This document shows positions 1 to 64,000 of a stretch of DNA of 64,000 nt, in pieces. Made by a program: the position numbers and the translations under genes. Under the pieces are notes generated by a model. The model worked only from the letters and a program-made list of their open reading frames with translations. It made no database searches and was not told the DNA's origin. Source of the DNA: a virus; IMG/VR virus record IMGVR_UViG_3300008267_009718, positions 1 to 64,000 of that record; one strand, 5' to 3'. How positions within the stretch are numbered: the stretch's first letter is position 1; every line of letters begins with the position of its first letter.

Positions 1-906
1 ATCAACATAATTACCACCACCTCCAACAACGGAAGAGTTAAATCCTTGTGCAATATTACCAGAACCTCCAACAATCCCACCATTTAGGGCGTAGTTCGTA
101 TTAGAGTCTCCACCACCAATGAAACTCATAGTCGCACCACCGAGATTGCAACAACCACCAAAAACAAATGCCCCACAACCACCATTTGCAGTGTTTAGAT
201 ATCCTCCACCAATTGCACTATAATATGAACCTGTTGTATTGTTTACCCCACCACCAAGAAAATTACCCCATCCATTACTATCAACATAATTCCCGAAACC
301 ACCGGCTATAACCGAATATACGCCTTCTGATGTATTAAAATAACCACCACCAATTGATGACCATCCCCCATTAATTGTATTTTTATTTCCTCCACCTATT
401 GTGGTAATGTAGCCGCTCGCGGTATTAAGCACACCCCCAAGAACTGAACCGTATGAACTGTCAACAGTATTTCCACTACCACCCCCAATATTAGAAAAAA
501 CATTTAACGATGTATTTAGTATTCCACCAACAACCGATGAACAACTTCCAGATACCATATTGTATTCTCCTCCACCTATGACAGAGGACTGTCCCATTGT
601 AGTATTTTTATATCCACCACTAGTTGTTGAATATAAATCACTTGAAGTGTTACATAAACCACCACTTACTGTCGAATAATTACCGGCAGCCTCATTATCA
701 TTAGCACATCTTTCAACAGAACCAATACCCGAGCTCACTACCATTATAGATGTCCCTCCTGTTAATGCAGCAATAACTTGCTGAAAGCACGCTTTGTATG
801 AGGATCCAGCGGGATTACCCTGAGAAGTGTCATATGGATCTACTATATGAAATAAATCCGTTAAATTAACTCCCGTTGCTGATATCTGATCCGTTAAAAA
901 TGCCAT
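1..906 (-). CDS. Repetitive fibre/adhesin protein, GGG-N beta repeats (3' end outside window)
   Basis: Open reading frame starting at an ATG at 906 and running off the left edge, 302 codons without a stop. After a non-repetitive N-terminus of about 75 residues (begins MAFLTDQISATG), the protein becomes a long series of about 14 repeats of roughly 16-17 residues with the pattern S-x-I-G-G-G-x-x-N-T-x-x-G. This resembles the head repeats of trimeric autotransporter adhesins and other beta-roll fibres. Two cysteine-rich variants of the repeat are present (GGLCN, GGCCN). It lies next to other fibre genes and has a TATTTATA element 12 bases upstream, so a virion fibre or receptor-binding role is likely. 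That role is inferred; the repeats themselves are read directly. Confidence 0.8.
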   Translation of the reverse strand, partial: MAFLTDQISATGVNLTDLFHIVDPYDTSQGNPAGSSYKACFQQVIAALTGGTSIMVVSSGIGSVERCANDNEAAGNYSTVSGGLCNTSSDLYSTTSGGYKNTTMGQSSVIGGGEYNMVSGSCSSVVGGILNTSLNVFSNIGGGSGNTVDSSYGSVLGGVLNTASGYITTIGGGNKNTINGGWSSIGGGYFNTSEGVYSVIAGGFGNYVDSNGWGNFLGGGVNNTTGSYYSAIGGGYLNTANGGCGAFVFGGCCNLGGATMSFIGGGDSNTNYALNGGIVGGSGNIAQGFNSSVVGGGGNYVD

Positions 907-918
907 CTCAATTTTTTA

Positions 919-927
919 TATAAATAC
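919..927 (-). promoter_or_regulatory. TATTTATA-type candidate late promoter
   Basis: GTATTTATA on the coding strand, ending 12 bases before the ATG at 906. Member of the recurrent element described in the findings. Confidence 0.45.
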
Positions 928-938
928 TTAATATCCGT

Positions 939-1241
939 TTATTGGAATTGGTAAATTTCATAATTCATAAAGAAGAAATCGTCCCCGTCTTGGAATTGCT
1001 TTTCTATTGGTGGTATTTCAACACAATTAAGAACAATAAACTTCTCACAAGTGGGATTTATTATCTTAACCCCAATTGCAGGTGCTGTGTCAAATTCAAC
1101 AGGAAGTGTAATTATTGCTTGCGGCGGGATTAACGTATTAACTGTTGCAACTAAGATACAATCATTACCATATACATTACAAATGTAAATTTCATAGGGT
1201 AGTGTAAGTCCAGTAACATTATTTATTTGTAATTGTGTCAT
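939..1241 (-). CDS. Small putative tail/fibre protein
   Basis: Protein of 100 residues, no recognised family. It starts 3 bases after the stop of the larger fibre gene upstream, so the two are probably translated together. Its C-terminus (FQDGDDFFFMNYEIYQFQ) resembles the C-terminus of that neighbour (FQDGDEYIFQ). This points to a shared terminal motif and a common location in the virion. The rest is a beta-rich, Ile/Val/Thr-rich sequence with four cysteines. Function unknown; a virion role is inferred from context. Confidence 0.7.
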   Translation of the reverse strand: MTQLQINNVTGLTLPYEIYICNVYGNDCILVATVNTLIPPQAIITLPVEFDTAPAIGVKIINPTCEKFIVLNCVEIPPIEKQFQDGDDFFFMNYEIYQFQ

Positions 1242-1244
1242 ACT

Positions 1245-3467
1245 TTATTGAAAAATATACTCATCCCCATCTTGGAATATGAATTCAAAATCGTCTTGAA
1301 ATACTTTTTGGTATGTCCCACATTCAATACAAGAAATATCATAATCAATAATGAGGTTAATTATTATTCTAGTATCGTCTAACCCCGTAGATACTGTTTG
1401 TTGACAACCTGTACCTCCTGTAATACACCCACTTTTTATAATTATTTTATTTGTTTCAATGTTAATTTCAACCGATGTAATTCCAGAAAACCCATATAAA
1501 CCATTTTTAATCACATTTACCCATTGTTCATCTGTTGGGTAATCATTTAAACCCGTCGACGTGTAAAAGACTGTTTGAGCGCTAACACCATTTACATTCA
1601 AATCTAATGTAAATGTTGCGGAATTTAAAATACAACCTGTATCACCAGATGTTAAATCAAAAAATCCTTCATTTAACATTTGTAAAATCCCTCTTCTACC
1701 TAATAATCCTGTATTCTGAAAAATGTCGGAGCAAACTTTATATAATGAACTACTACTATATAATGTAGTTCCTAATAAATTTGTTGTTTTTGTATAAGAA
1801 CAACCATTATTATCAATTACTTCTAAAGTATAAGTCCCAGCAGTTAAACCTGTTAATGTAGTACCCGTTTGCCCATTAACATTTGTACTCCAATTAAATG
1901 TAAATGGTGGTTCACCACTTGTTAGTAAAACGTCTATTTCACCATCATTACCAGTTGACGGTTGAGTTATAAAGAAATCAAAATAAACACCCAAGGAATT
2001 GTTGATTAAAGCGATATCTTGTTGTTGACATCCATCCGCATCAGTTACAAATATATTATATAAACCCGGTGATAAGTTATTGAATGTTGAGATTGGACCT
2101 GGAGGATAACCTGATATCTGATATGTATATGGTAAAGTACCTCCTGAAGAAGCAATAATTTGTATTTGTCCATTATTAAATCCACACGTAGTTCCTGATG
2201 TATTAGCACTTATTGTAAATAAGTCCGTATTACCAACAATCGTAGTTGCACTAAACGTACAAATCGCATTTGTCACCTCAATAGTATATGTACCACTAGA
2301 AATAGGATAAAACGAGTAATTAAATCCCGCAGTATTTGTTGAGACTGTATTTCCTAAAGTATCTTTTAGGGTATATGTAAAAGTTCCACCTGGTGAACCA
2401 GCATCTAAAACTATACTTATCGAACCATCATTATTATTACAAAAAGAATTATTTGTTGTGATTGACACAATTGAGAATCCATTAGGTGTCATTATTTCTG
2501 TGGAATCTGAATAGGTACACAATCCTGCGTCTGTCACATTTACAGTGAAAACACCAGAGGACAACCCCGAAAAGGTAAAAGTATTCGAAAATGTTACACC
2601 AAAGTCACCATTAGATCCCTGAAAATAATATGGAGGTGTTCCTCCAACCACTAAAACTTCAACAGTACCATCATCCGTGAAACAACTCGGTGCTGTTGTT
2701 ATGAATGATGCAATCGACACAGGATTCACTTGCTGCACTAAAAATGTCTGTGAGTTTATACACCCATTAGAGTCAGTAACATTTACAGAATAAACGCCAG
2801 CAGTTAATCCTGTTGCAGTCGATCCTGTTTGTCCATCACTCCAATCATAAGTATATGGTGGATTACCAGTTTGTCCAGTAATTACAACCTTACCACTTCC
2901 AATAGGTGGTGTACAACTTGCATCATTAACAACATAACCCCCATATGTAAATGTCGTGGATGATGCAACAATACAAGATTCACTTTTTCCTGTACACCCA
3001 CCACCATCATCTGCAACAACATAATATGTACCTGCAGAAATAGAATTAAAAACAACAGAGTTACCAGCATTTAATGTTTGATCGATTAATGTATGTGTTA
3101 TATCATATAAATAAAAATCACCACCATCACCATAAAAACTTTGAGTATAAGCGGTTAGTGATCCGTTTGATGATCCGCAAGTAGTGTCTTGACTATCTAA
3201 AGAAACACAAGTTCCTGATGATATATAAATTGGGTAAACTTGTGAAACAAATGTTGCGTCGGTTATCGTGATTGAATAGGTTCCTGCGGGGATGTTTTCA
3301 AGGGAATAGTATGTCGTTGCCCCTGACGTTGGGAAAGTTCCGGTTGTTGGGGCAGTTTCGAACACAGACCAAGGTGATGATGTACCTGTTATGTCAAAAT
3401 ATATCGCGCCAACACCTGTATTTGAGCAGTCCCCTGTGACTGAATAGTTATATAAAGTAATACTCAT
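1245..3467 (-). CDS. SprB-repeat tail fibre/adhesin protein
   Basis: 740 residues. Residues about 92-560 consist of a run of about six SprB-like repeats, each starting with a Cys and a G-S/D-G-x-I/V strand, then PPYTY or PFTF followed by W/G, then GLTAGTY-x-V-x-V-T-D-x-x-G-C. Best examples are near residues 190-236, 425-480 and 503-556. SprB repeats are known from gliding-motility adhesins and other secreted proteins of Bacteroidota. The last 170 residues form a different domain with the motif PTDEQWVNVIKNGL, which recurs as PTEQQWFNALQSSF at the end of the next gene upstream. The ATG overlaps the upstream stop (TAATG). Probably a surface-exposed tail fibre or baseplate appendage; the exact role is inferred. 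Confidence 0.75.
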   Translation of the reverse strand: MSITLYNYSVTGDCSNTGVGAIYFDITGTSSPWSVFETAPTTGTFPTSGATTYYSLENIPAGTYSITITDATFVSQVYPIYISSGTCVSLDSQDTTCGSSNGSLTAYTQSFYGDGGDFYLYDITHTLIDQTLNAGNSVVFNSISAGTYYVVADDGGGCTGKSESCIVASSTTFTYGGYVVNDASCTPPIGSGKVVITGQTGNPPYTYDWSDGQTGSTATGLTAGVYSVNVTDSNGCINSQTFLVQQVNPVSIASFITTAPSCFTDDGTVEVLVVGGTPPYYFQGSNGDFGVTFSNTFTFSGLSSGVFTVNVTDAGLCTYSDSTEIMTPNGFSIVSITTNNSFCNNNDGSISIVLDAGSPGGTFTYTLKDTLGNTVSTNTAGFNYSFYPISSGTYTIEVTNAICTFSATTIVGNTDLFTISANTSGTTCGFNNGQIQIIASSGGTLPYTYQISGYPPGPISTFNNLSPGLYNIFVTDADGCQQQDIALINNSLGVYFDFFITQPSTGNDGEIDVLLTSGEPPFTFNWSTNVNGQTGTTLTGLTAGTYTLEVIDNNGCSYTKTTNLLGTTLYSSSSLYKVCSDIFQNTGLLGRRGILQMLNEGFFDLTSGDTGCILNSATFTLDLNVNGVSAQTVFYTSTGLNDYPTDEQWVNVIKNGLYGFSGITSVEINIETNKIIIKSGCITGGTGCQQTVSTGLDDTRIIINLIIDYDISCIECGTYQKVFQDDFEFIFQDGDEYIFQ

Positions 3468-6466
3468 TAATTACATAAAATATTAAAGTTTATTCCAACA
3501 CTTAATACAAAAGTCTGCACAATATCTAAAGGTATACAAGTATTATTGTAAACTGTAAAGTTATTTAAACTATCATCAAAATAATAACTCAAACCAAAAT
3601 CCTCTAAATTAACAAAACTTGACTGTAGCGCATTAAACCACTGTTGTTCGGTTGGTATAGAGAGGATATTTCCATATCCAACTCCATTAAAGAATGGATA
3701 AGTTATTATAGTAACTCCATTGAATTCCACATTAACAAACCAACTACTTTGTAGAGTATTTAAGTCACAATCACCGAAAGTTAAACCAATTGAGGTTAAA
3801 TAATCACTTAGTAGGGTACCTAAAATACCCCCAAATGAATTGACAAGTGGATTTGTATTCCACGGATAACTTGAACAATACACTTTTTGTATCGGGCAAT
3901 CATACGCAAATAACTGCCCATTAAGTACACAAGGGTTACAAGGTACGAGTACAATTTGACATCCCATTTGTCTTCTCCATACAAATTTTTGTCTATGAAA
4001 TATTGAATTTTCGTACTTTGTACCAGCATTCCAAATTGTCGTTGCTGGAACCATTTGCTCTATAAGTCTTATCCAATAGTCACCAATTCCGTTTACATAA
4101 TCTATCATTGTCTGATAAACAAAGTTATCATTTTCAATTCCTGCTAATTCTCTAGATTCCAAATATTTCCAATATATTGACTGTAGAGTTGGGTATCCTC
4201 CAGTTTTACCATCAGTAATAAATTGTCTGTTTCTTACATTGATTGTGTTATGCCAAAAAGTTTGTGCAAACTCAAAAAATGTCTTTTCTCTTGGTTTTGG
4301 TTTTATTTCTGTCCAATCAATACCCCCTCTTTGTGGATAAGGTGACACAACATTACAGGAATTTGGTGGTATGTAATTTAAACCCTCCTCTGGTATTGGA
4401 TAATTGTATTTTCTTGACATTACCCACACATCATATAATAAACCTTGTGATGGGTTTAAAAATATATCAACATTTTTTACATTCAATACCAATCTATCAT
4501 CACCAACCGTATAGTAAGCATTAAAATTACCATCAAAATTTCTTCTCAAAAATCCTAAGTTTGTAAACCAACTTTTTTTATTATCTACTATCTTTTTTAA
4601 TTTAAATCCTTGTTCCATATATGGAAATTGTTTATATCTTTGTAGATATTCATCACCATAATTGAACGGAAGTAAATTTGTTTGTATGTTTGGGTTAGAC
4701 CCAGTAAAAACAGATGTTGTCAAATCAACTTGTGCTGGCATTCTATGTTGTGGGGTTGATTCAATCCAACCACCACCTATTTGGAAAAAGTAATTTTCTC
4801 TCTCAACAGGCATACTCGGATAACCAAAACTATCAATTGGGTAATCATTACGAACTACGGTAATATCCCTTGTTATCGTGTTTGTTGTAAAACCCGTATA
4901 TTGAACCCCCATAATTGAAAATATGTCTGTGGTGTCCAATACAGGTAATTCTTGCACATATGTCCCCCCAGACAAAAGTTTGTAGTTTTCGTTAAATTGA
5001 GAAAGATTTATTTTTTGATCTGCAATATAAACATATTCATTAAATTCAGTTATTGCTTCAGGCGCACCAATTAATCTCATCAACATTTCTATTGATTTTC
5101 TTGTACCTTTTGACTTAAACAAATAAGCAGAATTTAAAATTAAATTTCTATAATATTGATAGTTAATCTCCTCTGGTGTCTTACCTTCGGGTAAACCAGT
5201 GAAAGTATTTGTCCCTGTTGTGAACACAGAACTTAATAAATCTTCGTTTGAAATTGGTGATATATTATCTTTCCAACCTAATGTTTGTGATAAGTTTTTT
5301 AATAGCTGAGATGGAATATCATTTTTAACAGTGTAATGTACTGAATTCATATAAGCAAGAGCACCTATGAATTTTTTCGTCTCATCGAAACTTCTACCAT
5401 ATATTTGTAGGACTTTTTCTATTTTTTTATCCTCAGTATCAAACTCTTTTATTGCACCAGTTGTCAAAAATCTTGATATGAGGTTAGTTCTGTATAAATC
5501 TAAATTTTCCGCAATTACACTTAACTTATTCAAATATTCATCAAATTCTCTACCTGAAATATTAAGATTCCAAACTCCGTTTATTGGGAATCTAGCAGTC
5601 TCTTTTATTATGGTATAAGTCCCATCATCATTTTCTTGCGGTTTATTAAAGTACGCAGTGTATTTGGGGACAACTTGTCTGTTCAATAAAAAATTTTCAA
5701 CCTGATCGAACTCCTCATTGAATACTTTGTTTACGTAGAAGTCATTCGGTCTAATAAGTATTGTATTTGTTATTTCACTAACACCACTAAAAGGGTTACC
5801 CTCGATATATATTTTTAAAGTAGTATCTTGAGGAGTTGTAGGTATCAAAGTATTAATTGGGTATTCTTTACCATTAGTGAATAATGAGTATTTGTTAAAC
5901 TCAACTCCTAAATTTCTCAAATTAGAAACTTTTATTTCCCTTAATTGTAAGTTTCTTGTTGATTCTTGTGTAAAATCAATATCAAATGGGTTTCTTAAAA
6001 ATTCGAGAGGTATCTCCAAATAAGTCTCATTTTCTATAACATCATATGAATTTGTTGATACTGTATATCCCGTCACAAAACTAGGTGACGTACTTGTGAT
6101 TTCTAATCCAGCGGGAAAATAATTAATGATTTTTGTAATTGATACAGAAAATCTTTTTGCCAATGAACCAAAAATTGTAAAATTTGTTATTTCACTTAAA
6201 TCATAATTTGGGTATACTTGAAAGTTTTTATTTACTAAAAGTTTCGACTGCTCAATATCTGCAATGTTCATTGAGTCTAATGAAATCGGATCAGAAAAAG
6301 AACCAATAGTAAATGTCCTATTTACTTTTTCGGTTACATTTGTAGTAAATTCAAAGTTAGCCTGTGTAAAACCACCTCCATCAACTAATTGAAGTCCAAC
6401 TAAATTATCCGAAAAACTCCCTTCCCCGCTAGCCTGTGGTGGACAAGTATACTTTATAACCGCCAT
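3467..6466 (-). CDS. Large tail/baseplate structural protein
   Basis: 999 residues, no confidently recognised family. It lies in a translationally coupled series of virion genes: its stop overlaps the next ATG as TAATG, and its own start overlaps the previous stop. The middle part has a helical segment with the motif GTRKSIEMLMRLIGAP. The C-terminal ~100 residues share a small domain (PTEQQWFNALQSSF) with the SprB-repeat neighbour. A cysteine-rich stretch around residues 835-870 (QMGCQIVLVPCNPC) precedes that domain. Size, position and coupling suggest a baseplate or fibre-attachment protein. The specific function is not known. Confidence 0.7.
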   Translation of the reverse strand: MAVIKYTCPPQASGEGSFSDNLVGLQLVDGGGFTQANFEFTTNVTEKVNRTFTIGSFSDPISLDSMNIADIEQSKLLVNKNFQVYPNYDLSEITNFTIFGSLAKRFSVSITKIINYFPAGLEITSTSPSFVTGYTVSTNSYDVIENETYLEIPLEFLRNPFDIDFTQESTRNLQLREIKVSNLRNLGVEFNKYSLFTNGKEYPINTLIPTTPQDTTLKIYIEGNPFSGVSEITNTILIRPNDFYVNKVFNEEFDQVENFLLNRQVVPKYTAYFNKPQENDDGTYTIIKETARFPINGVWNLNISGREFDEYLNKLSVIAENLDLYRTNLISRFLTTGAIKEFDTEDKKIEKVLQIYGRSFDETKKFIGALAYMNSVHYTVKNDIPSQLLKNLSQTLGWKDNISPISNEDLLSSVFTTGTNTFTGLPEGKTPEEINYQYYRNLILNSAYLFKSKGTRKSIEMLMRLIGAPEAITEFNEYVYIADQKINLSQFNENYKLLSGGTYVQELPVLDTTDIFSIMGVQYTGFTTNTITRDITVVRNDYPIDSFGYPSMPVERENYFFQIGGGWIESTPQHRMPAQVDLTTSVFTGSNPNIQTNLLPFNYGDEYLQRYKQFPYMEQGFKLKKIVDNKKSWFTNLGFLRRNFDGNFNAYYTVGDDRLVLNVKNVDIFLNPSQGLLYDVWVMSRKYNYPIPEEGLNYIPPNSCNVVSPYPQRGGIDWTEIKPKPREKTFFEFAQTFWHNTINVRNRQFITDGKTGGYPTLQSIYWKYLESRELAGIENDNFVYQTMIDYVNGIGDYWIRLIEQMVPATTIWNAGTKYENSIFHRQKFVWRRQMGCQIVLVPCNPCVLNGQLFAYDCPIQKVYCSSYPWNTNPLVNSFGGILGTLLSDYLTSIGLTFGDCDLNTLQSSWFVNVEFNGVTIITYPFFNGVGYGNILSIPTEQQWFNALQSSFVNLEDFGLSYYFDDSLNNFTVYNNTCIPLDIVQTFVLSVGINFNILCN

Positions 6467-7374
6467 TATCCTGTTATATTTGTAAAGTTTTTAGTAAAAT
6501 CAATATTATCACCTCTATCTTGTCTTACTTCATATAATAGTTCATTGAACTGATCTCTAATTTCATAAAGATTGTATTGTTTGTAAATATTATTTCCACT
6601 ATCGTAGATTGTATATACTCCATCATCAATTGATTTAGTTTGATTACCATATAGTGCTATTGCAAGTGTTGAAATATCGTGTTCAACTATTTCAATCTCA
6701 GTTGTTACTGGATTAAAAAAAGTATTACTAACTATAATATTCTGATTAGGTTGTCCTATAAACGGTGTTGCATTTGGTTTATTAGTGGGTGACGATGATG
6801 GCGACAGAGTACAAAAAACTAAATTTGTTGTACCTTCTGTGTATCTGTACCTTATTGATTTTTGTGATGTGTTTGTTAAATTTTGAACCACTGGTTCACA
6901 ATAAAATGAAGATGTTATCATTCTAAAGAAATTAGGTATCTTTGTACCATCTGAGTTCAAATACTCCACTCTGAAACCAACTAAACCTTGATTAACAAAC
7001 TTATTTCTAAACTGTGTTGGTACATTATTAACATCAATAACAATACCTTTTACATTTGGTAGTGCTGAAAGAATTCCACAATCTGTTATTCTTGTCCTAA
7101 TTTCTGCAGGACGAATATATAATGTATATATTCCCAAACGATTAAATACGTCAGCGGGAAGTTTCAAATTGTACAACCCACCCATTATTTCCACATTTGC
7201 ATTACCCCCTGTTTGGTTATTATTGAAATAAGGTCTTAATATTGTTCTTGCATCGAGTTTGGTTAACACAAAATTTTCAGTGTCATCTCTACTTGGTGTG
7301 TAATTCAATATGATATCAACATCATCTGGACTTACATCTGCGGGTCTGATTGTTCCGTAACTACCTGTTGCCAC
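6466..7374 (-). CDS. Putative tail/baseplate protein
   Basis: 302 residues, starting at GTG (7374); no in-frame ATG lies close by. Its stop overlaps the next gene as TAATG. The sequence is beta-rich and includes ADVSPDDVDIILNYTPSRDD near the N-terminus and a C-terminal EIRDQFNELLYEVRQDRG segment. No family is recognised. It belongs to the fibre/baseplate operon by coupling. A structural role is inferred from context only. Confidence 0.65.
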   Translation of the reverse strand: MATGSYGTIRPADVSPDDVDIILNYTPSRDDTENFVLTKLDARTILRPYFNNNQTGGNANVEIMGGLYNLKLPADVFNRLGIYTLYIRPAEIRTRITDCGILSALPNVKGIVIDVNNVPTQFRNKFVNQGLVGFRVEYLNSDGTKIPNFFRMITSSFYCEPVVQNLTNTSQKSIRYRYTEGTTNLVFCTLSPSSSPTNKPNATPFIGQPNQNIIVSNTFFNPVTTEIEIVEHDISTLAIALYGNQTKSIDDGVYTIYDSGNNIYKQYNLYEIRDQFNELLYEVRQDRGDNIDFTKNFTNITG

Positions 7375-7409
7375 TTTAAAATTATTTTATAATTGTTTAT
7401 CGTTTAAAA

Positions 7410-7418
7410 TATAAATAC
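7410..7418 (-). promoter_or_regulatory. TATTTATA-type candidate late promoter
   Basis: GTATTTATA on the coding strand in the 53-base gap upstream of the GTG start at 7374, ending 35 bases before it. Confidence 0.4.
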
Positions 7419-7427
7419 TTAAAATCA

Positions 7428-8597
7428 TTATTTTTCCACATTAAAAAACCCATATCCATATTTCACCAAATCACCTAAATTATCCACCTCACCAAGTCTT
7501 TCAACATATTCCAAAGCTGACATTTTTCCTCTTTCAACAAATAAATTTGTAAGTACTTGAGGTTGATCGATTACATTTATTAACGCTTCATTTTTTGTTA
7601 TTGCGGATAAAACTAAATCATCTTCAGTAAACCCTGATGATTGTATCACATACAGAGTCGTACCATCGGGGTAGTCATAATAGTCCACACCATCAATTGT
7701 ATACGCAATGTATGTGTTGTTTGCATCTGGACCCCAATATGTCCCTACACTATTTGTTGTTCCTGTAACCTGTATTCCTAATTTAAATTTTCCATCTATT
7801 AAAGTATATTTAGGACCCCATTGAGCTAAATCATTTACAGATGATTGAGTGTATCCCGTTATAATAAAAGGGACGGTTGTATTATTAAAACTATAATAAT
7901 CATCAATATTTGTATTAGAATCCCCTGAAAAAATATAATCATAATTAAAGGATGTTGCCGACCAACTACCTCCTGCAGGTGTAAATGTCGCGAACCCAAA
8001 TGGGTTTGAGTTAGGTACAAATACAAATGGAACTGTTATTTGTTTTTTTACTTTTGATATACCCCAAGGTGATGACGCTGTCAATGTTATCGTATATTGA
8101 TTATTTCCTAATGGGTAAGTATGTGAAACTGGCGCAACACCAGTTATAGTCTGAATTGTGGAACCATCACCCCAATCAAGAGTAAATGTTGTCACTTCCA
8201 AATATTTTTTTAATTCCACATCGGATGTATTGTAGAAATAATAGGTATATGGACTTCCTGTTGTTGCAGAAAAAACAAAGTTTGTTATTACATCTTTTTG
8301 TATTATTGCCCCATCAAAAACAGAGTAATACCCATAATCAACAGCAGTTTGTGTTAAAAGAATAGGTATAGTTAACCCTGTCATTATTGATGTACCACCT
8401 GAAGCACCAGTCAAAACCGCAGTCATACCCGTATAAACACCTGTTATTCCACTAATAACGTCCTCAGTTGTTGCCGTTATAGGGCAACAGGGATCTACAT
8501 CATATGTGTAATTAATTCCACTAATATAATCTACGGTAATCAAATCCGATTTTATATTTTCTGGTGATATTTTGAAATAATACTTTTGTTCAATCAT
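7428..8597 (-). CDS. PKD-domain tail/fibre protein
   Basis: 389 residues. Residues about 110-200 contain a PKD-like Ig domain: L-D-W-G-D-G-S-T followed by HTYP-x-x-x-x-QYTITL, then a new strand ending in ITVPF. PKD domains are common in extracellular Bacteroidota proteins and in phage tail proteins that bind surfaces. The flanking sequence is Thr/Gly-rich and beta-rich. It is separated by one base from the next gene upstream. A baseplate or fibre component exposed on the virion is the likely role. The PKD domain is well supported; the rest is inferred. Confidence 0.7.
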   Translation of the reverse strand: MIEQKYYFKISPENIKSDLITVDYISGINYTYDVDPCCPITATTEDVISGITGVYTGMTAVLTGASGGTSIMTGLTIPILLTQTAVDYGYYSVFDGAIIQKDVITNFVFSATTGSPYTYYFYNTSDVELKKYLEVTTFTLDWGDGSTIQTITGVAPVSHTYPLGNNQYTITLTASSPWGISKVKKQITVPFVFVPNSNPFGFATFTPAGGSWSATSFNYDYIFSGDSNTNIDDYYSFNNTTVPFIITGYTQSSVNDLAQWGPKYTLIDGKFKLGIQVTGTTNSVGTYWGPDANNTYIAYTIDGVDYYDYPDGTTLYVIQSSGFTEDDLVLSAITKNEALINVIDQPQVLTNLFVERGKMSALEYVERLGEVDNLGDLVKYGYGFFNVEK

Positions 8598-8598
8598 T

Positions 8599-9417
8599 TT
8601 ATACCGGATTTACATATTGATACCACACTACAGGAAAGTTTTCTCTACCCACCCTCTGTATGTTATTATTAGGTCTAAAAACACGATATGTTTTGTCATT
8701 ATAATCTAAATCAACAACATAATAGAAATAATCTGAACCATCGAAATTATATGGATTTGGGATAGAGTTTTGATTAACATTTGTCATAGTAATGAAATTA
8801 CCATTTCTCCCATCAAAAAACTTAGCCGACATATAAAAAGTAGAAATATCTAAAAAATCTTGTTTTCTTAACCAATAAATAAAAAAACCTTCTTTATCAC
8901 CCAAAAAATCCAATCTCATTTTAGGTCTTTTAATATTAACATTTGGTAATGATTGTGAAATTGATACATTTTGAGTTAACCCTTGTTGTACTGGTAATAT
9001 TATTGTAAAATATATTCTTTGTGTTGTTGGATTTGGGGTGTCATAGAAATCTAACTTGAAGAATGAATTCGTAAATGGTTTACTATAATAGTAAACTTCA
9101 GAAGGAGTAAACCCAAGTGCTAAATAACTCATACTATAATTGTTTACAGTAGAAGCGCTTATATTTTGGGGTAAACCACTATAAAACTTAAATTCATAAT
9201 TCATTGATGTTTTTATCGGTCCTAATAAATTATAGATTGCATGTGAAAATCTAACCACTTCAAAATCCGCAGCCTTTCCAATAACTTCTTCGAATACTGT
9301 TTTTTCATATTCTTCAACAGAGTCCGTTTTTCCCCCAAAATCCCACTTCAATTCGATAGGAATATCGATTTGTTTATCGTTAGGTGGTAATACTATTTTA
9401 TATTTATTCACACTCAT
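8599..9417 (-). CDS. Putative tail/baseplate protein
   Basis: 272 residues, overlapping the upstream gene by 14 bases in a different frame, which suggests coupled translation. The N-terminus (MSVNKYKIVLPPNDKQIDIPIELKWDF) and the rest of the chain are beta-rich with many Asn and Tyr residues, like the neighbouring structural proteins. No family recognised. Placed as a virion component by its position in the fibre/baseplate operon. Confidence 0.65.
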   Translation of the reverse strand: MSVNKYKIVLPPNDKQIDIPIELKWDFGGKTDSVEEYEKTVFEEVIGKAADFEVVRFSHAIYNLLGPIKTSMNYEFKFYSGLPQNISASTVNNYSMSYLALGFTPSEVYYYSKPFTNSFFKLDFYDTPNPTTQRIYFTIILPVQQGLTQNVSISQSLPNVNIKRPKMRLDFLGDKEGFFIYWLRKQDFLDISTFYMSAKFFDGRNGNFITMTNVNQNSIPNPYNFDGSDYFYYVVDLDYNDKTYRVFRPNNNIQRVGRENFPVVWYQYVNPV

Positions 9418-11146
9418 CTATTGTTGGTAAATTAATGTCATTTATAAATTTGTTAGGTCTTTGAGTTCCTTCTGGTATAAGTCTAAATATTGTGTTAACA
9501 TATGGATATTGTTTTCCATTAATAAATGGATAATCCACACCTAAACCACTACCATCTATAAATCCGATTGGGTATAAATCTCTCCACCTAAAACTATTTG
9601 ATAGATTTGAATAAAACGCATAATCAGGTAAATTAACTATTTGTGAGGAATCCGCTTCTTCAATATAGTCTGAAAAAACTCTTAACGTAATTGGGTTATG
9701 TGGTTTATAATAATAACCAAGTGGATTATTAATATTAGTGTTACCTGTTAAACTAAAAAATGTAGGATTATAGGTAATCTTATGATAAAGTGTTGATATT
9801 ACTCTTTCTTTTTGCTCGTAATTGTTAAATTCACAAAAATCACCGTCTATTATATCCCCAACATTTAAATCCTCATTGTATATAAAATTTCCCGCAGATG
9901 GTACAAATAAACTAGTGTATGAATTTGTAGATATATTTGTATTTGACAAAACGTTATTTATGTTCCACCAAGGAGATGGTTGATTGTTTACTAAAGGTAA
10001 ATTGAAATCGTACCCTTGTCTTAAGGGTCTTGTCCAACCAAAAAATCCCTTCCAAACTGTCGTAAAGTATAATTCCGTAATAGGTCGTTTTTGATTATCT
10101 ATTAAATTTGATATATCAATATCCGTGTTAAATGATAATGTGTAAGATTGATTACCTTCTTTTATCGATGTTCTTGACATGTTATTTGGGGTTAATACAG
10201 TTGGTTCAAATTTTACTTTAGATGTAAAAGAATTTTGTTCAAAACCAGCCTTTACTATAACCGCATTTGAGGACTCAGTTAAAATTTTGTGTCTTCTCAC
10301 ATAGTAGGTTGATGTAGTTTCTGTTTGGTTACTAATATCAATAATTCTTTTAAACGTACCTGTCGTACCTTGTAAAAAAGTTGTTCCCGTATATCCTATG
10401 TTATCAATATTGAAAATATATTCTTCACTATTGCTCCCTTCATTACCCAAACTAGACACTAAAAATGTCGTATTATTATTATAATTAATAGTTAACTCGA
10501 CATAATCGCCAACATTAACACCGTGAGGCATAATTGTCCTAAACGATATAACTCTATCATTATTGTTACTACCAACATCTATAATGAAAGGTATTCCATC
10601 CGATGCCGTCCAAAACCAAGAAGCATTTGTTTGCTCGTCAATCGCACTTAATTGTTTGTTCGGGTTATTATCAAATGCATAACTCATATAGTGAGTCCAA
10701 TTGTAGTTTGTTGCACGTTTGTTAACAAAATTTAAATGATTGTTTGGTGGTTGAGTATAACCCTGTACATTATTATCTGTTCTAATAAATTCAAATTCAA
10801 AATATTGAGGATATCCTTCCCAAGGCGTGTTAGGATTAGTAATAGAACTTACAGCATTTGGTATTGCATTGGAATAATATAAATTATTCCTATATGGTGG
10901 ATAAGTAGTAGAACCAACTAAAGTGTTTTCAAATATAAAAACGTACTTTGTTACAGGTCTGAAAATTAATGATGATTCTCTTTCATCTACAAAAATTTGT
11001 TGTAAATTAATATCACTAGTTCTATCAAACTCAACATTTTCTTTCTGTGTCTGTTCTAATGTAACATTTGCCAACATATCAACGTTGGGTGATGTTGCAT
11101 TCCTTAATGAACCAAGAATAATTTTTGTACTATCATCAACACCCAT
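9404..11146 (-). CDS. Putative tail/baseplate protein
   Basis: 580 residues, Asn- and Tyr-rich, without a recognised domain. The ATG overlaps the stop of the 1770-residue upstream gene as TAATG, and the 3' end overlaps the next gene by 14 bases. These tight junctions make it part of one transcription and translation unit. Probably a structural protein of the baseplate periphery; this is inferred from context and composition. Confidence 0.65.
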   Translation of the reverse strand: MGVDDSTKIILGSLRNATSPNVDMLANVTLEQTQKENVEFDRTSDINLQQIFVDERESSLIFRPVTKYVFIFENTLVGSTTYPPYRNNLYYSNAIPNAVSSITNPNTPWEGYPQYFEFEFIRTDNNVQGYTQPPNNHLNFVNKRATNYNWTHYMSYAFDNNPNKQLSAIDEQTNASWFWTASDGIPFIIDVGSNNNDRVISFRTIMPHGVNVGDYVELTINYNNNTTFLVSSLGNEGSNSEEYIFNIDNIGYTGTTFLQGTTGTFKRIIDISNQTETTSTYYVRRHKILTESSNAVIVKAGFEQNSFTSKVKFEPTVLTPNNMSRTSIKEGNQSYTLSFNTDIDISNLIDNQKRPITELYFTTVWKGFFGWTRPLRQGYDFNLPLVNNQPSPWWNINNVLSNTNISTNSYTSLFVPSAGNFIYNEDLNVGDIIDGDFCEFNNYEQKERVISTLYHKITYNPTFFSLTGNTNINNPLGYYYKPHNPITLRVFSDYIEEADSSQIVNLPDYAFYSNLSNSFRWRDLYPIGFIDGSGLGVDYPFINGKQYPYVNTIFRLIPEGTQRPNKFINDINLPTIDECE

Positions 11147-14100
11147 TAGTCATCTATTGTTTCAACATATTTTTTTATGAACTTATTCATTGCCGTGTTC
11201 CCATTTTTTAAACCAAAATAAAAATGATTAGGCGCCCCAACCAAAAATGGATTTAAAATTGGTGGTCCTGTCGGAACAGGATTACCTGATGGATTATAGT
11301 TTGTTATAAACCCATAATAAATATTTGGGAAGTTAGTTGTCATTAAAGGTGTTTTAAAATAATCATCACCTATAGGGTCTAATGATTGATATTCTTGAGT
11401 GTAAAATCCTCCACCAACATTTAGAGTCGTATACCATTCATTGTCTTCATTACCAAAAATACTACTATTAGATGCTAATTTCCATCGATAAAGTGGGACT
11501 TCTTGAGTACTTGGGTATCCGAATGATTGTTGTAATAATGGTGAAAAATTATAAATGTTAACACCTGGTGATAATGCCCTTCTGTTTCTATATTGACTAT
11601 TGTTAGTTACTCCTGTTGCGTTAAAAAATACCCCAAAAACAGGACCTGTTGTATCTTGTCCTATATAAATTTTAGTGTCTTCATAATTTCCACTTATGAA
11701 TGGATTTATTTGATATTCCGAATTTATGGAAAACGATTGTGCGATATCACCATCAATTCTATCTCCCGTTCTAGAGAAGAATTGGTTAATCGACGCTGAT
11801 CCAGTTTGAAACAACTGTTGTCCCCAAGTGGCATTAACTAAACGAGAAATTATCCCTAACTGGAGTATGTCTGAAGTATCATTATATGATGAGCTCATAT
11901 ACGTATTTGCCAAATATCTACCTTCAAATTCTGAATTACCACATATTTCAGAAATAAACTCATCTCTTTTACCCATATCTAATATCGTTGTTGGGAAAAG
12001 GATTTGCCTATTATTTGCGGAATCATCAGGTGTTTGTGTTCCTGTACTGAAAATGATAGAAGCAACGGGTTTAGGCGATCCAATGAAGTAATTTCCATTC
12101 CAAGGAGAACTTCTATAAAAGAAACTATTACTAAAGTCATTATAAATAATAACATCTTTACAGTATCTATTACGTGCTTTTCCCGTAATATTAAACGTGG
12201 TTATTTTGTTGAAGGATGGCATATACAAAACACCATTAATCCAATTATTTTGGAATACGTGTCCAAATACCCCTCTACAAGCTGCGAACATTAAATTGAA
12301 TCTAGCCTTCCATTCTAAAAATAATCTTATGTCATTATTAAGTTCGGTAACATAATTTCTGTTTAATAAGTAATAACATCCCTTTTCGACTTTACCTGTT
12401 TGATTACAATTTGGGTTTATCGTAAATCCAGTACCATACCCTTCATAACACTGAAGACTAACCATATTCTCACAAGTTAATGATGATGTTAGTCCAGTAG
12501 AAATATCCAAATCTTGGATTGTGGAGTCAGAAACTTGACTTTGACTTAAGAATTCAGTAAATTCCGCAAATCCTTCGTCAGGTACTCGATAATAAACAAA
12601 TCTAATGTTTTGATGAAGAGCGTAAAGTGTTTCTGGACTCCCATTATTTCCTTGTAAATTTGTTGATGTTGGTAATCTATCACTCCTCATAACAATCCCA
12701 AATGGGTTAGAAAAGTTTACTCCGTTTACTGTTGAATCTCCGACATAAGAACGATAAGATGGTGAATACATATACCAAAATCTTTCTTGATCGTAATTAC
12801 TATTTGGATTATCACAAGGAGTGTCCATATCGTATGGTGCCACATAGTCTGTTAAAAGAAATGATCCTCCCCCAACGTAATAATCAACTGGAGTGTTTGT
12901 AAATGTATTTAATGGAAATGAATAAAGTGATGCATCTGAAATGTTTGTCGGGGTGGATAAGTTAAACCCTATACCAGGAGGGAAAGGAGGACCTCCAGAT
13001 CTGATATTATTAAATGGTAACATATTACATCTTAATGATGGTGTTGTTACAAAATCTAATGTTTGATTTGGTGAGACAACACCTGAAGTCAAATATGGTA
13101 GTGATGTTAATGTAGTATTAGTTGGTCGATAAGGAGTACTGGATAAACCTGAGTTATCTGAGTCTGTTGATAAATAATAATAAGGTAACAATGACACTGA
13201 GTTTGGGTAACTAATCATCATTGTTTGATTTGGGACATAGGTAAATGATTTTCCATATAACTTCCTTTGTACGGGATTTGCCGGATTAAAAGGTGTATTG
13301 TCGTATGGAAAAGTATTGTGTTCAATTGGTTTCTTTCCGTCAATGTATCCTCTTATAGGATAATTTATTTTATATTGTCCTGTTACTGTAATTTGTGTAC
13401 CAACACCTAACGTCCCACCAAAAAGTCTTGTTAGGTTATATTGTACTGTTTGTCTATCAGTGTAAGGATCAACACCTCTAACAAAAAATATAATACCCAT
13501 TTCTGGAAAATTACTGAAATTTGCACCAGCAGATTTTTGTGCCTCATAGTCTTCTTGTCCTGAATATTCTTCAAACCTATACCTAATTCTGTGTTGGATG
13601 TATTCTTTTGGTAATAGATCATTAGCGTTAAAATTTGGGTTGAGGTCGTAATATTGACCCATAGTCATACCTGTTATGACTTGGAAATACTCCATATCCG
13701 CGGGGTATCTATAAGATCCATCATTATTATTATGAACTATTGTAACATTCTCAAATAAATTGGTAGTCCAAGTAGAGTCAGTAGGGTCCGCATAAAACAT
13801 TTGAACTGTTGACGTTCCAGTAAAGGTTGTTCCTGTTATAGAAAAACTATTAAATTGGTTTCCGCTTGTTATTCCCGTAATTCTATCTAAATCACCACTT
13901 AATGCGGGGTTTTGAAACGATATAACATCCCCCGCGAGTAACTCTTCTTGAACTCCCCAATCAACCAAAGCGACAACAACTTGATCCCTTATTGGGTTAC
14001 TTCCATTAATTCTTGTTTCTATAATATTTACTCCTCTGAAATATTTGTCTCTTAAGTTAAAAGAATCCATTTTTTGAGCCCAATGCTCTGTTAATGGGTA

Positions 14101-16458
14101 TCCATATTCATCATTACCCGCTTGTTTTCTTGTGATAAAACTTCGTGAACCTCTTCTAGCGTCTGATCCCGTATTGTCTACACCAGAAAACGTTTGTAAA
14201 TATTGTACTATTGCGTTACCTAATTCTTCAGGATCATCATTCTCAATCTCATCATAATATGGATTTTTATTTAGATTGTCATTTAAATACAAACCACTTA
14301 TATTTATATCTGCTAAAAAACTTTGATTTGTGTCGGTTGGTGGTATTGTAGCACCTTCAGTAATCTCATCATAACTTTCTTCAATAACATCACAATTACA
14401 AGACTCACAATCAGGATATGAAATCATAGGTAGAGCAAATTTTGTGAATTTTTTAACTTTTAGTAGTTGTGGAATCACATAAATTGCATATAACACTGAT
14501 AAAGTAGTGTATAATATCGCATAAATACCATTACTAATCATTATCCCAATTGCGGGAAAACCATTAATTAATGTTAACACACATAAAGTGGCTAAATACA
14601 ATAATATTGTTGGGATTCCAATAATAAGAACCCATTTAAATACAGGCCAAGTTAATGCAATAAAGTGAGCGATTGATAATAATACTATAAAAGGTATTGT
14701 TAATATATTCAAAAATACTGTTACAACAAACTGTAAAAAATCAAAATTTCTAACAGCATCATTAACAGGAAATTTATTATTTTCACTTTGACAAGTTCTG
14801 TCCGTAATTTCTTTAATACCCAAATGTCTAGAACGATTTTTACCATTTTTGTATCTATCAATGAAAGAACTTACCGTGTAAACTTTATTATAATTGAATT
14901 CATAAAATGTGTCTTCACAATCTATTGCCGCTTGTTTATCCACATAATCATCCCAATCAAGACTAAAGGCATATGAACGAATTACATTAAAGTATCCTAT
15001 CGGATATCTTGTATATAATATAGTTTGTGGTTGTGTTACATCAATCGCATTTGATAATATTGTAACATTTGACGCAACTGAAATGGGGATACTTCCGTTA
15101 TCACCCACATAAGGAACTCCATTTATTAGTACCTGAAAGTTTTCTTGGTTATTTGTTCCACCATTGAATATTAATCCCCCAGGTTGAACTCCAAAAATGG
15201 TAACCGAAGTTGTTCCTATTGGAAAGTTAAAGCTTATATCTTGAGTAGAACTATTGGTAGGATCAGAGTTTAGATTTGTCCATCCGTGTTCTTTAATATT
15301 TGGAACTAAATAATTACCTCTTTGAAAATTATTCTGTTGTCCTGTTTCATTTTGCCATTTAATTTTAAATCTATATTTCCCTTTTGTTGGTATCCCTACT
15401 TTTGGATCGTTGGATAATACTTGTTCACCAAACTCATTGGTCGTAATATAATCTAAATTCATTGGTACATTTGTTAACCAGGTACCATCTCCATCTATAA
15501 CTTTTCCTTCTTCTTCAAATTCATATACCTCCAATATCGGATCCCCATTTTCATCTACATCAATAGTTTGTCTTATAGATAAAATTTGTCCAGGACCTGC
15601 AACTAAATCACATAAATTACCCGTATTTGCCTTTGGTTTACAATTAGTCTTTAAACTATCTTCATTTGTTGTGGATACTAATGAACCCATAAAAACCGCA
15701 GTCGGCTGAATACTAATGTTCGCAGATGCAGTTAAGTCAAAATCAACTCTTGTTATCCCTAATAGACAAATTTCAGGTTCTCCCCATAATGGTTGTACTT
15801 CGATTGTTTGTTTTAAACTTTTTATTTGTGGTAATTCATCTAAATTTGTAGAACTTTTAAATTTATTTCCATTAACTTGTGATTCAGTTGCCAATCCCGC
15901 AATAATTAAATCTTGTGGTGTTAATGAAAAACATCCAATATCAGATAAGTCAACATCCATAAAAACGGTTTGAACTCCTGTGGGGACTCCAAATATCATA
16001 TAATCACCACTTTCGTTTGTTTTGACTGTGTACTTGTAATATTTGTCATACACCTCAACCAAGGCTGCATTAGTTAAAACATCATCTCTTGTTGGGAATG
16101 TTCCTGTTGCTGCATGTCCTGTATATGAAGGTTTATATGGTAATAAATTATATCTATAACCATCTTCATTCAAGTCTGTAATATTTCTGTAAGGGTATAG
16201 TTCTGATATTACAGGATTCAAACTATCTTCTTCTGAGATTGGGACGAATATCGAAACCTTAGCGTTTGGCACACCAAAACCACCGTTGACTAAAACTCTA
16301 CCAACTACAACACCATAATCAGAACACGTTCGAGTATATATGTCACTTTGAAGTATTTTCAAAGATAATATTTCCAAATACTCAAAATCTTGTTCTAATT
16401 GAATTTTAATAGATTTATCAACCCCTGGTTGGGTTCTTATTCTGTATGATTTAGGCAT
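11146..16458 (-). CDS. Giant tail/baseplate protein with internal hydrophobic helices
   Basis: 1770 residues. Residues about 45-165 look like a carboxypeptidase-regulatory-like beta-sandwich: VVVGRVLVNGGFGVPNAKVSIF, later NESGDYMIFGVPTGVQTVFMD. Such domains are widespread in Bacteroidota surface proteins. Residues about 566-672 form a strongly hydrophobic stretch of three or four predicted membrane-type helices (for example FVVTVFLNILTIPFIVLLSI and WVLIIGIPTILLYLATLCVL), followed by a Cys cluster (DCESCNC). The remaining ~1100 residues are soluble-looking, Asn/Tyr/Gly-rich and beta-rich. It sits between gp6 and the fibre genes, so it is probably a very large baseplate or tail-periphery protein. 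The membrane-type segment is unusual for a virion protein and may act at the host envelope; that is speculative. Confidence 0.75.
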   Translation of the reverse strand: MPKSYRIRTQPGVDKSIKIQLEQDFEYLEILSLKILQSDIYTRTCSDYGVVVGRVLVNGGFGVPNAKVSIFVPISEEDSLNPVISELYPYRNITDLNEDGYRYNLLPYKPSYTGHAATGTFPTRDDVLTNAALVEVYDKYYKYTVKTNESGDYMIFGVPTGVQTVFMDVDLSDIGCFSLTPQDLIIAGLATESQVNGNKFKSSTNLDELPQIKSLKQTIEVQPLWGEPEICLLGITRVDFDLTASANISIQPTAVFMGSLVSTTNEDSLKTNCKPKANTGNLCDLVAGPGQILSIRQTIDVDENGDPILEVYEFEEEGKVIDGDGTWLTNVPMNLDYITTNEFGEQVLSNDPKVGIPTKGKYRFKIKWQNETGQQNNFQRGNYLVPNIKEHGWTNLNSDPTNSSTQDISFNFPIGTTSVTIFGVQPGGLIFNGGTNNQENFQVLINGVPYVGDNGSIPISVASNVTILSNAIDVTQPQTILYTRYPIGYFNVIRSYAFSLDWDDYVDKQAAIDCEDTFYEFNYNKVYTVSSFIDRYKNGKNRSRHLGIKEITDRTCQSENNKFPVNDAVRNFDFLQFVVTVFLNILTIPFIVLLSIAHFIALTWPVFKWVLIIGIPTILLYLATLCVLTLINGFPAIGIMISNGIYAILYTTLSVLYAIYVIPQLLKVKKFTKFALPMISYPDCESCNCDVIEESYDEITEGATIPPTDTNQSFLADINISGLYLNDNLNKNPYYDEIENDDPEELGNAIVQYLQTFSGVDNTGSDARRGSRSFITRKQAGNDEYGYPLTEHWAQKMDSFNLRDKYFRGVNIIETRINGSNPIRDQVVVALVDWGVQEELLAGDVISFQNPALSGDLDRITGITSGNQFNSFSITGTTFTGTSTVQMFYADPTDSTWTTNLFENVTIVHNNNDGSYRYPADMEYFQVITGMTMGQYYDLNPNFNANDLLPKEYIQHRIRYRFEEYSGQEDYEAQKSAGANFSNFPEMGIIFFVRGVDPYTDRQTVQYNLTRLFGGTLGVGTQITVTGQYKINYPIRGYIDGKKPIEHNTFPYDNTPFNPANPVQRKLYGKSFTYVPNQTMMISYPNSVSLLPYYYLSTDSDNSGLSSTPYRPTNTTLTSLPYLTSGVVSPNQTLDFVTTPSLRCNMLPFNNIRSGGPPFPPGIGFNLSTPTNISDASLYSFPLNTFTNTPVDYYVGGGSFLLTDYVAPYDMDTPCDNPNSNYDQERFWYMYSPSYRSYVGDSTVNGVNFSNPFGIVMRSDRLPTSTNLQGNNGSPETLYALHQNIRFVYYRVPDEGFAEFTEFLSQSQVSDSTIQDLDISTGLTSSLTCENMVSLQCYEGYGTGFTINPNCNQTGKVEKGCYYLLNRNYVTELNNDIRLFLEWKARFNLMFAACRGVFGHVFQNNWINGVLYMPSFNKITTFNITGKARNRYCKDVIIYNDFSNSFFYRSSPWNGNYFIGSPKPVASIIFSTGTQTPDDSANNRQILFPTTILDMGKRDEFISEICGNSEFEGRYLANTYMSSSYNDTSDILQLGIISRLVNATWGQQLFQTGSASINQFFSRTGDRIDGDIAQSFSINSEYQINPFISGNYEDTKIYIGQDTTGPVFGVFFNATGVTNNSQYRNRRALSPGVNIYNFSPLLQQSFGYPSTQEVPLYRWKLASNSSIFGNEDNEWYTTLNVGGGFYTQEYQSLDPIGDDYFKTPLMTTNFPNIYYGFITNYNPSGNPVPTGPPILNPFLVGAPNHFYFGLKNGNTAMNKFIKKYVETIDD

Positions 16459-16471
16459 TGAATTCTTTTTT

Positions 16472-16481
16472 TGATAAATAG
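16472..16481 (-). promoter_or_regulatory. TATTTATA-type candidate late promoter
   Basis: CTATTTATCA on the coding strand, ending 13 bases before the ATG at 16458, in the gap between gp6 and the giant tail protein. Confidence 0.45.
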
Positions 16482-16530
16482 TTTATTTCCTATTTTCAAA
16501 AAATAATTCTTTTATTCCAAAAATAAATTA

Positions 16531-18369
16531 TCAGGAAAAATTAACTGTTTTTAGGTTTAAAACTCGGACATTAATATCTTTATTTGGATACCGGATCTGG
16601 TATATTTGAGTAGGTTCTGCAAATATGGTATCCGTAACTAACTCTATTTGTCTTGTACTTGAATCTATGTAAGATTGAGATGTTTGTGAAGAAGAATATT
16701 GCCCACCAACTTTGTTATAAAATTTCATATCTGATATACTTATAACACCATTTTCAGATTGTATTAATCTTTTTATTTCAGACACATAAACATTTTCACC
16801 CATTTGTCTTTGTATTGGGCTGAAATAATTTGTTATAATGTCTATAATTTTTGTTACTACCGCACCTTGATTTTGACTAGCATCTAAAACAACATCAACA
16901 TCAATACTTAAATCAATAACGTTAGCAACTTCAACAGATATATAATCATTTATCATTCTATAATTTGATAAGTAATTCGCAACATTATTTTTTAACGTAT
17001 TGGATATTACTTCGGTTAATTTACCATCAGAATCATAAGACAACATTTTAATTTTTATCTTATTATTCTCCTCTGTTATTGATACTTTACCAGGAGCCCC
17101 AAATTGTGAAGGCATATTTCTTATAACAGATTCATAGTCGTTAATCGTAACCGCTCTGTTTTGTGCCGCAAAATTGTAAGTAACATATTGTCTAACTTCT
17201 TCTGTTGACGGTGCATTAGCACCTCCAATTGCCGCAGTAACATTATTACAAGTCAATGAATTTATAACCGTAGTATTTACCGATTCAGAAGGACCATTGA
17301 CAAAAAATGAAACAGTACCTATTTGGTTTATTATGTTTACACCTAAATTGGTTGCTTGCCCTCCACCAACTCTATATTGTACAAATAAAGTGGAATTTGA
17401 TTTGAGAGCAGCCCCAAGAGCTAAATTATTAATATATTTACTCAATTCTAATTGATACCCGTTTCTTGCAAATTCTCTTAATTGTTCATCAGCAGATACG
17501 TTACCACCACCAAAAGTTAATTTAATAAAACCTTCAGGTGTATATTCTGTTATAAATTTATTATCGGTTGTAATATATTTTCCAACTTTAATTCCTGGTT
17601 GATCTGAAACTTTTGTTGGGTCTTCTATAAACACTCTATTTTCAGCCAATGCTGGCACTTCGTACCATCTGTTTTGTGTCCCTAAAAATTCTTGTGGTGT
17701 TGGTACAGTCGTAAAGTTAGTACCATCTTTTAATAAGACACTCGTTATACCTAACACATTTTTTTCAGGTAAAAAGAATTCAAAAAATGGTTTTACGTCA
17801 TTTGGGGTGATTACTCTCCTGAAGACTTTGGTAAATCCATTTACGACAACTTCTCTCTTTGTAATGGTATAATTTACTAATCTACCGCTTGTATCAAAAT
17901 TTGGTATTTTTAATCTGTTGGGTGATCCCTCCGCATTTACTGCAGATGAAAAGTCTATATCATATACCGTTTCAAATGGTTGCCCCGCACCATTTACTTG
18001 TGATCCTCTTCTTAAAATTCCACAATATCTCAAGTCCTCTCTGTCACCAAAAGCGGGTACTGTTATAGAAAAATCAACTAATGCAACAGAAGGTCTTAAA
18101 CCCGGTATTTTTAAACCATAGGTTCTTGCTAAATTATAAATTGAAGTCTTTTGTTGAGCGTATTGTAATACCGTCTCTTGGATACTTCTATCAATGTTAA
18201 AGTGAAGGTTGTCGGTAACCGCAGCGTTTAAATCTAACAACACAGAAAAAACACCAGCGTCGTTAAAATTTTGAATTAAATCAGGATAATAAGTTCTTGT
18301 AAAATTAATTAATTCAGTTCTTATCCCTTGGAAATCCCTTGTGGTGTATGATATTTTTTTGTTAGCCAT
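16531..18369 (-). CDS. 6: Baseplate wedge protein, gp6-like
   Basis: 612 residues, close to T4 gp6 (660). The N-terminus (SYTTRDFQGIRTELINFTRT, then YYPDLIQNFNDAGVFSVLLDLNAAVTDNL) is the hallmark of the gp6/J family of baseplate wedge proteins, which form the ring tying wedges together around the hub. The central TFGGGNVSADEQLREF and the C-terminal VANVIDLSIDVDVVLDASQNQGAV segments also fit. It lies directly downstream of gp25, its usual partner in T4-like baseplates. Identification is by recalled family pattern, not a database search. Confidence 0.9.
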   Translation of the reverse strand: MANKKISYTTRDFQGIRTELINFTRTYYPDLIQNFNDAGVFSVLLDLNAAVTDNLHFNIDRSIQETVLQYAQQKTSIYNLARTYGLKIPGLRPSVALVDFSITVPAFGDREDLRYCGILRRGSQVNGAGQPFETVYDIDFSSAVNAEGSPNRLKIPNFDTSGRLVNYTITKREVVVNGFTKVFRRVITPNDVKPFFEFFLPEKNVLGITSVLLKDGTNFTTVPTPQEFLGTQNRWYEVPALAENRVFIEDPTKVSDQPGIKVGKYITTDNKFITEYTPEGFIKLTFGGGNVSADEQLREFARNGYQLELSKYINNLALGAALKSNSTLFVQYRVGGGQATNLGVNIINQIGTVSFFVNGPSESVNTTVINSLTCNNVTAAIGGANAPSTEEVRQYVTYNFAAQNRAVTINDYESVIRNMPSQFGAPGKVSITEENNKIKIKMLSYDSDGKLTEVISNTLKNNVANYLSNYRMINDYISVEVANVIDLSIDVDVVLDASQNQGAVVTKIIDIITNYFSPIQRQMGENVYVSEIKRLIQSENGVISISDMKFYNKVGGQYSSSQTSQSYIDSSTRQIELVTDTIFAEPTQIYQIRYPNKDINVRVLNLKTVNFS

Positions 18370-18375
18370 ATAATA

Positions 18376-18834
18376 TTAAATATTAATAATTACAAAATCG
18401 CTAGATTCAAATGCCGTATTACTTATTTTATAATCAATTCTAATCTTTGCGGTATGTTCTAATTGTGATATATTTGGTACTGTAAATTCTCGTTTGTCCT
18501 CCCCATTTATGTATGTACCTTTATTTTCTAAACCATCAGAAGCATCCGTTATTTTTACATTAGTCACAGTTAAACCTGGCATATATGTTGTTACCGAATC
18601 TCTTATTTCTGATTCTATTTCAGCGAATGTTGGGCCGTCAAGAGGTTCAAAAATATATTCATACAATCTTGTACCAAAGTCTGGTAGATAATATCTTGTT
18701 CCTTTTCTTGTAAGTAATAAATGTATAAGATTACTTCTTATTTCTTCTGTTGTTGTATCCGAACAATCTAAATATTTACCAACATAGGAATCCAAAAAAG
18801 GAAAATTAATACCATATGTTGTACCTTTTGCCAT
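18376..18834 (-). CDS. 25: Baseplate wedge protein, gp25-like
   Basis: 152 residues (T4 gp25 is 132). Contains the gp25/lysozyme-like baseplate pattern: EIRSNLIHLLLTRKGTRYYL followed by PDFGTRLYEYIFEP and then IESEIRDSVTTYMPGLTV. In contractile tails gp25 sits in the inner baseplate at the base of the sheath and helps trigger contraction. Six bases separate it from gp6, so they are probably co-translated. Confidence 0.92.
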   Translation of the reverse strand: MAKGTTYGINFPFLDSYVGKYLDCSDTTTEEIRSNLIHLLLTRKGTRYYLPDFGTRLYEYIFEPLDGPTFAEIESEIRDSVTTYMPGLTVTNVKITDASDGLENKGTYINGEDKREFTVPNISQLEHTAKIRIDYKISNTAFESSDFVIINI

Positions 18835-18851
18835 ATGACTCTTTATTTATT

Positions 18852-19274
18852 TTATGTAAGTTCATTCAACTTAGATCTCATAATGACATCTCCTTTTCTG
18901 AAATTTTTTGCATCGTATTTACAAAGTTTGTTATAACCTGCAGATCTTTTGAATTCACCTGGGGTGTCTCCTTGTTGGATTCTATACAAAAATATGTGCT
19001 CTCTAGCAGCGTCGGCACTTTTAATCTCTCTACCTCTGATTTGATCTATATATTGTTCCTTGGTAAAACAATATTTTCCTCCTGGTGATGGTTTCGTTTC
19101 GTCCATTAATTTTTGAGCAATGAGAACTGGATTTGATTGTACTACATTCTCAATACCTTTTCTAATCTTTGTTCCAATCCCTTTTTGTTCCTCAACTTCT
19201 TTTTCAGTCTCAAGTAAAACCCTTCTAACCATCCTAGTTAAATCTGATTCGGTTAATCTTACAACTTTTTTCAT
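18852..19274 (-). CDS. Small protein with conserved N-terminal helix, possible capsid-targeted protein
   Basis: 140 residues of unknown family. The N-terminus reads MKKVVRLTESDLTRMVRRVLLE: a short strand, then an amphipathic, basic helix ending in L-L-E. Similar N-termini occur on other non-homologous proteins of this phage (genes at 26457 and 49130). L-x-E matches the known cleavage consensus of the T4 prohead protease, so an N-terminal capsid-targeting peptide is a possibility. The C-terminal part (YCFTKEQYIDQIRGREIKSA) is charged and mixed alpha/beta. It sits 17 bases before gp25. Function unknown. Confidence 0.7.
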   Translation of the reverse strand: MKKVVRLTESDLTRMVRRVLLETEKEVEEQKGIGTKIRKGIENVVQSNPVLIAQKLMDETKPSPGGKYCFTKEQYIDQIRGREIKSADAAREHIFLYRIQQGDTPGEFKRSAGYNKLCKYDAKNFRKGDVIMRSKLNELT

Positions 19275-19284
19275 ATATTTTTTT

Positions 19285-19295
19285 ATTATAAATAG
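19285..19295 (-). promoter_or_regulatory. TATTTATA-type candidate late promoter
   Basis: CTATTTATAAT on the coding strand, ending 10 bases before the ATG at 19274. It follows directly after a terminator hairpin, so transcription of the gp25/gp6 block could start here. Confidence 0.5.
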
Positions 19296-19310
19296 TTCAA
19301 AATAAAAAAA

Positions 19311-19330
19311 ATCACTGTTTTCACAGTGAT
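19311..19330 (-). terminator. Rho-independent terminator after DUF5522 gene
   Basis: Eight-base-pair stem ATCACTGT / ACAGTGAT with a four-base loop, followed on the minus strand by a run of T. The stop codon of the upstream 73-residue gene lies inside the stem. Confidence 0.8.
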
Positions 19331-19542
19331 TGATTTAAATTTGTATTACCCTTTTCGTATTTAGGTGCATAAGGGCAATGTAAACAACCTGAACCACAAC
19401 AAAAGCCTCTTTTTTTATGGTAATTTTCAGTCATAACCATTTTACCATCTTCCCAATAAAAGTCAGTATTTTGTAATTTAGGTTTTACAAATTCCCTAAT
19501 ATACATTTCTTGTACCCAATCTTTAGACGCACCTACGTTCAT
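19321..19542 (-). CDS. DUF5522-like cysteine-rich small protein
   Basis: 73 residues. The C-terminal half carries KMVMTENYHKKRGFCCGSG followed by CLHCPY, the pattern of the DUF5522 family found in Bacteroidota and other bacteria. The clustered cysteines (CC, then C and C) plus His suggest metal binding; the function of the family is not established. It follows the ribonucleotide reductase gene and ends in a terminator. Probably acquired from a host. Its presence supports a Bacteroidota host. Confidence 0.8.
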   Translation of the reverse strand: MNVGASKDWVQEMYIREFVKPKLQNTDFYWEDGKMVMTENYHKKRGFCCGSGCLHCPYAPKYEKGNTNLNQSL

Positions 19543-19564
19543 TTTAATTTTTTTTTCTTAAATT

Positions 19565-19602
19565 ATACAACGCCATCAATATTTGATGTGATAGCGTTGT
19601 AT
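19565..19602 (-). terminator. Long hairpin after ribonucleotide reductase
   Basis: Fourteen-base-pair stem with a single G-U pair (outer arm ATACAACGC / GCGTTGTAT) and a ten-base loop, in the gap behind the reductase gene. No good T run follows on the minus strand (AATTTAAG). It may be a weak terminator, an RNA processing site or a 3'-end stabiliser. Confidence 0.45.
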
Positions 19603-19627
19603 TATTACCCCATTGTATTTTCATAAT

Positions 19628-21487
19628 TTAAACTATTTCACAAGCACCTCCCGCACAAGCGACTTCACCTCTTAAATCAGTATTATCTTGTGATTCAATT
19701 ACCCTTGTCAAATCAACATCTTTTAAAGTATTAACTAATCTTTCGTAGTCTTCTTTTGTACAATCCTCAAAAGGTGCCTGTGTATAAGTTCCTCCATTGT
19801 ATGGTAAAACTGATAATCCGTTATAAAATTTACGGTTTTTCCACATCCATTCACCAACTAATTCCCACTCATCTTCTTTGATTGAAACTGTCGCGGATAC
19901 GTTGTGACTATTCTGCCCACTTCTGTGTCCACTTCTTACCCACTCTTGTGATACTTTCTTAACTCTCTCCAACATTTGGAATACAGATTCATATCGTAGG
20001 ATTGAACCTTCAGGTGCCATTTGAGGGATAGTAATTACAGCTGTATCGTGAGGACGGAAATATTCATCTTCAACCAATTCAGGGTGATTATTTGCAAGAT
20101 AAGTATATATTGCCTCGTTTTTACCAACACGAATTCTTCTCAAATAGTAATCGTTATGCCAAGCGTGAATACCTGATGATGTTCCCAAAACCAAAGATGA
20201 TGTTCCTGAAGGCTTAACGGTTGTTGTTCTTGCCGCTTTATTGATTCCTATGAGGTTTGCAACTCTTTCGTTTTCTTCTTTTACCGCTTGTGCTGCCGCC
20301 TTCATATCATAACCCAATACAACACCTGAACCAATACCTGTCATACCTACACCAATAAGTGCATCTTTTTCTGTAGTTCTTTTCCATACGTCACGTAGGT
20401 AATGGAAGTCCGTGTACCCAGCTTGAAGTGTTCCAATAAATGCAGCACCTCTAACTCGTTTTTCAAAATCTTCTTGTGAATCGATATCTGAAGCATTTAC
20501 CTCACACAAGTTACAAAACTGATAAGGACGAAGTCCAATCTCACAACAAGGATTTGTTCCCCAATCTTTGTCGTTAGAAAGATAAATACCTGGTTCACCC
20601 GCTCCTGATAATTCAATTCGTTTCCACAAATCCATAAAATATTCTTGTGTAACTTTATGACGAAGAAGAACTGCCGAATTGTTTGCTCTACCTCTTTGTG
20701 GATTGTTCTCCCACCAGTTGCCTGACTTACAAGAAATCATTTCATCGTCATCAGCACTGAACAATGAGATAAGTGCCGCCCTACGAATACCACCCGCTAA
20801 TACAGCATCGGCAATAAAACATACGATATCGTGAGTTTCAATTGGTGTTAACTTTTCACCATCATTTTTTGCATCCAAAACTTTTGTAATATGATGAATA
20901 CAATCTTTAAGTGGTTGAGGTCCTGGTGCTTTCCCTCCTGATGTAACAAGTAACGCACCTTTTTGACGAATATCAGAAAAATCAAATACCGGTGTTGATG
21001 ATTTTGATCCCATATAAGATTCAATAAGAACCTTAATTGCATCAGCCCATCCTTCAATTGAATCCCCGATGAGGTATCTTCTTGTTCTGTTTGGGTTTGG
21101 TTTTTTAATTTCAGGTAGTTTATCTACGTGATGTTTTTGTACTGAGAATCCAACTCCTGTTCCACCTAACAAAAGAAACATAGTTTCAGCAAACGCATCT
21201 GTATGATCGATTGGTAAGTAAGCACAATTGTATACTCTGTTTGGTGAAATCTCAATCGGTTTTCCACCGAATTGTAAAGATCTCATTGATGGAAGAATTT
21301 TTTTATCATATACCATTTGATATACCTCCTCAATTTCTTTTTTGATTTGTGGGTATTTTTTTTGGTGCATTTCTTTGTTCCTTGTCACCAATTCCTCCCA
21401 AGTTTCCCTTCTTTGTAATTCGGGAATAAATTTAGCGTATTTCATATACACTGTAATATCACTCAATATTTTTTGTGAAATTTCCAT
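19628..21487 (-). CDS. nrdJ: Class II (adenosylcobalamin-dependent) ribonucleotide reductase
   Basis: 619 residues, similar to monomeric B12-dependent ribonucleoside-triphosphate reductase but shorter than the 739-residue Lactobacillus enzyme. Reduces ribonucleotides to deoxyribonucleotides for phage DNA synthesis. Catalytic features are present: redox Cys88 (YNCAYLP), the active-site loop N312-P-C314-C-E316, second redox Cys325 (nine to eleven residues on, as in the Lactobacillus enzyme), and a C-terminal thiol pair C611 and C616 (CAGGAC) for re-reduction. The motif VKPSGTSSLVLGTSSGIH is also typical. It lies beside helicase and recombination genes in a DNA metabolism block. The class assignment is firm; it would depend on cobalamin from the host. 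Confidence 0.92.
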   Translation of the reverse strand: MEISQKILSDITVYMKYAKFIPELQRRETWEELVTRNKEMHQKKYPQIKKEIEEVYQMVYDKKILPSMRSLQFGGKPIEISPNRVYNCAYLPIDHTDAFAETMFLLLGGTGVGFSVQKHHVDKLPEIKKPNPNRTRRYLIGDSIEGWADAIKVLIESYMGSKSSTPVFDFSDIRQKGALLVTSGGKAPGPQPLKDCIHHITKVLDAKNDGEKLTPIETHDIVCFIADAVLAGGIRRAALISLFSADDDEMISCKSGNWWENNPQRGRANNSAVLLRHKVTQEYFMDLWKRIELSGAGEPGIYLSNDKDWGTNPCCEIGLRPYQFCNLCEVNASDIDSQEDFEKRVRGAAFIGTLQAGYTDFHYLRDVWKRTTEKDALIGVGMTGIGSGVVLGYDMKAAAQAVKEENERVANLIGINKAARTTTVKPSGTSSLVLGTSSGIHAWHNDYYLRRIRVGKNEAIYTYLANNHPELVEDEYFRPHDTAVITIPQMAPEGSILRYESVFQMLERVKKVSQEWVRSGHRSGQNSHNVSATVSIKEDEWELVGEWMWKNRKFYNGLSVLPYNGGTYTQAPFEDCTKEDYERLVNTLKDVDLTRVIESQDNTDLRGEVACAGGACEIV

Positions 21488-21506
21488 TTTTTAAAAGTTT
21501 AGATTT

Positions 21507-22889
21507 TTATTCTTGATTATTTTGTTTTTGTTTCCTTTTTTCCATTAACTCTTTGACTCTCATTCTTTGTCTTTCTTCTTTTTGTTCCTCAACACCTAAA
21601 AAAGTCATCGAACTTTCAGTATCTATTTCTAACATTCCATTATCAAACTTACAATTTTCAAACACAATACCATCATCACCAATACGTGATTTTGTTATCG
21701 CAATTGTGGCTAACTTCATTTCTTTTTGTTGTAAAGTTTTAGCAACTGAAATAATAACGTGTCCTACTTGTGCTTTCTTTATAGAACCACCCATTTGATC
21801 CGTTGTTACAACTTCAGATGAAATTGAGTTTCTATTACCTTGTGTTGCCGTCCATCCTACAATGTTAAGTTCGTGACACATTGCCTCAAAACCTCTCATA
21901 ACAGAACCTTCACTTTTCCATTCATCACCTAAATTTTTGTCAGGTACAACACAATCAATATAGTCTAACAAAATCATATCTATTTTTGTTCCATCCGCAA
22001 TCATTTTTCTGACTTGGTTTTTAATCTGTAACATTGTAACAGTATCAGATGGTAACTTTTTTAGAATCAATTTGTTACTCATTGTTTCCTCAATTTCTTT
22101 AACTTTACGTATAACCTCATCCTTTTTTTCTGACAATAAGTCAGGATGAATTTTTGTCCAAAGGGTAAAGTGCTTTCTTTGAATAATCTTTTGGTTATCT
22201 TCAAAGAATATTTGAAGGACATTATTTCCCATATTGAAAGCGTGATTTGCTATCTTGGTTAATAGTGTTGATTTTCCTACACCAGTGGGTGCTAAAACAA
22301 CACCAATTTCACCTTTAGCCAAACCACCTTTTAACAGTCTATCAATACCTGGTATTCCCATTGGTATTGGGTGTCGATAATCGTCATCTAATACTTGATC
22401 TAAGTTACTAAAAACATTAAGAGTAGTTGTGTCTTTCTCTCCAACTTGGATGGCTCCTCGGAACATTTCTTCTATGGTATCATAGTTTTCAAATTCACCA
22501 CTGTCAATGATTTTTTGAGCCTTTCCCATAACTTTAACAACCTCTTGTTGTTTACAAAATTTAAGAGCCTTTTCTTGTACAAAATCAGCTCCATCAATAG
22601 AACTATCCTTGATTTTTGTAATCATATCTAAAACCACTTTTGATGCTGTGGTTTGTTGTAACTCCGATTTTGTAACTTGTTCTAAAGTATCAAATGATGG
22701 TGTGTGATTATACTTCTTATAATACTCTTTAATCATTTGTATAATAATTTTAAAGTACTTGTTTTCGAAGTAACTTGGTTCAATAACATCAATTATTGAG
22801 TGTGAAAAATCTTTGTCTAAAATAATTTGATTTAGTAATTGTATCTGAAAATTATTACCTAAATATTCGAAATTTTTGTTAGTCGCCAT
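21507..22889 (-). CDS. 41: Replicative DNA helicase, DnaB/gp41-like
   Basis: 460 residues (T4 gp41 is 475). An N-terminal DnaB-type helical domain is followed by a RecA-like ATPase: Walker A LAPTGVGKST at about 199-208, Walker B DMILLDYID near 300, and a DnaB-type segment GWTATQGNRN. It unwinds the replication fork 5' to 3' as a hexamer and would load with primase, which is not seen in the window. The coding-strand element CTATTTATTTT lies about 22 bases upstream. Adjacent genes encode reductase, exonuclease, UvsX and SSB. Confidence 0.92.
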   Translation of the reverse strand: MATNKNFEYLGNNFQIQLLNQIILDKDFSHSIIDVIEPSYFENKYFKIIIQMIKEYYKKYNHTPSFDTLEQVTKSELQQTTASKVVLDMITKIKDSSIDGADFVQEKALKFCKQQEVVKVMGKAQKIIDSGEFENYDTIEEMFRGAIQVGEKDTTTLNVFSNLDQVLDDDYRHPIPMGIPGIDRLLKGGLAKGEIGVVLAPTGVGKSTLLTKIANHAFNMGNNVLQIFFEDNQKIIQRKHFTLWTKIHPDLLSEKKDEVIRKVKEIEETMSNKLILKKLPSDTVTMLQIKNQVRKMIADGTKIDMILLDYIDCVVPDKNLGDEWKSEGSVMRGFEAMCHELNIVGWTATQGNRNSISSEVVTTDQMGGSIKKAQVGHVIISVAKTLQQKEMKLATIAITKSRIGDDGIVFENCKFDNGMLEIDTESSMTFLGVEEQKEERQRMRVKELMEKRKQKQNNQE

Positions 22890-22924
22890 AGTCTTTTTAA
22901 ATCAGTTTGTAAAAATAAATAGTG

Positions 22925-23374
22925 TCAAACTAGACTAAATCCAGCGTATTTGAAATTAAATTTTTTACCTGAAAAAATGTCAGTCAAATCAGATAATATA
23001 CCTTTTAACTGTGGTCGTAGATCCACGGTATATCTTACCTTTGGAGGGTAAACTTTTGCGTCGAAAATTGTATGACAAATTGTCATATCTCCGATTTTAA
23101 TAATCAAGTGAAAATGTTCTTCACCATCAGTATATGATGTGTTTAAAACTTCAGGATTTTCCTGAATCTCATACTGATTGTCCATCATATAAATGACAGT
23201 TCTCATTTTCAAATCTTTTTGAATTTTCTTACACAAAGTGCTAAGATACTCATATAAATCCAAAGAATTTCTAGAATTTGGGTTAAACCCTCTTACATTG
23301 AAAAACCTTTGTACTACAATGTTTTCGTTACACTTCAAAAGAAATTCTACTTTTGTGAAATCTAAATCTTTCAT
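22925..23374 (-). CDS. Conserved-looking protein of unknown function in replication cluster
   Basis: 149 residues, not recognised. Its ATG overlaps the 3' end of the exonuclease gene by four bases (ATGA), so translation is coupled. It has alternating strands and helices, with EEHFHLIIKIGDMTICHTIF as a central hydrophobic pair of strands. Its position between the exonuclease and helicase genes suggests a role in replication or recombination. This is inferred only. Confidence 0.7.
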   Translation of the reverse strand: MKDLDFTKVEFLLKCNENIVVQRFFNVRGFNPNSRNSLDLYEYLSTLCKKIQKDLKMRTVIYMMDNQYEIQENPEVLNTSYTDGEEHFHLIIKIGDMTICHTIFDAKVYPPKVRYTVDLRPQLKGILSDLTDIFSGKKFNFKYAGFSLV

Positions 23375-24393
23375 AGGTTTGTTTTTTTCTTTTTGTTTCT
23401 AAAATTTGTTTTTTCTTTTCTCGACAGTTTTAAAAATGGTTTTAAAAAATTTACCCAAGCTTCATCCCCTTTTGGTAAAAATTTAAAAAATCCGTCTTCC
23501 ATCATCATTCTAATTAAGTTTCGATGTCCTCTTCCGTCAGGATCCATTGACTCTGAGTAATACATCTTAACTAATTCTTTTCCTTCTTCTGAAATTAGTG
23601 GTTCTGATAAATCAACTAACTTCTTATTAATGATAAAAAACTCTTCTCCAAAAATTCCCTCCTTGGTTTTACCACTGAGTAGATTTTTTAAAACAACATT
23701 GTCTTTCTGTTCTTTTAATAATTGTTCACCTTTTGATAAAATATCGTTAAATGAAAGTTCTTTTTCAAGGATTTCAGGAAAAAGTTTTATAAATGTTTTT
23801 TCTCCCAAATAATAAATCCCATCAATGTTGTCTGAACTATCACCAGTAATTATTTTATAAGTTTTTACATTATAATGCGGAATCTCAACATCATATAGTT
23901 TGATATTGTCTCCATTTTTATAATATTTTTTTTGTTGTGGTGAATATATTTTAACTTTTTCTGAAATAAGTTGTGTTAAATCTCTATCAGATGAAAATAT
24001 TGTTTTTTCCTCGTCTTCTGATATTTGACAATAATATGCAATTAAATCATCCGCCTCTGAGTTTGAGACTTCAATTTGTCTAACAAACATTTCTTCGAGA
24101 TATTGTTTAACTCTGATTTTTTGATTCGAGAAAGACTCTTCTTTGAATTCATTCTCGGATGTTTTTCTATTGAGTTTGTATTTGGGATAGAGTAATCTTC
24201 TTTGTGAAGAATTAGTCTCACTATCCCAAAATACAACAACCTTGTTAAAGTTGGTTTCTTCTAAAAATCTTCTTAACGTGTTTAGGAAATGCCACGTACC
24301 ACCAACGTGTTCTCCCTTATGGAAAAAATCCCTAACTCCGTGAAATCCAATTTTTAATAAGTTGTTTCCGTCAACTAATAATGTTTTAGTCAT
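23371..24393 (-). CDS. rnh: 5'-3' exonuclease / RNase H (FEN-like)
   Basis: 340 residues (T4 RNase H is 305). Shows the metal-binding acidic residues of the FEN/5'-nuclease family in order: D8 (LLVDGNNLL), D57 (VVFWDSE), E113/D115/D116 (SEADDLIAYY), D136/D138 (SSDRDLTQL) and D185/D188 (ITGDSSDNIDG), the last being the helix-hairpin-helix entrance. It removes RNA primers and flaps during lagging-strand synthesis. A Lys/Arg-rich tail ends the protein. Coupled with the small unknown gene downstream by ATGA. Confidence 0.9.
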   Translation of the reverse strand: MTKTLLVDGNNLLKIGFHGVRDFFHKGEHVGGTWHFLNTLRRFLEETNFNKVVVFWDSETNSSQRRLLYPKYKLNRKTSENEFKEESFSNQKIRVKQYLEEMFVRQIEVSNSEADDLIAYYCQISEDEEKTIFSSDRDLTQLISEKVKIYSPQQKKYYKNGDNIKLYDVEIPHYNVKTYKIITGDSSDNIDGIYYLGEKTFIKLFPEILEKELSFNDILSKGEQLLKEQKDNVVLKNLLSGKTKEGIFGEEFFIINKKLVDLSEPLISEEGKELVKMYYSESMDPDGRGHRNLIRMMMEDGFFKFLPKGDEAWVNFLKPFLKLSRKEKTNFRNKKKKTNL

Positions 24394-24413
24394 TTGACTA
24401 ATTTAAATGGTTC

Positions 24414-25421
24414 TTACTCTACTTCTTCTTTTTCTGTTTTCAAATCAAAATCACCTTCAACACCAATAATTGTTTTCCAATAATCGGCATATTCTTTTTT
24501 GTAATTTTCAATCGATGCTTTTTCTTCTGTTGTATCTTTGCCAGGTAAAAATCCGTGTGGTGTTACAATAATTTTACCATCTTCAAAACCAAGTCCGTTA
24601 ATGTGGTTTTTCATAACAGATACTTTTGTTCTTGATGCAAACTTTACGGTTCTTTTATCTTTAGTAGCAGTAATCTTTGTTGTTCCTGCACCTTTCTGAT
24701 TTCCAAACAAGAAAACCAATGATGAGTTTAACCATATTGCTTCACCACCTTTCGCTTTAATTTTTGGTTGTCCAAAAGGATTGTCAGGTAATTCAACCCA
24801 AGGTTGATTAACAATGATTAAAGTGTTTTCGTATTTAGAATCAGACTTACGTGAACCTGAAATTCTTTGGTTAATCCCCATACCAATCTTATCGGCTAAA
24901 ACACTTGCATTATGTTGTTTACCACCCTTACCTTCATAAGTCATCTTACAAGGAACAGATCCTACTGAATCCCACATAATACATAACGAATAATCCAATT
25001 CACCCTTTTCTTGAGCATCTAACAAACTATTAATATAATCTGTAATTTGTTCTATATAATCAAAGTTATTATTGAATATATAAAAACCGTCCCATTCTAA
25101 TTCACCAGTTTCTTCATCAACAACTTCTTCACATTCAAAACCCATAAGTTTTGCGTGTTCAAAACTCCATTTTTGTTCCGTAATAATAAACACAGGAAGG
25201 ATTCCTTTCTTTTGTGAGTCTACTGCAGTTTTAACCAAAGCAGTTGTCTTACCCGTATCTGAGTGTCCCAAAAACATATTAATGTGTCCCATTGCAGGAC
25301 CTGGTAAACCTACCGCATCTAAAAATGGTTGTCCTAAATCAAAAAATCTTTGTGGTTTGTATTTTGCTGAAGTAGAAAATTTCTTCTTCAGTGAACTAAA
25401 ATCATTTTTCTTAATTGCCAT
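24414..25421 (-). CDS. uvsX: Recombinase UvsX/RecA-like
   Basis: 335 residues. Walker A GHSDTGKT at 52-59, a Walker B-like CIMWDSVGSVP around 147-157, and a later INQRISGSR and TLIIVNQPWVELPDNPFG segment match UvsX/RecA strand-exchange ATPases. It catalyses homologous pairing for recombination-dependent replication and repair, and would act on DNA coated by the SSB encoded directly upstream. Shorter than T4 UvsX (391). It lies downstream of a terminator that separates it from the SSB gene. Confidence 0.9.
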   Translation of the reverse strand: MAIKKNDFSSLKKKFSTSAKYKPQRFFDLGQPFLDAVGLPGPAMGHINMFLGHSDTGKTTALVKTAVDSQKKGILPVFIITEQKWSFEHAKLMGFECEEVVDEETGELEWDGFYIFNNNFDYIEQITDYINSLLDAQEKGELDYSLCIMWDSVGSVPCKMTYEGKGGKQHNASVLADKIGMGINQRISGSRKSDSKYENTLIIVNQPWVELPDNPFGQPKIKAKGGEAIWLNSSLVFLFGNQKGAGTTKITATKDKRTVKFASRTKVSVMKNHINGLGFEDGKIIVTPHGFLPGKDTTEEKASIENYKKEYADYWKTIIGVEGDFDLKTEKEEVE

Positions 25422-25442
25422 AATTTTTTATTAAAAAATAGA

Positions 25443-25475
25443 AAAAAACACCGACATTGTAAATCGGTGTTTTTG
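25443..25475 (-). terminator. Rho-independent terminator after SSB gene
   Basis: Stem AAAACACCGA / TCGGTGTTTT with a nine-base loop, followed on the minus strand by T-rich sequence. It ends the single-strand binding protein gene; read-through would be needed to reach uvsX. Confidence 0.8.
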
Positions 25476-25487
25476 TGTTTGTGAATA

Positions 25488-26351
25488 TTAAAATGGTAAC
25501 TCTTCGTCGATGTCGTCATTAGCTTGTGGATCGGCAACTTTTGAATTGTCCTTTTTGTTCCCACCAATAGTAGTTTCAGCAGTCTCTTCGTTAGCATAAA
25601 CATAACCTTTCTTGTCTGAATCCCATTTAGGTGTTTCTCCTCTAGAAATTGCTTCTAAATATTCTACGGGTTTTTTGGAGTAAACGTCTTCCCAAGTCAA
25701 TTCGTCACTTAACCAACTTTCCATTGTTTCTTCATCCTCGTGTAATGGTGCAGGATCATCATACATAACTGTTTGAATTACGGTATACGTAATACCAGCA
25801 TTAGTTTTAGCTTTAGTTAATTCAAGAATCAAATCTCTTCCTTTATCAGAATCAGTGATATCTCCTTTTGCCTTCCAAATTGGAATAATCTTGTCAAGGA
25901 TTCCTTCTTGTTTGTAATTGTGCTTGAATCTCCAAAACTTAACTCCGTCTTGTTCATTGTCACGATCGATAACTTTAACAATGTAAAATTTACGAGCTTT
26001 GTATTGTTTTGCAATTTCCTTATCGGAATCTTTACCTGTTGACATTAAATCCTCGTAAACCTCATTTAATGGTGATCGTTCATTGTCATTTTTTCCTGGA
26101 TCGTAAAGTTTAACCCATTTACCATCAATTTTAACTTCGTGGAACCATACCTCTTTAAATGGTGAACTTCCATCATTTGTTGGTAAAATACGGACTCTTT
26201 TTTGTCCTTGTTTTTCACTGTCTTTAAGAATTGCAGCAAAATATTTTTTCATTCTCTCATCTTGTGTCATTTTTGAGGTAGAAGATGAACTACCTTGTTT
26301 TGAGCTCTCATACTGTGCCAAAACCGCATCTAAAACATTGTTTGTCGCCAT
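25488..26351 (-). CDS. 32: Single-stranded DNA-binding protein, gp32-like
   Basis: 287 residues (T4 gp32 is 301). A basic N-terminal region (MTQDERMKKYFAAIL), an OB-type core (RVRILPTNDG, FYIVKVIDRD, VKFWRFKHNY) and a long acidic C-terminus ending DDIDEELPF fit the gp32 family and the usual SSB interaction tail. No cysteine occurs anywhere in the protein, so the zinc site of T4 gp32 is absent. It sits upstream of uvsX and in a cluster with the helicase and exonuclease. Confidence 0.88.
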   Translation of the reverse strand: MATNNVLDAVLAQYESSKQGSSSSTSKMTQDERMKKYFAAILKDSEKQGQKRVRILPTNDGSSPFKEVWFHEVKIDGKWVKLYDPGKNDNERSPLNEVYEDLMSTGKDSDKEIAKQYKARKFYIVKVIDRDNEQDGVKFWRFKHNYKQEGILDKIIPIWKAKGDITDSDKGRDLILELTKAKTNAGITYTVIQTVMYDDPAPLHEDEETMESWLSDELTWEDVYSKKPVEYLEAISRGETPKWDSDKKGYVYANEETAETTIGGNKKDNSKVADPQANDDIDEELPF

Positions 26352-26432
26352 ATATTTGTGTTATTAAAAGTTTACAAGTTAAAATATAATACATAAAAGT
26401 GTCGCAGTCAATAAAGTATTAAAAATTTTGAA

Positions 26433-26450
26433 AGGGACAATAATGTCCCT
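26433..26450 (-). terminator. Terminator after Pro/Ala-rich protein gene
   Basis: Seven-base-pair stem AGGGACA / TGTCCCT with a four-base loop, followed on the minus strand by TTCAAAATTTTT. It closes the operon upstream of the SSB gene. Confidence 0.7.
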
Positions 26451-26456
26451 CCCAAA

Positions 26457-27131
26457 TTAAGGCATCATATCTTCTTCATCATCATAAGAATCAAAAGTAT
26501 CTTTTATTTCTTTTGGTGAGAAATCTTCAACCTCATCTTTTGTTAAGATGTATTCTTCTCTACCTGTTTTTTCAAAGTCACTTTCTTTATCTGTAAAATA
26601 ATCACTTAATTTTTGATTAAATGGTCCAGAATCTAAACTCCTAAGTTCTAATTTTTCTTCGGGTGTTTTAGGTCTGAATTTTTCTACTTTTTGTTCTAAA
26701 GAATTAACCATATTAACTAATTTATCCATTTCAGAAAGTTTTGTTTCTAAAGTCTCTAACTGTTTGAATAAATTATTAAAATACTCTTCTTGTTTTGTTT
26801 CTATATTTTTTTGAGCGTTTACCAAATCAGTGATTTCCATTTCTTCTCCTCCCTCATCTTTTACTTCCTCAACATCAGGATCTTGTGAAACATCAATCGG
26901 TTCAGGTGTTGCACTTGCATCAGGTGCTGCAGGTGGTGGGGGTAATGTACCTCCAGGCGCTGCAGGGTCTGTTGGTGCAGGTGCTGCTCCCGCTTCAGGA
27001 GCTCCTGGTGCAGGTGGAGGTGGTACAACAGCAGGTGGGGCAAGGTCTTCAGGTGCTTCCTGTTCCGTTATATACTTATTAATAAATTTATATCTATTAA
27101 TTTCTTCTAAAATTTTTTTATCTATTTTCAT
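26457..27131 (-). CDS. Pro/Ala-rich linker and coiled-coil protein, possible virion protein
   Basis: 224 residues, not recognised. The N-terminal helix (MKIDKKILEEINRYKFINKYITE) ends in I-T-E, similar in layout to N-termini of two or three other proteins here. It is followed by a strongly Pro/Ala/Gly-rich linker (about 26-77), then an acidic stretch, a coiled coil (about 105-150; LFKQLETLETKLSEMDKLV) and an acidic C-terminus ending DDEEDMMP. The design suggests a flexible structural or scaffold-like protein. Three bases separate it from the next gene. Function unknown. Confidence 0.7.
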   Translation of the reverse strand: MKIDKKILEEINRYKFINKYITEQEAPEDLAPPAVVPPPPAPGAPEAGAAPAPTDPAAPGGTLPPPPAAPDASATPEPIDVSQDPDVEEVKDEGGEEMEITDLVNAQKNIETKQEEYFNNLFKQLETLETKLSEMDKLVNMVNSLEQKVEKFRPKTPEEKLELRSLDSGPFNQKLSDYFTDKESDFEKTGREEYILTKDEVEDFSPKEIKDTFDSYDDEEDMMP

Positions 27132-27133
27132 TT

Positions 27134-27361
27134 TTACCCGTTCAATAATTGTTTTATACCAGTTTTGGTTTCGACTTGGATTTTTTTATTGGTATTCATA
27201 GTATTATCTACTCTTTCTATGAGACCGTCTTTCATTCTAATAGTATAACAATCTCCGGTATCTAAGTCACAAACTTCTTTATAACCATTCCCCTTATCTT
27301 TCTCTGTAACTCTTGTATTTTTTCCCAAGTAGTTATCCAAAATTAGTTTAGTATTACTCAT
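27134..27361 (-). CDS. Small protein of unknown function
   Basis: 75 residues, charged, with a beta-type pattern (KEVCDLDTGDCYTIRMKDG) and two cysteines. It lies directly upstream of the Pro/Ala-rich gene and has its own TATTTATA element nine bases before the ATG. No family recognised. Confidence 0.65.
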   Translation of the reverse strand: MSNTKLILDNYLGKNTRVTEKDKGNGYKEVCDLDTGDCYTIRMKDGLIERVDNTMNTNKKIQVETKTGIKQLLNG

Positions 27362-27370
27362 ATCTTTTTT

Positions 27371-27382
27371 TATTTATAAATA
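27371..27382 (-). promoter_or_regulatory. TATTTATA-type candidate late promoter
   Basis: TATTTATAAATA on the coding strand, ending nine bases before the ATG at 27361. It also contains TATAAATA, the T4 late promoter sequence. Confidence 0.5.
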
Positions 27383-27400
27383 TACCAAACTATTAAAAAA

Positions 27401-30400
27401 TTACAATTTAGGACTAATCGAAATTGTTTGAGTAACTTGAGGTCTTGTTGTATCTGTTGTTATTCCGTCATCAAGTACTGGTATTGCTTTAACTGTAAAT
27501 GATATAGAATATTGTCCGTTTACTGATGGACATCCAATAGCACTCAATAAGTTTGTATTATCCATAAAGAACACTTGTTTATTAGGTGAAATAAATGTAC
27601 TAACATTTATAAATGTGTTTGTAACTCCGGTACATTCAACAGGTTTTTGAGTAAACATAATTTCAACCTTATCTAAATTCCAATTACCTTGATCAGGATA
27701 AAAATTAATTTCAACATTATTTAAATTGTTACTAGTCCAATTAAAATTATAATCAATAGGTCTCGGTGGAGTTTCTTCAGAAGGTGATATATTAAATCTA
27801 TTCATTGCAACAAAATCAACATAAGACTTTTCAAATAGTTTTTCTAACTGATTTTTTTTGTCCTCAATTAGAATATCAAATAAATTTGAATTTTCAGTTG
27901 TTGGGTAATTATTCATATAAAATTTAGCAAAAGCCTTACCGTATTTAACCGAATCTTGGACATTTTTTCCTTCTTTTGCAGCATATTGTTTAAACAATTC
28001 TATCTGTGTACCATATTTTGCAATCATAAAATTTATAAAAGAATCTATGGTAGGGAAAACCGCAAATGGCACATTTTTTGCCGTACAAAAATATTTTGGT
28101 GAAAAATATGTAATCGAATCTCCATAATTTAAATTCAAAGTTATTAACCCATAATTATTCCCAAAGGTTACAAGTTCATCTTCACCTTTTGTAGTGACTT
28201 TCATAATACCATAAATGAACGTACCAAGAATTTTTTGATTTTCACCATCCGATACCGATTCTTTTACTAATTTTAAAATCAAATTAACCGCATCTTTATT
28301 ATTAATTGTATTTTTTTCTGGTGTGTCCCAATAAGTAAATAAGTCAATATAAGATGGGTTCATATTAACCGCACAGGAAATACTTTGTGTTGCAACATTT
28401 GTCACTTTACTAATATCATCCATTTTATTTGCCATCTGCGTCAAAACATTCAACGATTCTGCCTTAAGTTCATTATCTTTTTGTTTAATCTGTTCTTTTA
28501 TTTTTTGGAGTATTGTTGTACTTATTGACTGTATAAAACTATCTATCTTTGGTATACTATAAAATGGTTGTCTTTGTCCTTCAAATGTCGTATCAAATCC
28601 GTTTTCAGAAATTCTATGTTCTATTTTTGTAATCATATAAGGACCACTGAATAATGGTACATTTCTTAAATTAAAATACATCATTGGTTGTATTAATGCA
28701 TTCCCCATCATATCTACACTACATTTGTAACTTCTATTTTTGTATAAATTATAAAGGGAAACACTTTGTGAATAACTACCTCTGTTTCTATCCAAATTTG
28801 CCATTTGATTTAATACTTCCAAAGACTCTGTTGTTGGTTTTCCCGGATCTTGTGATATATCAAGTTGTTTAAAAATTTGTTGGTTTTGTGGACCAATATC
28901 AACATTAAAACCAACAACTTTATTTGATGTACTCCAATCGGTTTTATTTTCTTGATTTTCTAATAACGGGTTGTCTGTAGCTCTCCTTAAATCAAATGCA
29001 TCATCCCTATAACGATAATCAACATTATCATTCATTGCCAAGTATTGACTATCAACATTACCATATAAACAAACAAATTTTGATGCCGTTTCTCTATAAT
29101 CAACATTTAAAAATGTACCAAATAATGTATTTGCAAATTCCAAAGATCCTTCTGTTCTTGGGGTTAAATTTTTTCCAACGTCTCTAACATTATAAAAATT
29201 TGCAAATGCAGGCACTATAAAATTAACAAAATTATTTTCTACTAAAACTGTTTGAACAATATCTAACAAATTTAAATTTGAATTAGCATTATCAATAAGT
29301 TCCTTCAATTTAAACACATCAACATATATTTGTTGTCCTATATCCCTACTTGCTCTATCCATAAGTAATATATCCTCAAAAAGAGTTTTCGATTTGAAAT
29401 CAGTTCCTGAAATCCAAGTGTCGTTCATAGATTTAAACAGATCATAAAGTTCATATCTCGTTTGTTCACCTTCTAATTTAGCTCTGACTTTAGTGTCGGA
29501 TTGAATCACATTGACACTAGGTAGTTCTTTTCTTAATCTTGTGAGTTCTAAATCTAATAGGGTATTAATGTATGTGTTATTTTTTACAATATAATCGTCT
29601 ATCAACTCTCTGAATGTATTAGAATCCAAATTTGGATTTTCTAACTTCTGTGTTGCATATATTTTAATTAATGGTGATAAGGTTTTGATTGAATTCTCAG
29701 TAAACTCTATGTTCATGTCCAAGAAAAAATCTGTTATATACGATCCATTATCACTATAAACTAATTGTGGTATTTCTGAAAATCCAACATATGTTTTTAA
29801 AGCTTTCCAAGTTTCAGGATTTTGTGTTTGTGATTGTGCTAGTGTTATAGACCCACCCGCAAAAGGAAGACTATTTGGTGAACCACTATTGTATCCTTGA
29901 AAACTTATCGGATCGAAAAATACTTGATTTGAATATGAATAAAATAATTGTCTATCAAAATTAGATGGGTTACCATAAACCATACTAACTTTATATTCCA
30001 TAAATTGATTTAAGTATTGTTCAAAGTTTTTAACTTGAGCTTCTTGTATTTCAGTTATAACAACGGTTGAGTTATCCGTATTTTGTGGTTTTGGTATTTT
30101 CATCATTTGTCTCATTAATGATTGAAAATTCCCGTTAGTTGTGTTTGTTTGTGTAGTATCTCCAACAATTGTTGGTTTTATATTACTTGTAAAATCATAA
30201 AATGATTTACTAAAATTAAGAAACTCTGTTTCCATTAAATCCAAAATATCTTTTTCAAATGTTGTAAATATTTCACTTATTTTGGAGTATTCTGTTGATG
30301 TTTGGTTTATTGAGAAATTTTCTTGTACCGACTGTTTGTTGAATACTTTTTTCATATAACTGTCGGGGTTTGGTTTTGTTAGTTTATTATTATCAAAATA

Positions 30401-33400
30401 CCCATAATTAGGTGCTTTCCAAAATAATCTTACGGAACCATTAAACATTGCAGGATTATTTTCAACTTCAGTTCTAAGTGTTCCATCATTTCTAAAACAT
30501 TCAAAATTTGTTTGATTAACATTAGAACCGAATGATGGCATTGGGTAAATGTTCGCCCCATCTGGAGATGATACATAACAACTCCACGGTTTCAACGTCA
30601 ATGAACGATTAGGATTAGTTGAATCAAATCCATTTGGTTTTATTATTGTAGATAATGGTGAATTTTTCATAAATAAAACACCATTATTGATTGCTAATTG
30701 GACTTCATCATCAGAATAAAATTGGTTTGGTGGATTTCCAACTACAAAATTGACTGGACTATCAATTGATTGTGGTATGTCTACCAAATATTCCCCAATA
30801 CCACCAATAGTACCGCTTGTTTGTCCTGTTATTGTTGTTGCAAAAGATATACCAGGACCTGATATAATTGCACCATCAAACAAATCATTACCACTAACCG
30901 CAGTTACTGTTAATACACTTCCTGATATTGTACAAGTTCCTGATATTGGTACTAATGTTTCGAAAACACGTCTTCCTTGTATGAAAGTATTAAAGTCATC
31001 CAAAAGTTTAGGATAAAAACCAACATTTATAACGTCTTGTTCATCAGAACCGTTTGTAAATGTTTGCTGTAATACAATATCCTGTGGTACTGAATTTAAA
31101 ACTAAAGAAAATGTTTTAGTTAAAGCACTTAGTTGTGGATCGTAGTTATCCAAATAATTAAAATCTGTCCATACTGAATCTAAAATATCTTCTTCATCTT
31201 CTAACCATTTTTTATATCTATGCCAAATAGAACCGTATTTAAGAATCCACGCATAAGGTAATCTATGTATTGCACCATACTTTTTAAATGTTGAGAAAAT
31301 ATAATCTAAATCATTAAAACTACCATTGTTATCTTCTTTATATTTTTCTCTAAGTGTTGCTAACGGTAAACTATTTAAAAATAGATATGCAGCGTTCTTA
31401 TATGGGTATAAATCATTTGTGAATCTGAATTTGAATACCCCTTCTTGTATTGCATTTATAAAATACGGTGTATTCAACATTGAAGTTGTTTGATTTGGTG
31501 TTAAATTGTTATTATAATCAAAATATTCAATGTTCCCTTCCGTAGTGTATTGTTCTAATATTTTCCTATTTTCATAAAAATTTTGTAAATTAGTTAAATC
31601 CAAACTTTGTTTAAATGTTCCGCTGTTATTTGTCTTATAATTAAAATTTGTAACAGGTTGTTTATCCTTTGATTCTACATTGTTATCAAAATTACTGATA
31701 CTTTTTATTGTGGTATTATATTCCAAAACTTGGTTTGTTTTGAATACGTTTTCCCTTTTTTGTAGATTGTTACCATCAGCCATATAATTATTTATCCAAT
31801 TTAAATTTGTTATTGGATAAACGTCTGTGAAATCAAAATTTTCAACTATATTTGAACTTCCAAAATATTCTTGTGGGTATTTTTCATTTGTTACTGATAG
31901 TAATGGTTGTGATTTTTGATTCGCAAATATGTCTTGATTTATAAATCTAAATGAATTTTCAACTTCATTGTTTATATAACCAGTGTTAAAAATACCTCTT
32001 ATAAAGTTTTGCCACGATTCACCTGAACCTCCATTTGAAATGTGTCTCAGGAATGAAAGATATATGTTTGAATTAATATCATATTCTTTTAATTTCTTTG
32101 TAAGAAAAGGGTTATCATTACCTAATGATTTTATCATACTTAAAACTTCAGACTCAGCATAATGTTCTGTCATATTAAAAATCTTGTTAGAATCTCTACT
32201 TAATTTACTATAAAATGAATTAAGTAATAGTCTTTCATATATTTCATAGAAAAATTTTACTTCTTCAACATTTTGATAAACTTGATTGGTGATAGGAAAT
32301 TCAATCGCATTAAAACTTAACCTATTAGGTTTTAATAAAGTGTTGGTAGTGTCCGTCGGAAACTTGTCGGGAACTTTTCTTTCATAAATTGCTTTAATAA
32401 AGTCTTCAACAAATTCAACCTCAGGCCAAATTTCAGGTTGATAAGCCCTAATTTTAGCAGCAATACTTAAATCACCAGGATATTTTAATTCGTATCTTTC
32501 ACCTTCTTTCAAATTGTTCTCAACAATAATTTGAGGCCAAGGATAAATTGGTGTTTCAAAAACACTTAAATCATTTTTCAAATCAACACTATTTGCACCT
32601 GAAGATGTTGATAAAACAACCGCTTTTCTTAATGTATCTTCTCTCAAATCCCAAGCCTTTGTGTGTACTTCATCTAATAATCTAAGAAAAGATTCTCCTT
32701 GAGCTAAAAATACCGCTAAGACATTTCTAATCGTTGGGGAAAATCCAATTCCTCCCTCACTTGCACTTTTACTTATGTTAAGAACAAGTTCTTCCGATAG
32801 TTTTTGTTCAATTTCTTGACTCTTTGTTTGATAATTTTCTCTTATTGTAGTTATTTTTTCTTGAAATGAGTTAGACCCTTTAAAGAAGAATTTTGGTGAT
32901 GCATCATATTGTGATGCAATAAAATTCTTAAAAGTGGTTTCAGCGGAAAATGGTATATCTTTTTTATTTCTTTGATAATAAGTTTTTGCAGGATCTATAG
33001 TTTGGATTGTACCATTGTAATAAAATGTTCCTGTTTTATTATTTAAATTTAAAAAAATATCTACAGGTATGTTGTTAGGTTTTCCATTACCAAATACAGA
33101 ATTATTATTCAAAATGTTATTTTTACCAACAACTGTTTTACTCAATTCAGTCAATGCGGTATTCCGTTGTTGTTCTGTTGAATATTCTTTTTTAAACTGA
33201 TAAACTAAAATACCTTCTGACTCACCATTCGCAGGAAAAGTATAAAATGGATTACTTGTATCCATATATTTGTTAAACCAAGAATTGTTACCTTCATATA
33301 ATAATACTTCCTGCTCATAAAAATCTAATGTCTTTAAATATTGTTCCATACTAACAAGAGTGTCTATGTTAGTTTTAGGATAATTATCAATTATATTTTT

Positions 33401-34357
33401 AAGAAAAGAATTGAGGTTTACTTGTAACTCTTGGATTGTTATTTCAGGAAAATTATCATCAATAAGTCCTTTTGATTTATATTCGGCATAAAGTTCTTTC
33501 ATTTTAGAATATCCTCTACTAGACCACCCATTTTGTACTACTTGGTTTTTAGTACCTTCACCTGTAGTAGTTTGTGAAGTTGTTTCTATTTGAGACTGAA
33601 ACATTAATGGAGCTGCCATCATCGCCTGCCAACTTATATGAGACATAATTGTATACTTGTAGGTATAAAATTTTAATTGCACTCTAAAATTGTGACTTGA
33701 TGGTTCAAAAGAAGCATTGAAACTTTGTAACATCAAGGGTAATCTAACCGCTTTACCAAGGTAACCTTTTATTGTTAAGTAAAAAAGAGGGTATGGTAAT
33801 TGGAAAAAAGCAGCATATGGTGAGTTTGCTCCCGCCTCAAATAACGCTCTCCCTTTAACATCTTCCAAAGTAACATCAATTACAGGTAAAAAATCAGTAC
33901 CATAATTAATATTAATTTGTTTCATACCTAACATTCCTGTATCTGTCGCACCAATTTTACCTTTAGTCATTGTTGTTTGACGGTAAAAATAGTCATCACT
34001 TTGATTTGGGTTTGATATCGCATTTATTTTTTGTTGGTTAATCCCCTTACCTTCTAACGAACCTTTTCCTGTTATTTCATCAACATAAATTTCTTCTAAA
34101 AATTTGTTATTACCAGGATTTAAAAAATTAATTTTACCAACAGATATTGTTCTTACAGAATCTTCCAAAGGAACACCAATCGCCAACTTTGTTCTTGGTA
34201 AAACAGAACATTCTAAATTAGCATAATAAACCAAGTCTTCTTGTTTTATTAATCGTTCTTTTGCTTTTCCATCTTCATCCACAACTTTATTGGGATCGAT
34301 TATGGAAATATTTTGATAATCAAATTCTACAAGTATATTTTCTGTACTATCTACCAT
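27401..34357 (-). CDS. Giant baseplate hub-like protein
   Basis: 2318 residues, the largest gene in the window. The N-terminal part (about 150-245) has NYGTDFLPVIDVTLEDVKGR and YAAFFQLPYPLFYLTIKGY. Near residues 1880-1935 the segment YFNLRNVPLFSGPYMITKIE is followed by HRISENGFDTTFEGQRQPFY, the pattern of gp27/gpD-like tail hub proteins that close the tube on the host side. Between these lie ~1600 residues of large insertions, making it several times longer than T4 gp27 (391). It overlaps the gp53-like gene by 11 bases. Hub identity is inferred from these short matches; it may combine roles of several T4 hub proteins. Confidence 0.7.
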   Translation of the reverse strand: MVDSTENILVEFDYQNISIIDPNKVVDEDGKAKERLIKQEDLVYYANLECSVLPRTKLAIGVPLEDSVRTISVGKINFLNPGNNKFLEEIYVDEITGKGSLEGKGINQQKINAISNPNQSDDYFYRQTTMTKGKIGATDTGMLGMKQININYGTDFLPVIDVTLEDVKGRALFEAGANSPYAAFFQLPYPLFYLTIKGYLGKAVRLPLMLQSFNASFEPSSHNFRVQLKFYTYKYTIMSHISWQAMMAAPLMFQSQIETTSQTTTGEGTKNQVVQNGWSSRGYSKMKELYAEYKSKGLIDDNFPEITIQELQVNLNSFLKNIIDNYPKTNIDTLVSMEQYLKTLDFYEQEVLLYEGNNSWFNKYMDTSNPFYTFPANGESEGILVYQFKKEYSTEQQRNTALTELSKTVVGKNNILNNNSVFGNGKPNNIPVDIFLNLNNKTGTFYYNGTIQTIDPAKTYYQRNKKDIPFSAETTFKNFIASQYDASPKFFFKGSNSFQEKITTIRENYQTKSQEIEQKLSEELVLNISKSASEGGIGFSPTIRNVLAVFLAQGESFLRLLDEVHTKAWDLREDTLRKAVVLSTSSGANSVDLKNDLSVFETPIYPWPQIIVENNLKEGERYELKYPGDLSIAAKIRAYQPEIWPEVEFVEDFIKAIYERKVPDKFPTDTTNTLLKPNRLSFNAIEFPITNQVYQNVEEVKFFYEIYERLLLNSFYSKLSRDSNKIFNMTEHYAESEVLSMIKSLGNDNPFLTKKLKEYDINSNIYLSFLRHISNGGSGESWQNFIRGIFNTGYINNEVENSFRFINQDIFANQKSQPLLSVTNEKYPQEYFGSSNIVENFDFTDVYPITNLNWINNYMADGNNLQKRENVFKTNQVLEYNTTIKSISNFDNNVESKDKQPVTNFNYKTNNSGTFKQSLDLTNLQNFYENRKILEQYTTEGNIEYFDYNNNLTPNQTTSMLNTPYFINAIQEGVFKFRFTNDLYPYKNAAYLFLNSLPLATLREKYKEDNNGSFNDLDYIFSTFKKYGAIHRLPYAWILKYGSIWHRYKKWLEDEEDILDSVWTDFNYLDNYDPQLSALTKTFSLVLNSVPQDIVLQQTFTNGSDEQDVINVGFYPKLLDDFNTFIQGRRVFETLVPISGTCTISGSVLTVTAVSGNDLFDGAIISGPGISFATTITGQTSGTIGGIGEYLVDIPQSIDSPVNFVVGNPPNQFYSDDEVQLAINNGVLFMKNSPLSTIIKPNGFDSTNPNRSLTLKPWSCYVSSPDGANIYPMPSFGSNVNQTNFECFRNDGTLRTEVENNPAMFNGSVRLFWKAPNYGYFDNNKLTKPNPDSYMKKVFNKQSVQENFSINQTSTEYSKISEIFTTFEKDILDLMETEFLNFSKSFYDFTSNIKPTIVGDTTQTNTTNGNFQSLMRQMMKIPKPQNTDNSTVVITEIQEAQVKNFEQYLNQFMEYKVSMVYGNPSNFDRQLFYSYSNQVFFDPISFQGYNSGSPNSLPFAGGSITLAQSQTQNPETWKALKTYVGFSEIPQLVYSDNGSYITDFFLDMNIEFTENSIKTLSPLIKIYATQKLENPNLDSNTFRELIDDYIVKNNTYINTLLDLELTRLRKELPSVNVIQSDTKVRAKLEGEQTRYELYDLFKSMNDTWISGTDFKSKTLFEDILLMDRASRDIGQQIYVDVFKLKELIDNANSNLNLLDIVQTVLVENNFVNFIVPAFANFYNVRDVGKNLTPRTEGSLEFANTLFGTFLNVDYRETASKFVCLYGNVDSQYLAMNDNVDYRYRDDAFDLRRATDNPLLENQENKTDWSTSNKVVGFNVDIGPQNQQIFKQLDISQDPGKPTTESLEVLNQMANLDRNRGSYSQSVSLYNLYKNRSYKCSVDMMGNALIQPMMYFNLRNVPLFSGPYMITKIEHRISENGFDTTFEGQRQPFYSIPKIDSFIQSISTTILQKIKEQIKQKDNELKAESLNVLTQMANKMDDISKVTNVATQSISCAVNMNPSYIDLFTYWDTPEKNTINNKDAVNLILKLVKESVSDGENQKILGTFIYGIMKVTTKGEDELVTFGNNYGLITLNLNYGDSITYFSPKYFCTAKNVPFAVFPTIDSFINFMIAKYGTQIELFKQYAAKEGKNVQDSVKYGKAFAKFYMNNYPTTENSNLFDILIEDKKNQLEKLFEKSYVDFVAMNRFNISPSEETPPRPIDYNFNWTSNNLNNVEINFYPDQGNWNLDKVEIMFTQKPVECTGVTNTFINVSTFISPNKQVFFMDNTNLLSAIGCPSVNGQYSISFTVKAIPVLDDGITTDTTRPQVTQTISISPKL

Positions 34358-34670
34358 AATAAAAGAATTGGTTTTCTAACGTTGCATTATAATCTTGTAA
34401 TGAAGTTAATAATGGATATGGTATAGTCAATACAGCACCGTCAGGTATATTAAATTCAAATCCAGTATACTGGGGATTCGCTAACATTATTAACCATCCA
34501 AAAAATGGTGAGTTATAAAATTGTTGTGATATTTTGTCCATTCTTGAATACCCAACTTTATAAATATAAGATATATCTGATGTTTTATTAGGCAATGGAA
34601 CATAAGGAACTACTGTCTGTGTCCCATTTTGAAGGAATTGAGTATATCTATTATAATATTGTAATGCCAT
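34347..34670 (-). CDS. 53: Baseplate wedge protein, gp53-like (LysM-like)
   Basis: 107 residues. The pattern GYSRMDKISQQFYNSPFFGW, then LIMLANPQYTGFEFNIPDGAVLTIPY, matches the LysM-like fold of baseplate wedge gp53 and related small tail proteins. These bind and order other baseplate components. It is shorter than T4 gp53 (196), keeping only the core. It lies between two giant baseplate genes, overlapping one by 11 bases and separated from the other by two. Confidence 0.8.
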   Translation of the reverse strand: MALQYYNRYTQFLQNGTQTVVPYVPLPNKTSDISYIYKVGYSRMDKISQQFYNSPFFGWLIMLANPQYTGFEFNIPDGAVLTIPYPLLTSLQDYNATLENQFFYYGR

Positions 34671-34672
34671 AG

Positions 34673-37600
34673 TTAACTAAATTTTACTTTTCCATTATAA
34701 GTTTTTTCATCTTTGTTTAAATTTACATCACTATAAAGATTTTTTAATCTATCTTTCTTTTGATTTGTATTTCCAATGTTATCTGTGGTATATTGTAACG
34801 TAGAATCAAATTCAACTATTTCGAATTTATCATACTGTTGATAATCTTCGCTCACTTGTAAATCATTGAATTTTTTAATTTCCTCATCGTGTTCACTAAT
34901 AAAATTTTTCTTGAACAGGTCACAATATTTTTTTATACTATCAACTAATTTTGTATTTGTTTTTATTTTTTCACCCGATATTAAATTATTAACAAAGTCA
35001 TTATATAAATTGTCATTTAAAAATACCGGTGACATTGTCATATAAAACCTTCTTTGTTCTGGAGTAACAAATATTGTCAAAATAGGATCGAAATTATTAT
35101 TTTCGTATATATTTTGATCATAAAAATTAGTTTTTAAAAATTTAAGACTAAAATCTGTAACTTTGTTACCAACAGTCTGTGTATATTCTTCTGTAATTTT
35201 TGTAAGGTTATCACCACTCAAAGTATAAACTTTATATTTACCATTTTCTGTTTTAGTACCATCAACTTTACTACATATCAAATCCATTTTTCTTAAAATG
35301 TAATTATAATTTTCTTGATATGTTGTAATTGTATTTACGGGTTCAATTATATATTCATTTAATCTATTTTGCATTTTAGCAACTTCATCCGCAAGTTTTG
35401 TTTGTAGTTCTCTAATTTGAGCACTTGTTGCGTTAAGTTGTGCCGAGAAAGGTTCTATTTCAAATATTATTGGTGCATTACCATTATTTACGTCAAGAAT
35501 TGTTTGTTCAATTAAACTTTGTATTCTACTTTCAATTGTTAAAGATCTTCCGTATAATGGAATATTACCAGTCGGAGTTTCGTATTCACTAAATTTCCCA
35601 TCAGTAAATTTTCTATCCGTGTAAACTAAGGACAATATACCATAGTTTGTAACATTTGTAATTGTTCTGAATTGATTAAATATTGTTGTAAAATAATTTC
35701 TTGTGTTTTCTGAAAGTTCAGTTATTAAAGATGTATAACTAATATCCCCCTCCTCAACATTATTATTGTTCACATAATTTGTTGATTGTATTGTACCAAT
35801 TGTTCCTCCACCTTTTTGAGGGATTTGATTAACAACATTTTGCGTTGTTACAGGTGGTGGAGCGGACCCAGCTCCTTTAACAATTCTCGCAACAACTTGT
35901 TCGTCTCTCTCTTTAGTATCTTCAGTTGCAACAGATCTTTCATCATATATTTCAGTATTCGCATAATAGTTAAATGATAGTGCGTTCTGTAATTGTTTTA
36001 TAGGTTCCGCTAAACCGTGCCCACCAATAAATTCAAATCCTAACGTCACTTTTGCTAACATTGGCTGAATACCTATACCTTCAGGGTTTATATCAAACAA
36101 TAAAGGGTCATACTGTATACCTAAACTTTGAGGGACAATCTTAGTATGAAAAAAGTCACCCACTCTCAAAACTAAAATAGGAGGGGCTCCAAATGCGGTA
36201 TTTTGAGCATCATTATATTTTGGTTTACCGTCAGGTCCAATTACCGGAATAGTTTGTCCAGGTCTCATACATTGTTGCAAAAACGTTAACCTCGCATTTA
36301 AACCTTCAGGTGTAATTGAATGGAACGTAGGGCTAAAATATTTTATTCTATCTTTTAAACTATCAAAAACCATAGGATCCGTTTCTTTCAAAACATCAAA
36401 ATAATCACATTCAGAAAATAAATGTCTCAATATTTTTTTACTAATATTTTCTTTAACACTTATAATAGGATCTGGTTGATCTATGATTTTTAAAGGTGGT
36501 ATTAAAATTGTTGTTGATCCTGTTGTTCCTGATGAATCAGGTATTTCAACAGGATCAAAAGTAATATCGACAACCGGGTCTTCTTGTGGTTTAACTTTTC
36601 TTGTTGCAACAATTGATTTAATTCTTACTTTTCTACACGCCATTGCAGGTACTGAGTACCACTCACCACCGTAATCATTTTTCTTAGCGGTAGAAAAAAC
36701 AGGTCCATCCAAAATGTTTTGATTACAATCTATTGTAAAATTTGTACCATCTTTACTTTTTGGTGTTATTATAGCTTCTTCACCCAAAGACTCGGTGTTG
36801 ACTATTATTTTTCCTTCATCAAAAAACTTTTGAAAGTCTTCACCTCCAACATTTTGTTTTTTCATCCATTTAACAACTGAATCAATTCTTCTATCAGATA
36901 GAAATCTATTATAATCAAGACTTACTTGTATTGGAGATGCGGAACCTACTAATTGTATCTGAACTACTGCGTTTTTTTCAACAATAAGTTCTTTTATTTT
37001 TGGCATCAATTCATTTTTGATTACATCAAAATTATCTATCACAACATTTTCAAAGAATGGTTGCACCCCTTCTTTCTTGAATACTTCTGTTTTTCCGCTT
37101 AATCTACCCCAACAAACTTCGGGAGCATTTGTTACGTATTTTTTATTTCTCAAACTTAAATAAAAATCATAATACGCCTCATAATCACAATTTTCATAAT
37201 TACAAGGTACTTTATAATCTCTAGACCAAGGTCCGGCAACTTTCCACTCTGCAGGGTCTGAAATATTTTTTATAGGTTGGTTATAATATGGTGAATCATT
37301 TTCAAAATAAAATGCATAGTCTTGGAATGCATCCAAATCTCTTAATTGTACTTCTTCTTCAATTGATGGTCCTTGTTCAATCTCTATTGTAATATCTGTG
37401 GTTAATGTTCCATCACCACCACCTTGTCCACCAGCGTCATCAATACCTCCTAAAGAGTAATCCACACTTATTCCTTGTATAACCGTTTCAATCTCTTCTT
37501 GAGTTTTTCTTGGCTCATTTAATATTTGTTGATATGTGTATAATTCAGATGTTGGTATAGTATTAAATTTAATTGCTAAATCATATAAATCATATTTTAC

Positions 37601-39790
37601 ACAACCGGCAAAAAATGAATCTAAAATTGAATTAACTTCTTGTGGTGATTTACTTTTTAATTGTTGTCTAACAATTGTATTCATCACTGATGGGTGATCG
37701 ACAACAATTGTCCAAGAAATACTACCAGTTCTAGTTGTTTCTTTATATGTAAAAATAGGTTCAGGTCTTCCTATAAAACTCGTTGGTGTCCAATTTGCTT
37801 TACTATCTTCATTAAAAGTTAAATTATAAGGTGGAAACCACATTGTTCTTCCCCCATTCGGTCCTTTTTCACATATTGGTAAATCGTCATATCGATAACC
37901 AGGTTCACTAGAAGTTCTCCAAGCTAAGTTTTCAAGTGAAAACATATATTTTTTTACTTTATTATCAACAATGTTAGTTGATCCTGGATTTCTTAAAGGA
38001 ACAATATTTAAATTATATGTGTTATCAAAAACAGAATTATGAAATCTTCTTCCCGATGTGGTAATACCATCTGTTTTTTGTAAATCAGCATATGTGTAAT
38101 ATGGTGTATCTTTTTGAAAAACTCTACAATATTCTCTTCCAACTTCAAATCCACTTTCTCCAATTGTATTACTTCCTGTTGTTGAATCATAATATGCAAT
38201 AACTTGTGAACCTTTTGTTAATTCTTTATAACCATCATTGAAAACTTTTGATACTTGGTTTATTGCATTACCAACGTGTTTTAATTTTTTTGCTCCCTGA
38301 ACATTGTCAGCAGAATTAATGATTCTTTGTGTATTATCTAAAATAGAACCCCCTTTAAAATCAACGTCTATCGATTGATCTTGACTATATTGTCCTTCAA
38401 TAATATTAAATTCATTATCTAACTGAAAAACTTCTCCACCTCTCCCTACTTTAAATCCAGCGTTAGGTCTGTATTTTGGTGATGTCCAAACAAATTTACC
38501 GTCAATACCATCACCATCGTGATGCGATCTAGCCCCTAAACCAAAATTAAGTTTACCTTCATTTCCTTCGTATATTTTTCCTAATTCATCAGGTCCATAT
38601 ACTAAAGTTGCTTGTTGTTTTCCAAATCTATCAACCGCAACTTCATTTGATGGGTTTGTTATTTGACTTGGTTCCGCGTTTTGGTTACCAACATAGTATC
38701 CACCACCACCATTATCACCATTAAATAAATTATTAATCGCCTGAGACGCCCCTTGTATAAGATTTTTTTGATATAACGGACGATATAAATTATAATTTAA
38801 ATTTGCAAATAATATGGATTGTTGTCCATTACCGGTGTTCGCCAAAAATAATTCAGAAGGACTTCTATATTTGTTAAGTACACCACCTAATGCACCTCCC
38901 GTAAGATTATTTGCGGTGTTTAATGCACCTGAAACATTTGCTTCAGGATTATTCTCATTGAAATAATCACCAGGAATAAATGACACAGGAAAGTATGTAC
39001 CTGATAATCTATTTGCAAATGATACAGCAGCTAAGACAGGATTTTCAGGTACTGTGATTTTCCAATTTTTTATAAAAAATGGTTGTTGTCCTGTCGCTAA
39101 TAAACTCGCACTAAACGGATCCGATAAAGTATCTAAGTTTATCGATCCAACTGTAAGTTGTTCTATTTCTGATGCAATTCTTTCATTAAAATATCCTTTC
39201 AGATATGTTGCACCTATTTTTGCTAAGTAAGAATCTTGTGATAAAGTTCCGTCAGAACCAAATGGATTATTACTTGTTAGGATTTGAAATGGACTATAAA
39301 AGGACGGAATAAACGTTATTGGGAATCCATCTGTATTTGAGTAAGGGGAAAATAAAGAAACGTTTTGTAACGAATCCGTTACAACATACATATCTTTATA
39401 TGTTCCTTCTGATGGTCCATATTTGTTATTCACATAAGTTAAGTCAATATAAAATTCATTAACTAAATCAATATTTGCTTCACCATAATCATATGGTCCT
39501 TTATTTGATTCAACAGGATAAGGTTGTCCAGGTACGGTATATTTTCCAACAAAACCTGGTTCAGGCCCATATTCATTTAATGGATAAAGTAAATTTGCTC
39601 TGACATTGGTTGATATTAAAAAATCGGGTGAATCTATAACGTTACTGTCACTTAATGGTGATGCTTCATAGGTAACATTACCAGCAGGTGGAGTATATAC
39701 ACCTTGTACTTGATAAGGGGCTAAATTTCTCGCAATTAATGTATTTCTAAATGACGATGAATTAGCAAATGACAATATACTATCCGACAT
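34673..39790 (-). CDS. Giant baseplate/tail protein with OmpA-like domain
   Basis: 1705 residues. Residues about 913-1010 resemble an OmpA/MotB-type domain: VQIQLVGSASPIQVSLDYN, then RFLSDRRIDSVVKWMKK and a final IVNTESLGEEA. Such domains bind peptidoglycan in bacterial envelopes. An upstream segment, PTSFIGRPEPIFTYKETTRT followed by GSISWTIVVDHPS, is of a type found in phage baseplate proteins. The C-terminal part is helical and charged. It sits between gp53 and the tape measure, so it belongs to the baseplate or its hub. The role of the OmpA-like domain, for example holding the cell wall during penetration, is inferred. Confidence 0.7.
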   Translation of the reverse strand: MSDSILSFANSSSFRNTLIARNLAPYQVQGVYTPPAGNVTYEASPLSDSNVIDSPDFLISTNVRANLLYPLNEYGPEPGFVGKYTVPGQPYPVESNKGPYDYGEANIDLVNEFYIDLTYVNNKYGPSEGTYKDMYVVTDSLQNVSLFSPYSNTDGFPITFIPSFYSPFQILTSNNPFGSDGTLSQDSYLAKIGATYLKGYFNERIASEIEQLTVGSINLDTLSDPFSASLLATGQQPFFIKNWKITVPENPVLAAVSFANRLSGTYFPVSFIPGDYFNENNPEANVSGALNTANNLTGGALGGVLNKYRSPSELFLANTGNGQQSILFANLNYNLYRPLYQKNLIQGASQAINNLFNGDNGGGGYYVGNQNAEPSQITNPSNEVAVDRFGKQQATLVYGPDELGKIYEGNEGKLNFGLGARSHHDGDGIDGKFVWTSPKYRPNAGFKVGRGGEVFQLDNEFNIIEGQYSQDQSIDVDFKGGSILDNTQRIINSADNVQGAKKLKHVGNAINQVSKVFNDGYKELTKGSQVIAYYDSTTGSNTIGESGFEVGREYCRVFQKDTPYYTYADLQKTDGITTSGRRFHNSVFDNTYNLNIVPLRNPGSTNIVDNKVKKYMFSLENLAWRTSSEPGYRYDDLPICEKGPNGGRTMWFPPYNLTFNEDSKANWTPTSFIGRPEPIFTYKETTRTGSISWTIVVDHPSVMNTIVRQQLKSKSPQEVNSILDSFFAGCVKYDLYDLAIKFNTIPTSELYTYQQILNEPRKTQEEIETVIQGISVDYSLGGIDDAGGQGGGDGTLTTDITIEIEQGPSIEEEVQLRDLDAFQDYAFYFENDSPYYNQPIKNISDPAEWKVAGPWSRDYKVPCNYENCDYEAYYDFYLSLRNKKYVTNAPEVCWGRLSGKTEVFKKEGVQPFFENVVIDNFDVIKNELMPKIKELIVEKNAVVQIQLVGSASPIQVSLDYNRFLSDRRIDSVVKWMKKQNVGGEDFQKFFDEGKIIVNTESLGEEAIITPKSKDGTNFTIDCNQNILDGPVFSTAKKNDYGGEWYSVPAMACRKVRIKSIVATRKVKPQEDPVVDITFDPVEIPDSSGTTGSTTILIPPLKIIDQPDPIISVKENISKKILRHLFSECDYFDVLKETDPMVFDSLKDRIKYFSPTFHSITPEGLNARLTFLQQCMRPGQTIPVIGPDGKPKYNDAQNTAFGAPPILVLRVGDFFHTKIVPQSLGIQYDPLLFDINPEGIGIQPMLAKVTLGFEFIGGHGLAEPIKQLQNALSFNYYANTEIYDERSVATEDTKERDEQVVARIVKGAGSAPPPVTTQNVVNQIPQKGGGTIGTIQSTNYVNNNNVEEGDISYTSLITELSENTRNYFTTIFNQFRTITNVTNYGILSLVYTDRKFTDGKFSEYETPTGNIPLYGRSLTIESRIQSLIEQTILDVNNGNAPIIFEIEPFSAQLNATSAQIRELQTKLADEVAKMQNRLNEYIIEPVNTITTYQENYNYILRKMDLICSKVDGTKTENGKYKVYTLSGDNLTKITEEYTQTVGNKVTDFSLKFLKTNFYDQNIYENNNFDPILTIFVTPEQRRFYMTMSPVFLNDNLYNDFVNNLISGEKIKTNTKLVDSIKKYCDLFKKNFISEHDEEIKKFNDLQVSEDYQQYDKFEIVEFDSTLQYTTDNIGNTNQKKDRLKNLYSDVNLNKDEKTYNGKVKFS

Positions 39791-39803
39791 ACTTTATCTT
39801 TTC

Positions 39804-39813
39804 CTATAAATAC
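39804..39813 (-). promoter_or_regulatory. TATTTATA-type candidate late promoter
   Basis: GTATTTATAG on the coding strand, ending 13 bases before the ATG at 39790. Confidence 0.5.
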
Positions 39814-39832
39814 ATAAAATATATTTTTATAA

Positions 39833-41683
39833 TTATTTTGAAGATGTAAGTCCAGCATTTTTTTCCACTAGATTCACGTATGACTTCATTATATTGTTAA
39901 CATTCTCAGCATTTGAGAAATACTCCTTAGCATACGTCATCCATTGATTTTTTTGATCTTGAGTTAACAAATCGGGTACTTTTACATTTACATTAATTGT
40001 GGCATCCCCAACATCCAATTTACCAACAAATTGTTTTGTTTCGGTTGCTTGTAATTTTTGCATTTCATTCAATAAAGCCAAGTCAGAACTTGTAAGGTTT
40101 TCTACCTTTTGGACGTTATTCATACTTTGAACCTTTGCTTGTGGACCCTTAAAAGTTGTTTCTATCCAATCAATTACCGTTTTGTATCCGTCTTTCATTT
40201 CTTGTCCAATATCACCAACATCTATACCATATTCTTTTAAAGTAGAACTAAGACTACTCAATACTGCTTCTGTGTTTGTTCTATATGTTTCACTTTCATC
40301 GGGTAATAATCCACCCATTGCTTGAACACCTTTTAATCCTGTTTTATAAATTTCTTGTGGTATTTCAGTACCGGCTAATCCGTATCTGAAAGCAGACATA
40401 GCTTTATCTAAAATTGCATTTGTTTTTGCTGCCTCACTAAGTTGATCGATTGCAATTTTTTGCATAGATTGTCCTTCCAGTTCTTGTTGTTTTTTCAAAT
40501 CTTTGATTTGTTCCGCAGTAATATCACTCGCATTAATTAATTGTTCTTCTAAAGGTTTTCCTTGCTCATCAAACTTCCTTACTTTTATCTGAGCAATTCC
40601 TTTTTCATTTATTTGTGAAAGAGTTGCCACTAATTCTTTATCTTCTTCATTAATATCAGGAGAAAATTTAATTTGTTTCATTTTAGTATCAAACTCCGCA
40701 GCTTTGATAGACATACTCGCAAATTCTTCGGCGCCCATTTGAAGAGCTCCCGCAACTTCTCGTAATCTTCTTTTTGCCCCTGGCATAATTTCAAACTTCT
40801 GATTTTGTTCATTAAACCTAACAAATTCTTTTGACATATTTACAATTTGATTTTGTAATTCTGTTGGATCATTTTGTGCTAAATCCATAAGTCTAAGTGG
40901 ATCCAATAATTCACCAGTTCTTACACCTAACATTTGTAAACTAGCCGCCAAGTCAATTGCTTTCTCAGGATTGAAAACATCTTCAACAACCGCAAAAACA
41001 CTTTTCATATCGATTCCCAATCTACTTGCTTGAACCGCCATTTTTGCCAAACCTTTTGTTCCGTTTTCAAAATTAAATAAGTTCATTTTACCTAAATTGG
41101 TAGAAACTCCACCCGCAACTGCAGCCACAGTAACACCTGCTTGATTCGCAATTTTGGTTACTTCCATCATTCTTTTTTCAACACTTTCTAAATTGTATCC
41201 CACGTTTCTGAAGTTTTCAGCCAAAACATCCACTTCAATTCCTGTAACTTTGGCTGTCGCAGCCAAAGACGCGAGTTGTTCATCAGAAAGTTTTAGATTT
41301 GTACCAAATTTTTTAATTAATTTTTCATATGTACCACTTGCATCATCAGCCTTTAAACCCATTTCTAAAAATTGTGGTATTGCATCTGCTATAGTAGTTT
41401 GTAATTCGGCACCTCTTTGCCCTCCAACACCCAAAACTTTAACTAAGTCCGCACTTTTTTTATCTAAATCTGAAACAGCCTCAAATATTGCGGATATACC
41501 AAAATTACCAGTAATACTTGTGGTAAAATTAGAAAAAGCAGTTTTTATCTGATTTAAATTAAGAGAGGTTAACCCATTATATAATTTTGCGGTCTCACCT
41601 AATATGTCATATGAAGTATAAGAATAACCAGCGGTAGATTGACTTTCTTTTTCCGGATCACCAGAGTCAGTTGGACTAAACAT
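39833..41683 (-). CDS. Tail tape measure protein
   Basis: 616 residues, similar in length to T4 gp29 (590). Mainly helical, with the Ala/Gly-rich, small-residue helices common in tape measures (VTVAAVAGGVSTNLGKMNLF, AGALQMGAEEFASMSIKAAE). It sets tail length and occupies the tube lumen. It lies between the giant baseplate genes and the gp26-like/tube genes, the usual place for a tape measure after tail assembly chaperones. A TATTTATA element is 10 bases upstream. Tape measure identity is from composition, size and gene order. Confidence 0.8.
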   Translation of the reverse strand: MFSPTDSGDPEKESQSTAGYSYTSYDILGETAKLYNGLTSLNLNQIKTAFSNFTTSITGNFGISAIFEAVSDLDKKSADLVKVLGVGGQRGAELQTTIADAIPQFLEMGLKADDASGTYEKLIKKFGTNLKLSDEQLASLAATAKVTGIEVDVLAENFRNVGYNLESVEKRMMEVTKIANQAGVTVAAVAGGVSTNLGKMNLFNFENGTKGLAKMAVQASRLGIDMKSVFAVVEDVFNPEKAIDLAASLQMLGVRTGELLDPLRLMDLAQNDPTELQNQIVNMSKEFVRFNEQNQKFEIMPGAKRRLREVAGALQMGAEEFASMSIKAAEFDTKMKQIKFSPDINEEDKELVATLSQINEKGIAQIKVRKFDEQGKPLEEQLINASDITAEQIKDLKKQQELEGQSMQKIAIDQLSEAAKTNAILDKAMSAFRYGLAGTEIPQEIYKTGLKGVQAMGGLLPDESETYRTNTEAVLSSLSSTLKEYGIDVGDIGQEMKDGYKTVIDWIETTFKGPQAKVQSMNNVQKVENLTSSDLALLNEMQKLQATETKQFVGKLDVGDATINVNVKVPDLLTQDQKNQWMTYAKEYFSNAENVNNIMKSYVNLVEKNAGLTSSK

Positions 41684-41693
41684 AATTTTTATT

Positions 41694-41702
41694 TATAAAT
41701 AC
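41694..41702 (-). promoter_or_regulatory. TATTTATA-type candidate late promoter
   Basis: GTATTTATA on the coding strand, ending 10 bases before the tape measure ATG at 41683 and just after the stop of the frameshift extension. Confidence 0.5.
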
Positions 41703-41707
41703 GTTTT

Positions 41708-41863
41708 TTAATTGTTTTTTTCGTGTTCCTTAACAATTTTGTCAATTAAATAACGTCTTACATATGTTGGCATTTTAAGAAATTCCGTATAGGTAGTACG
41801 AAGAAATTTTGCTAAAATGTAATACTCATCTAAAAGGTACTTTGAATAATCAGAAGAAAGGCC
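41708..41863 (-). CDS. Frameshift extension of gp26-like protein (tail assembly chaperone-type)
   Basis: A 51-codon open stretch in the +1 frame relative to the gp26-like gene, ending at the TAA at 41708. The reading frame is open from 41896 but has no ATG until well inside it (41773) and no ribosome site. The peptide, GLSSDYSKYLLDEYYILAKF continuing to TEFLKMPTYVRRYLIDKIVKE, is the kind of helical sequence seen in small ORFs next to tail genes. It would join the upstream protein at TTT TTT CGG, where slipping +1 on TTT/TTC before the rare Arg codon CGG gives a 301-residue fusion. Known precedent: tail chaperones of many phages are made by frameshifting, mostly -1. The frameshift itself is inferred. 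Confidence 0.7.
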   Translation of the reverse strand, partial: GLSSDYSKYLLDEYYILAKFLRTTYTEFLKMPTYVRRYLIDKIVKEHEKNN

Positions 41864-42614
41864 GAAAAAATTCAACCCCAAAAGTAATGTCTGCCATTAC
41901 TCTTTCTCCTGACGGGGCTATTACTTCTTTTGTTAAGTCTAATCTTGGTTCGTTTTCAAATAGAAAATTCTTGATATGTTTTGAATCCATTATTGGCATA
42001 GATTCTATGAATTTTGAAATGTACATTCTATCTTCATTTCCATCTATACTAACAATCATTTTATTTAATCTTGTTGTTTGGACGGGTGCTGTCCTTCCTT
42101 TAGGGTAAGAACTAATTACAGTTTCAATTTCCATTAAATCCCGAACATTTAATAATTTAAGTTTAACTTCATTTCCACTTCTAGGTAAAGTAGTTGTCAA
42201 ATATCCATTCTCATCAGGAGATGAATTTGTTTTTTTAATATTTAACTCATCCAACATTATACTTGTTTCAAATGTGGCATTAGTTTTTGGATCCCTAAGA
42301 TTAACTCTATATTCAGGTCCGAAAGAAGTGTTTCTCAAAAAAATCAATAACGCTTCAGTATCACCATCTAATAGTTCTTCAGGTCTTAAATCGTGTTCAT
42401 AAATCTTATTTCTTAATAAAGGTAAAACAACAGTCTCTCTTATCGATCTTTCGGGGTTAATGTTTGATAAAATGTTCTCATCAACCGCAGTCAAATATCC
42501 AACTTTTACACTTTTTTTCTTAGATTTATAAAAAACACCACCTGATGGTAATTTCACAACATCGTGTGGTAAATTAAAATCTGTTTGCCCATATTGTAAT
42601 GCATAATCTTCCAT
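41850..42614 (-). CDS. 26: gp26-like baseplate/tail assembly protein
   Basis: 254 residues. Starts with LPHDVVKLPSGGVFYKSKKK and LTAVDENILSNINPERSIRE, and ends with VMADITFGVEFFRPF, features of the T4 gp26 baseplate family. In T4 gp26 is needed for hub assembly; related proteins in other phages act as tail assembly chaperones. The zero-frame ends at TGA (41850), but a +1 shift near codon 250 would add 51 residues. It lies upstream of the tape measure and after the tube gene's terminator, the chaperone position in most tailed phages. Confident as to family; the role as chaperone is inferred. Confidence 0.82.
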   Translation of the reverse strand: MEDYALQYGQTDFNLPHDVVKLPSGGVFYKSKKKSVKVGYLTAVDENILSNINPERSIRETVVLPLLRNKIYEHDLRPEELLDGDTEALLIFLRNTSFGPEYRVNLRDPKTNATFETSIMLDELNIKKTNSSPDENGYLTTTLPRSGNEVKLKLLNVRDLMEIETVISSYPKGRTAPVQTTRLNKMIVSIDGNEDRMYISKFIESMPIMDSKHIKNFLFENEPRLDLTKEVIAPSGERVMADITFGVEFFRPFF

Positions 42615-42624
42615 ATACTTTTTT

Positions 42625-42638
42625 TATTATAAAGATAC
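42625..42638 (-). promoter_or_regulatory. Variant of the TATTTATA-type element
   Basis: GTATCTTTATAATA on the coding strand, with one extra C in the core, ending 10 bases before the ATG at 42614. Confidence 0.35.
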
Positions 42639-42663
42639 TTTACATATTTTTTTTGTAAATAAA

Positions 42664-42690
42664 AATCCCATACGGTAAACCATATGGGAC
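42664..42690 (-). terminator. Rho-independent terminator after tail tube gene
   Basis: Nine-base-pair stem CCCATATGG / CCGTATGGG (one G-T pair) with loop TTTA, followed on the minus strand by ATTTTTATTT. It follows the highly expressed tube gene. Confidence 0.8.
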
Positions 42691-42712
42691 GTAATTTAAT
42701 ATAATTAATAAT

Positions 42713-43201
42713 TTAGTACACAAGAATACAACGATCCATTTGCATAGTAGCTGTAACATCAGCCAATGCATCTTGACTGTATGCTAATGAACCAAAGTTA
42801 ACATCTGTCATAAATGTTCCTTCTAATATCCATTTTTCCACAACAACACCAGTTGGGTCTAACATTTCGATGTCCACATTTTTTTTGTATCCAGCAGCGT
42901 AACCCATACGACCCGTTACTGATTCAGCACATAGACGAACCCATTCCATAAGAGCTTGTGAAGCGGAAGGACCGATTGGGTCTCGGAATTTTACTTGTAT
43001 TGAACTCCAAGTAAACCTACCTGCGACATAAGTTGATGTATTCAAAAAGGGTATTTCTGTTGAATTTATCTTGATGGAAGGTCTTGCCGCACTTTCAACA
43101 AACCATTCATTAATCCCTAAAGAAGATGGAAATCTCAAAATAAATCTGTTCTGTCTTTTCGGTTCGTAAGGAACTGGCATTTTCATTAACAAATCAGCCA
43201 T
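42713..43201 (-). CDS. 19: Tail tube protein, gp19-like
   Basis: 162 residues, almost the same as T4 gp19 (163). Features: KRQNRFILRFPSSLGINEWF at the N-terminus, AARPSIKINSTEIPFLNTST, then FRDPIGPSASQALMEWVRLC, and C-terminal ILEGTFMTDVNFGSLAYSQD. Polymerises into the hexameric rings of the inner tail tube. It has its own terminator downstream and a TATTTATAATA element in a 67-base leader region, as expected for an abundant structural protein. Confidence 0.92.
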   Translation of the reverse strand: MADLLMKMPVPYEPKRQNRFILRFPSSLGINEWFVESAARPSIKINSTEIPFLNTSTYVAGRFTWSSIQVKFRDPIGPSASQALMEWVRLCAESVTGRMGYAAGYKKNVDIEMLDPTGVVVEKWILEGTFMTDVNFGSLAYSQDALADVTATMQMDRCILVY

Positions 43202-43234
43202 AATTTTTTTGTTTTAAATTTTTGTTTATTATTT

Positions 43235-43245
43235 TATTATAAATA
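43235..43245 (-). promoter_or_regulatory. TATTTATA-type candidate late promoter
   Basis: TATTTATAATA on the coding strand, ending 33 bases before the tail tube ATG. Confidence 0.45.
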
Positions 43246-43268
43246 TATCGTTGTAAAATTTTTTCTAT

Positions 43269-44168
43269 TTACTTTGATTTAATTTTCTTTAAAGTTCTTA
43301 TTACTAGTTGCTCCATCATAGTTTTTTCATCGTCTTTAGTTAAATAAGTTTTTAATATATTATCTGGTTTCTTTTCAAAATGTTTTTTCATTACTTCTAC
43401 ATTTCTTACATCATCATCTGAAAAACCTACCATTGGCATTTTTGGGACAAATCTATTACTTACATCATTAACAAATTTATATTCTTTTTTCTGTAATCTA
43501 AATGACATCCCTTTTACATAATTTATAAACTCCTCCATTGCTCTAACCTTGCCCTCTTCAGGATTTGTTGCCGAACCCTCACCATAACTCACAGGATAAA
43601 ATCTACATCTTTCTAAGTAATCCCTTATCAACCAACTTTCATTTGTTATTGGTTTTAATCCCATAATTCTTCTGTATTCTATAAGACTTTGAACTAATTG
43701 TTCCTTGTTTAAACCTCCACGTCCCATTAAAATAAGTTTAAGAACTCCTTTTTTTAACGTATTTGGATGATGTCCGCGAGCTGTTATAATTGCAAAAACT
43801 GAACCGTTATTGATTGCTTCAACAAAGTCTCTCCAAGGACCTCTAACTAATGGAGCATCCTCAATGTCTGTCATAAATTTTGAATCTCCTTGTGTGCCAA
43901 AAAATCTGAATGGATTATCCGCAAAACCAACTATTGTTTCTCCATTATATGTAAAAGGTTTTTTTCCAATATCTGTTCTATATTCTGCAAAATCTTCAGT
44001 TGACATACCAACCTCATCACCTTCTTCATTTAAAAGAATAATTTGTGTTGGCATTTTCATCAAGTTATCATCCCAATCAAATGCATAATATTTTAATCCA
44101 TATTTTTTTTCTTCCAAATCATCAACCATTTCTTTGATAATTTGTCGTGTCAAACTAATATAATTCAT
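43269..44168 (-). CDS. HAD-superfamily phosphatase-like protein
   Basis: 299 residues from the ATG at 44168. A longer frame to 44249 would overlap the sheath gene and its terminator, so it is rejected. Motif I is FDWDDN (D31, D33), motif II IITARGHH near 127-134, and motif IV GFSDDDVRNVE near the C-terminus. These are the four-point signature of HAD hydrolases, with D-x-D-D-N in place of the usual D-x-D-x-T. Possible substrates are nucleotides or phosphorylated nucleic-acid ends; not determinable here. The N-terminus (MNYISLTRQIIKEMVDDLEE) is another short helical leader. It lies between tube and sheath genes, so it may be packaged or carried on the virion; that is inferred. Confidence 0.8.
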   Translation of the reverse strand: MNYISLTRQIIKEMVDDLEEKKYGLKYYAFDWDDNLMKMPTQIILLNEEGDEVGMSTEDFAEYRTDIGKKPFTYNGETIVGFADNPFRFFGTQGDSKFMTDIEDAPLVRGPWRDFVEAINNGSVFAIITARGHHPNTLKKGVLKLILMGRGGLNKEQLVQSLIEYRRIMGLKPITNESWLIRDYLERCRFYPVSYGEGSATNPEEGKVRAMEEFINYVKGMSFRLQKKEYKFVNDVSNRFVPKMPMVGFSDDDVRNVEVMKKHFEKKPDNILKTYLTKDDEKTMMEQLVIRTLKKIKSK

Positions 44169-44169
44169 A

Positions 44170-44180
44170 TTAATAAATAT
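44170..44180 (-). promoter_or_regulatory. TATTTATA-like element next to HAD gene start
   Basis: ATATTTATTAA on the coding strand, only one base before the ATG at 44168. It may be a leaderless-type signal or coincidence. Confidence 0.3.
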
Positions 44181-44190
44181 CACACACATA

Positions 44191-44219
44191 AAAAAAAGGG
44201 AGAACCTGTCTCCCTTTTC
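44191..44219 (-). terminator. Rho-independent terminator after tail sheath gene
   Basis: Ten-base-pair stem AAAAGGGAGA / TCTCCCTTTT with a short loop (CAGGT), followed by T residues on the minus strand. It separates the sheath gene from the HAD gene and shows that the HAD ORF does not begin inside the sheath. Confidence 0.85.
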
Positions 44220-44235
44220 TTTTTTTATTTTTTTA

Positions 44236-47200
44236 TTAGATATTCTCAAACGACGCTCCTGTTGGAGTAATGTAGAATGTTATATCAATAAACTCGAGTG
44301 AACGAGTAGGTTTGATATAAATCTTACCAGTCATTTGATTTCTGTCTAAGTCAGCAGTATCACTAGAAACTGTAACTCGGAAATCATATAAACCTCTATC
44401 TCTTCTGATTGAATCCAAGATTGGGTTAACCGCATTTAAGAAATCTTGTCTTACTTGTTCGTCATTCTGATCGAATAGTAATCTTACAGAAACCGCTGAA
44501 ATCAATTTACGAGCTTGTAGTAACAATCTTCTTACGTTAATTCTGTCAAGTGCAGATTCTCTAACTTGAAGAGTTTTGTTACCCCAAATTACTGTACCAA
44601 CATCTGAGAAGGTTGCAATTGGGTTAATTCTACCTACATATAGAGTATCTCTATCCTCTTGAGTTAACTTTTTACGTGCTTTAACTGAGTTAACAATACC
44701 ACGAGTATAACCTGCTGCTGCGAACCAAGGGAATGCGATATTATCTGTCAATGCCAAGTTTCTTGTTACTTCCGCAGTTGCCGGAATGTAAATTTGAGTG
44801 TTGTTAACGGTATCACGAGTTAATACCCAAGGATAGTAAGTCGCAGTATAGTTAGAATCAATACCTGCTTCCTCTAAATTATCAACAGCTTCTTGAGGGT
44901 AAATCAATCCATCTTGTCCTGTTGTTGTTGGTAATAATAGATTATAGTCAGGTGTTGTTGTGATATACAACGAATCTGCTCTATCAAATTCTATCATTTC
45001 TACAGTATCACCAACTAAGTCAGAGTTATTTACATAGTCAATACCAGGTGTAACAAACACATTGATATTAACCGCCTCAGGGTTTGAAAATGTCCTAATC
45101 CCTAATAGATATGCATAATAGTCTGTATTCGCATAATTTCTTGTTCCATCACCAATAGATATTTGTTTAAATGCCCCCCAACCAACTGCTTGTGGGTATC
45201 TATCAGATGGACAAGCCCCATTAAGGAATCCTTGTCTTCCTAAGACATATCTGTCACCATTAGTTCTTCTTTCTCTGTAGATATCCCAACCATCAAACCC
45301 GCCTTGTACAAACAAAGTGAATTTACGAGAGAACAATCTGTAATATGGGCTTGTTTCATTTAAAGGTTCTGAAGCAAACGGTGCATCACCAACATAGAAT
45401 CTTGGGGTTCCGCTTGTTGAGAATGCGTTACCGATTGTTAAGACACTCGCATTTATATCCATATGAAAACCTCTTGTTCTATAAGACCATTCCGATCCTT
45501 CTAAATCACAAGATGAAATAGGATTACGTTTACCAACATATTCATAAAAATCAGGATCATAACCCCAGAAATTTGACAAACCAAGGTATGTCCTTCTAAC
45601 GTTATCACCACCTGTAGTTGTTAAATTGTCATTACCTGAAGGTAAACCAAATGGAGGATTGTAAATAACCTCACCTGGAAAATCGTATTTAGTTTTAAAG
45701 ATTGGGAATGGAGAGGTTGCTCCCGCATATTCTCTAAAGTTGAATCCTTCAAATCCACAAGGTAGTGAATCAACAGGTGCATCTTCGTTCATTTCAACCA
45801 TTACATATTTAGAGTTCAGCTCGAACTCACCGTCTAACGTACCTATTTTCTTAGCCACAAAGTTATTTTGACTTGGATCCATAGAACAGTTAGTAAATTT
45901 CTCCAATACTGTAGGATTTGAATCGGTATCATAATAATCTCTTACTAACACTGTAAATGTTTGATTCGCAAATGATATATCCGCAATTGACATTTTTACA
46001 TTAGTGTTAGCATTGTTACCATCAGCAATTGTGTAGAATTTAAATAAGTTATACACTTTTGTACCTCTTAATTCTGACACAACCCAAGGAGAACTTGGTG
46101 ACTGATATCTGTCAAGATACCAACCAATCGATGTTGAACTTTCACTTTGTGCCGAATCCAATGAAACTAATTCAGGATTTAAACCTCTAATATAACCTTT
46201 TCTATAACCATAATTTAAAAGAGATTGGAATCTTTCTTCCATCATTAAAGGTACATTAAATCTATTTTTACCGAAGTTGCTAGAACCAAAAACTTTACTG
46301 ATGTATTTTGCGTCAGATATTGACATTGATGTCTCAAATGAGAATGTTTCTCCTTTGTAGTTTGTTGCATTAACTAAAAATGGTAAATAAGGATTTTTGG
46401 TTACACCAGAATAAGCACCTGTCATATCCAAAGAAACGTCTGTTAAACCTGTCACCTCCCAAGTTGGGTTTTCACCATCAGTATAATTTGAAATACCTCT
46501 CGATCTTAATGTGGAAACAACTAAATTATCAAAATCACTGTAAGAATTACCTGTAAATTTGTAAAGTTTACCAACTACTGTACCTGAATAACAAGTTGTA
46601 ATTTCACCTAAATCTTGATTACCACCACTAGTTGCGGGACAAGGTATACAAGGATCATAAGGATAGATATTTACAGTCCAAGTCGTTGTTACTGAACCAT
46701 CCTGTGATGTTAACACATAAGTTAAGGTTTCCGCAGAAAAGTTAACACTTGTTGAATTACTAACTTGCGTAACTCCATTAACCGTTACCGCAGTTGTACA
46801 AGCACTAAAAGTAGGAGTAAGAGCTGAATACACGTTTGTAAACCCAGAAGGTAAACATATATCAATAACATTAGTGTTGTAATTTATAACACCTGAATTA
46901 CCACTTATTGAAAAGTTGTAGAATGATGCACAAGTTGATGAGGTTGTTGTAAGCGTTACTCCTGTATAATACGAATAAAATGAATAACCTGTGTAATTAC
47001 CATTTCCAGTATTATCAAATGTTGCATAATACCAAGTATCATTAAACGGAGAAGTTAAGTCAGTTTCATTTAAATTAACAGAAGGGACTTCAAAAACGTT
47101 ATTTTCAGTAAATGAGGAAAAAGTTGGATTTGTAAACCCTGTATAATCATCAACATCAATAGAACCAAAATAATCAATCGTTTTTCCTGTTGTAGGATTG

Positions 47201-47805
47201 TCCAATGACAATATTCCAAAAATAGAATTAGTTATATTAGAACTAATTGAGGACACCCCACCATCAAATTGTTGATATTGTTCGTTAAACATATCTTGTA
47301 TTTCTGATGGAAATGAATTTAAAAATACAATACTATCTGCAGAATTATTACATCCACTAAAATTAACTAAGATATCTTCAGTATTTGCGGATGTACAAAC
47401 TTTTTCACAATCTACCGTGACACCACTTGCACAATCAAACCCAATAGTTGTTGGATCTACGTTTGCTACAGTTAGAATTGACCAAGAAGGTCCAGCGTCG
47501 TATCCTGATAAACCTAATATCCTGGTTACAAATAACTGATTTGATTGTTGTAAATAAGCCTTTGCGATATACGCCGCTTCATATTTAGGGATTTGAGTAT
47601 TCACAAATTTTTCTGGTGAAGTACCCCCGAAGTAAGTTGTAAACTCGTCGAAGTTTCTTATGAAAATTGGTTCGAAAGCAGGTCCTTTCAAAGTTTCACC
47701 CGCAATACCCAAAGTTGTTACACCAACACTTTGAGCAACGAAACTCAAATCAACTTCTGAAGTATATACACCTGGTGATACAAATACTTTACTGTTAGTT
47801 GCCAT
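44236..47805 (-). CDS. 18: Tail sheath protein, gp18-like, with Ig-like insertion
   Basis: 1189 residues, about 1.8 times T4 gp18 (659). The N-terminus (KVFVSPGVYTSEVDLSFVAQ), mid domain and C-terminus (QARKLISAVSVRLLFDQNDE, then MTGKIYIKPTRSLEFIDITF) are classical sheath. Between about 288 and 381 lies a sequence patterned like DUF5018-type Ig domains of Bacteroidota secreted proteins: FNFSISGNSGVINYN, then ALTPTFSACTTAVTV and YVLTSQDGSVTTTWTVNIYP. It is followed by a Cys cluster (CIPC). The sheath contracts to drive the tube into the host. The inserted domain would project from the sheath surface and may bind or decorate; that is inferred. Confidence 0.92.
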   Translation of the reverse strand: MATNSKVFVSPGVYTSEVDLSFVAQSVGVTTLGIAGETLKGPAFEPIFIRNFDEFTTYFGGTSPEKFVNTQIPKYEAAYIAKAYLQQSNQLFVTRILGLSGYDAGPSWSILTVANVDPTTIGFDCASGVTVDCEKVCTSANTEDILVNFSGCNNSADSIVFLNSFPSEIQDMFNEQYQQFDGGVSSISSNITNSIFGILSLDNPTTGKTIDYFGSIDVDDYTGFTNPTFSSFTENNVFEVPSVNLNETDLTSPFNDTWYYATFDNTGNGNYTGYSFYSYYTGVTLTTTSSTCASFYNFSISGNSGVINYNTNVIDICLPSGFTNVYSALTPTFSACTTAVTVNGVTQVSNSTSVNFSAETLTYVLTSQDGSVTTTWTVNIYPYDPCIPCPATSGGNQDLGEITTCYSGTVVGKLYKFTGNSYSDFDNLVVSTLRSRGISNYTDGENPTWEVTGLTDVSLDMTGAYSGVTKNPYLPFLVNATNYKGETFSFETSMSISDAKYISKVFGSSNFGKNRFNVPLMMEERFQSLLNYGYRKGYIRGLNPELVSLDSAQSESSTSIGWYLDRYQSPSSPWVVSELRGTKVYNLFKFYTIADGNNANTNVKMSIADISFANQTFTVLVRDYYDTDSNPTVLEKFTNCSMDPSQNNFVAKKIGTLDGEFELNSKYVMVEMNEDAPVDSLPCGFEGFNFREYAGATSPFPIFKTKYDFPGEVIYNPPFGLPSGNDNLTTTGGDNVRRTYLGLSNFWGYDPDFYEYVGKRNPISSCDLEGSEWSYRTRGFHMDINASVLTIGNAFSTSGTPRFYVGDAPFASEPLNETSPYYRLFSRKFTLFVQGGFDGWDIYRERRTNGDRYVLGRQGFLNGACPSDRYPQAVGWGAFKQISIGDGTRNYANTDYYAYLLGIRTFSNPEAVNINVFVTPGIDYVNNSDLVGDTVEMIEFDRADSLYITTTPDYNLLLPTTTGQDGLIYPQEAVDNLEEAGIDSNYTATYYPWVLTRDTVNNTQIYIPATAEVTRNLALTDNIAFPWFAAAGYTRGIVNSVKARKKLTQEDRDTLYVGRINPIATFSDVGTVIWGNKTLQVRESALDRINVRRLLLQARKLISAVSVRLLFDQNDEQVRQDFLNAVNPILDSIRRDRGLYDFRVTVSSDTADLDRNQMTGKIYIKPTRSLEFIDITFYITPTGASFENI

Positions 47806-47835
47806 TTTGTTTTTTTAATTTATAAGATTTATTTT

Positions 47836-47846
47836 AATATAAATAT
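47836..47846 (-). promoter_or_regulatory. TATTTATA-type candidate late promoter for sheath
   Basis: ATATTTATATT on the coding strand, ending 30 bases before the sheath ATG at 47805, in a divergent gap shared with the small plus-strand gene. Confidence 0.45.
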
Positions 47847-47880
47847 TGTGGATTTAACCAAAAACTTTACTTAAATAAAA

Positions 47881-47891
47881 CTATTTATATA
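47881..47891 (+). promoter_or_regulatory. TATTTATA-type candidate promoter, plus strand
   Basis: CTATTTATATA on the plus strand, 33 bases before the ATG of the 53-residue gene at 47925. The orientation matches the plus-strand gene. Confidence 0.4.
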
Positions 47892-47924
47892 TTGGTATGA
47901 TTATTTTCTGCCTTTTTTCTACCT

Positions 47925-48086
47925 ATGGATAATGATGTCAAGAAGATAAAAAATTTGAAGATTTCGATTGAGGTTCACGATGTTTTGAAGAAGTACTGTG
48001 ATAAGCGTGGTATTAAGATGTATAAATTTTTGGAAAATCTCATATTAGAAAAATGCAAAGAAAAGAAAGATATATATGGGGAATAA
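47925..48086 (+). CDS. Small ribbon-helix-helix-like protein, possible transcription regulator
   Basis: 53 codons from ATG at 47925 to TAA at 48086. The product runs MDNDVKKIKNLKISIEVHD, then VLKKYCDKRGIKMYKFLENL, then ILEKCKEKKDIYGE. A short strand (LKISIEV) followed by two helices separated by GIKM is the layout of MetJ/Arc-type ribbon-helix-helix proteins, which bind DNA as dimers. It lies on the plus strand between two minus-strand tail genes and ends exactly where the gp15-like gene's stop begins, so it is an independent insertion. Divergent promoters in the gap could let it act on the sheath promoter. Family assignment is by pattern only; size is too small for firm proof. Confidence 0.65.
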   Translation: MDNDVKKIKNLKISIEVHDVLKKYCDKRGIKMYKFLENLILEKCKEKKDIYGE

Positions 48087-49127
48087 TTATATTAATTCCC
48101 TAACAAAAGATAATACCGCATTATCTGATATCACATATTTGATAATATTCAAAGTTAAAACGTCTCCTGTATTAATTTGAATTTCTTCTAAAGTATTCCC
48201 ATAAAAATCTCCATTTATGAATACATCAAAATTATCCACATTATTAGAATATGATAATTTCAAATTAGTAGTGTAATCAAAGGTATAAGTTGATTGAGTC
48301 GAACCTGATGGAGGGTAGGTTTCTACATATACCGATGGTGGTGGTGGTTCTTCTCTTTTAAGTCTTCTTTTTGGTGTTGTTATATCAGTTTCATACATTT
48401 GAAGTATTCTTGTAACAGCTGGTTGAATCTCAAATTGATCTTCGTCAATTAAAAACCCTAACATAGTAAAAGTATATTTTTGAATATAAACTTTTCTTTT
48501 TTCCAAATCCATTACCGATTCATCCGAAATGTCGTCATTAATTATTGGAATATAATGTCCTTTAATTACTTGATATGCTTGTCTTGATGAAAATTTTTCT
48601 AAAACAATTTGATTAAATTTATTCAGTTCTCTCATCCTGTTACAAATTATTGCAACGGTATATTTTATATCTACAGGTACTGGCTGGGGTATTTTATAAA
48701 TGTCCATACCGTGTCTTTGTCCATCCCAAGTTGGTACTTGAGCATAATAATATTGTCGTCTATTTGGTATATTATATCTTAATGCAGGATTAGAACCATA
48801 TTTTACTTCAGGTGTTCTGATTATAGTAATGAACGGAGGTTCGGCATTTTTGTCTATATTTTGAAAATCCCAAGTTTCTACAAATTGACTCCAATTCTGA
48901 GTTGAGATTAAAATATCAACTGTTGGTATGGTTTTCCCTTCAACAACACATCTAAGTTCATCTTTAACAAAATCCAAAAAACCCCTATCCAAATCGGCAT
49001 GTAATAGAGACTTAGGTAAATATGTACCATCCATTTCTATCATTTCCTTTAATTCAACTCTTCTTGGATATAATGTTTTAGACTGAGTTAAAGGTATCTT
49101 TTTTTTTATTTTATTTGGTAAAGGCAT
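48087..49127 (-). CDS. 15: Tail terminator / sheath stabiliser, gp15-like
   Basis: 346 residues (T4 gp15 is 272). The order of features matches gp15: a helix and strand TVDILISTQNWSQFVETWDF, then PFITIIRTPEVKYGSNPALR, then VPVDIKYTVAIICNRMRELN and KRKVYIQKYTFTMLGFLIDE. In T4 gp15 caps the tube and sheath and joins the tail to the head. The C-terminal ~70 residues are an extra Pro-rich linker and small beta domain (EEPPPPSVYVETYPPSGS). It lies two bases from the next gene and near gp14. Identification by pattern and position. Confidence 0.8.
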   Translation of the reverse strand: MPLPNKIKKKIPLTQSKTLYPRRVELKEMIEMDGTYLPKSLLHADLDRGFLDFVKDELRCVVEGKTIPTVDILISTQNWSQFVETWDFQNIDKNAEPPFITIIRTPEVKYGSNPALRYNIPNRRQYYYAQVPTWDGQRHGMDIYKIPQPVPVDIKYTVAIICNRMRELNKFNQIVLEKFSSRQAYQVIKGHYIPIINDDISDESVMDLEKRKVYIQKYTFTMLGFLIDEDQFEIQPAVTRILQMYETDITTPKRRLKREEPPPPSVYVETYPPSGSTQSTYTFDYTTNLKLSYSNNVDNFDVFINGDFYGNTLEEIQINTGDVLTLNIIKYVISDNAVLSFVRELI

Positions 49128-49129
49128 TT

Positions 49130-50140
49130 TTAAAATATTTTTGGTTCTATATTAAATATAACTTTAGATCTCGATACTACATCATAATCTGAGTTTCTAA
49201 ATATCAAAATTTGATTCTTATTAGCAAAAATAATTCTGTCAACTTTTCTTTTTGATTTGTAATCTCTCATACCATAAGTATTTATTATATATTTCCCATC
49301 TTTTTCGTAAAAAGAAGACATTGGTTTAATCTGACAGTTCAAACCAGAGATTGTAACATCTATTCCATACCACCTATCCATTTTAGAACCAAAAGGATAG
49401 TAAACAACATCAGATATACCCAATTTAGTTATAACATTATTAACTGATTGTTTTTCTAATTTTATACCACTTTCAATAGATTTCCATTGACGATTAACCA
49501 AAAAATTAATAAATTCTTTGTCATTTCTAAATGTAGACACTAACCAATCGGACATATCTTCATTAGAATCTAACTCTTTATATCTCAAATATAATAAATC
49601 GTGAATTTCTAATTTGGTATCAAAATAATTCATAATCGACCAATCTTCTAAAGGGTCTCCGATTTTATCACCAATAGTGTAAATTCCTCTCAATCCAGCA
49701 CTATAAATCTCATCTTCTTCCATCCAATTATCAGGAAAAGCCATTTTGAGGGATGATAATATTGTTTTAGAATTTATACCAATAGTTGAGGGAACGGAAG
49801 AACCCTCTATTTTATAATTTTTGTCAAATTCATCTTTATCAATACTTATTACCTCTCTTTCAGGTTGGATTTTAATCTTATCTTTATCAAATATAAAATC
49901 ACCTGAGCTACCAACAATTTTAATTTTTCCTGGTATTGGGTTTTTATCTTCCACAGATTTTACTTTATTGAAAAAATATTTTTTAGTTCTCCCCTTTTCC
50001 CAAAGTTTTACTGATAAATAAGTGTATTTTGTCGGCTCCACATTATTATCAATATCATCTTCTGAAGACTCAATTAATTTTTTTACTCTGAAATATTGTG
50101 ATTCAGACAAAATAATTTTCATTTTATTTAAATTTTTCAT
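49130..50140 (-). CDS. Unknown protein with possible PD-(D/E)xK nuclease-like core
   Basis: 336 residues. The start at 50140 overlaps gp14 by four bases (ATGA); the internal ATG at 50122 gives MKIILSESQYFRVKKLIESS, a leader like those of the genes at 18852 and 26457. Near the C-terminus, RWYGIDVTISGLNCQIKPMS contains D261 and Q270-x-K272, which fits the D ... (E/Q)xK core of the PD-(D/E)xK nuclease fold, with VDRIIFANKNQILIF after it. This motif is short, so a nuclease role is a suggestion. Lying between gp14 and gp15, it may be a virion-associated protein. Confidence 0.65.
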   Translation of the reverse strand: MKNLNKMKIILSESQYFRVKKLIESSEDDIDNNVEPTKYTYLSVKLWEKGRTKKYFFNKVKSVEDKNPIPGKIKIVGSSGDFIFDKDKIKIQPEREVISIDKDEFDKNYKIEGSSVPSTIGINSKTILSSLKMAFPDNWMEEDEIYSAGLRGIYTIGDKIGDPLEDWSIMNYFDTKLEIHDLLYLRYKELDSNEDMSDWLVSTFRNDKEFINFLVNRQWKSIESGIKLEKQSVNNVITKLGISDVVYYPFGSKMDRWYGIDVTISGLNCQIKPMSSFYEKDGKYIINTYGMRDYKSKRKVDRIIFANKNQILIFRNSDYDVVSRSKVIFNIEPKIF

Positions 50141-50649
50141 AATCCTCTAAATTCATTAGGTCCAACAGGAGATGCAGAAATTGTTCTATAAAAAGGTTTA
50201 TAACCACCATAAGTATGTTTGTTGTCGGAAACAACACGACCATCATTATTTACGGTATAATATCTCACAACAGTTTCACTCTCATAATAACCAATATAAT
50301 CACCAAAATTAATATCAACACCTAATTCGTCTAAAGTTTTTTGATAAATTGATATCCTAACATTACCAGGTTCCATTTGATCAATCCTTGTAGTTCCCAT
50401 CATTTTATTTTCAGGTGCCGATACTTGTATATATGCATTAAACTCAACAGGAGGTAAAAACTTAATACCATCTTCTAAAGTCTCACCATACACATCATCT
50501 GTTTTTGTTTTATATCTGTCAATACGATAAAGGACACAAGTAAAATTCATATCACCAATTAACCATTCTTCACCCATAGAAATATCAAGATTATAGTCGT
50601 TTTCACCAAAAAATTTACCTAACCTTGTTATTGGAACTTTATTTGACAT
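50137..50649 (-). CDS. 14: Neck protein, gp14-like
   Basis: 170 residues (T4 gp14 is 256). The sequence FTCVLYRIDRYKTKTDDVYG, followed by FLPPVEFNAYIQVSAPENKM and later INFGDYIGYYESETVVRYYT, resembles the head-closure/neck family gp14, which sits with gp13 at the head-tail junction. It is immediately next to gp15-like and near gp13-like genes, the expected neck group. Identification is by pattern and context; similarity to T4 itself is low. Confidence 0.75.
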   Translation of the reverse strand: MSNKVPITRLGKFFGENDYNLDISMGEEWLIGDMNFTCVLYRIDRYKTKTDDVYGETLEDGIKFLPPVEFNAYIQVSAPENKMMGTTRIDQMEPGNVRISIYQKTLDELGVDINFGDYIGYYESETVVRYYTVNNDGRVVSDNKHTYGGYKPFYRTISASPVGPNEFRGL

Positions 50650-50662
50650 AAAAACAGTTTTA

Positions 50663-50674
50663 TTGATAAATATC
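50663..50674 (-). promoter_or_regulatory. TATTTATA-type candidate late promoter
   Basis: GATATTTATCAA on the coding strand, ending 13 bases before the gp14 ATG at 50649, in the divergent gap with the helicase gene. Confidence 0.45.
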
Positions 50675-50709
50675 TAAATAATAATTATTATTGTATAAAA
50701 CTGTTTATT

Positions 50710-52419
50710 TTGGAGATTACCTCGAAAACAATAGAACAAAAAGCATTAGATATTTTAGAAGTGTATTCGGGTGCTAACAATTTTATTTTGTATCTAAAAG
50801 AAAAAAAAGAAAAAAGTAAAAAATTCTACCCAACAAGGACACAATCTGATTACATAAATTCGTATTATAATGTTAGACCGAAAATAGCAAGAAAATGGGT
50901 TGAGTTAGATACTTATTTTGCTAAAAAATTCGCGGAAGAAAAGTATTTGTTTCAAACCCCTGAGGGAAAATTTTTTGAAAAAGACGTTTTATCTGAATTT
51001 TGGATTCCTAAGTCAGCATTAATTAAATCCCATACGGTAGAAAAAGTTGAGATTGACTATTCTAAATACGAACATCGTCCTCCACTTTCACATCAAAAAG
51101 AAGCAATAGAAAAATTGGTTGGTTCTCGTAGATTTATATTGGCTGACGATATGGGACTTGGTAAAACCACATCAACTATTATTGCGGCGTTAGAAACGGG
51201 AGCTAAAAAGATTTTAATTATCTGTCCCGCATCACTTAAAATAAATTGGCAAAGAGAAATCGAAAACTATTCAGATAGAAGTGTGTATATTGCCGAAGGT
51301 AAAAAGTATTCTACCGAATCGGACTTTGTTATTGTCAATTATGATATATTAAAAAACTTTCACGATATTAAAGATATATCAAACTCACTACTTGTTCAGT
51401 CAAATTTTGAACTTGTTATTTTAGATGAAGCTCATATGGTATCTAATGCACAAGCACAAAGGACAAAAATAATTAACAACTTTGTTAAAAATATAAAAAG
51501 AGTTTGGTTACTCACAGGAACACCAATGACATCACGTCCGATGAATTATTATAATCTTTTGAGTATCATCGAAAGTCCCGTTGCACAGAATTGGATGGCT
51601 TATGCTATCCGATACTGTCAGGGATACCAATTCAAAGCGGGCAATAGAAAAGTATGGAATGTTCAAGGAGCATCAAATTTAGAAGAACTAAGAGACAGAA
51701 CATCAAAACAAATATTAAGAAGATTAAAAGAAGATGTTCTTGATTTACCTGATAAAATTATATCACCCATATATTTGAGATTACAATCAAAAGATTATGA
51801 AGAAATGATGGGAGAGTATTATGATTGGTATGATAACAAATCAGACGAATCATCATCTTTAACAATTCAGTTCAGTAAATTGATGAAGGTTAGAAAAATA
51901 ATTGCAAATGAAAAAGTTAAAAACACTATTGAATTTGCGGAAAACATAATTGAGCAGGGTAAAAAGGTTATCATATTTACAAATTTTACAGATACTTTAC
52001 AACTGATACATAATCATTTTGGTAAACAATCCGTTTATTTAGACGGTAGTTGTACAAAACCCCAAAGGCAATATGCCGTAGATCAATTCCAAGAAAATGA
52101 AAAGATTAAAGTATTTGTAGGTAATCTTAAAGCAGCAGGTGTTGGTTTAACTTTAACTTCTGCTGAGGTTGTTATTATGAATGATTTATCATTCGTTCCT
52201 GCGGAACACGCACAAGCCGAAGATAGAGCTTATCGTTATGGACAAAAAAATAATGTTCTTGTTTATTATCCTTTATTTGATAATACAATTGAGGGTGCAA
52301 TCTATGATATTTTAAATAGAAAAAAACAAATTATTAATACCGTAATGGGAGATACCTCAATAGAAAGTGGTGGAGATACTGTTGAGGAAATACTTAACTC
52401 TATTAACTCAATGAGATAA
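50710..52419 (+). CDS. SNF2-family DNA helicase/translocase
   Basis: 569 residues from a TTG start; no ATG exists upstream in frame before the divergent gap and none follows until the ATPase motif, so TTG is the most likely start. Walker A LADDMGLGKTTS (144-155), DEAH box 239-242, LLTGTPMTSRP (267-277), and the C-terminal helicase motifs VIIFTNFTDTLQLI and AEDRAYRYGQ are typical SNF2. It probably remodels DNA or protein-DNA complexes in replication, repair or recombination, where T4 has UvsW. It is the first gene of the plus-strand cluster and lies divergent from gp14. Confidence 0.9.
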   Translation: MEITSKTIEQKALDILEVYSGANNFILYLKEKKEKSKKFYPTRTQSDYINSYYNVRPKIARKWVELDTYFAKKFAEEKYLFQTPEGKFFEKDVLSEFWIPKSALIKSHTVEKVEIDYSKYEHRPPLSHQKEAIEKLVGSRRFILADDMGLGKTTSTIIAALETGAKKILIICPASLKINWQREIENYSDRSVYIAEGKKYSTESDFVIVNYDILKNFHDIKDISNSLLVQSNFELVILDEAHMVSNAQAQRTKIINNFVKNIKRVWLLTGTPMTSRPMNYYNLLSIIESPVAQNWMAYAIRYCQGYQFKAGNRKVWNVQGASNLEELRDRTSKQILRRLKEDVLDLPDKIISPIYLRLQSKDYEEMMGEYYDWYDNKSDESSSLTIQFSKLMKVRKIIANEKVKNTIEFAENIIEQGKKVIIFTNFTDTLQLIHNHFGKQSVYLDGSCTKPQRQYAVDQFQENEKIKVFVGNLKAAGVGLTLTSAEVVIMNDLSFVPAEHAQAEDRAYRYGQKNNVLVYYPLFDNTIEGAIYDILNRKKQIINTVMGDTSIESGGDTVEEILNSINSMR

Positions 52420-52447
52420 AACTATCAATGAATGATATTTATTGATA

Positions 52448-53539
52448 ATGAACGTATCAATAAAATATCATAATTCCGATTTACCTAAAAAAGATCACAA
52501 TCTTTATGAGGATTTTATAAAGTTTTTAAACACAAAATTCCCTCTTAAACATAAAGTAGGTATAGTATTTACCGGTGAGAGAATAGGAGGTATGACTACA
52601 GGTAGTCGAAACACCAAACACATTATAAAAGTCTTAACAAAGAAAAGACTTAATAGAGACATAATGAGGACATTAGCTCACGAATGGATTCACGAATATC
52701 AACTTGGTGTTTTAGGAAGAGAAAAAGGTTCAGATATTGGGGGTAGAAATGAAGATGAAGCAAATGCATATGCTGGTAGAATTATAAAAATGTTTGAAAA
52801 AAAATTTCCACAATATGATGAATCAATATTTGAGGGGTATAAAAAACTAACAAAAAAAATTGACTTAATTACTGAACAAATAGAAATTAAAAACAAAGAA
52901 AATGTTCAGAAGGAATTCTTGATGGAAATGAAAAAAATCGGAATTGATAAATTACCTTATTCATATTCCGCAATCAAAAGATTTGTTGATCCTGAGACAA
53001 TGGATATACACTATAATAAACATTACAAAGGATACGTAAAAAAATTAAATGATGCACTTTCAAGTAGAAAGGGGGATTTAGAACTTGAGGATATTATTAA
53101 ATCAATAAGCAAGTTTGATACTAAAGTTAGAAACAACGCTGGTGGAGCATTTAATCATGCATTATTTTGGAAAATGTTGTCCCCCACAAAACAAACACCT
53201 AAAGGTATTGTTGTTGATAAAATAAAAAAACAATATGGTTCATTTAATAAATTCAAAGAAGAATTTAATAAAACCGCATTAGATAGATTTGGTTCGGGAT
53301 GGGCTTGGTTAATATTAACTAAGACAGGAAGATTAAAAATTATGTCAACACCAAACCAAGATAACCCATTAATGAACGTGATTGAGGGTGGGGGTTACCC
53401 GATTCTTGGGCTTGATGTTTGGGAACACGCATATTATTTAAGATACAGAAACAAAAGAGACCAATACATTAAAAACTTTTGGGATTGTGTAAATTGGGAA
53501 TTTGTAAATGAACTATATGATTTAAGAATGAAAAAATAA
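52448..53539 (+). CDS. Zinc metallopeptidase-like domain fused to Fe/Mn superoxide dismutase
   Basis: 363 residues from the ATG at 52448 (a TTG six bases upstream is less likely). The N-terminal ~160 residues contain HEWIHEYQ (H78, E79, H82) followed by NEDEANAYA with E104, the layout of a zinc peptidase with a downstream glutamate ligand. Residues about 169-363 are a full Fe/Mn superoxide dismutase: LPYSYSAIKRFVDPETMDIH, ligand His188; NNAGGAFNHALFW, ligand His237; GLDVWEHAYYL, ligands Asp323 and His327. Gateway His192 and Tyr196 are kept, and Gln304 (NQDNPL) with GG before the second ligand suggests manganese or mixed metal use. It converts superoxide to peroxide. Such a fusion inside a phage is unusual. 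The two-domain reading is direct; any joint function is unknown. Confidence 0.88.
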   Translation: MNVSIKYHNSDLPKKDHNLYEDFIKFLNTKFPLKHKVGIVFTGERIGGMTTGSRNTKHIIKVLTKKRLNRDIMRTLAHEWIHEYQLGVLGREKGSDIGGRNEDEANAYAGRIIKMFEKKFPQYDESIFEGYKKLTKKIDLITEQIEIKNKENVQKEFLMEMKKIGIDKLPYSYSAIKRFVDPETMDIHYNKHYKGYVKKLNDALSSRKGDLELEDIIKSISKFDTKVRNNAGGAFNHALFWKMLSPTKQTPKGIVVDKIKKQYGSFNKFKEEFNKTALDRFGSGWAWLILTKTGRLKIMSTPNQDNPLMNVIEGGGYPILGLDVWEHAYYLRYRNKRDQYIKNFWDCVNWEFVNELYDLRMKK

Positions 53540-53541
53540 AA

Positions 53542-53551
53542 TATTTATATA
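53542..53551 (+). promoter_or_regulatory. TATTTATA-type candidate late promoter, plus strand
   Basis: TATTTATATA on the plus strand, ending 12 bases before the ATG at 53564. It supports the strand-specific nature of the element. Confidence 0.5.
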
Positions 53552-53563
53552 AAAACAATTATT

Positions 53564-54688
53564 ATGGCAATCATACCAGAACCTGAAAGATCTAAGTTAT
53601 ACACCCAAATTAGACACCTATTAGGGGCACCATTAAGGAGTGTTGAATTAGAAGACGAACAAATGGATACTTTACTTGAGTTTGCCATAGATCAATACTC
53701 CCAATCCGTTAATGATTGGTTAATAGAATCGCAATGGACAAGTTTGTGGAATTTAAATATAGAGACTCAATCATTATCACGTGCTTTTGTAACAAAAAGT
53801 TTAGACTATGAAACCAGATATACATATGCATATTCAAAAATTGTTGGTTTACAAGCCGGTGGTGAATGGGAATTAAAAAAGGATTACATTCAGTTGGTTC
53901 CTAATCAACAAATTTATGAAATACCTGCAAATAGAGAAATTAATGAATTACTATGGTTTACTCCCGCAGAATTAAATAATATGTTGTTCGACCCTTGGAC
54001 GTTTGGTGGTATTGCAGGAGGTGGTATATCAGGACCGGCAGGATACGCGCAACTTGGTAATATGTCAGGTTCATATTTTATGATGCCAGCATTTGATATG
54101 TTATTAAGAATGCAAGAAATCAATATCCAAAGAAGAATCATTGCAGGTGATTTAACGTATAGAATTACCGCATTACCTGGTGGTAAGAAAGCTATACATT
54201 TAATGAACACACCAGGAGGTAAATTTGATTTCGGTAATTCCACATTAGCAAAAGGTAAAGTATGGTATTGGTATTATGATGTTGGTCCCGAGGATAGAGA
54301 TAATTGTTTGAAGTCAAATCCTGACATAATTAAATTACCTTCTGACGTACCTATCGATAAATTATCTTGGGTTGATTTAAATCACCCAGCACAAGTTTGG
54401 GTTAGAAATTGGTTTATTGCTAGTTGTAAAGAAGTTTTATCAAAAGTTAGAGGTAAATTTAGTGGTAACCTTAAAACACCAGATTCTGAACTTACAATGG
54501 ATTATCAATCTTTGGCAACAGAAGGAAAAGACGAAAAAACAAAATTGGTTGAGGAATTGACAGGTGCTGAAGGTAAGTTGACAAGACTACGCCCTGATAA
54601 AGTTTTAGAGAGAGAGGCTTTACTTGCAGAAAATCTTAATAAAACTTTAAAGTTCAGGGCGTTCCCAAGACAAATTTATGTAATATGA
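53564..54688 (+). CDS. 13: Neck protein, gp13-like
   Basis: 374 residues (T4 gp13 is 309). N-terminus YTQIRHLLGAPLRSVELEDE followed by QMDTLLEFAIDQYSQSVNDW is the helical pattern of gp13-type neck proteins, which join head and tail. Later segments include VWYWYYDVGPEDRDN and VWVRNWFIASCKEVLSKVRG. It couples to the next gene by a four-base overlap (ATGA). In this phage it is separated from gp14 by the helicase and peptidase-dismutase genes, and lies on the other strand. Assignment by pattern and size. Confidence 0.75.
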   Translation: MAIIPEPERSKLYTQIRHLLGAPLRSVELEDEQMDTLLEFAIDQYSQSVNDWLIESQWTSLWNLNIETQSLSRAFVTKSLDYETRYTYAYSKIVGLQAGGEWELKKDYIQLVPNQQIYEIPANREINELLWFTPAELNNMLFDPWTFGGIAGGGISGPAGYAQLGNMSGSYFMMPAFDMLLRMQEINIQRRIIAGDLTYRITALPGGKKAIHLMNTPGGKFDFGNSTLAKGKVWYWYYDVGPEDRDNCLKSNPDIIKLPSDVPIDKLSWVDLNHPAQVWVRNWFIASCKEVLSKVRGKFSGNLKTPDSELTMDYQSLATEGKDEKTKLVEELTGAEGKLTRLRPDKVLEREALLAENLNKTLKFRAFPRQIYVI

Positions 54689-55044
54689 GTATAAGAATTG
54701 AAGACATATCCCCAAGAAAAAATGTTGTAAGATACAAAACACAAACAACACCTAAAACATCAAACATAGTAACTGATAAAATTGTCACAACTGAACATCA
54801 TAAAATTGATGAGGAATTATTAGTTATAGTTAAAGATGTTGAAAATTCGGAAGTTACTTTGAACTCAGAAAAAAACAAAACAGTTACCATTAAATCTTTG
54901 ACAACTGTTTTGATTAAATCTGATGTAGGTATGATTGATGAAGAATGGGACGAATTACTTTTAGAAAAAGGAGCTTGTGTTCAATTTCAGTTTGTAGAAG
55001 GTAATTGGTATATATTATCCTCCGACGGTCTCAAAATGTCTTAA
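54685..55044 (+). CDS. Small protein of unknown function, beta-rich
   Basis: 119 residues. The C-terminal half (TLNSEKNKTVTIKSLTTVLI, then ACVQFQFVEGNWYILSSDG) is strongly beta-type and resembles small virion proteins with a repeated-strand fold. It is translationally coupled to gp13 by a four-base overlap, so a head-tail junction or decoration role is possible. The last 30 bases overlap the end of the DNA polymerase gene on the other strand. Function unknown. Confidence 0.65.
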   Translation: MSIRIEDISPRKNVVRYKTQTTPKTSNIVTDKIVTTEHHKIDEELLVIVKDVENSEVTLNSEKNKTVTIKSLTTVLIKSDVGMIDEEWDELLLEKGACVQFQFVEGNWYILSSDGLKMS

Positions 55045-57846
55045 TTCATCTTCTTTTAAAAATTTCATCATAAATGGATCCGCCAATTTATACATATGAA
55101 ATGGTGAAACACCTACATTCGTCCAAAATTCCATTTCCTCATTTGATATTTCCATCACATCTTCTAACTTATCTTGATCTTCTTCTTTGAACGGTTGTCC
55201 ATTAATGAGTTGACATTGTTCTGTAGTAAAAAAACCTCTTTCTTCAGGATTTTTAATTAATAGATTATTTCTAACTTCTTTTTGAAATACAACTAATAAA
55301 GGTTCAACTCGTTTATTGAATGTAACAATTGCTCTTTGGATGTTGTACTCACCTAACATATCAGGATTGTTTTCTAAATCTATTGGGTCTAATCTATAAC
55401 AATTTAATTGGATTATTGATTCCCAACTATCATCAGGATAGGTGCCGTAACCCTGATAATAACTATCTAAATGTTCTTGTGCCCAACCCTTTTTTGGTTT
55501 GTTAACCTTTTGAACATCTCCATGTGATGCCTTTGTTCCATTATTAACATAATAAATTATATCACCAAGATTCACATTTAAATTTTCTCTGATTGCAAGT
55601 TCCATATGTGCTTGTCTTGACATTAACGCTCCCGCCTTTGTTCTTGTTTTACTTCTTGCAACATAGTCATCAATAGATTGTTTTACCTTTGACTTATTGG
55701 CAATTTGAGCCAAAGGAATTTTCTGATCGAATATTCTTTGTAGGTATTCATAATAGTATTCTACAAATCCTTTACCATCACCATCAAGTAACATTTTAAT
55801 TGCTTTATCTAAAAACACCTCAATATACTTTGGCATTTTTTTAGATTTAATTGAGTTACCTGTAAGTTTAATTTTACCTTTACCTGTGATAAGGGCGTAG
55901 TTCTTTCTTGCTAAGTTAATACAGGCAGGCCACTGTCCATCAGTGTCAAGAGCCATCTCACCCCTCATTGCTAAGTCATTAAACTCCATCACGTCAGCTT
56001 CCTCACCCACATATTCTTTACCCTCTTTAACTTTCCAGTTTAATCCTTTACCAATATATCTTCTACTTTCTACACCATCAGGAACTGAAAAGTTAATACC
56101 ATCCGTATCCATTACAAGTGGTGTATATCCTCTATCCATAAAGAAATGAATCATCATTCGTAAGTATTGCCTACCAGTACAGGTAATCATTTCTCCTTTA
56201 TTCATATCACCCCAATGAAAAACTTGAGGTGCTGACAATGAACCAAAGAATGCGTTAATAAAAATTTTAATTGGTAATTGTTTTCTATCAAAAGAAAGTG
56301 ACTTCTTCTTATCAATACTTGCGTATTCCTCAGCCAAGTTCTTATACATAATACGGGTTGTTCTAAAATGAGATAACAATCCCTTCATCGCACCTGTTAT
56401 ATCACATTCGGGAAATACATCGTGAACCAACTGAATTGATGGATAAAGTGAAGAGTAGTCAAGTTTTAATACGTTTCTTGAGTATCCTGTTCTAATTAAT
56501 CTTGATAACCCACCAACAAAGTTTCTCTTCTCGTTTTTTGCTGGAATTGCAAGTCCGTGTTTATAAGACCACGCTAACATCAACATTTTCCATAATGTTG
56601 CAGTTCCCATTGTTGAAACCCTTTCATAAGTTGTTGGTACAAGTGATGCAAGTAAGAATGTCCCTTGATTGAACTCCTCATCAACAAGTAGGGTTTCCTC
56701 CAAGTCATCGTCAAGATATCTCTCTACGATATCATCACCTGTTGTTTTAATATAAACATCACTTCTTCTTTCACAAACCTCATCAATTTTAGAATCAACA
56801 CCAACCTTTTTATATCCTCCGTTTTGAATGTTTAACCAATAGTCTTCTTTTTTTGCATACATAGAACCAATTTTGGTATGTTCGATGTAGATACGATCTT
56901 TAGCTTCAGCATCAATAAACTTTGTAATATATTTTAGTCCGGCTTCTTTAATGTTAGAATTAATTGCCTGAGCTCTTCTAACAGAATGAAGTATATCAAT
57001 TACATTATAACCCCACATTTGAACTTGATTATACTTTTCAACCTCGTTTGCCAACTTTAACATTGATTCTTTTTGAGCAATTGGTTTCATTCGGTTTAAG
57101 GAGGTTGGTAATTTTTTTAAATCAAGATTAAGAGCCTTACTCCTCTCAAATATCCAATACCAGTCGAAGTTCGCAGAATTATATCCACCTATTATTGAGG
57201 GTTTTAATTTATCTATTATTTCAAAGAATTCCACAATACCTCTTCTTTCTTCATCTTCATCCTTACATTCAATAACTTTAAGAAAACCCTTGTTGGTTTT
57301 CATACCTATCATAAATATCCTACCGTCTTTTGGTTCTAAAGCGGTAGTCTCTAAGTCGAATACAAATCTTGTGATATCGTTGTATTCTTCATAACCTTTA
57401 AATAATCTTTTTTCTTTTGAAATTAAATATTGCTCAACGGGGGGAAGAATCATTATTTTATCTTTAACTCTTTCGCCCCAAGGATCTATCCCTCCATCTC
57501 TAAAAAACTGTATTAGTTCTCTATAACCTTTGATTGACTTCACAATAAAAGTAAGTCCGTTTTCTAATCTTTCATCACCATCAGTTCTAAGCTTTTCTAT
57601 CACAATACCATACTTAGACATTGCACTTTTTTGTAAATCTTTAGATGATTGATAAAAATTTAAACCTCTTAAATCTCCTACCCACCCAAAAGAGGTAAAG
57701 TTTTCTTTTTGTAGTGATTTTCCTTTTTCAGGACAGTCTTTTACTTTGTAGATACAATTGGCGGCATAATCGTATTCAATTGAGACAATAAATTTTTCAG
57801 GATCTGAACCTTCTAAAAAGGACTGAATTTCTTCGGATGATATCAT
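55015..57846 (-). CDS. 43: Family B DNA polymerase, gp43-like
   Basis: 943 residues (T4 gp43 is 898). Proofreading exonuclease: Exo I VFDLETT (D164, E166), Exo II IIGGYNSANFDWYWI, Exo III YNVIDILHSVRR. Polymerase: motif A LKLDYSSLYPSIQL near 455-468, motif B KIFINAFFGS, and motif C VMDTDGINFS near 575, where the second aspartate of the active site is present. It copies the phage genome with the helicase, exonuclease and SSB encoded elsewhere in the window. Its 3' end overlaps the plus-strand gene at 54685-55044 by 30 bases. Confidence 0.94.
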   Translation of the reverse strand: MISSEEIQSFLEGSDPEKFIVSIEYDYAANCIYKVKDCPEKGKSLQKENFTSFGWVGDLRGLNFYQSSKDLQKSAMSKYGIVIEKLRTDGDERLENGLTFIVKSIKGYRELIQFFRDGGIDPWGERVKDKIMILPPVEQYLISKEKRLFKGYEEYNDITRFVFDLETTALEPKDGRIFMIGMKTNKGFLKVIECKDEDEERRGIVEFFEIIDKLKPSIIGGYNSANFDWYWIFERSKALNLDLKKLPTSLNRMKPIAQKESMLKLANEVEKYNQVQMWGYNVIDILHSVRRAQAINSNIKEAGLKYITKFIDAEAKDRIYIEHTKIGSMYAKKEDYWLNIQNGGYKKVGVDSKIDEVCERRSDVYIKTTGDDIVERYLDDDLEETLLVDEEFNQGTFLLASLVPTTYERVSTMGTATLWKMLMLAWSYKHGLAIPAKNEKRNFVGGLSRLIRTGYSRNVLKLDYSSLYPSIQLVHDVFPECDITGAMKGLLSHFRTTRIMYKNLAEEYASIDKKKSLSFDRKQLPIKIFINAFFGSLSAPQVFHWGDMNKGEMITCTGRQYLRMMIHFFMDRGYTPLVMDTDGINFSVPDGVESRRYIGKGLNWKVKEGKEYVGEEADVMEFNDLAMRGEMALDTDGQWPACINLARKNYALITGKGKIKLTGNSIKSKKMPKYIEVFLDKAIKMLLDGDGKGFVEYYYEYLQRIFDQKIPLAQIANKSKVKQSIDDYVARSKTRTKAGALMSRQAHMELAIRENLNVNLGDIIYYVNNGTKASHGDVQKVNKPKKGWAQEHLDSYYQGYGTYPDDSWESIIQLNCYRLDPIDLENNPDMLGEYNIQRAIVTFNKRVEPLLVVFQKEVRNNLLIKNPEERGFFTTEQCQLINGQPFKEEDQDKLEDVMEISNEEMEFWTNVGVSPFHMYKLADPFMMKFLKEDELRHFETVGG

Positions 57847-57936
57847 TATATATATTTTTTAGGTTTGGTGTATTCTCTGACTCACAAAGGAGGCATTTAC
57901 CTTCAATCCTAAATATATTAAATAGTTGATAACAAA

Positions 57937-58176
57937 TCAAACATCAGAATAAAGTCTTTTAACATATTGGGCAACTTCATTTTTTGTCCATTCCCTTTTT
58001 GAATCATATTCTTCTCCTTCCCACACAATAATTGGATCAGGTATTTCTTTTAAAAATACTATAACTTTTTTTTGTTCCACAAAATCAATGATTCTCTCTA
58101 TAGTTAAACTATTAAAGGTTTGGCGTTTTTCTTGTACAACAACAATTTCTTTTGGGTTTATAATTTCTATTCTCAT
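57937..58176 (-). CDS. Small protein of unknown function
   Basis: 79 residues, not recognised. Central IERIIDFVEQKKVIVFLKEI is a strand-rich hydrophobic segment and the C-terminus (REWTKNEVAQYVKRLYSDV) is a helix. It sits 16 bases behind the next gene and 90 bases before the DNA polymerase start. The 90-base gap holds an AAAGGAGG on the opposite strand but no gene that I can support. Confidence 0.65.
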   Translation of the reverse strand: MRIEIINPKEIVVVQEKRQTFNSLTIERIIDFVEQKKVIVFLKEIPDPIIVWEGEEYDSKREWTKNEVAQYVKRLYSDV

Positions 58177-58192
58177 ATTTTTTTATTTTAAT

Positions 58193-58609
58193 TTATGTAC
58201 AACAAGGAAAATCAATAACATAACAAGATTCGTAATCTAAATCGTCCGCAATATAACTTTCTTGAACATTTATAAAAAGTTGTTCTCTAATCGGTAATAT
58301 AAGTGTTCCATCATCGTTTCTTAATAAAAACTGTCCCTCATATCTACCAACTTTATTTGTGTCTTTTGGGTTAAATTTATAATAAATATAATATTCAGGA
58401 GTGGCATTAGGTTCTATTTGAATTTTTTCCACAAACCCCGCAGGTCTTGTAGTTATTTTGGGTATTCCCGTTTCAACGTTAACCATTGAAAAAAATATAG
58501 CGGATTCCTCTATCATATTCATAAATTTATTATAATCACTTCTTCCGTCTTTAACAACTTGGAGTTTTAAAACTGGAAGTGTTGCATTTTTTTTGATGTA
58601 GAATTCCAT
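58193..58609 (-). CDS. Putative virion protein with baseplate-type beta domain
   Basis: 138 residues. Begins MEFYIKKNATLPVLKLQVVK and continues YYIYYKFNPKDTNKVGRYEG then LPIREQLFINVQESYI, the strand pattern of N-terminal domains in phage baseplate upper-type proteins. A C-terminal cysteine group (ESCYVIDFPCCT) is unusual. It has a TATTTATAG element 12 bases before the start. Probably a fibre or baseplate attachment protein. The assignment is by pattern only. Confidence 0.65.
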   Translation of the reverse strand: MEFYIKKNATLPVLKLQVVKDGRSDYNKFMNMIEESAIFFSMVNVETGIPKITTRPAGFVEKIQIEPNATPEYYIYYKFNPKDTNKVGRYEGQFLLRNDDGTLILPIREQLFINVQESYIADDLDYESCYVIDFPCCT

Positions 58610-58621
58610 TAATAGTTTTTA

Positions 58622-58630
58622 CTATAAATA
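58622..58630 (-). promoter_or_regulatory. TATTTATA-type candidate late promoter
   Basis: TATTTATAG on the coding strand, ending 12 bases before the ATG at 58609. Confidence 0.45.
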
Positions 58631-58645
58631 TACGGAAAAGAAAAT

Positions 58646-60334
58646 TTAACATTCTTTTCTTAAAGTAGATTCATAGTGTTCAAATCTATTGTGTTCAGTA
58701 GGGGTTAATAATAAAATACCAGGATTTATTTCACCATTAACAGTTTTTTGATAACAATGAGACATTAATGTTTGTTCAAAAGGATGTTCAAAAACTGTTT
58801 CTAAATAACATTTGTAATTACCAATTTTTGACATTAAAATGGGCCAATTACATAGATATATTTCACCTGTAGCGTATGGTACTCCTTGAAAAGACTTTAT
58901 ATGTTTGAATTCGGTATTTGGTGAATTTGGATCCAAACCTTGATGAGGTAATTTTGGATTATTCACCCAATGTGTTTCTCTGAAATTTTGAGGTACGTTG
59001 TACCAAGACCATTGTTTGTCATTTGAACCATAAAATTCAGTAAAATTAAGTTTAAGAAAATCAAAACTTTCTTTTTGGAGGATGTTTAATGATTTATTAT
59101 ATAATTTTTTTACATACCTATTAAACCCATTTTTACATATTTCATTTTTTTTAGTGTAAAACAACATATCATCCTCAAAAAAGAAATAATAACCTAAATC
59201 TGTTTGTTCATCAAAGTGTTTTGCTATAAATTGTCTCCCCCCTGTTATACCAATATTATCTTTTTTTATGTGTGTAAATCCGAATTTATCACATAGTTCT
59301 ATATATTTTTCAGTAGTGTTTAAATCAGTAGAATTATTTAGAAGGAATTTTTTTGTTTTTGTTATAAAATCTGTGTCATATTCTAACATAGAGTTTATTA
59401 AAGTTTCAAATTGATTAGGAGAATTAAATGTTATAACATATAACCCAACATTGTTTCCGTTGGTTCGAGTTATTGTATCAAATTTTAAATCTTTTGTGTC
59501 AAAATTTTTAAGAGTAACGTTGTTAATTTTAACATCTTCAAAAAATTTATAAATTAAACCATTAGACTCAATTTCACAATAATCAATTAACGATGGATAA
59601 TTATATAATAAAATAGTAAATAAACTTTCTTCCGTACCCATAAATTTATTATTAAGGGTACTAATTAAGAGATTATAATATAAGCTGTTTATTTCTGAAA
59701 TTGTTTGTTTATCTCCACCAAAAAACCCACCTCTCGCAACAACTTTAGGTATGTTATTTGTAAGTTTTTTCATTTCAGTATAATTAAATCCGTGAACTTC
59801 AGTTTCCGCATCATAAGGAAAACAAACAAATAAAAATTTATTCGTTAAATTTTTTATTTTTTCTAAAACTTTATCGTGTGTAAAATAACCTGAATGTACG
59901 GTATTAGTCAAACCTGCGTCAATCCAAAATAGTTTTTCTGAATCGAATTTATCTAAAATTTTAGCATCATTTAATAAAAACATTTTTGACATTACTAAAG
60001 GATTGTACATCTCGAGTTTTGATTGTGTTGAATCTACCAACCACCCTGTTTGATTATACCACTTTTCATTTGTTCTAATTTGTTGTATTAAAGTATAATA
60101 CTCATTATTTTTAAACCAATTAACATCCCTCTCAATAAATTGAGTATTTGATTCATTTCTTCTTTCAAATACAAACTCTTTGAGTTTTGAGTCTCCGAAA
60201 ATAATCATAGGATTATCTATTGTTAATAATTCCGAAAATTTAGAAAGGTAAAACTCAAATGAACGAGACCAACCTTCATTGAGCCCTCCCCTACCAATGT
60301 CCCATAATCCAGTAACAAGCGTTAAATTATTCAT
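58646..60334 (-). CDS. Two-domain glycosyltransferase (HtrL/YibB-like plus GT-A)
   Basis: 562 residues. The N-terminal ~280 residues resemble HtrL/YibB-type transferases: LTLVTGLWDIGRGGLNEGW, KLFWIDAGLTNTV and VARGGFFGG. From about 298 a second domain begins with VGLYVITFNSPNQFETLINS, and near 388 has FFFEDDMLF, an acidic motif typical of a GT-A fold that binds nucleotide sugar and metal. The fusion suggests an enzyme adding two sugars. Its start overlaps the neighbouring gene by eight bases. It is one of four adjacent transferase genes. The substrate is unknown. Confidence 0.82.
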   Translation of the reverse strand: MNNLTLVTGLWDIGRGGLNEGWSRSFEFYLSKFSELLTIDNPMIIFGDSKLKEFVFERRNESNTQFIERDVNWFKNNEYYTLIQQIRTNEKWYNQTGWLVDSTQSKLEMYNPLVMSKMFLLNDAKILDKFDSEKLFWIDAGLTNTVHSGYFTHDKVLEKIKNLTNKFLFVCFPYDAETEVHGFNYTEMKKLTNNIPKVVARGGFFGGDKQTISEINSLYYNLLISTLNNKFMGTEESLFTILLYNYPSLIDYCEIESNGLIYKFFEDVKINNVTLKNFDTKDLKFDTITRTNGNNVGLYVITFNSPNQFETLINSMLEYDTDFITKTKKFLLNNSTDLNTTEKYIELCDKFGFTHIKKDNIGITGGRQFIAKHFDEQTDLGYYFFFEDDMLFYTKKNEICKNGFNRYVKKLYNKSLNILQKESFDFLKLNFTEFYGSNDKQWSWYNVPQNFRETHWVNNPKLPHQGLDPNSPNTEFKHIKSFQGVPYATGEIYLCNWPILMSKIGNYKCYLETVFEHPFEQTLMSHCYQKTVNGEINPGILLLTPTEHNRFEHYESTLRKEC

Positions 60335-61214
60335 TATTGAGTTCTTCTATTATTTTATAAAAACTTTTATTTTTCTTTGTATGCGCTATAATATCAAAGT
60401 CAGGTATTCTTTCATCTTCATGCCACCAAATATCAAAACTATATGAGTGAAATAATTCTTCGTGATTTCGATACATTAAAGACATAATATGTTCCTCAAA
60501 GTATAAATTATTGTCTGAAATTGTAACTTCAGTTAAATAGTCGTTGAACAAATCAACAATGTTTTTCCACAATTCTTTTTTACCTCCAAATAATCCTCCA
60601 ATAACGTGATAACTTCTATCATATTTTTTGTAATGTATTGGATTAACAGTACCAGACCAATAATTCCTATCGTTTTCTTTTGCGATTATCGTAAACTTGT
60701 TTTCAGTTTTTCTAACTAAATTTCTGAGAAATACATTATTAAAAATATTTGATTCATAATAACCCTTATTATGATTACCCGTTAGTGACAAGTATTTGTT
60801 TGGTAGTAATCCACAATGTGATAGTCCTGCATCAATCCAAAAGTAATAATCATAAGACATATCTTCATTATTAAACCATTCAAATTTCATATATTGAATC
60901 TCTAAACACCTATCTCCGACTTTTGCCTTTTCCACATCTTTATATTTGTTTATTAAATTGGAATACCGATTTTTATTTAAATCTGATACAACAATTTTTA
61001 ACTTCTCCTTGTTAACATTATTTTCAATAAAGAAAAAGGTTTTTAAATCCTCGTACTCTCTATCAGATGTATAACAAACAAAATCCGCATCTGTCATTTT
61101 TAAAAGAGATAACAAACTCCATCGATAATGCCAATATCTATTAGGTCTTCCACCAAATTCACTACCGAATAAATCACTATATATTGCAGTAATAAATTTA
61201 ACAGATGGTTTCAT
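60327..61214 (-). CDS. Glycosyltransferase, HtrL/YibB-like
   Basis: 295 residues from the ATG at 61214 (MKPSVKFITAIYSDLFGSEF). A longer frame to 61355 only adds a Lys-rich, unlikely extension that overlaps the upstream gene and is rejected. Features: YYFWIDAGLSHCGLLP and VIGGLFGGKKELW, shared with the N-terminal half of the next gene, so the two are paralogues. It overlaps the GT25-like gene by 17 bases. Probable sugar transferase on virion or host glycans. The acceptor is not known. Confidence 0.8.
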   Translation of the reverse strand: MKPSVKFITAIYSDLFGSEFGGRPNRYWHYRWSLLSLLKMTDADFVCYTSDREYEDLKTFFFIENNVNKEKLKIVVSDLNKNRYSNLINKYKDVEKAKVGDRCLEIQYMKFEWFNNEDMSYDYYFWIDAGLSHCGLLPNKYLSLTGNHNKGYYESNIFNNVFLRNLVRKTENKFTIIAKENDRNYWSGTVNPIHYKKYDRSYHVIGGLFGGKKELWKNIVDLFNDYLTEVTISDNNLYFEEHIMSLMYRNHEELFHSYSFDIWWHEDERIPDFDIIAHTKKNKSFYKIIEELNNE

Positions 61215-61935
61215 ATATTTTTTTTTCTTTTTTTTCTTTATTAGTATTAAAATCCATATATTCGTTTGGAATTTTAATGGGACTGTAAGAGTTCCAATTA
61301 TACGTTTGAGTGTAAAAATTATTATACATTCCTTGTGAGATATCCGACCAATCATTACCCTGACAACAAATTGGTAGTATAGGGCAATATGATTGATATT
61401 TTTGTATTATAAAATGAAATAAGTAATCATCATATGCATAAAAATAATCACCATTTTGATGTGAGGTATTTTTAATGTTAAAGATTTCGTTTATTACGTT
61501 TTTATCGTACACTACCATATTCGCAGCATAGATTTCCCTAAATTCAGGACGTTGTTTTTCAGGGAGATTTGTCATATCTAAAAGAAACTCACTTTTGTTA
61601 GATTTATTAATATGTCTATTTAATGTGGGAGATAAATTTAAGATAGAATAATCCAATCTCTCCAATTCAGAATCTAACTTATTAATCAAAGATTTTGCAT
61701 AAGGCATAAAAAAACAATCATCCTCAATTATCATTACCTTATCAAAATTTCTTTCTTTTGCAAGTTTTAAGACTTTCAAATGGGATAAAGTACAACCCAT
61801 ATATGAATTAGTGTCAATACCATATACAAGTTCATAATCCCAACCGATATACTCTAATTCTCTCTTAATCGATTCAAGTCTATCGGGTCTTCTTTTTAAA
61901 TTAATTACAAACTTGGGAATATCTTTTATTTTCAT
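61198..61935 (-). CDS. Glycosyltransferase family 25-like
   Basis: 245 residues. FVINLKRRPDRLESIKRELE (9-28), YMGCTLSHLKVLKLAKERNF (45-64) and VMIIEDDCFF with the acidic triplet E71-D-D at 71-73 are the family 25 pattern, found in lipopolysaccharide-type and collagen-type galactosyl/glucosyl transferases. It overlaps the upstream gene by four bases (ATGA) and the downstream gene by 17 bases. Acts with the neighbouring transferases, perhaps on a common acceptor. Confidence 0.88.
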   Translation of the reverse strand: MKIKDIPKFVINLKRRPDRLESIKRELEYIGWDYELVYGIDTNSYMGCTLSHLKVLKLAKERNFDKVMIIEDDCFFMPYAKSLINKLDSELERLDYSILNLSPTLNRHINKSNKSEFLLDMTNLPEKQRPEFREIYAANMVVYDKNVINEIFNIKNTSHQNGDYFYAYDDYLFHFIIQKYQSYCPILPICCQGNDWSDISQGMYNNFYTQTYNWNSYSPIKIPNEYMDFNTNKEKKEKKIYETIC

Positions 61936-63179
61936 AATAAACCTGTTAATCTAGGACACCATCCCTTTGATTTACTATACGGCCAAACAACCCAATACTT
62001 TGGTTTTTCTGTTGTATGAAATTCTCTCCATATCTTACAATATTTATCGGGATCTTGTTTCATTCTATTTATTTCATTTATATCGGCATCTTGCCTAAAC
62101 ATAGTTTCATCTTTTTCATTGTGAAACGCTACCACCCAAAAATCATAATCAGTTTCAGGTACACCATCAAAAGATAAGTCAATACAATGTTTAAAAATTG
62201 TTGTGAAACTATTTAACCATTCTTCTTCATTTTCATACGGATATGGATTAGGTGGGTACTGTTTGTCAACCGTGTATTGTTGAATTGCTCTTTTTGAGAA
62301 TAGAATTCCGGCATATTTTTCGTAATCTTTGATTGTTCTTTCATTTCCAAAACCATATTTTCCTAATTCACCATTATAAGATTCTCCATCAACACCTAAA
62401 ATTTCTCTATTTTTTTTATGACACTTTACATTTTTTGTGTGCCATTCTTTATCGTCATCCCACTGTTTTGTTCTACCCTTTCTTGTGTATTCATGCCAAA
62501 TTACAGTTCTATTCGGATGAAACAAATCATATCCGTGAGTATATGCTCTCACCGCAATTGATATTTCTTCTCCGTGAAAATAATATTCAGGGTCGTGTTG
62601 AACTTCTTTAGAAAATTGCCCTAATGTAAATGCAAAATGCGCGGAGTAAAATCTTGAAGGTATGGGTTCTTTAAGTTCTTGCCAATTAGGAATAACTTCA
62701 GGTAGAAAGAAAACAACACCTTCGGGTGTAAATCTATCAAAAACCATTCTCCACGGTTCGGTAACTCTTCCTTGAGGATCGTTTTCAGGGTCGAAAGATG
62801 AAACATATCCAGTTAACAAAGGTTTTTTATAACCTTTCTTTTGTAATTGTTTTAACATCTTAATGAGGGTTACATCCCAATCTTGTTCGAACCTCATATG
62901 AGAATCTAATTGGAGTGTGTACTTCTCTCCTTTGTATAATTGTTGAACTTGATTCCTCGCCCAACATACTCCTGTCGAATCTTGATATGGTACATTTAAT
63001 ATTCTGAATCTTTCATCATTCTCGTATTCAGATAAGTCGTCAAAACCATCTTCAGGGTGATATTGACGACAAATACCAAAACGTAAGTTTTCAGGTTTTT
63101 TAGATTTATCAATACAATCTTTGATTGTTGGTATAAGTTGGGGGTCTCTATAAGACGCGATTTGAATAAAAATTTTCAT
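61932..63179 (-). CDS. GlcNAc-transferase-like glycosyltransferase (Skp1/GT60 type)
   Basis: 415 residues. IQIASYRDPQLIPTIKDCID at the start, LRFGICRQYHP and the metal-binding D-S-H of LQLDSHMRFEQDWD (D92-H94) are typical of the GlcNAc-transferase family first known from the Dictyostelium Skp1 enzyme, which modifies hydroxyproline of a protein. A later PEYYFHGEEISIAVRAYTHG segment fits as the acceptor-side loop. It is the first gene of the four-gene transferase operon, next to a glycine-rich fibre gene, so a protein acceptor in the virion is possible. The acceptor is inferred. Confidence 0.88.
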   Translation of the reverse strand: MKIFIQIASYRDPQLIPTIKDCIDKSKKPENLRFGICRQYHPEDGFDDLSEYENDERFRILNVPYQDSTGVCWARNQVQQLYKGEKYTLQLDSHMRFEQDWDVTLIKMLKQLQKKGYKKPLLTGYVSSFDPENDPQGRVTEPWRMVFDRFTPEGVVFFLPEVIPNWQELKEPIPSRFYSAHFAFTLGQFSKEVQHDPEYYFHGEEISIAVRAYTHGYDLFHPNRTVIWHEYTRKGRTKQWDDDKEWHTKNVKCHKKNREILGVDGESYNGELGKYGFGNERTIKDYEKYAGILFSKRAIQQYTVDKQYPPNPYPYENEEEWLNSFTTIFKHCIDLSFDGVPETDYDFWVVAFHNEKDETMFRQDADINEINRMKQDPDKYCKIWREFHTTEKPKYWVVWPYSKSKGWCPRLTGLL

Positions 63180-63257
63180 AGTAGTATAATACTAAGATAA
63201 ACGATGAAAAATATAAATGAATATTTTTATATTACCCAATAAAAGGAGGACTACTTG

Positions 63258-63317
63258 ATGAATGAGGTAGATGTCTCAAAAGAGAAAAATCCTGTTGTTT
63301 CCGATATTGTTAATTGA
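63258..63317 (+). CDS. Possible 19-residue peptide with strong Shine-Dalgarno (doubtful)
   Basis: A short plus-strand frame (MNEVDVSKEKNPVVSDIVN) with AAAAGGAGG seven to nine bases before the ATG. A good SD site is rare in this genome, which makes this worth recording. It is very short, has no known homologue, and lies in the gap between a fibre gene and the transferase operon, so it may be chance. Confidence 0.25.
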   Translation: MNEVDVSKEKNPVVSDIVN

Positions 63318-63333
63318 TGAATCGTATAGTATA

Positions 63334-63355
63334 ATTATCACCAACTAGTGATAAT
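63334..63355 (-). terminator. Weak hairpin at end of glycine-rich fibre gene
   Basis: Eight-base-pair stem ATTATCAC / GTGATAAT overlapping the stop codon, without a clear T run. May act as a weak terminator. Confidence 0.35.
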
Positions 63356-64000
63356 GATTACACCATCACCTCCGTCTCCACCACGACCACCTGTGGTTCC
63401 AGCACCTCCGCCACCTCCACCGCAACCGTATCCACCGTTACCACCTTGTCCACCAGTACCTGTAGATATACCACCACCTCCTGTACCACCTGTATTTAAG
63501 AATGGTTTAAGTGATTTGATTCCTGGATTTCCATTACCTCCACCAGCAGCACCACCTGCAATAATGTTGGTGGGACGGTAAAAACCTCCATCAGCAAAAT
63601 CAACAGCCCCCTGTAATGTCATTGAACCGCCACCTAAACCGTTATTCGCTGCGGAAGCACCACCACCACCTACACCACCTGATAATGGAAATGTGTTCAA
63701 AACACCTACAATGGGTGTAGCAACAAATGTTGTTCCGTTACCTCCAGCACTACCCGCTTCACCCCCATATCCAGCAATGGATTGGTTACCTGTATTTGAA
63801 AAAAAACCTAATTTACCAATAGGTCCTAACGTAATAATCGCTACCGAAGCAGCACCTCCACCACCACCGCCACCGTTTCCTGTGCTTCCTCTATTACCAC
63901 CATTTGCTGATAATATAATATTTGGTATGGTTGAACCTGCGGTAGCTCCCTGTCCTAACGAAATATATGTTAATGAAGTATCTCCCCCATTTGATGCTGC
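63338..64000 (-). CDS. Glycine-rich tail fibre protein, C-terminal part (5' end outside window)
   Basis: Open reading frame without stop from the right edge to the TGA at 63338, 220 codons seen. The start lies beyond 64000; a TTG at 63700 is an internal codon. The chain is rich in Gly, Asn and Ala with long Gly runs and ends in GGDGGDGVIIITSW. Gly-rich tips ending in GDG-V-I-I-I/V are common at the C-terminus of phage fibres, where they form the receptor-binding tip. The lack of lysine- or cysteine-rich regions fits a stable extracellular fold. Role inferred from composition and ending. Confidence 0.8.
   Translation of the reverse strand, partial: AASNGGDTSLTYISLGQGATAGSTIPNIILSANGGNRGSTGNGGGGGGGAASVAIITLGPIGKLGFFSNTGNQSIAGYGGEAGSAGGNGTTFVATPIVGVLNTFPLSGGVGGGGASAANNGLGGGSMTLQGAVDFADGGFYRPTNIIAGGAAGGGNGNPGIKSLKPFLNTGGTGGGGISTGTGGQGGNGGYGCGGGGGGAGTTGGRGGDGGDGVIIITSW

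What the first reader, a model, noticed from the sequence alone, without database searches (positions are those of the whole stretch)
41708..41896. Candidate programmed +1 frameshift extending the gp26-like protein
Directly seen: the zero-frame protein ends VEFFRPFF at 41850. A second frame shifted by +1 is open from 41896 to 41708 and encodes 51 more codons past the overlap, with sequence like MPTYVRRYLIDKIVKEHE. It has no usable ATG and no ribosome site. The overlap holds GAA TTT TTT CGG, and CGG is a rare Arg codon in such an A+T-rich genome. Slippage of tRNA-Phe from TTT to TTC would give a 301-residue fusion. Tail chaperones of other phages use frameshifts, but I know of none described for a gp26-like gene with a +1 shift at a hungry CGG codon. 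The gene order (tube, chaperone, tape measure) fits.
Basis: partly seen in the sequence, partly recalled or inferred. Interest (0 to 1): 0.8.

Follow-up and report, generated by a model that had tools for sequence, protein, structure and literature searches.

The report
Frameshift-made phage tail assembly chaperone
A phage gene for a tail-building helper protein ends with a conserved signal at which some ribosomes probably slip one base forward and add a second domain; over a hundred related phages share the arrangement, and a few have replaced it, as T4 did, with a second in-frame gene copy.

Summary
The 254-aa ORF (41850-42614, -) is a PF12322 (T4 gp26/gp51) protein. A +1-frame ORF overlaps its end (41896-41708) and adds 51 codons, giving a 301-aa fusion. 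In this window alone such an overlap is unremarkable (7 of 39 ORFs have one); the evidence is comparative. In 115 non-redundant junctions the same +1 frame stays open, and the junction is almost always UUU UUU followed by UGG, CGG or CGC. In the window's clade the last ten codons are the most synonymously constrained stretch of the gene. Twelve relatives have no ATG/GTG/TTG for ORF B. Sites lacking a T-run argue against transcriptional slippage and -2 shifting. Two phages have duplicated the gene: one copy lacks the extension, the other carries ORF B in frame, as in T4's gp26/gp51. Best explanation: tRNA-Phe slips +1 from UUU to UUC at a slow A-site codon, making short and long tail assembly chaperones. 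'Hungry CGG' is only half right: 12 of 26 clade members use CGC, other clades mostly UGG. Frameshifted tail chaperones are known; I found no description of this +1 UUU_Y variant in the T4-type family, but the key 2022 paper could not be read. No protein evidence exists yet.

The parts
41850..42614 (-). ORF A: short chaperone (TAC-N), T4 gp26/gp51-like, 254 aa
   Evidence: PF12322 E 1.2e-8; phrog_150 E 2.4e-10; AlphaFold model pLDDT 88 matches predicted T4-like gp26/gp51 structures in BFVD
41708..41896 (-). +1-frame open stretch holding ORF B, which becomes the C-terminal domain of the long form
   Evidence: conserved in all relatives of its clade
41708..41863 (-). Part of ORF B translated after the slip: 51 codons GLSSDYSK...KEHEKNN plus TAA
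   Evidence: codon-position pattern of a coding frame in relatives; three-helix model, pLDDT 86
41864..41870 (-). Proposed slip site TTT TTT C: P-site UUU re-pairs as UUC
   Evidence: TTT TTT then C or T in nearly all of 115 non-redundant junctions
41862..41864 (-). Presumed slow A-site codon CGG (CGC in 12 of 26 clade members)
   Evidence: rarest Arg codons in the window, CGG 6 and CGC 2 of 19,388 codons; codon counts at the site
41876..41882 (-). Invariant TTTGGGG just upstream of the slip site, possible cis stimulator specific to this clade
   Evidence: GGG 26/26 here against 26/342 Gly codons elsewhere in the same genes; it lies before the shift, so dual coding does not explain it
42713..43201 (-). 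Neighbour: tail tube protein
   Evidence: phrog_4542 E 1.5e-25
39833..41683 (-). Neighbour in the tape-measure position, 616 aa
   Evidence: position only; no phage relative found; the same slot is annotated tape measure in LIS04 and immuto

Best explanation
ORF A and ORF B encode two forms of one tail assembly chaperone. Most ribosomes stop at the ORF A stop codon and make the short form (TAC-N, 254 aa). A minority pause with peptidyl-tRNA-Phe on the second UUU of UUU UUU CGG, because the next codon is decoded slowly; the tRNA re-pairs one base forward on UUC and translation continues in the +1 frame, adding a three-helix domain of 51 residues (TAC-NC, 301 aa). By analogy with lambda G/GT, many short and a few long copies bind the tape measure and recruit tail tube subunits. 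Shown: both frames, their conservation, the conserved site, absence of alternative starts in some relatives, natural in-frame fusions. Inferred: the slip itself, its efficiency, the ratio and the chaperone activity.
For: (1) All 80 closest relatives keep ORF B open in +1, and the junction TTTGGGG..GANTTTTTTCGSCCTTTCTT is nearly invariant although most relatives are only 59-65% identical in protein. (2) The last ten codons are the most synonymously constrained window of the gene: 0.875 against mean 0.618, sd 0.073. (3) A deeper search gives 115 non-redundant +1 junctions, including cultured SP-15, LIS04, GXN1, Mel-JY01, immuto and RM378. (4) ORF B differences fall mostly at +1-frame third positions: 3080/2355/4874. 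(5) 12 of 102 relatives have no ATG/GTG/TTG between the upstream +1 stop and the conserved motif; upstream stops abut the slip site in L103, L114, L130. (6) L090 and L109 carry a second, in-frame N+B gene (N-domain E 2e-31 and 4e-36, ORF B E 7e-21 and 4e-20), and their first copy has no extension. (7) Four large relatives have a single PF12322 copy. (8) Two contigs from other samples carry the identical junction, so it is no assembly error.
Against: No proteomic or reporter data. No supported stimulatory RNA structure (consensus fold -4.4 kcal/mol, no covariation). The window genome's host is unknown, so tRNA supply at CGG/CGC is inferred from phage codon use only; UGG, the commonest A-site codon in relatives, is not rare in this window (221 of 19,388). 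LIS04 has TTT TTT AGT, where the slip would need UUU to UUA. ORF B shows only weak profile similarity to the T4 gp51 C-terminus (hhalign probability 18%).
Confidence: 0.88

Rival explanations
1. The +1 frame is reached by a -2 ribosomal shift on the T run, as in phage Mu, giving one extra Phe.
For: T6 would let tRNA-Phe re-pair at -2 in most members; -2 shifting is reported for the Mu tail gene (PMC3498833).
Against: Relatives with TTC TTT CGT, TTC TTT CAT, TTT CTA and TTT CTT TGG (L086, L172, L085, L167, L242) cannot re-pair well at -2 but pair well at +1.
Confidence: 0.05
2. RNA polymerase slips on the T6 run and makes some mRNA with one base fewer.
For: A T6-T7 run is present in most members.
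Against: The same relatives without a run of four or more T keep the +1 architecture; T6 is short for slippage (own knowledge).
Confidence: 0.04
3. ORF B is a separate small gene started inside ORF A, for example at the TTG at 41881, by translational coupling.
For: The TTG is conserved in the window's clade, because TTTGGGG is; public records annotate ORF B pieces as separate hypothetical genes.
Against: 33 of 115 relatives have no ATG/GTG/TTG in the overlap and 12 of 102 none before the conserved motif; natural in-frame N+B fusions exist.
Confidence: 0.03

Closest known systems
Lambda G/GT-type tail assembly chaperones
   Same: Short protein plus a frameshifted longer form, in the tail tube to tape measure region (PMC5009743); 6-7% shifting was measured for two HK97-like chaperone genes (PMC3711429)
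   Different: Lambda and most others shift -1; here +1 on UUU_Y, and the N domain is the T4 PF12322 family
T4 gp26 (TAC-N) and gp51 (TAC-NC); Vladimirov, Gautam and Davidson 2022, Virology 566:9-15 (paper not held; known here through PMC10885494 and PMC12846349)
   Same: Same protein family; gp51 has a C-terminal extension beyond gp26 with an MxPxxR-like stretch
   Different: T4 uses two genes; here one gene and a shift. L090/L109 show a two-gene state inside the shifting clade
UUU_CGN +1 sites of influenza A PA-X and amalgaviruses
   Same: P-site UUU re-pairing to UUC before a CGN codon (PMC3498833)
   Different: Here a bacterial virus; most relatives have UGG instead of CGN
Bacterial prfB +1 shift
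   Same: +1 direction; L242 and L167 could use CUU U as the P-site tetranucleotide
   Different: [quoted passage not shown] the G-rich stretch sits at a different spacing from the P site
-1 shift in Vandenendeviridae and Andersonviridae chaperone genes (PMC12846349)
   Same: Poly-T site at the 3' end of a tail chaperone gene
   Different: -1 direction

Membership tests
Frameshifted tail assembly chaperone (G/GT type) | Second ORF overlaps the 3' end of the first in another frame and is conserved | tested here: met
Frameshifted tail assembly chaperone (G/GT type) | Lies between tail tube and tape measure genes | tested here: inconclusive
   Tube met; the downstream gene has no similarity hit, but the slot is annotated tape measure in relatives LIS04 and immuto
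Frameshifted tail assembly chaperone (G/GT type) | Both products made at a fixed ratio; bind tape measure and tube | not testable with these tools
   needs protein experiments
T4 gp26/gp51 family (PF12322) | Profile match over the curated cut-off | tested here: met
   35.3 bits against 24.5
T4 gp51 (TAC-NC) | Homology of ORF B to the gp51 C-terminal extension | tested here: inconclusive
   hhalign probability 18%, E 0.0014, aligned over the xMPxxxR stretch; plain HMM search found nothing significant in T4
UUU_CGN +1 shift site | UUU in zero frame followed by CGN with the +1 frame open | tested here: met
   window clade 26/26
UUU_CGN +1 shift site | Measured +1 shifting | not testable with these tools
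   no expression data
[quoted passage not shown]
   A-site codon is CGG; L018 lacks the nearby stop

The most novel reading that the evidence does not exclude
A whole branch of T4-type contractile-tailed phages, across unrelated hosts, makes its long chaperone by +1 slippage of tRNA-Phe on UUU_Y at a slow codon, with a clade-specific TTTGGGG element as a new kind of stimulator, and the gp26/gp51 gene pair of T4 is one of several independent escapes from such a frameshift by gene duplication.
Probability: 0.35. Interest if true: 0.75.

Novelty: new variant of a known kind. Interest (0 to 1): 0.62.

Why it matters
It offers an intermediate between frameshifted chaperones and T4's two-gene solution, extends the UUU_CGN-type +1 site (described for influenza A PA-X and amalgaviruses) to phages, and shows that public genomes, including cultured Flavobacterium, Bacillus, Listeria and Microcystis phages, leave the long chaperone unannotated or split. 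Cultured members make it directly testable.

Tried and rejected
Own start for ORF B, -2 shift and transcriptional slippage were tested against relatives and disfavoured. Stop-codon-driven slip: L018 has no nearby stop. -1 frame: closes within about 20 nt in most close relatives. Downstream RNA structure: only a weak hairpin around the site, invariant and so untestable. A prfB-like Shine-Dalgarno: spacing does not fit. Host assignment by genome contigs gave only three distant bins; no tRNA in the window. A regex miscounted L018's site (its true site is TTT TTT CGG), my first count of start-less relatives (18) was too high (corrected to 12 of 102), and a few loci were first parsed from the wrong start (corrected).

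Full report
What is there. The 254-aa ORF at 41850-42614 (-) is a T4 gp26/gp51-family protein (PF12322 above its curated cut-off; phrog_150). In the window alone this proves little: 7 of 39 ORFs have a +1 frame open as far past the stop.

Close relatives. Eighty viral contigs encode ORF A at 59-100% identity. All keep the +1 frame open for the full remaining length of ORF B, or to the contig end (L044), and the nucleotide string TTTGGGG-N2-GA-N-TTTTTTCG(G/C)CCTTTCTT is nearly invariant. ORF B is a conserved protein, (G/A)LSS...EEyy...MPTYvRkyLi.kiie, whose M is often I, V or L, so it is not a conserved start. Its differences concentrate at third positions of the +1 frame. Among 26 non-redundant genes the last ten codons are the most synonymously constrained window (0.875; mean of windows 0.618, sd 0.073). 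Behind the slip this can reflect dual coding; before it, the invariant TTT GGG cannot: GGG is 26 of 342 Gly codons elsewhere in these genes.

The A-site codon. In the clade it is CGG (14) or CGC (12), the rarest Arg codons of the window (6 and 2 of 19,388). So the rare-codon idea fits, but not CGG as such; the +1 residue (Gly or Ala) also constrains this base.

Distant relatives. Profile searches and cultured phages give 115 non-redundant +1 junctions: TTT TTT TGG 63, TTT TTT CGG 23 (with L018 corrected), TTT TTT CGC 17, TTT TTT TAC 3, TTT CTT TGG 2, and singles (the set was chosen by having a +1 extension). Exceptions among the sampled loci up to L172 and in the later cultured hits are informative: LR756511 and Atu_ph07 hold the extension in -1 with T TTT TTC; L107 fits +1 if TGA is Trp; L090 and L109 have duplicated the gene. 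The more distant loci L173-L238 were not classified.

The duplication. In L090 and L109 copy 1 ends without an extension and copy 2 is N domain plus ORF B in one frame (HMM E 2e-31/4e-36 for N, 7e-21/4e-20 for B). Copy 1 falls within the UUU UUU UGG group in a tree; copy 2 sits on a long branch nearby and its exact place is open. This is the T4 gp26/gp51 arrangement, reported as short and long chaperone genes by Vladimirov et al. 2022 (cited in PMC10885494 and PMC12846349), found inside a frameshifting clade, and it supports the N+B fusion as a real functional unit. Four large relatives (208-322 kb) have one PF12322 copy only, so no second gene of this family was found to supply the long form; these records may be incomplete.

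Which mechanism. Sites without a T run (L085, L086, L167, L172, L242) still need +1, which argues against transcriptional slippage and -2 shifting, while UUU to UUC re-pairing is perfect. Upstream +1 stops next to the site (L103, L114, L130) bound the shift to the TTT TTT region on its 5' side. Initiation at ATG, GTG or TTG is excluded in 12 relatives. UUU_C slippage before CGN was shown for influenza PA-X by peptide analysis (PMC3498833).

Structures. ORF A folds confidently (pLDDT 88) and matches predicted T4-like gp26/gp51 proteins. ORF B is a three-helix domain (pLDDT 86); its viral matches are not significant but include annotated tail assembly chaperones and a Klebsiella phage baseplate protein.

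What is not shown. No protein data; host unknown; stimulator unknown; tape measure identity by position only; whether +1 cases were already reported in Vladimirov et al. 2022 could not be checked.

Noticed in passing
L107:1381-2420: Gp26-like gene and its ORF B are open only if TGA is read as Trp (three TGA at Trp-compatible positions); the TTT TTT TGG site is kept. Possibly a phage with UGA recoded.
   Followed up: partly
L090:1501-3083; L109:1501-3086: Tandem duplication with a short copy and an in-frame N+B copy, a parallel to T4 gp26/gp51.
   Followed up: yes
L087 (LR756511), L244 (Agrobacterium phage Atu_ph07), L241: The extension is in the -1 frame, with T TTT TTC in L087 and L244; shift direction changes within the family.
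   Followed up: partly
L242:2495-3458 (Flavobacterium phage immuto), L083, L084: Public records annotate the junction as two separate genes or leave part of ORF B unannotated.
   Followed up: partly
L252:850-941: Citrobacter phage Moon record annotates gp27-gp28 as a 'GT-like fusion'; in view of gp26/gp51 this label may be misplaced.
   Followed up: no
window 41684-41710: TATAAATA, the T4 late promoter consensus (own knowledge), lies just before the 616-aa gene.
   Followed up: no
window 44236-47805: Unusually long tail sheath protein (1189 aa) whose family match lies only in its last quarter.
   Followed up: no

Follow-up and report, generated by a model that had tools for sequence, protein, structure and literature searches.

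Gene organisation of the locus

The stretch of DNA analysed here (the window; 64,000 nucleotides) belongs to a virus record of 64,065 bp. One single open frame at 52442-53539(+), with a likely ATG at 52448, encodes a protein of 363 amino acids in which a zincin domain is joined by a linker to a superoxide dismutase (SOD). This peptidase-SOD fusion ORF is confirmed as real, far beyond chance. Its parts and conserved neighbours are as follows, with ↓ marking a predicted cut.

52448..53539, + strand: whole ORF, zincin domain plus linker plus superoxide dismutase (363 aa)
52448..52831, + strand: N-terminal zincin (HExxH metallopeptidase-like) domain, aa 1-128 (AlphaFold2, structure matches, 18 invariant columns)
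52679..52693, + strand: HEWIH zinc motif, aa 78-82; H78, E79, W80 and H82 invariant in 38 sequences
52751..52759, + strand: Glu102 and Glu104, candidate third zinc ligand; both invariant, placed by the model at the start of the helix after the HExxH helix
52832..52930, + strand: linker, aa 129-161, predicted propeptide or capsid-targeting-like segment (low model confidence; (L/I)xE density)
52868..52876, + strand: predicted prohead-protease site ITE↓Q, aa 141-143; in the main clade (L/I)xE, then mostly Q
52919..52927, + strand: predicted prohead-protease site LME↓M, aa 158-160, abutting the SOD (alignment on the site)
52928..53536, + strand: Mn-type Fe/Mn SOD, aa 161-363 (Pfam PF00081 and PF02777, phmmer, invariant ligands)
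50710..52419, + strand: SNF2/UvsW-type helicase, conserved upstream neighbour (profile match, synteny)
53564..54688, + strand: neck or head-tail adaptor protein, conserved downstream neighbour (PHROG 211 'head-tail adaptor', E 8.7e-11; synteny)

The helicase stop codon and the start of the peptidase-SOD gene are separated by 28 bases. The placement of the gene between a helicase and a neck gene, reported in an earlier note made from the window alone, is borne out and extends to relatives. Elsewhere in the window, a run of ORFs at 58646-63179(-) looks glycosyltransferase-like by eye.

The C-terminal half is an intact SOD with Mn-type residues

Pfam places Sod_Fe_N at aa 166-245 (E 1.2e-20) and Sod_Fe_C at aa 252-355 (E 2.9e-41), with scores of 74 and 140 bits against cut-offs of 27 and 20.9. 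The earlier note had recognised the four metal ligands and the gateway residues in this one protein; in an alignment of 100 rows, comprising 99 distinct phage SOD cores and the query, the ligands H188, H237, D323 and H327 are identical in 100/100 rows and the gateway residues H192/Y196 and Trp285 are equally invariant. Gln304 and Gly233, residues of the Mn type, are likewise present in 100/100 rows. The best solved relative found by phmmer is the Mn-SOD 5a9g of Sphingobacterium sp. T2 (E 1.2e-63). The SOD is thus intact and, we predict, very probably active.

Bacterial Mn-SODs such as that of Sphingobacterium sp. T2 (PDB 5a9g/6gsc) share with the phage SOD the fold, ligands, gateway and Mn-type Gln/Gly. 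In contrast to these enzymes, the phage SOD lacks a signal peptide, bears instead a propeptide-like extension with (L/I)xE motifs, and is often fused to the peptidase and/or to further modules. A tree with 80 cellular SODs unites the phage SODs in a single clade (support 100/100) that sits on a long stem. Among the cellular SODs retrieved, the nearest are mostly from Bacteroidota, with best identities of 52-58%, which makes a Bacteroidota host likely as judged from sequence; two further weak matches, between the tail sheath and Flavobacterium phage immuto and between the DNA polymerase and Salinibacter phages, are consistent with this assignment. Many of these nearest cellular SODs (L131-L210) have N-termini resembling Tat or lipoprotein export signals; an exported enzyme may thus have been the ancestor of the phage SOD.

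The N-terminal half has a predicted zincin fold

Modelled alone, the N-terminal 131 residues yield an AlphaFold2 pLDDT of 94.1 and a pTM of 0.90. Structure matches obtained with VIA-align include YbeY (Z 9.7), Wss1 (9.1), M1 aminopeptidases (8.9) and IrrE (6.5); a Z below 8 is weak by itself, and here the active-site motif and the fold agree. Across 38 relatives, H78, E79, W80, H82, E102 and E104 are invariant. These data support the N-terminal half as a predicted zincin-type metallopeptidase domain. The zinc-peptidase layout that the earlier note had seen in HEWIH and a downstream Glu holds up, both in the invariance of the motif and of the candidate ligands E102/E104 and in structure prediction, which returned a metallopeptidase fold of the zincin type at pLDDT 94.

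Assignment to a named family is another matter. A Foldseek search of the domain against the PDB gave no match at E <= 0.001, and the zincins separated only with VIA-align. Among viral structure models, the matches include IrrE-like proteins, and the closest is an uncharacterised Caudovirales protein with 39% identity and a TM of 0.89-0.91. The Pfam hits are all sub-threshold, with best values of E 0.017 for SprT-like and E 0.036 for M78. We rejected classification as SprT-like (PF10263; the window protein scores 13 against a cut-off of 25.6), and as M78/IrrE (PF06114), BSP or M76, all of which fall under their Pfam cut-offs. The domain has HExxH and a downstream Glu in common with the IrrE/M78-like and SprT-like groups of phage zincins but lies beneath every Pfam cut-off.

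Distribution and gene order

Well over 100 related loci occur in freshwater viral contigs. A scan of viral contigs with the window protein gave 181 relatives, of which 80 were kept, most of them spanning the whole query; a second scan, started from a more distant SOD, gave at least 600 pattern-matching stretches, at least 595 of them confirmed. The earlier note had proposed a search for the same fusion in other genomes, and dozens of distinct homologous fusions were found in independent contigs; in two contigs from other samples, the gene is 99% identical to that of the window. The gene order is nearly constant: helicase, peptidase (where present), SOD, neck protein, small protein and, on the opposite strand, DNA polymerase. 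The long relatives, of up to 304 kb, are T4-like. Upstream of L101's SOD, the helicase homolog at L101:3608-5992 has a start that looks intein-like (Hint) by eye, KVGDKVIGSDGNSHNVTGVYPQG.

These observations bear on the possibility that the fusion is an artefact of assembly or gene calling, such as a chimeric contig or a missed stop codon. We found no support for such an error, and L101, which encodes peptidase and SOD as separate overlapping frames, shows that fusion and fission events take place. An artefact is refuted by the dozens of different fused ORFs seen in independent contigs, including two at 99% identity, and the constant gene order and the low dN/dS across both domains (0.02-0.11 for the SOD, 0.08-0.25 for the peptidase) speak against it as well; we consider its probability negligible. 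These dN/dS values show strong purifying selection on both domains, as estimated from the aligned sequences.

The earlier note knew of no described fusion of a dismutase with a peptidase, and there is no fused counterpart among annotated phage records: a search of INPHARED for an isolate with the peptidase-SOD fusion found none, and the peptidase matches there are weak cyanophage ones alone. INPHARED also gives many SOD matches under Staphylococcus, Salmonella, Listeria or Enterococcus phage labels; these come from unannotated or very short records, resemble host DNA and were excluded. Fe/Mn SODs do occur in the large genomes of Pseudomonas phage Callisto (Wroclawvirus) and Vibrio phage 2.275.O. 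These are about 27% identical to the window SOD, are encoded by separate genes of ~180-190 aa without the peptidase, and lie in another neighbourhood; these isolate jumbo-phage SODs (OR142618.1 81550-82098 and MG592671.1 34051-34620) are found near ClpS-like genes and, in Callisto, near IbpB too. The view that dismutases are rare in phages therefore stands for sequenced isolates but not for the present lineage, where at least 595 confirmed stretches make the enzyme standard equipment.

Gain and loss of the parts

The fusion is real, as the earlier note had claimed, but it is not a fixed two-domain enzyme, because ORFs that retain SOD and linker repeatedly lack the peptidase. In a second clade of 80 ORFs, 53 are fused and 27 encode the SOD without peptidase. 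On a tree of 99 SODs, the fused or stand-alone state changes at least 13 times, with 5 changes forced by well-supported branches. Two ORFs (L251 and L294) appear by eye to carry in-frame deletions that left the first and/or last peptidase residues before the linker. The peptidase also occurs alone in other phages (L087-L098 and L102), in records of up to 318 kb that contain no SOD, and in L099 it is fused to a part other than SOD. Behind the SOD, relatives carry additional C-terminal modules that fall into four sequence families, for which Pfam and PHROGs gave no reliable family name. A D...QxKP pattern like that of PD-(D/E)XK nucleases is visible by eye in modules behind the SOD (L022:3394-5178, L084:7090-8133 and L101:7100-8038) and in a separate tagged gene of the window, 49130-50140(-).

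Were the protein a true two-domain enzyme, peptidase and SOD would act jointly, the former for example removing oxidised proteins or a host regulator while the latter detoxifies, or the peptidase would cut its own linker to free the SOD. In favour of joint action, every peptidase, fused or stand-alone, retains the HExxH motif and two acidic residues, and purifying selection acts on both domains. The coming and going of the parts nevertheless suggests separable units in a chain more than a joint peptidase/dismutase activity: at least 13 changes in the presence of the peptidase, 5 of them forced, map to the SOD tree, stand-alone peptidases are found in long records without SOD, and a search of 12 stand-alone-SOD records for a peptidase gene at another place found none, these records being mostly fragments that include no positive control. 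Self-cleavage is set aside because the linker site persists in proteins without the peptidase. We consider a true two-domain enzyme improbable.

Cleavage-like sites in the linker and at the module joints

In the full-length model, the region of about aa 131-170 has a mean pLDDT of 40-57. When the sequences are aligned on the site before the SOD, P1 is E in 102/102 and P3 is I or L in 102/102, while P2 is free (S, N, T, M, L or F; entropy 2.4 bits); outside these 102 of 104 sequences, L009 carries LTE↓M at a later position, where the regular expression missed it, and L020 has a truncated frame that leaves the site out. Stand-alone SODs keep the same ~30-aa extension as their N-terminus, and it must therefore be more than a hinge between two domains. 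Among cellular SODs, only 4/83 have (L/I)xE at this place.

The motif is also dense. Linkers contain 3.0 (L/I)xE per 35 aa, compared with 0.25 in peptidase and SOD windows and 1.42 in composition-matched shuffled linkers, so that composition accounts for about half of the linker sites but not for all. At the junctions between SOD and C-terminal modules, the motif occurs within the first 35 aa in 19/19 non-redundant proteins versus 38/128 later windows, and the 33 junction sites exceed the shuffled mean of 11.6 and maximum of 21. Every junction of the four module families bears (L/I)-x-E.

The T4 prohead protease gp21 cleaves behind L/I-X-E, and the T4 internal proteins are carried into the head by capsid targeting sequences, which are short and N-terminal (PMC9026906, PMC9958956); reviewers of this system have suggested that the targeting route could let T4-like phages take in various proteins (PMC9026906, PMC9958956). 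In giant phages, related proteases likewise cleave behind x-x-E, and a propeptide may contain several sites (PMC5694885). Since the (L/I)-x-E before the SOD coincides with the published T4 specificity, we read the SOD as candidate cargo; the conserved sites lend indirect support to the suggestion of the earlier note that the protein may be carried on the virion.

The main rival is an ordinary cytosolic auxiliary metabolic enzyme: in the cytoplasm, the SOD would keep the infected host alive against superoxide while the phage replicates, the linker would be a flexible, helix-prone hinge and the peptidase a chance fusion. Such an enzyme would fit the plain stand-alone SOD genes of Callisto and 2.275.O near ClpS-like (in Callisto, IbpB) stress genes, the proximity of the SOD gene to the helicase gene (28 bases), and linkers so rich in L, I and E that the motif count is partly compositional. 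Yet that count is higher than in composition-matched shuffles, all aligned linkers have P3 and P1 fixed with P2 free, and loss of the peptidase leaves the extension in place. In an alpha helix, residues i and i+2 face different sides, which makes helix packing a poor account of a fixed P3 and P1. We regard a purely cytosolic role as unlikely, though it deserves more weight than joint action of the two domains.

Tagged proteins and head genes in these phages

Similar sites are found at the N-termini of unrelated proteins. Of 128 non-homologous proteins from these phages, 31 have at least two sites in the N-terminal window, whereas shuffling yields a mean of 13.7 and at most 26; later windows match their shuffles. 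Typical tagged N-termini are MKKIIRLTENDLIKLVKRVIFEQ and MKRLIISESERKNIRKLYKLDE. The window contains four candidates.

49130..50140, - strand: unrelated protein, N-terminal tag MKIILSESQYFRVKKLIES, candidate co-packaged cargo (tag enrichment)
18852..19274, - strand: unrelated protein, N-terminal tag MKKVVRLTESDLTRMVRRVLLE, candidate co-packaged cargo
26457..27131, - strand: unrelated Pro/Ala-rich protein with two N-terminal (L/I)xE sites, candidate cargo
43269..44189, - strand: unrelated protein, N-terminal MNYISLTRQIIKEM, candidate cargo

The protease that such sites call for is encoded by the longer relatives, from which the following counts come, the 64-kb window being a fragment without the head module. 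Of 12 long relatives, 8 encode an S77 prohead protease (E 1e-23 to 1e-25) and 9 a Gp23-type capsid protein, with N-termini that share ...FLINE↓AT. In L005 the head module contains a portal-sized ORF, the S77 protease and the capsid gene; between the latter two lies an acidic core-like ORF that has at least 12 sites, and further ORFs of the module bear tags such as MLNDIIKKILREA.

A capsid-cargo interpretation

We propose that the gene encodes a precursor of separable parts, namely a zincin domain, a flexible propeptide-like linker and a predicted active Mn-type SOD. The precursor would be made late and drawn by its linker or tag into the prohead core, where the S77 (gp21-type) protease would cut after (L/I)-x-E; the SOD freed in this way would have an almost native N-terminus, M161-K-K-I-G... 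This mature enzyme would stay in the capsid with the DNA, enter the cell at infection and remove superoxide in the host during the first minutes, to the presumed benefit of the phage. The peptidase, which many relatives can do without, might be released inside the head, might be a passenger or fused neighbour, or might have a separate role; we prefer none of these. That the SOD is internal-head cargo, freed by the prohead protease and delivered with the DNA, is the reading we favour and think rather probable. The broader proposition, in which whole precursor chains of unrelated enzymes joined by targeting and cleavage linkers are cut by the head protease and an antioxidant enzyme is delivered with the genome, we advance tentatively, with belief slightly short of evenly divided.

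Several observations count against cargo. The weakest point of this reading is the position of the tag: T4 has it at the N-terminus, whereas the fused protein has it internally, following the peptidase, and only the stand-alone SOD relatives carry it N-terminally. The (L/I)xE motif is a short one, in linkers with abundant L, I and E. Conservation extends to the residues behind the E, and the signal could therefore in part reflect the start of the SOD itself. The gene starts 28 bases past the helicase stop and so may not be expressed late.

The known kinds involved are the Fe/Mn SOD, the zincin and the T4-type head cargo. With the gp21-cut T4 internal proteins (IPI-IPIII, Alt), these phages share a (L/I)-x-E site and an N-terminal tag common to unrelated proteins, and the T4-like genomes of the long relatives have an S77 protease and a Gp23-type capsid protein. 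They differ in that the predicted cargo is a conserved metabolic enzyme and in the chains of two to several tag-joined modules. We suggest that the SOD works like a T4-type capsid-targeted internal protein; we do not file it as a member because its tag is internal. Virion packaging of an SOD has a precedent in chlorovirus PBCV-1, whose Cu/Zn SOD (A245R) is described as a late gene product packaged in the particle and proposed to lower superoxide during infection (PMC7019647). Packaging of the window SOD is predicted, and A245R belongs to an unrelated Cu/Zn family in a eukaryotic algal virus, with no tag or protease processing described (PMC7019647).

What appears to be new is an SOD as candidate cargo, the peptidase-SOD fusion, and tag-like putative cleavage sites at every joint of a modular chain. 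In the open-access literature, which our search covered, we found no description of an SOD-zincin fusion or of a tagged modular chain, and nothing relevant to the letters of the tag. If the cargo interpretation is true, phages that are common in freshwater deliver an antioxidant enzyme to the cell along with their DNA, and infection of their probably Bacteroidota hosts depends in some measure on oxidative conditions at its start. The (L/I)xE tags at N-termini and joints would then be a sequence rule predicting head cargo in uncultured T4-like phages, and many genes of unknown function could be put to the test. Should packaging prove wrong, the fusion of an intact and strongly conserved SOD to a zincin across a large phage lineage would still appear undescribed in the open-access literature.

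The flanks of the stand-alone peptidase genes and their neighbours (L087-L102) contain many short unrelated genes with N-terminal tags of the type MKKIIRLTESDLxxIVKRVIxE, which could represent a large set of head cargo.
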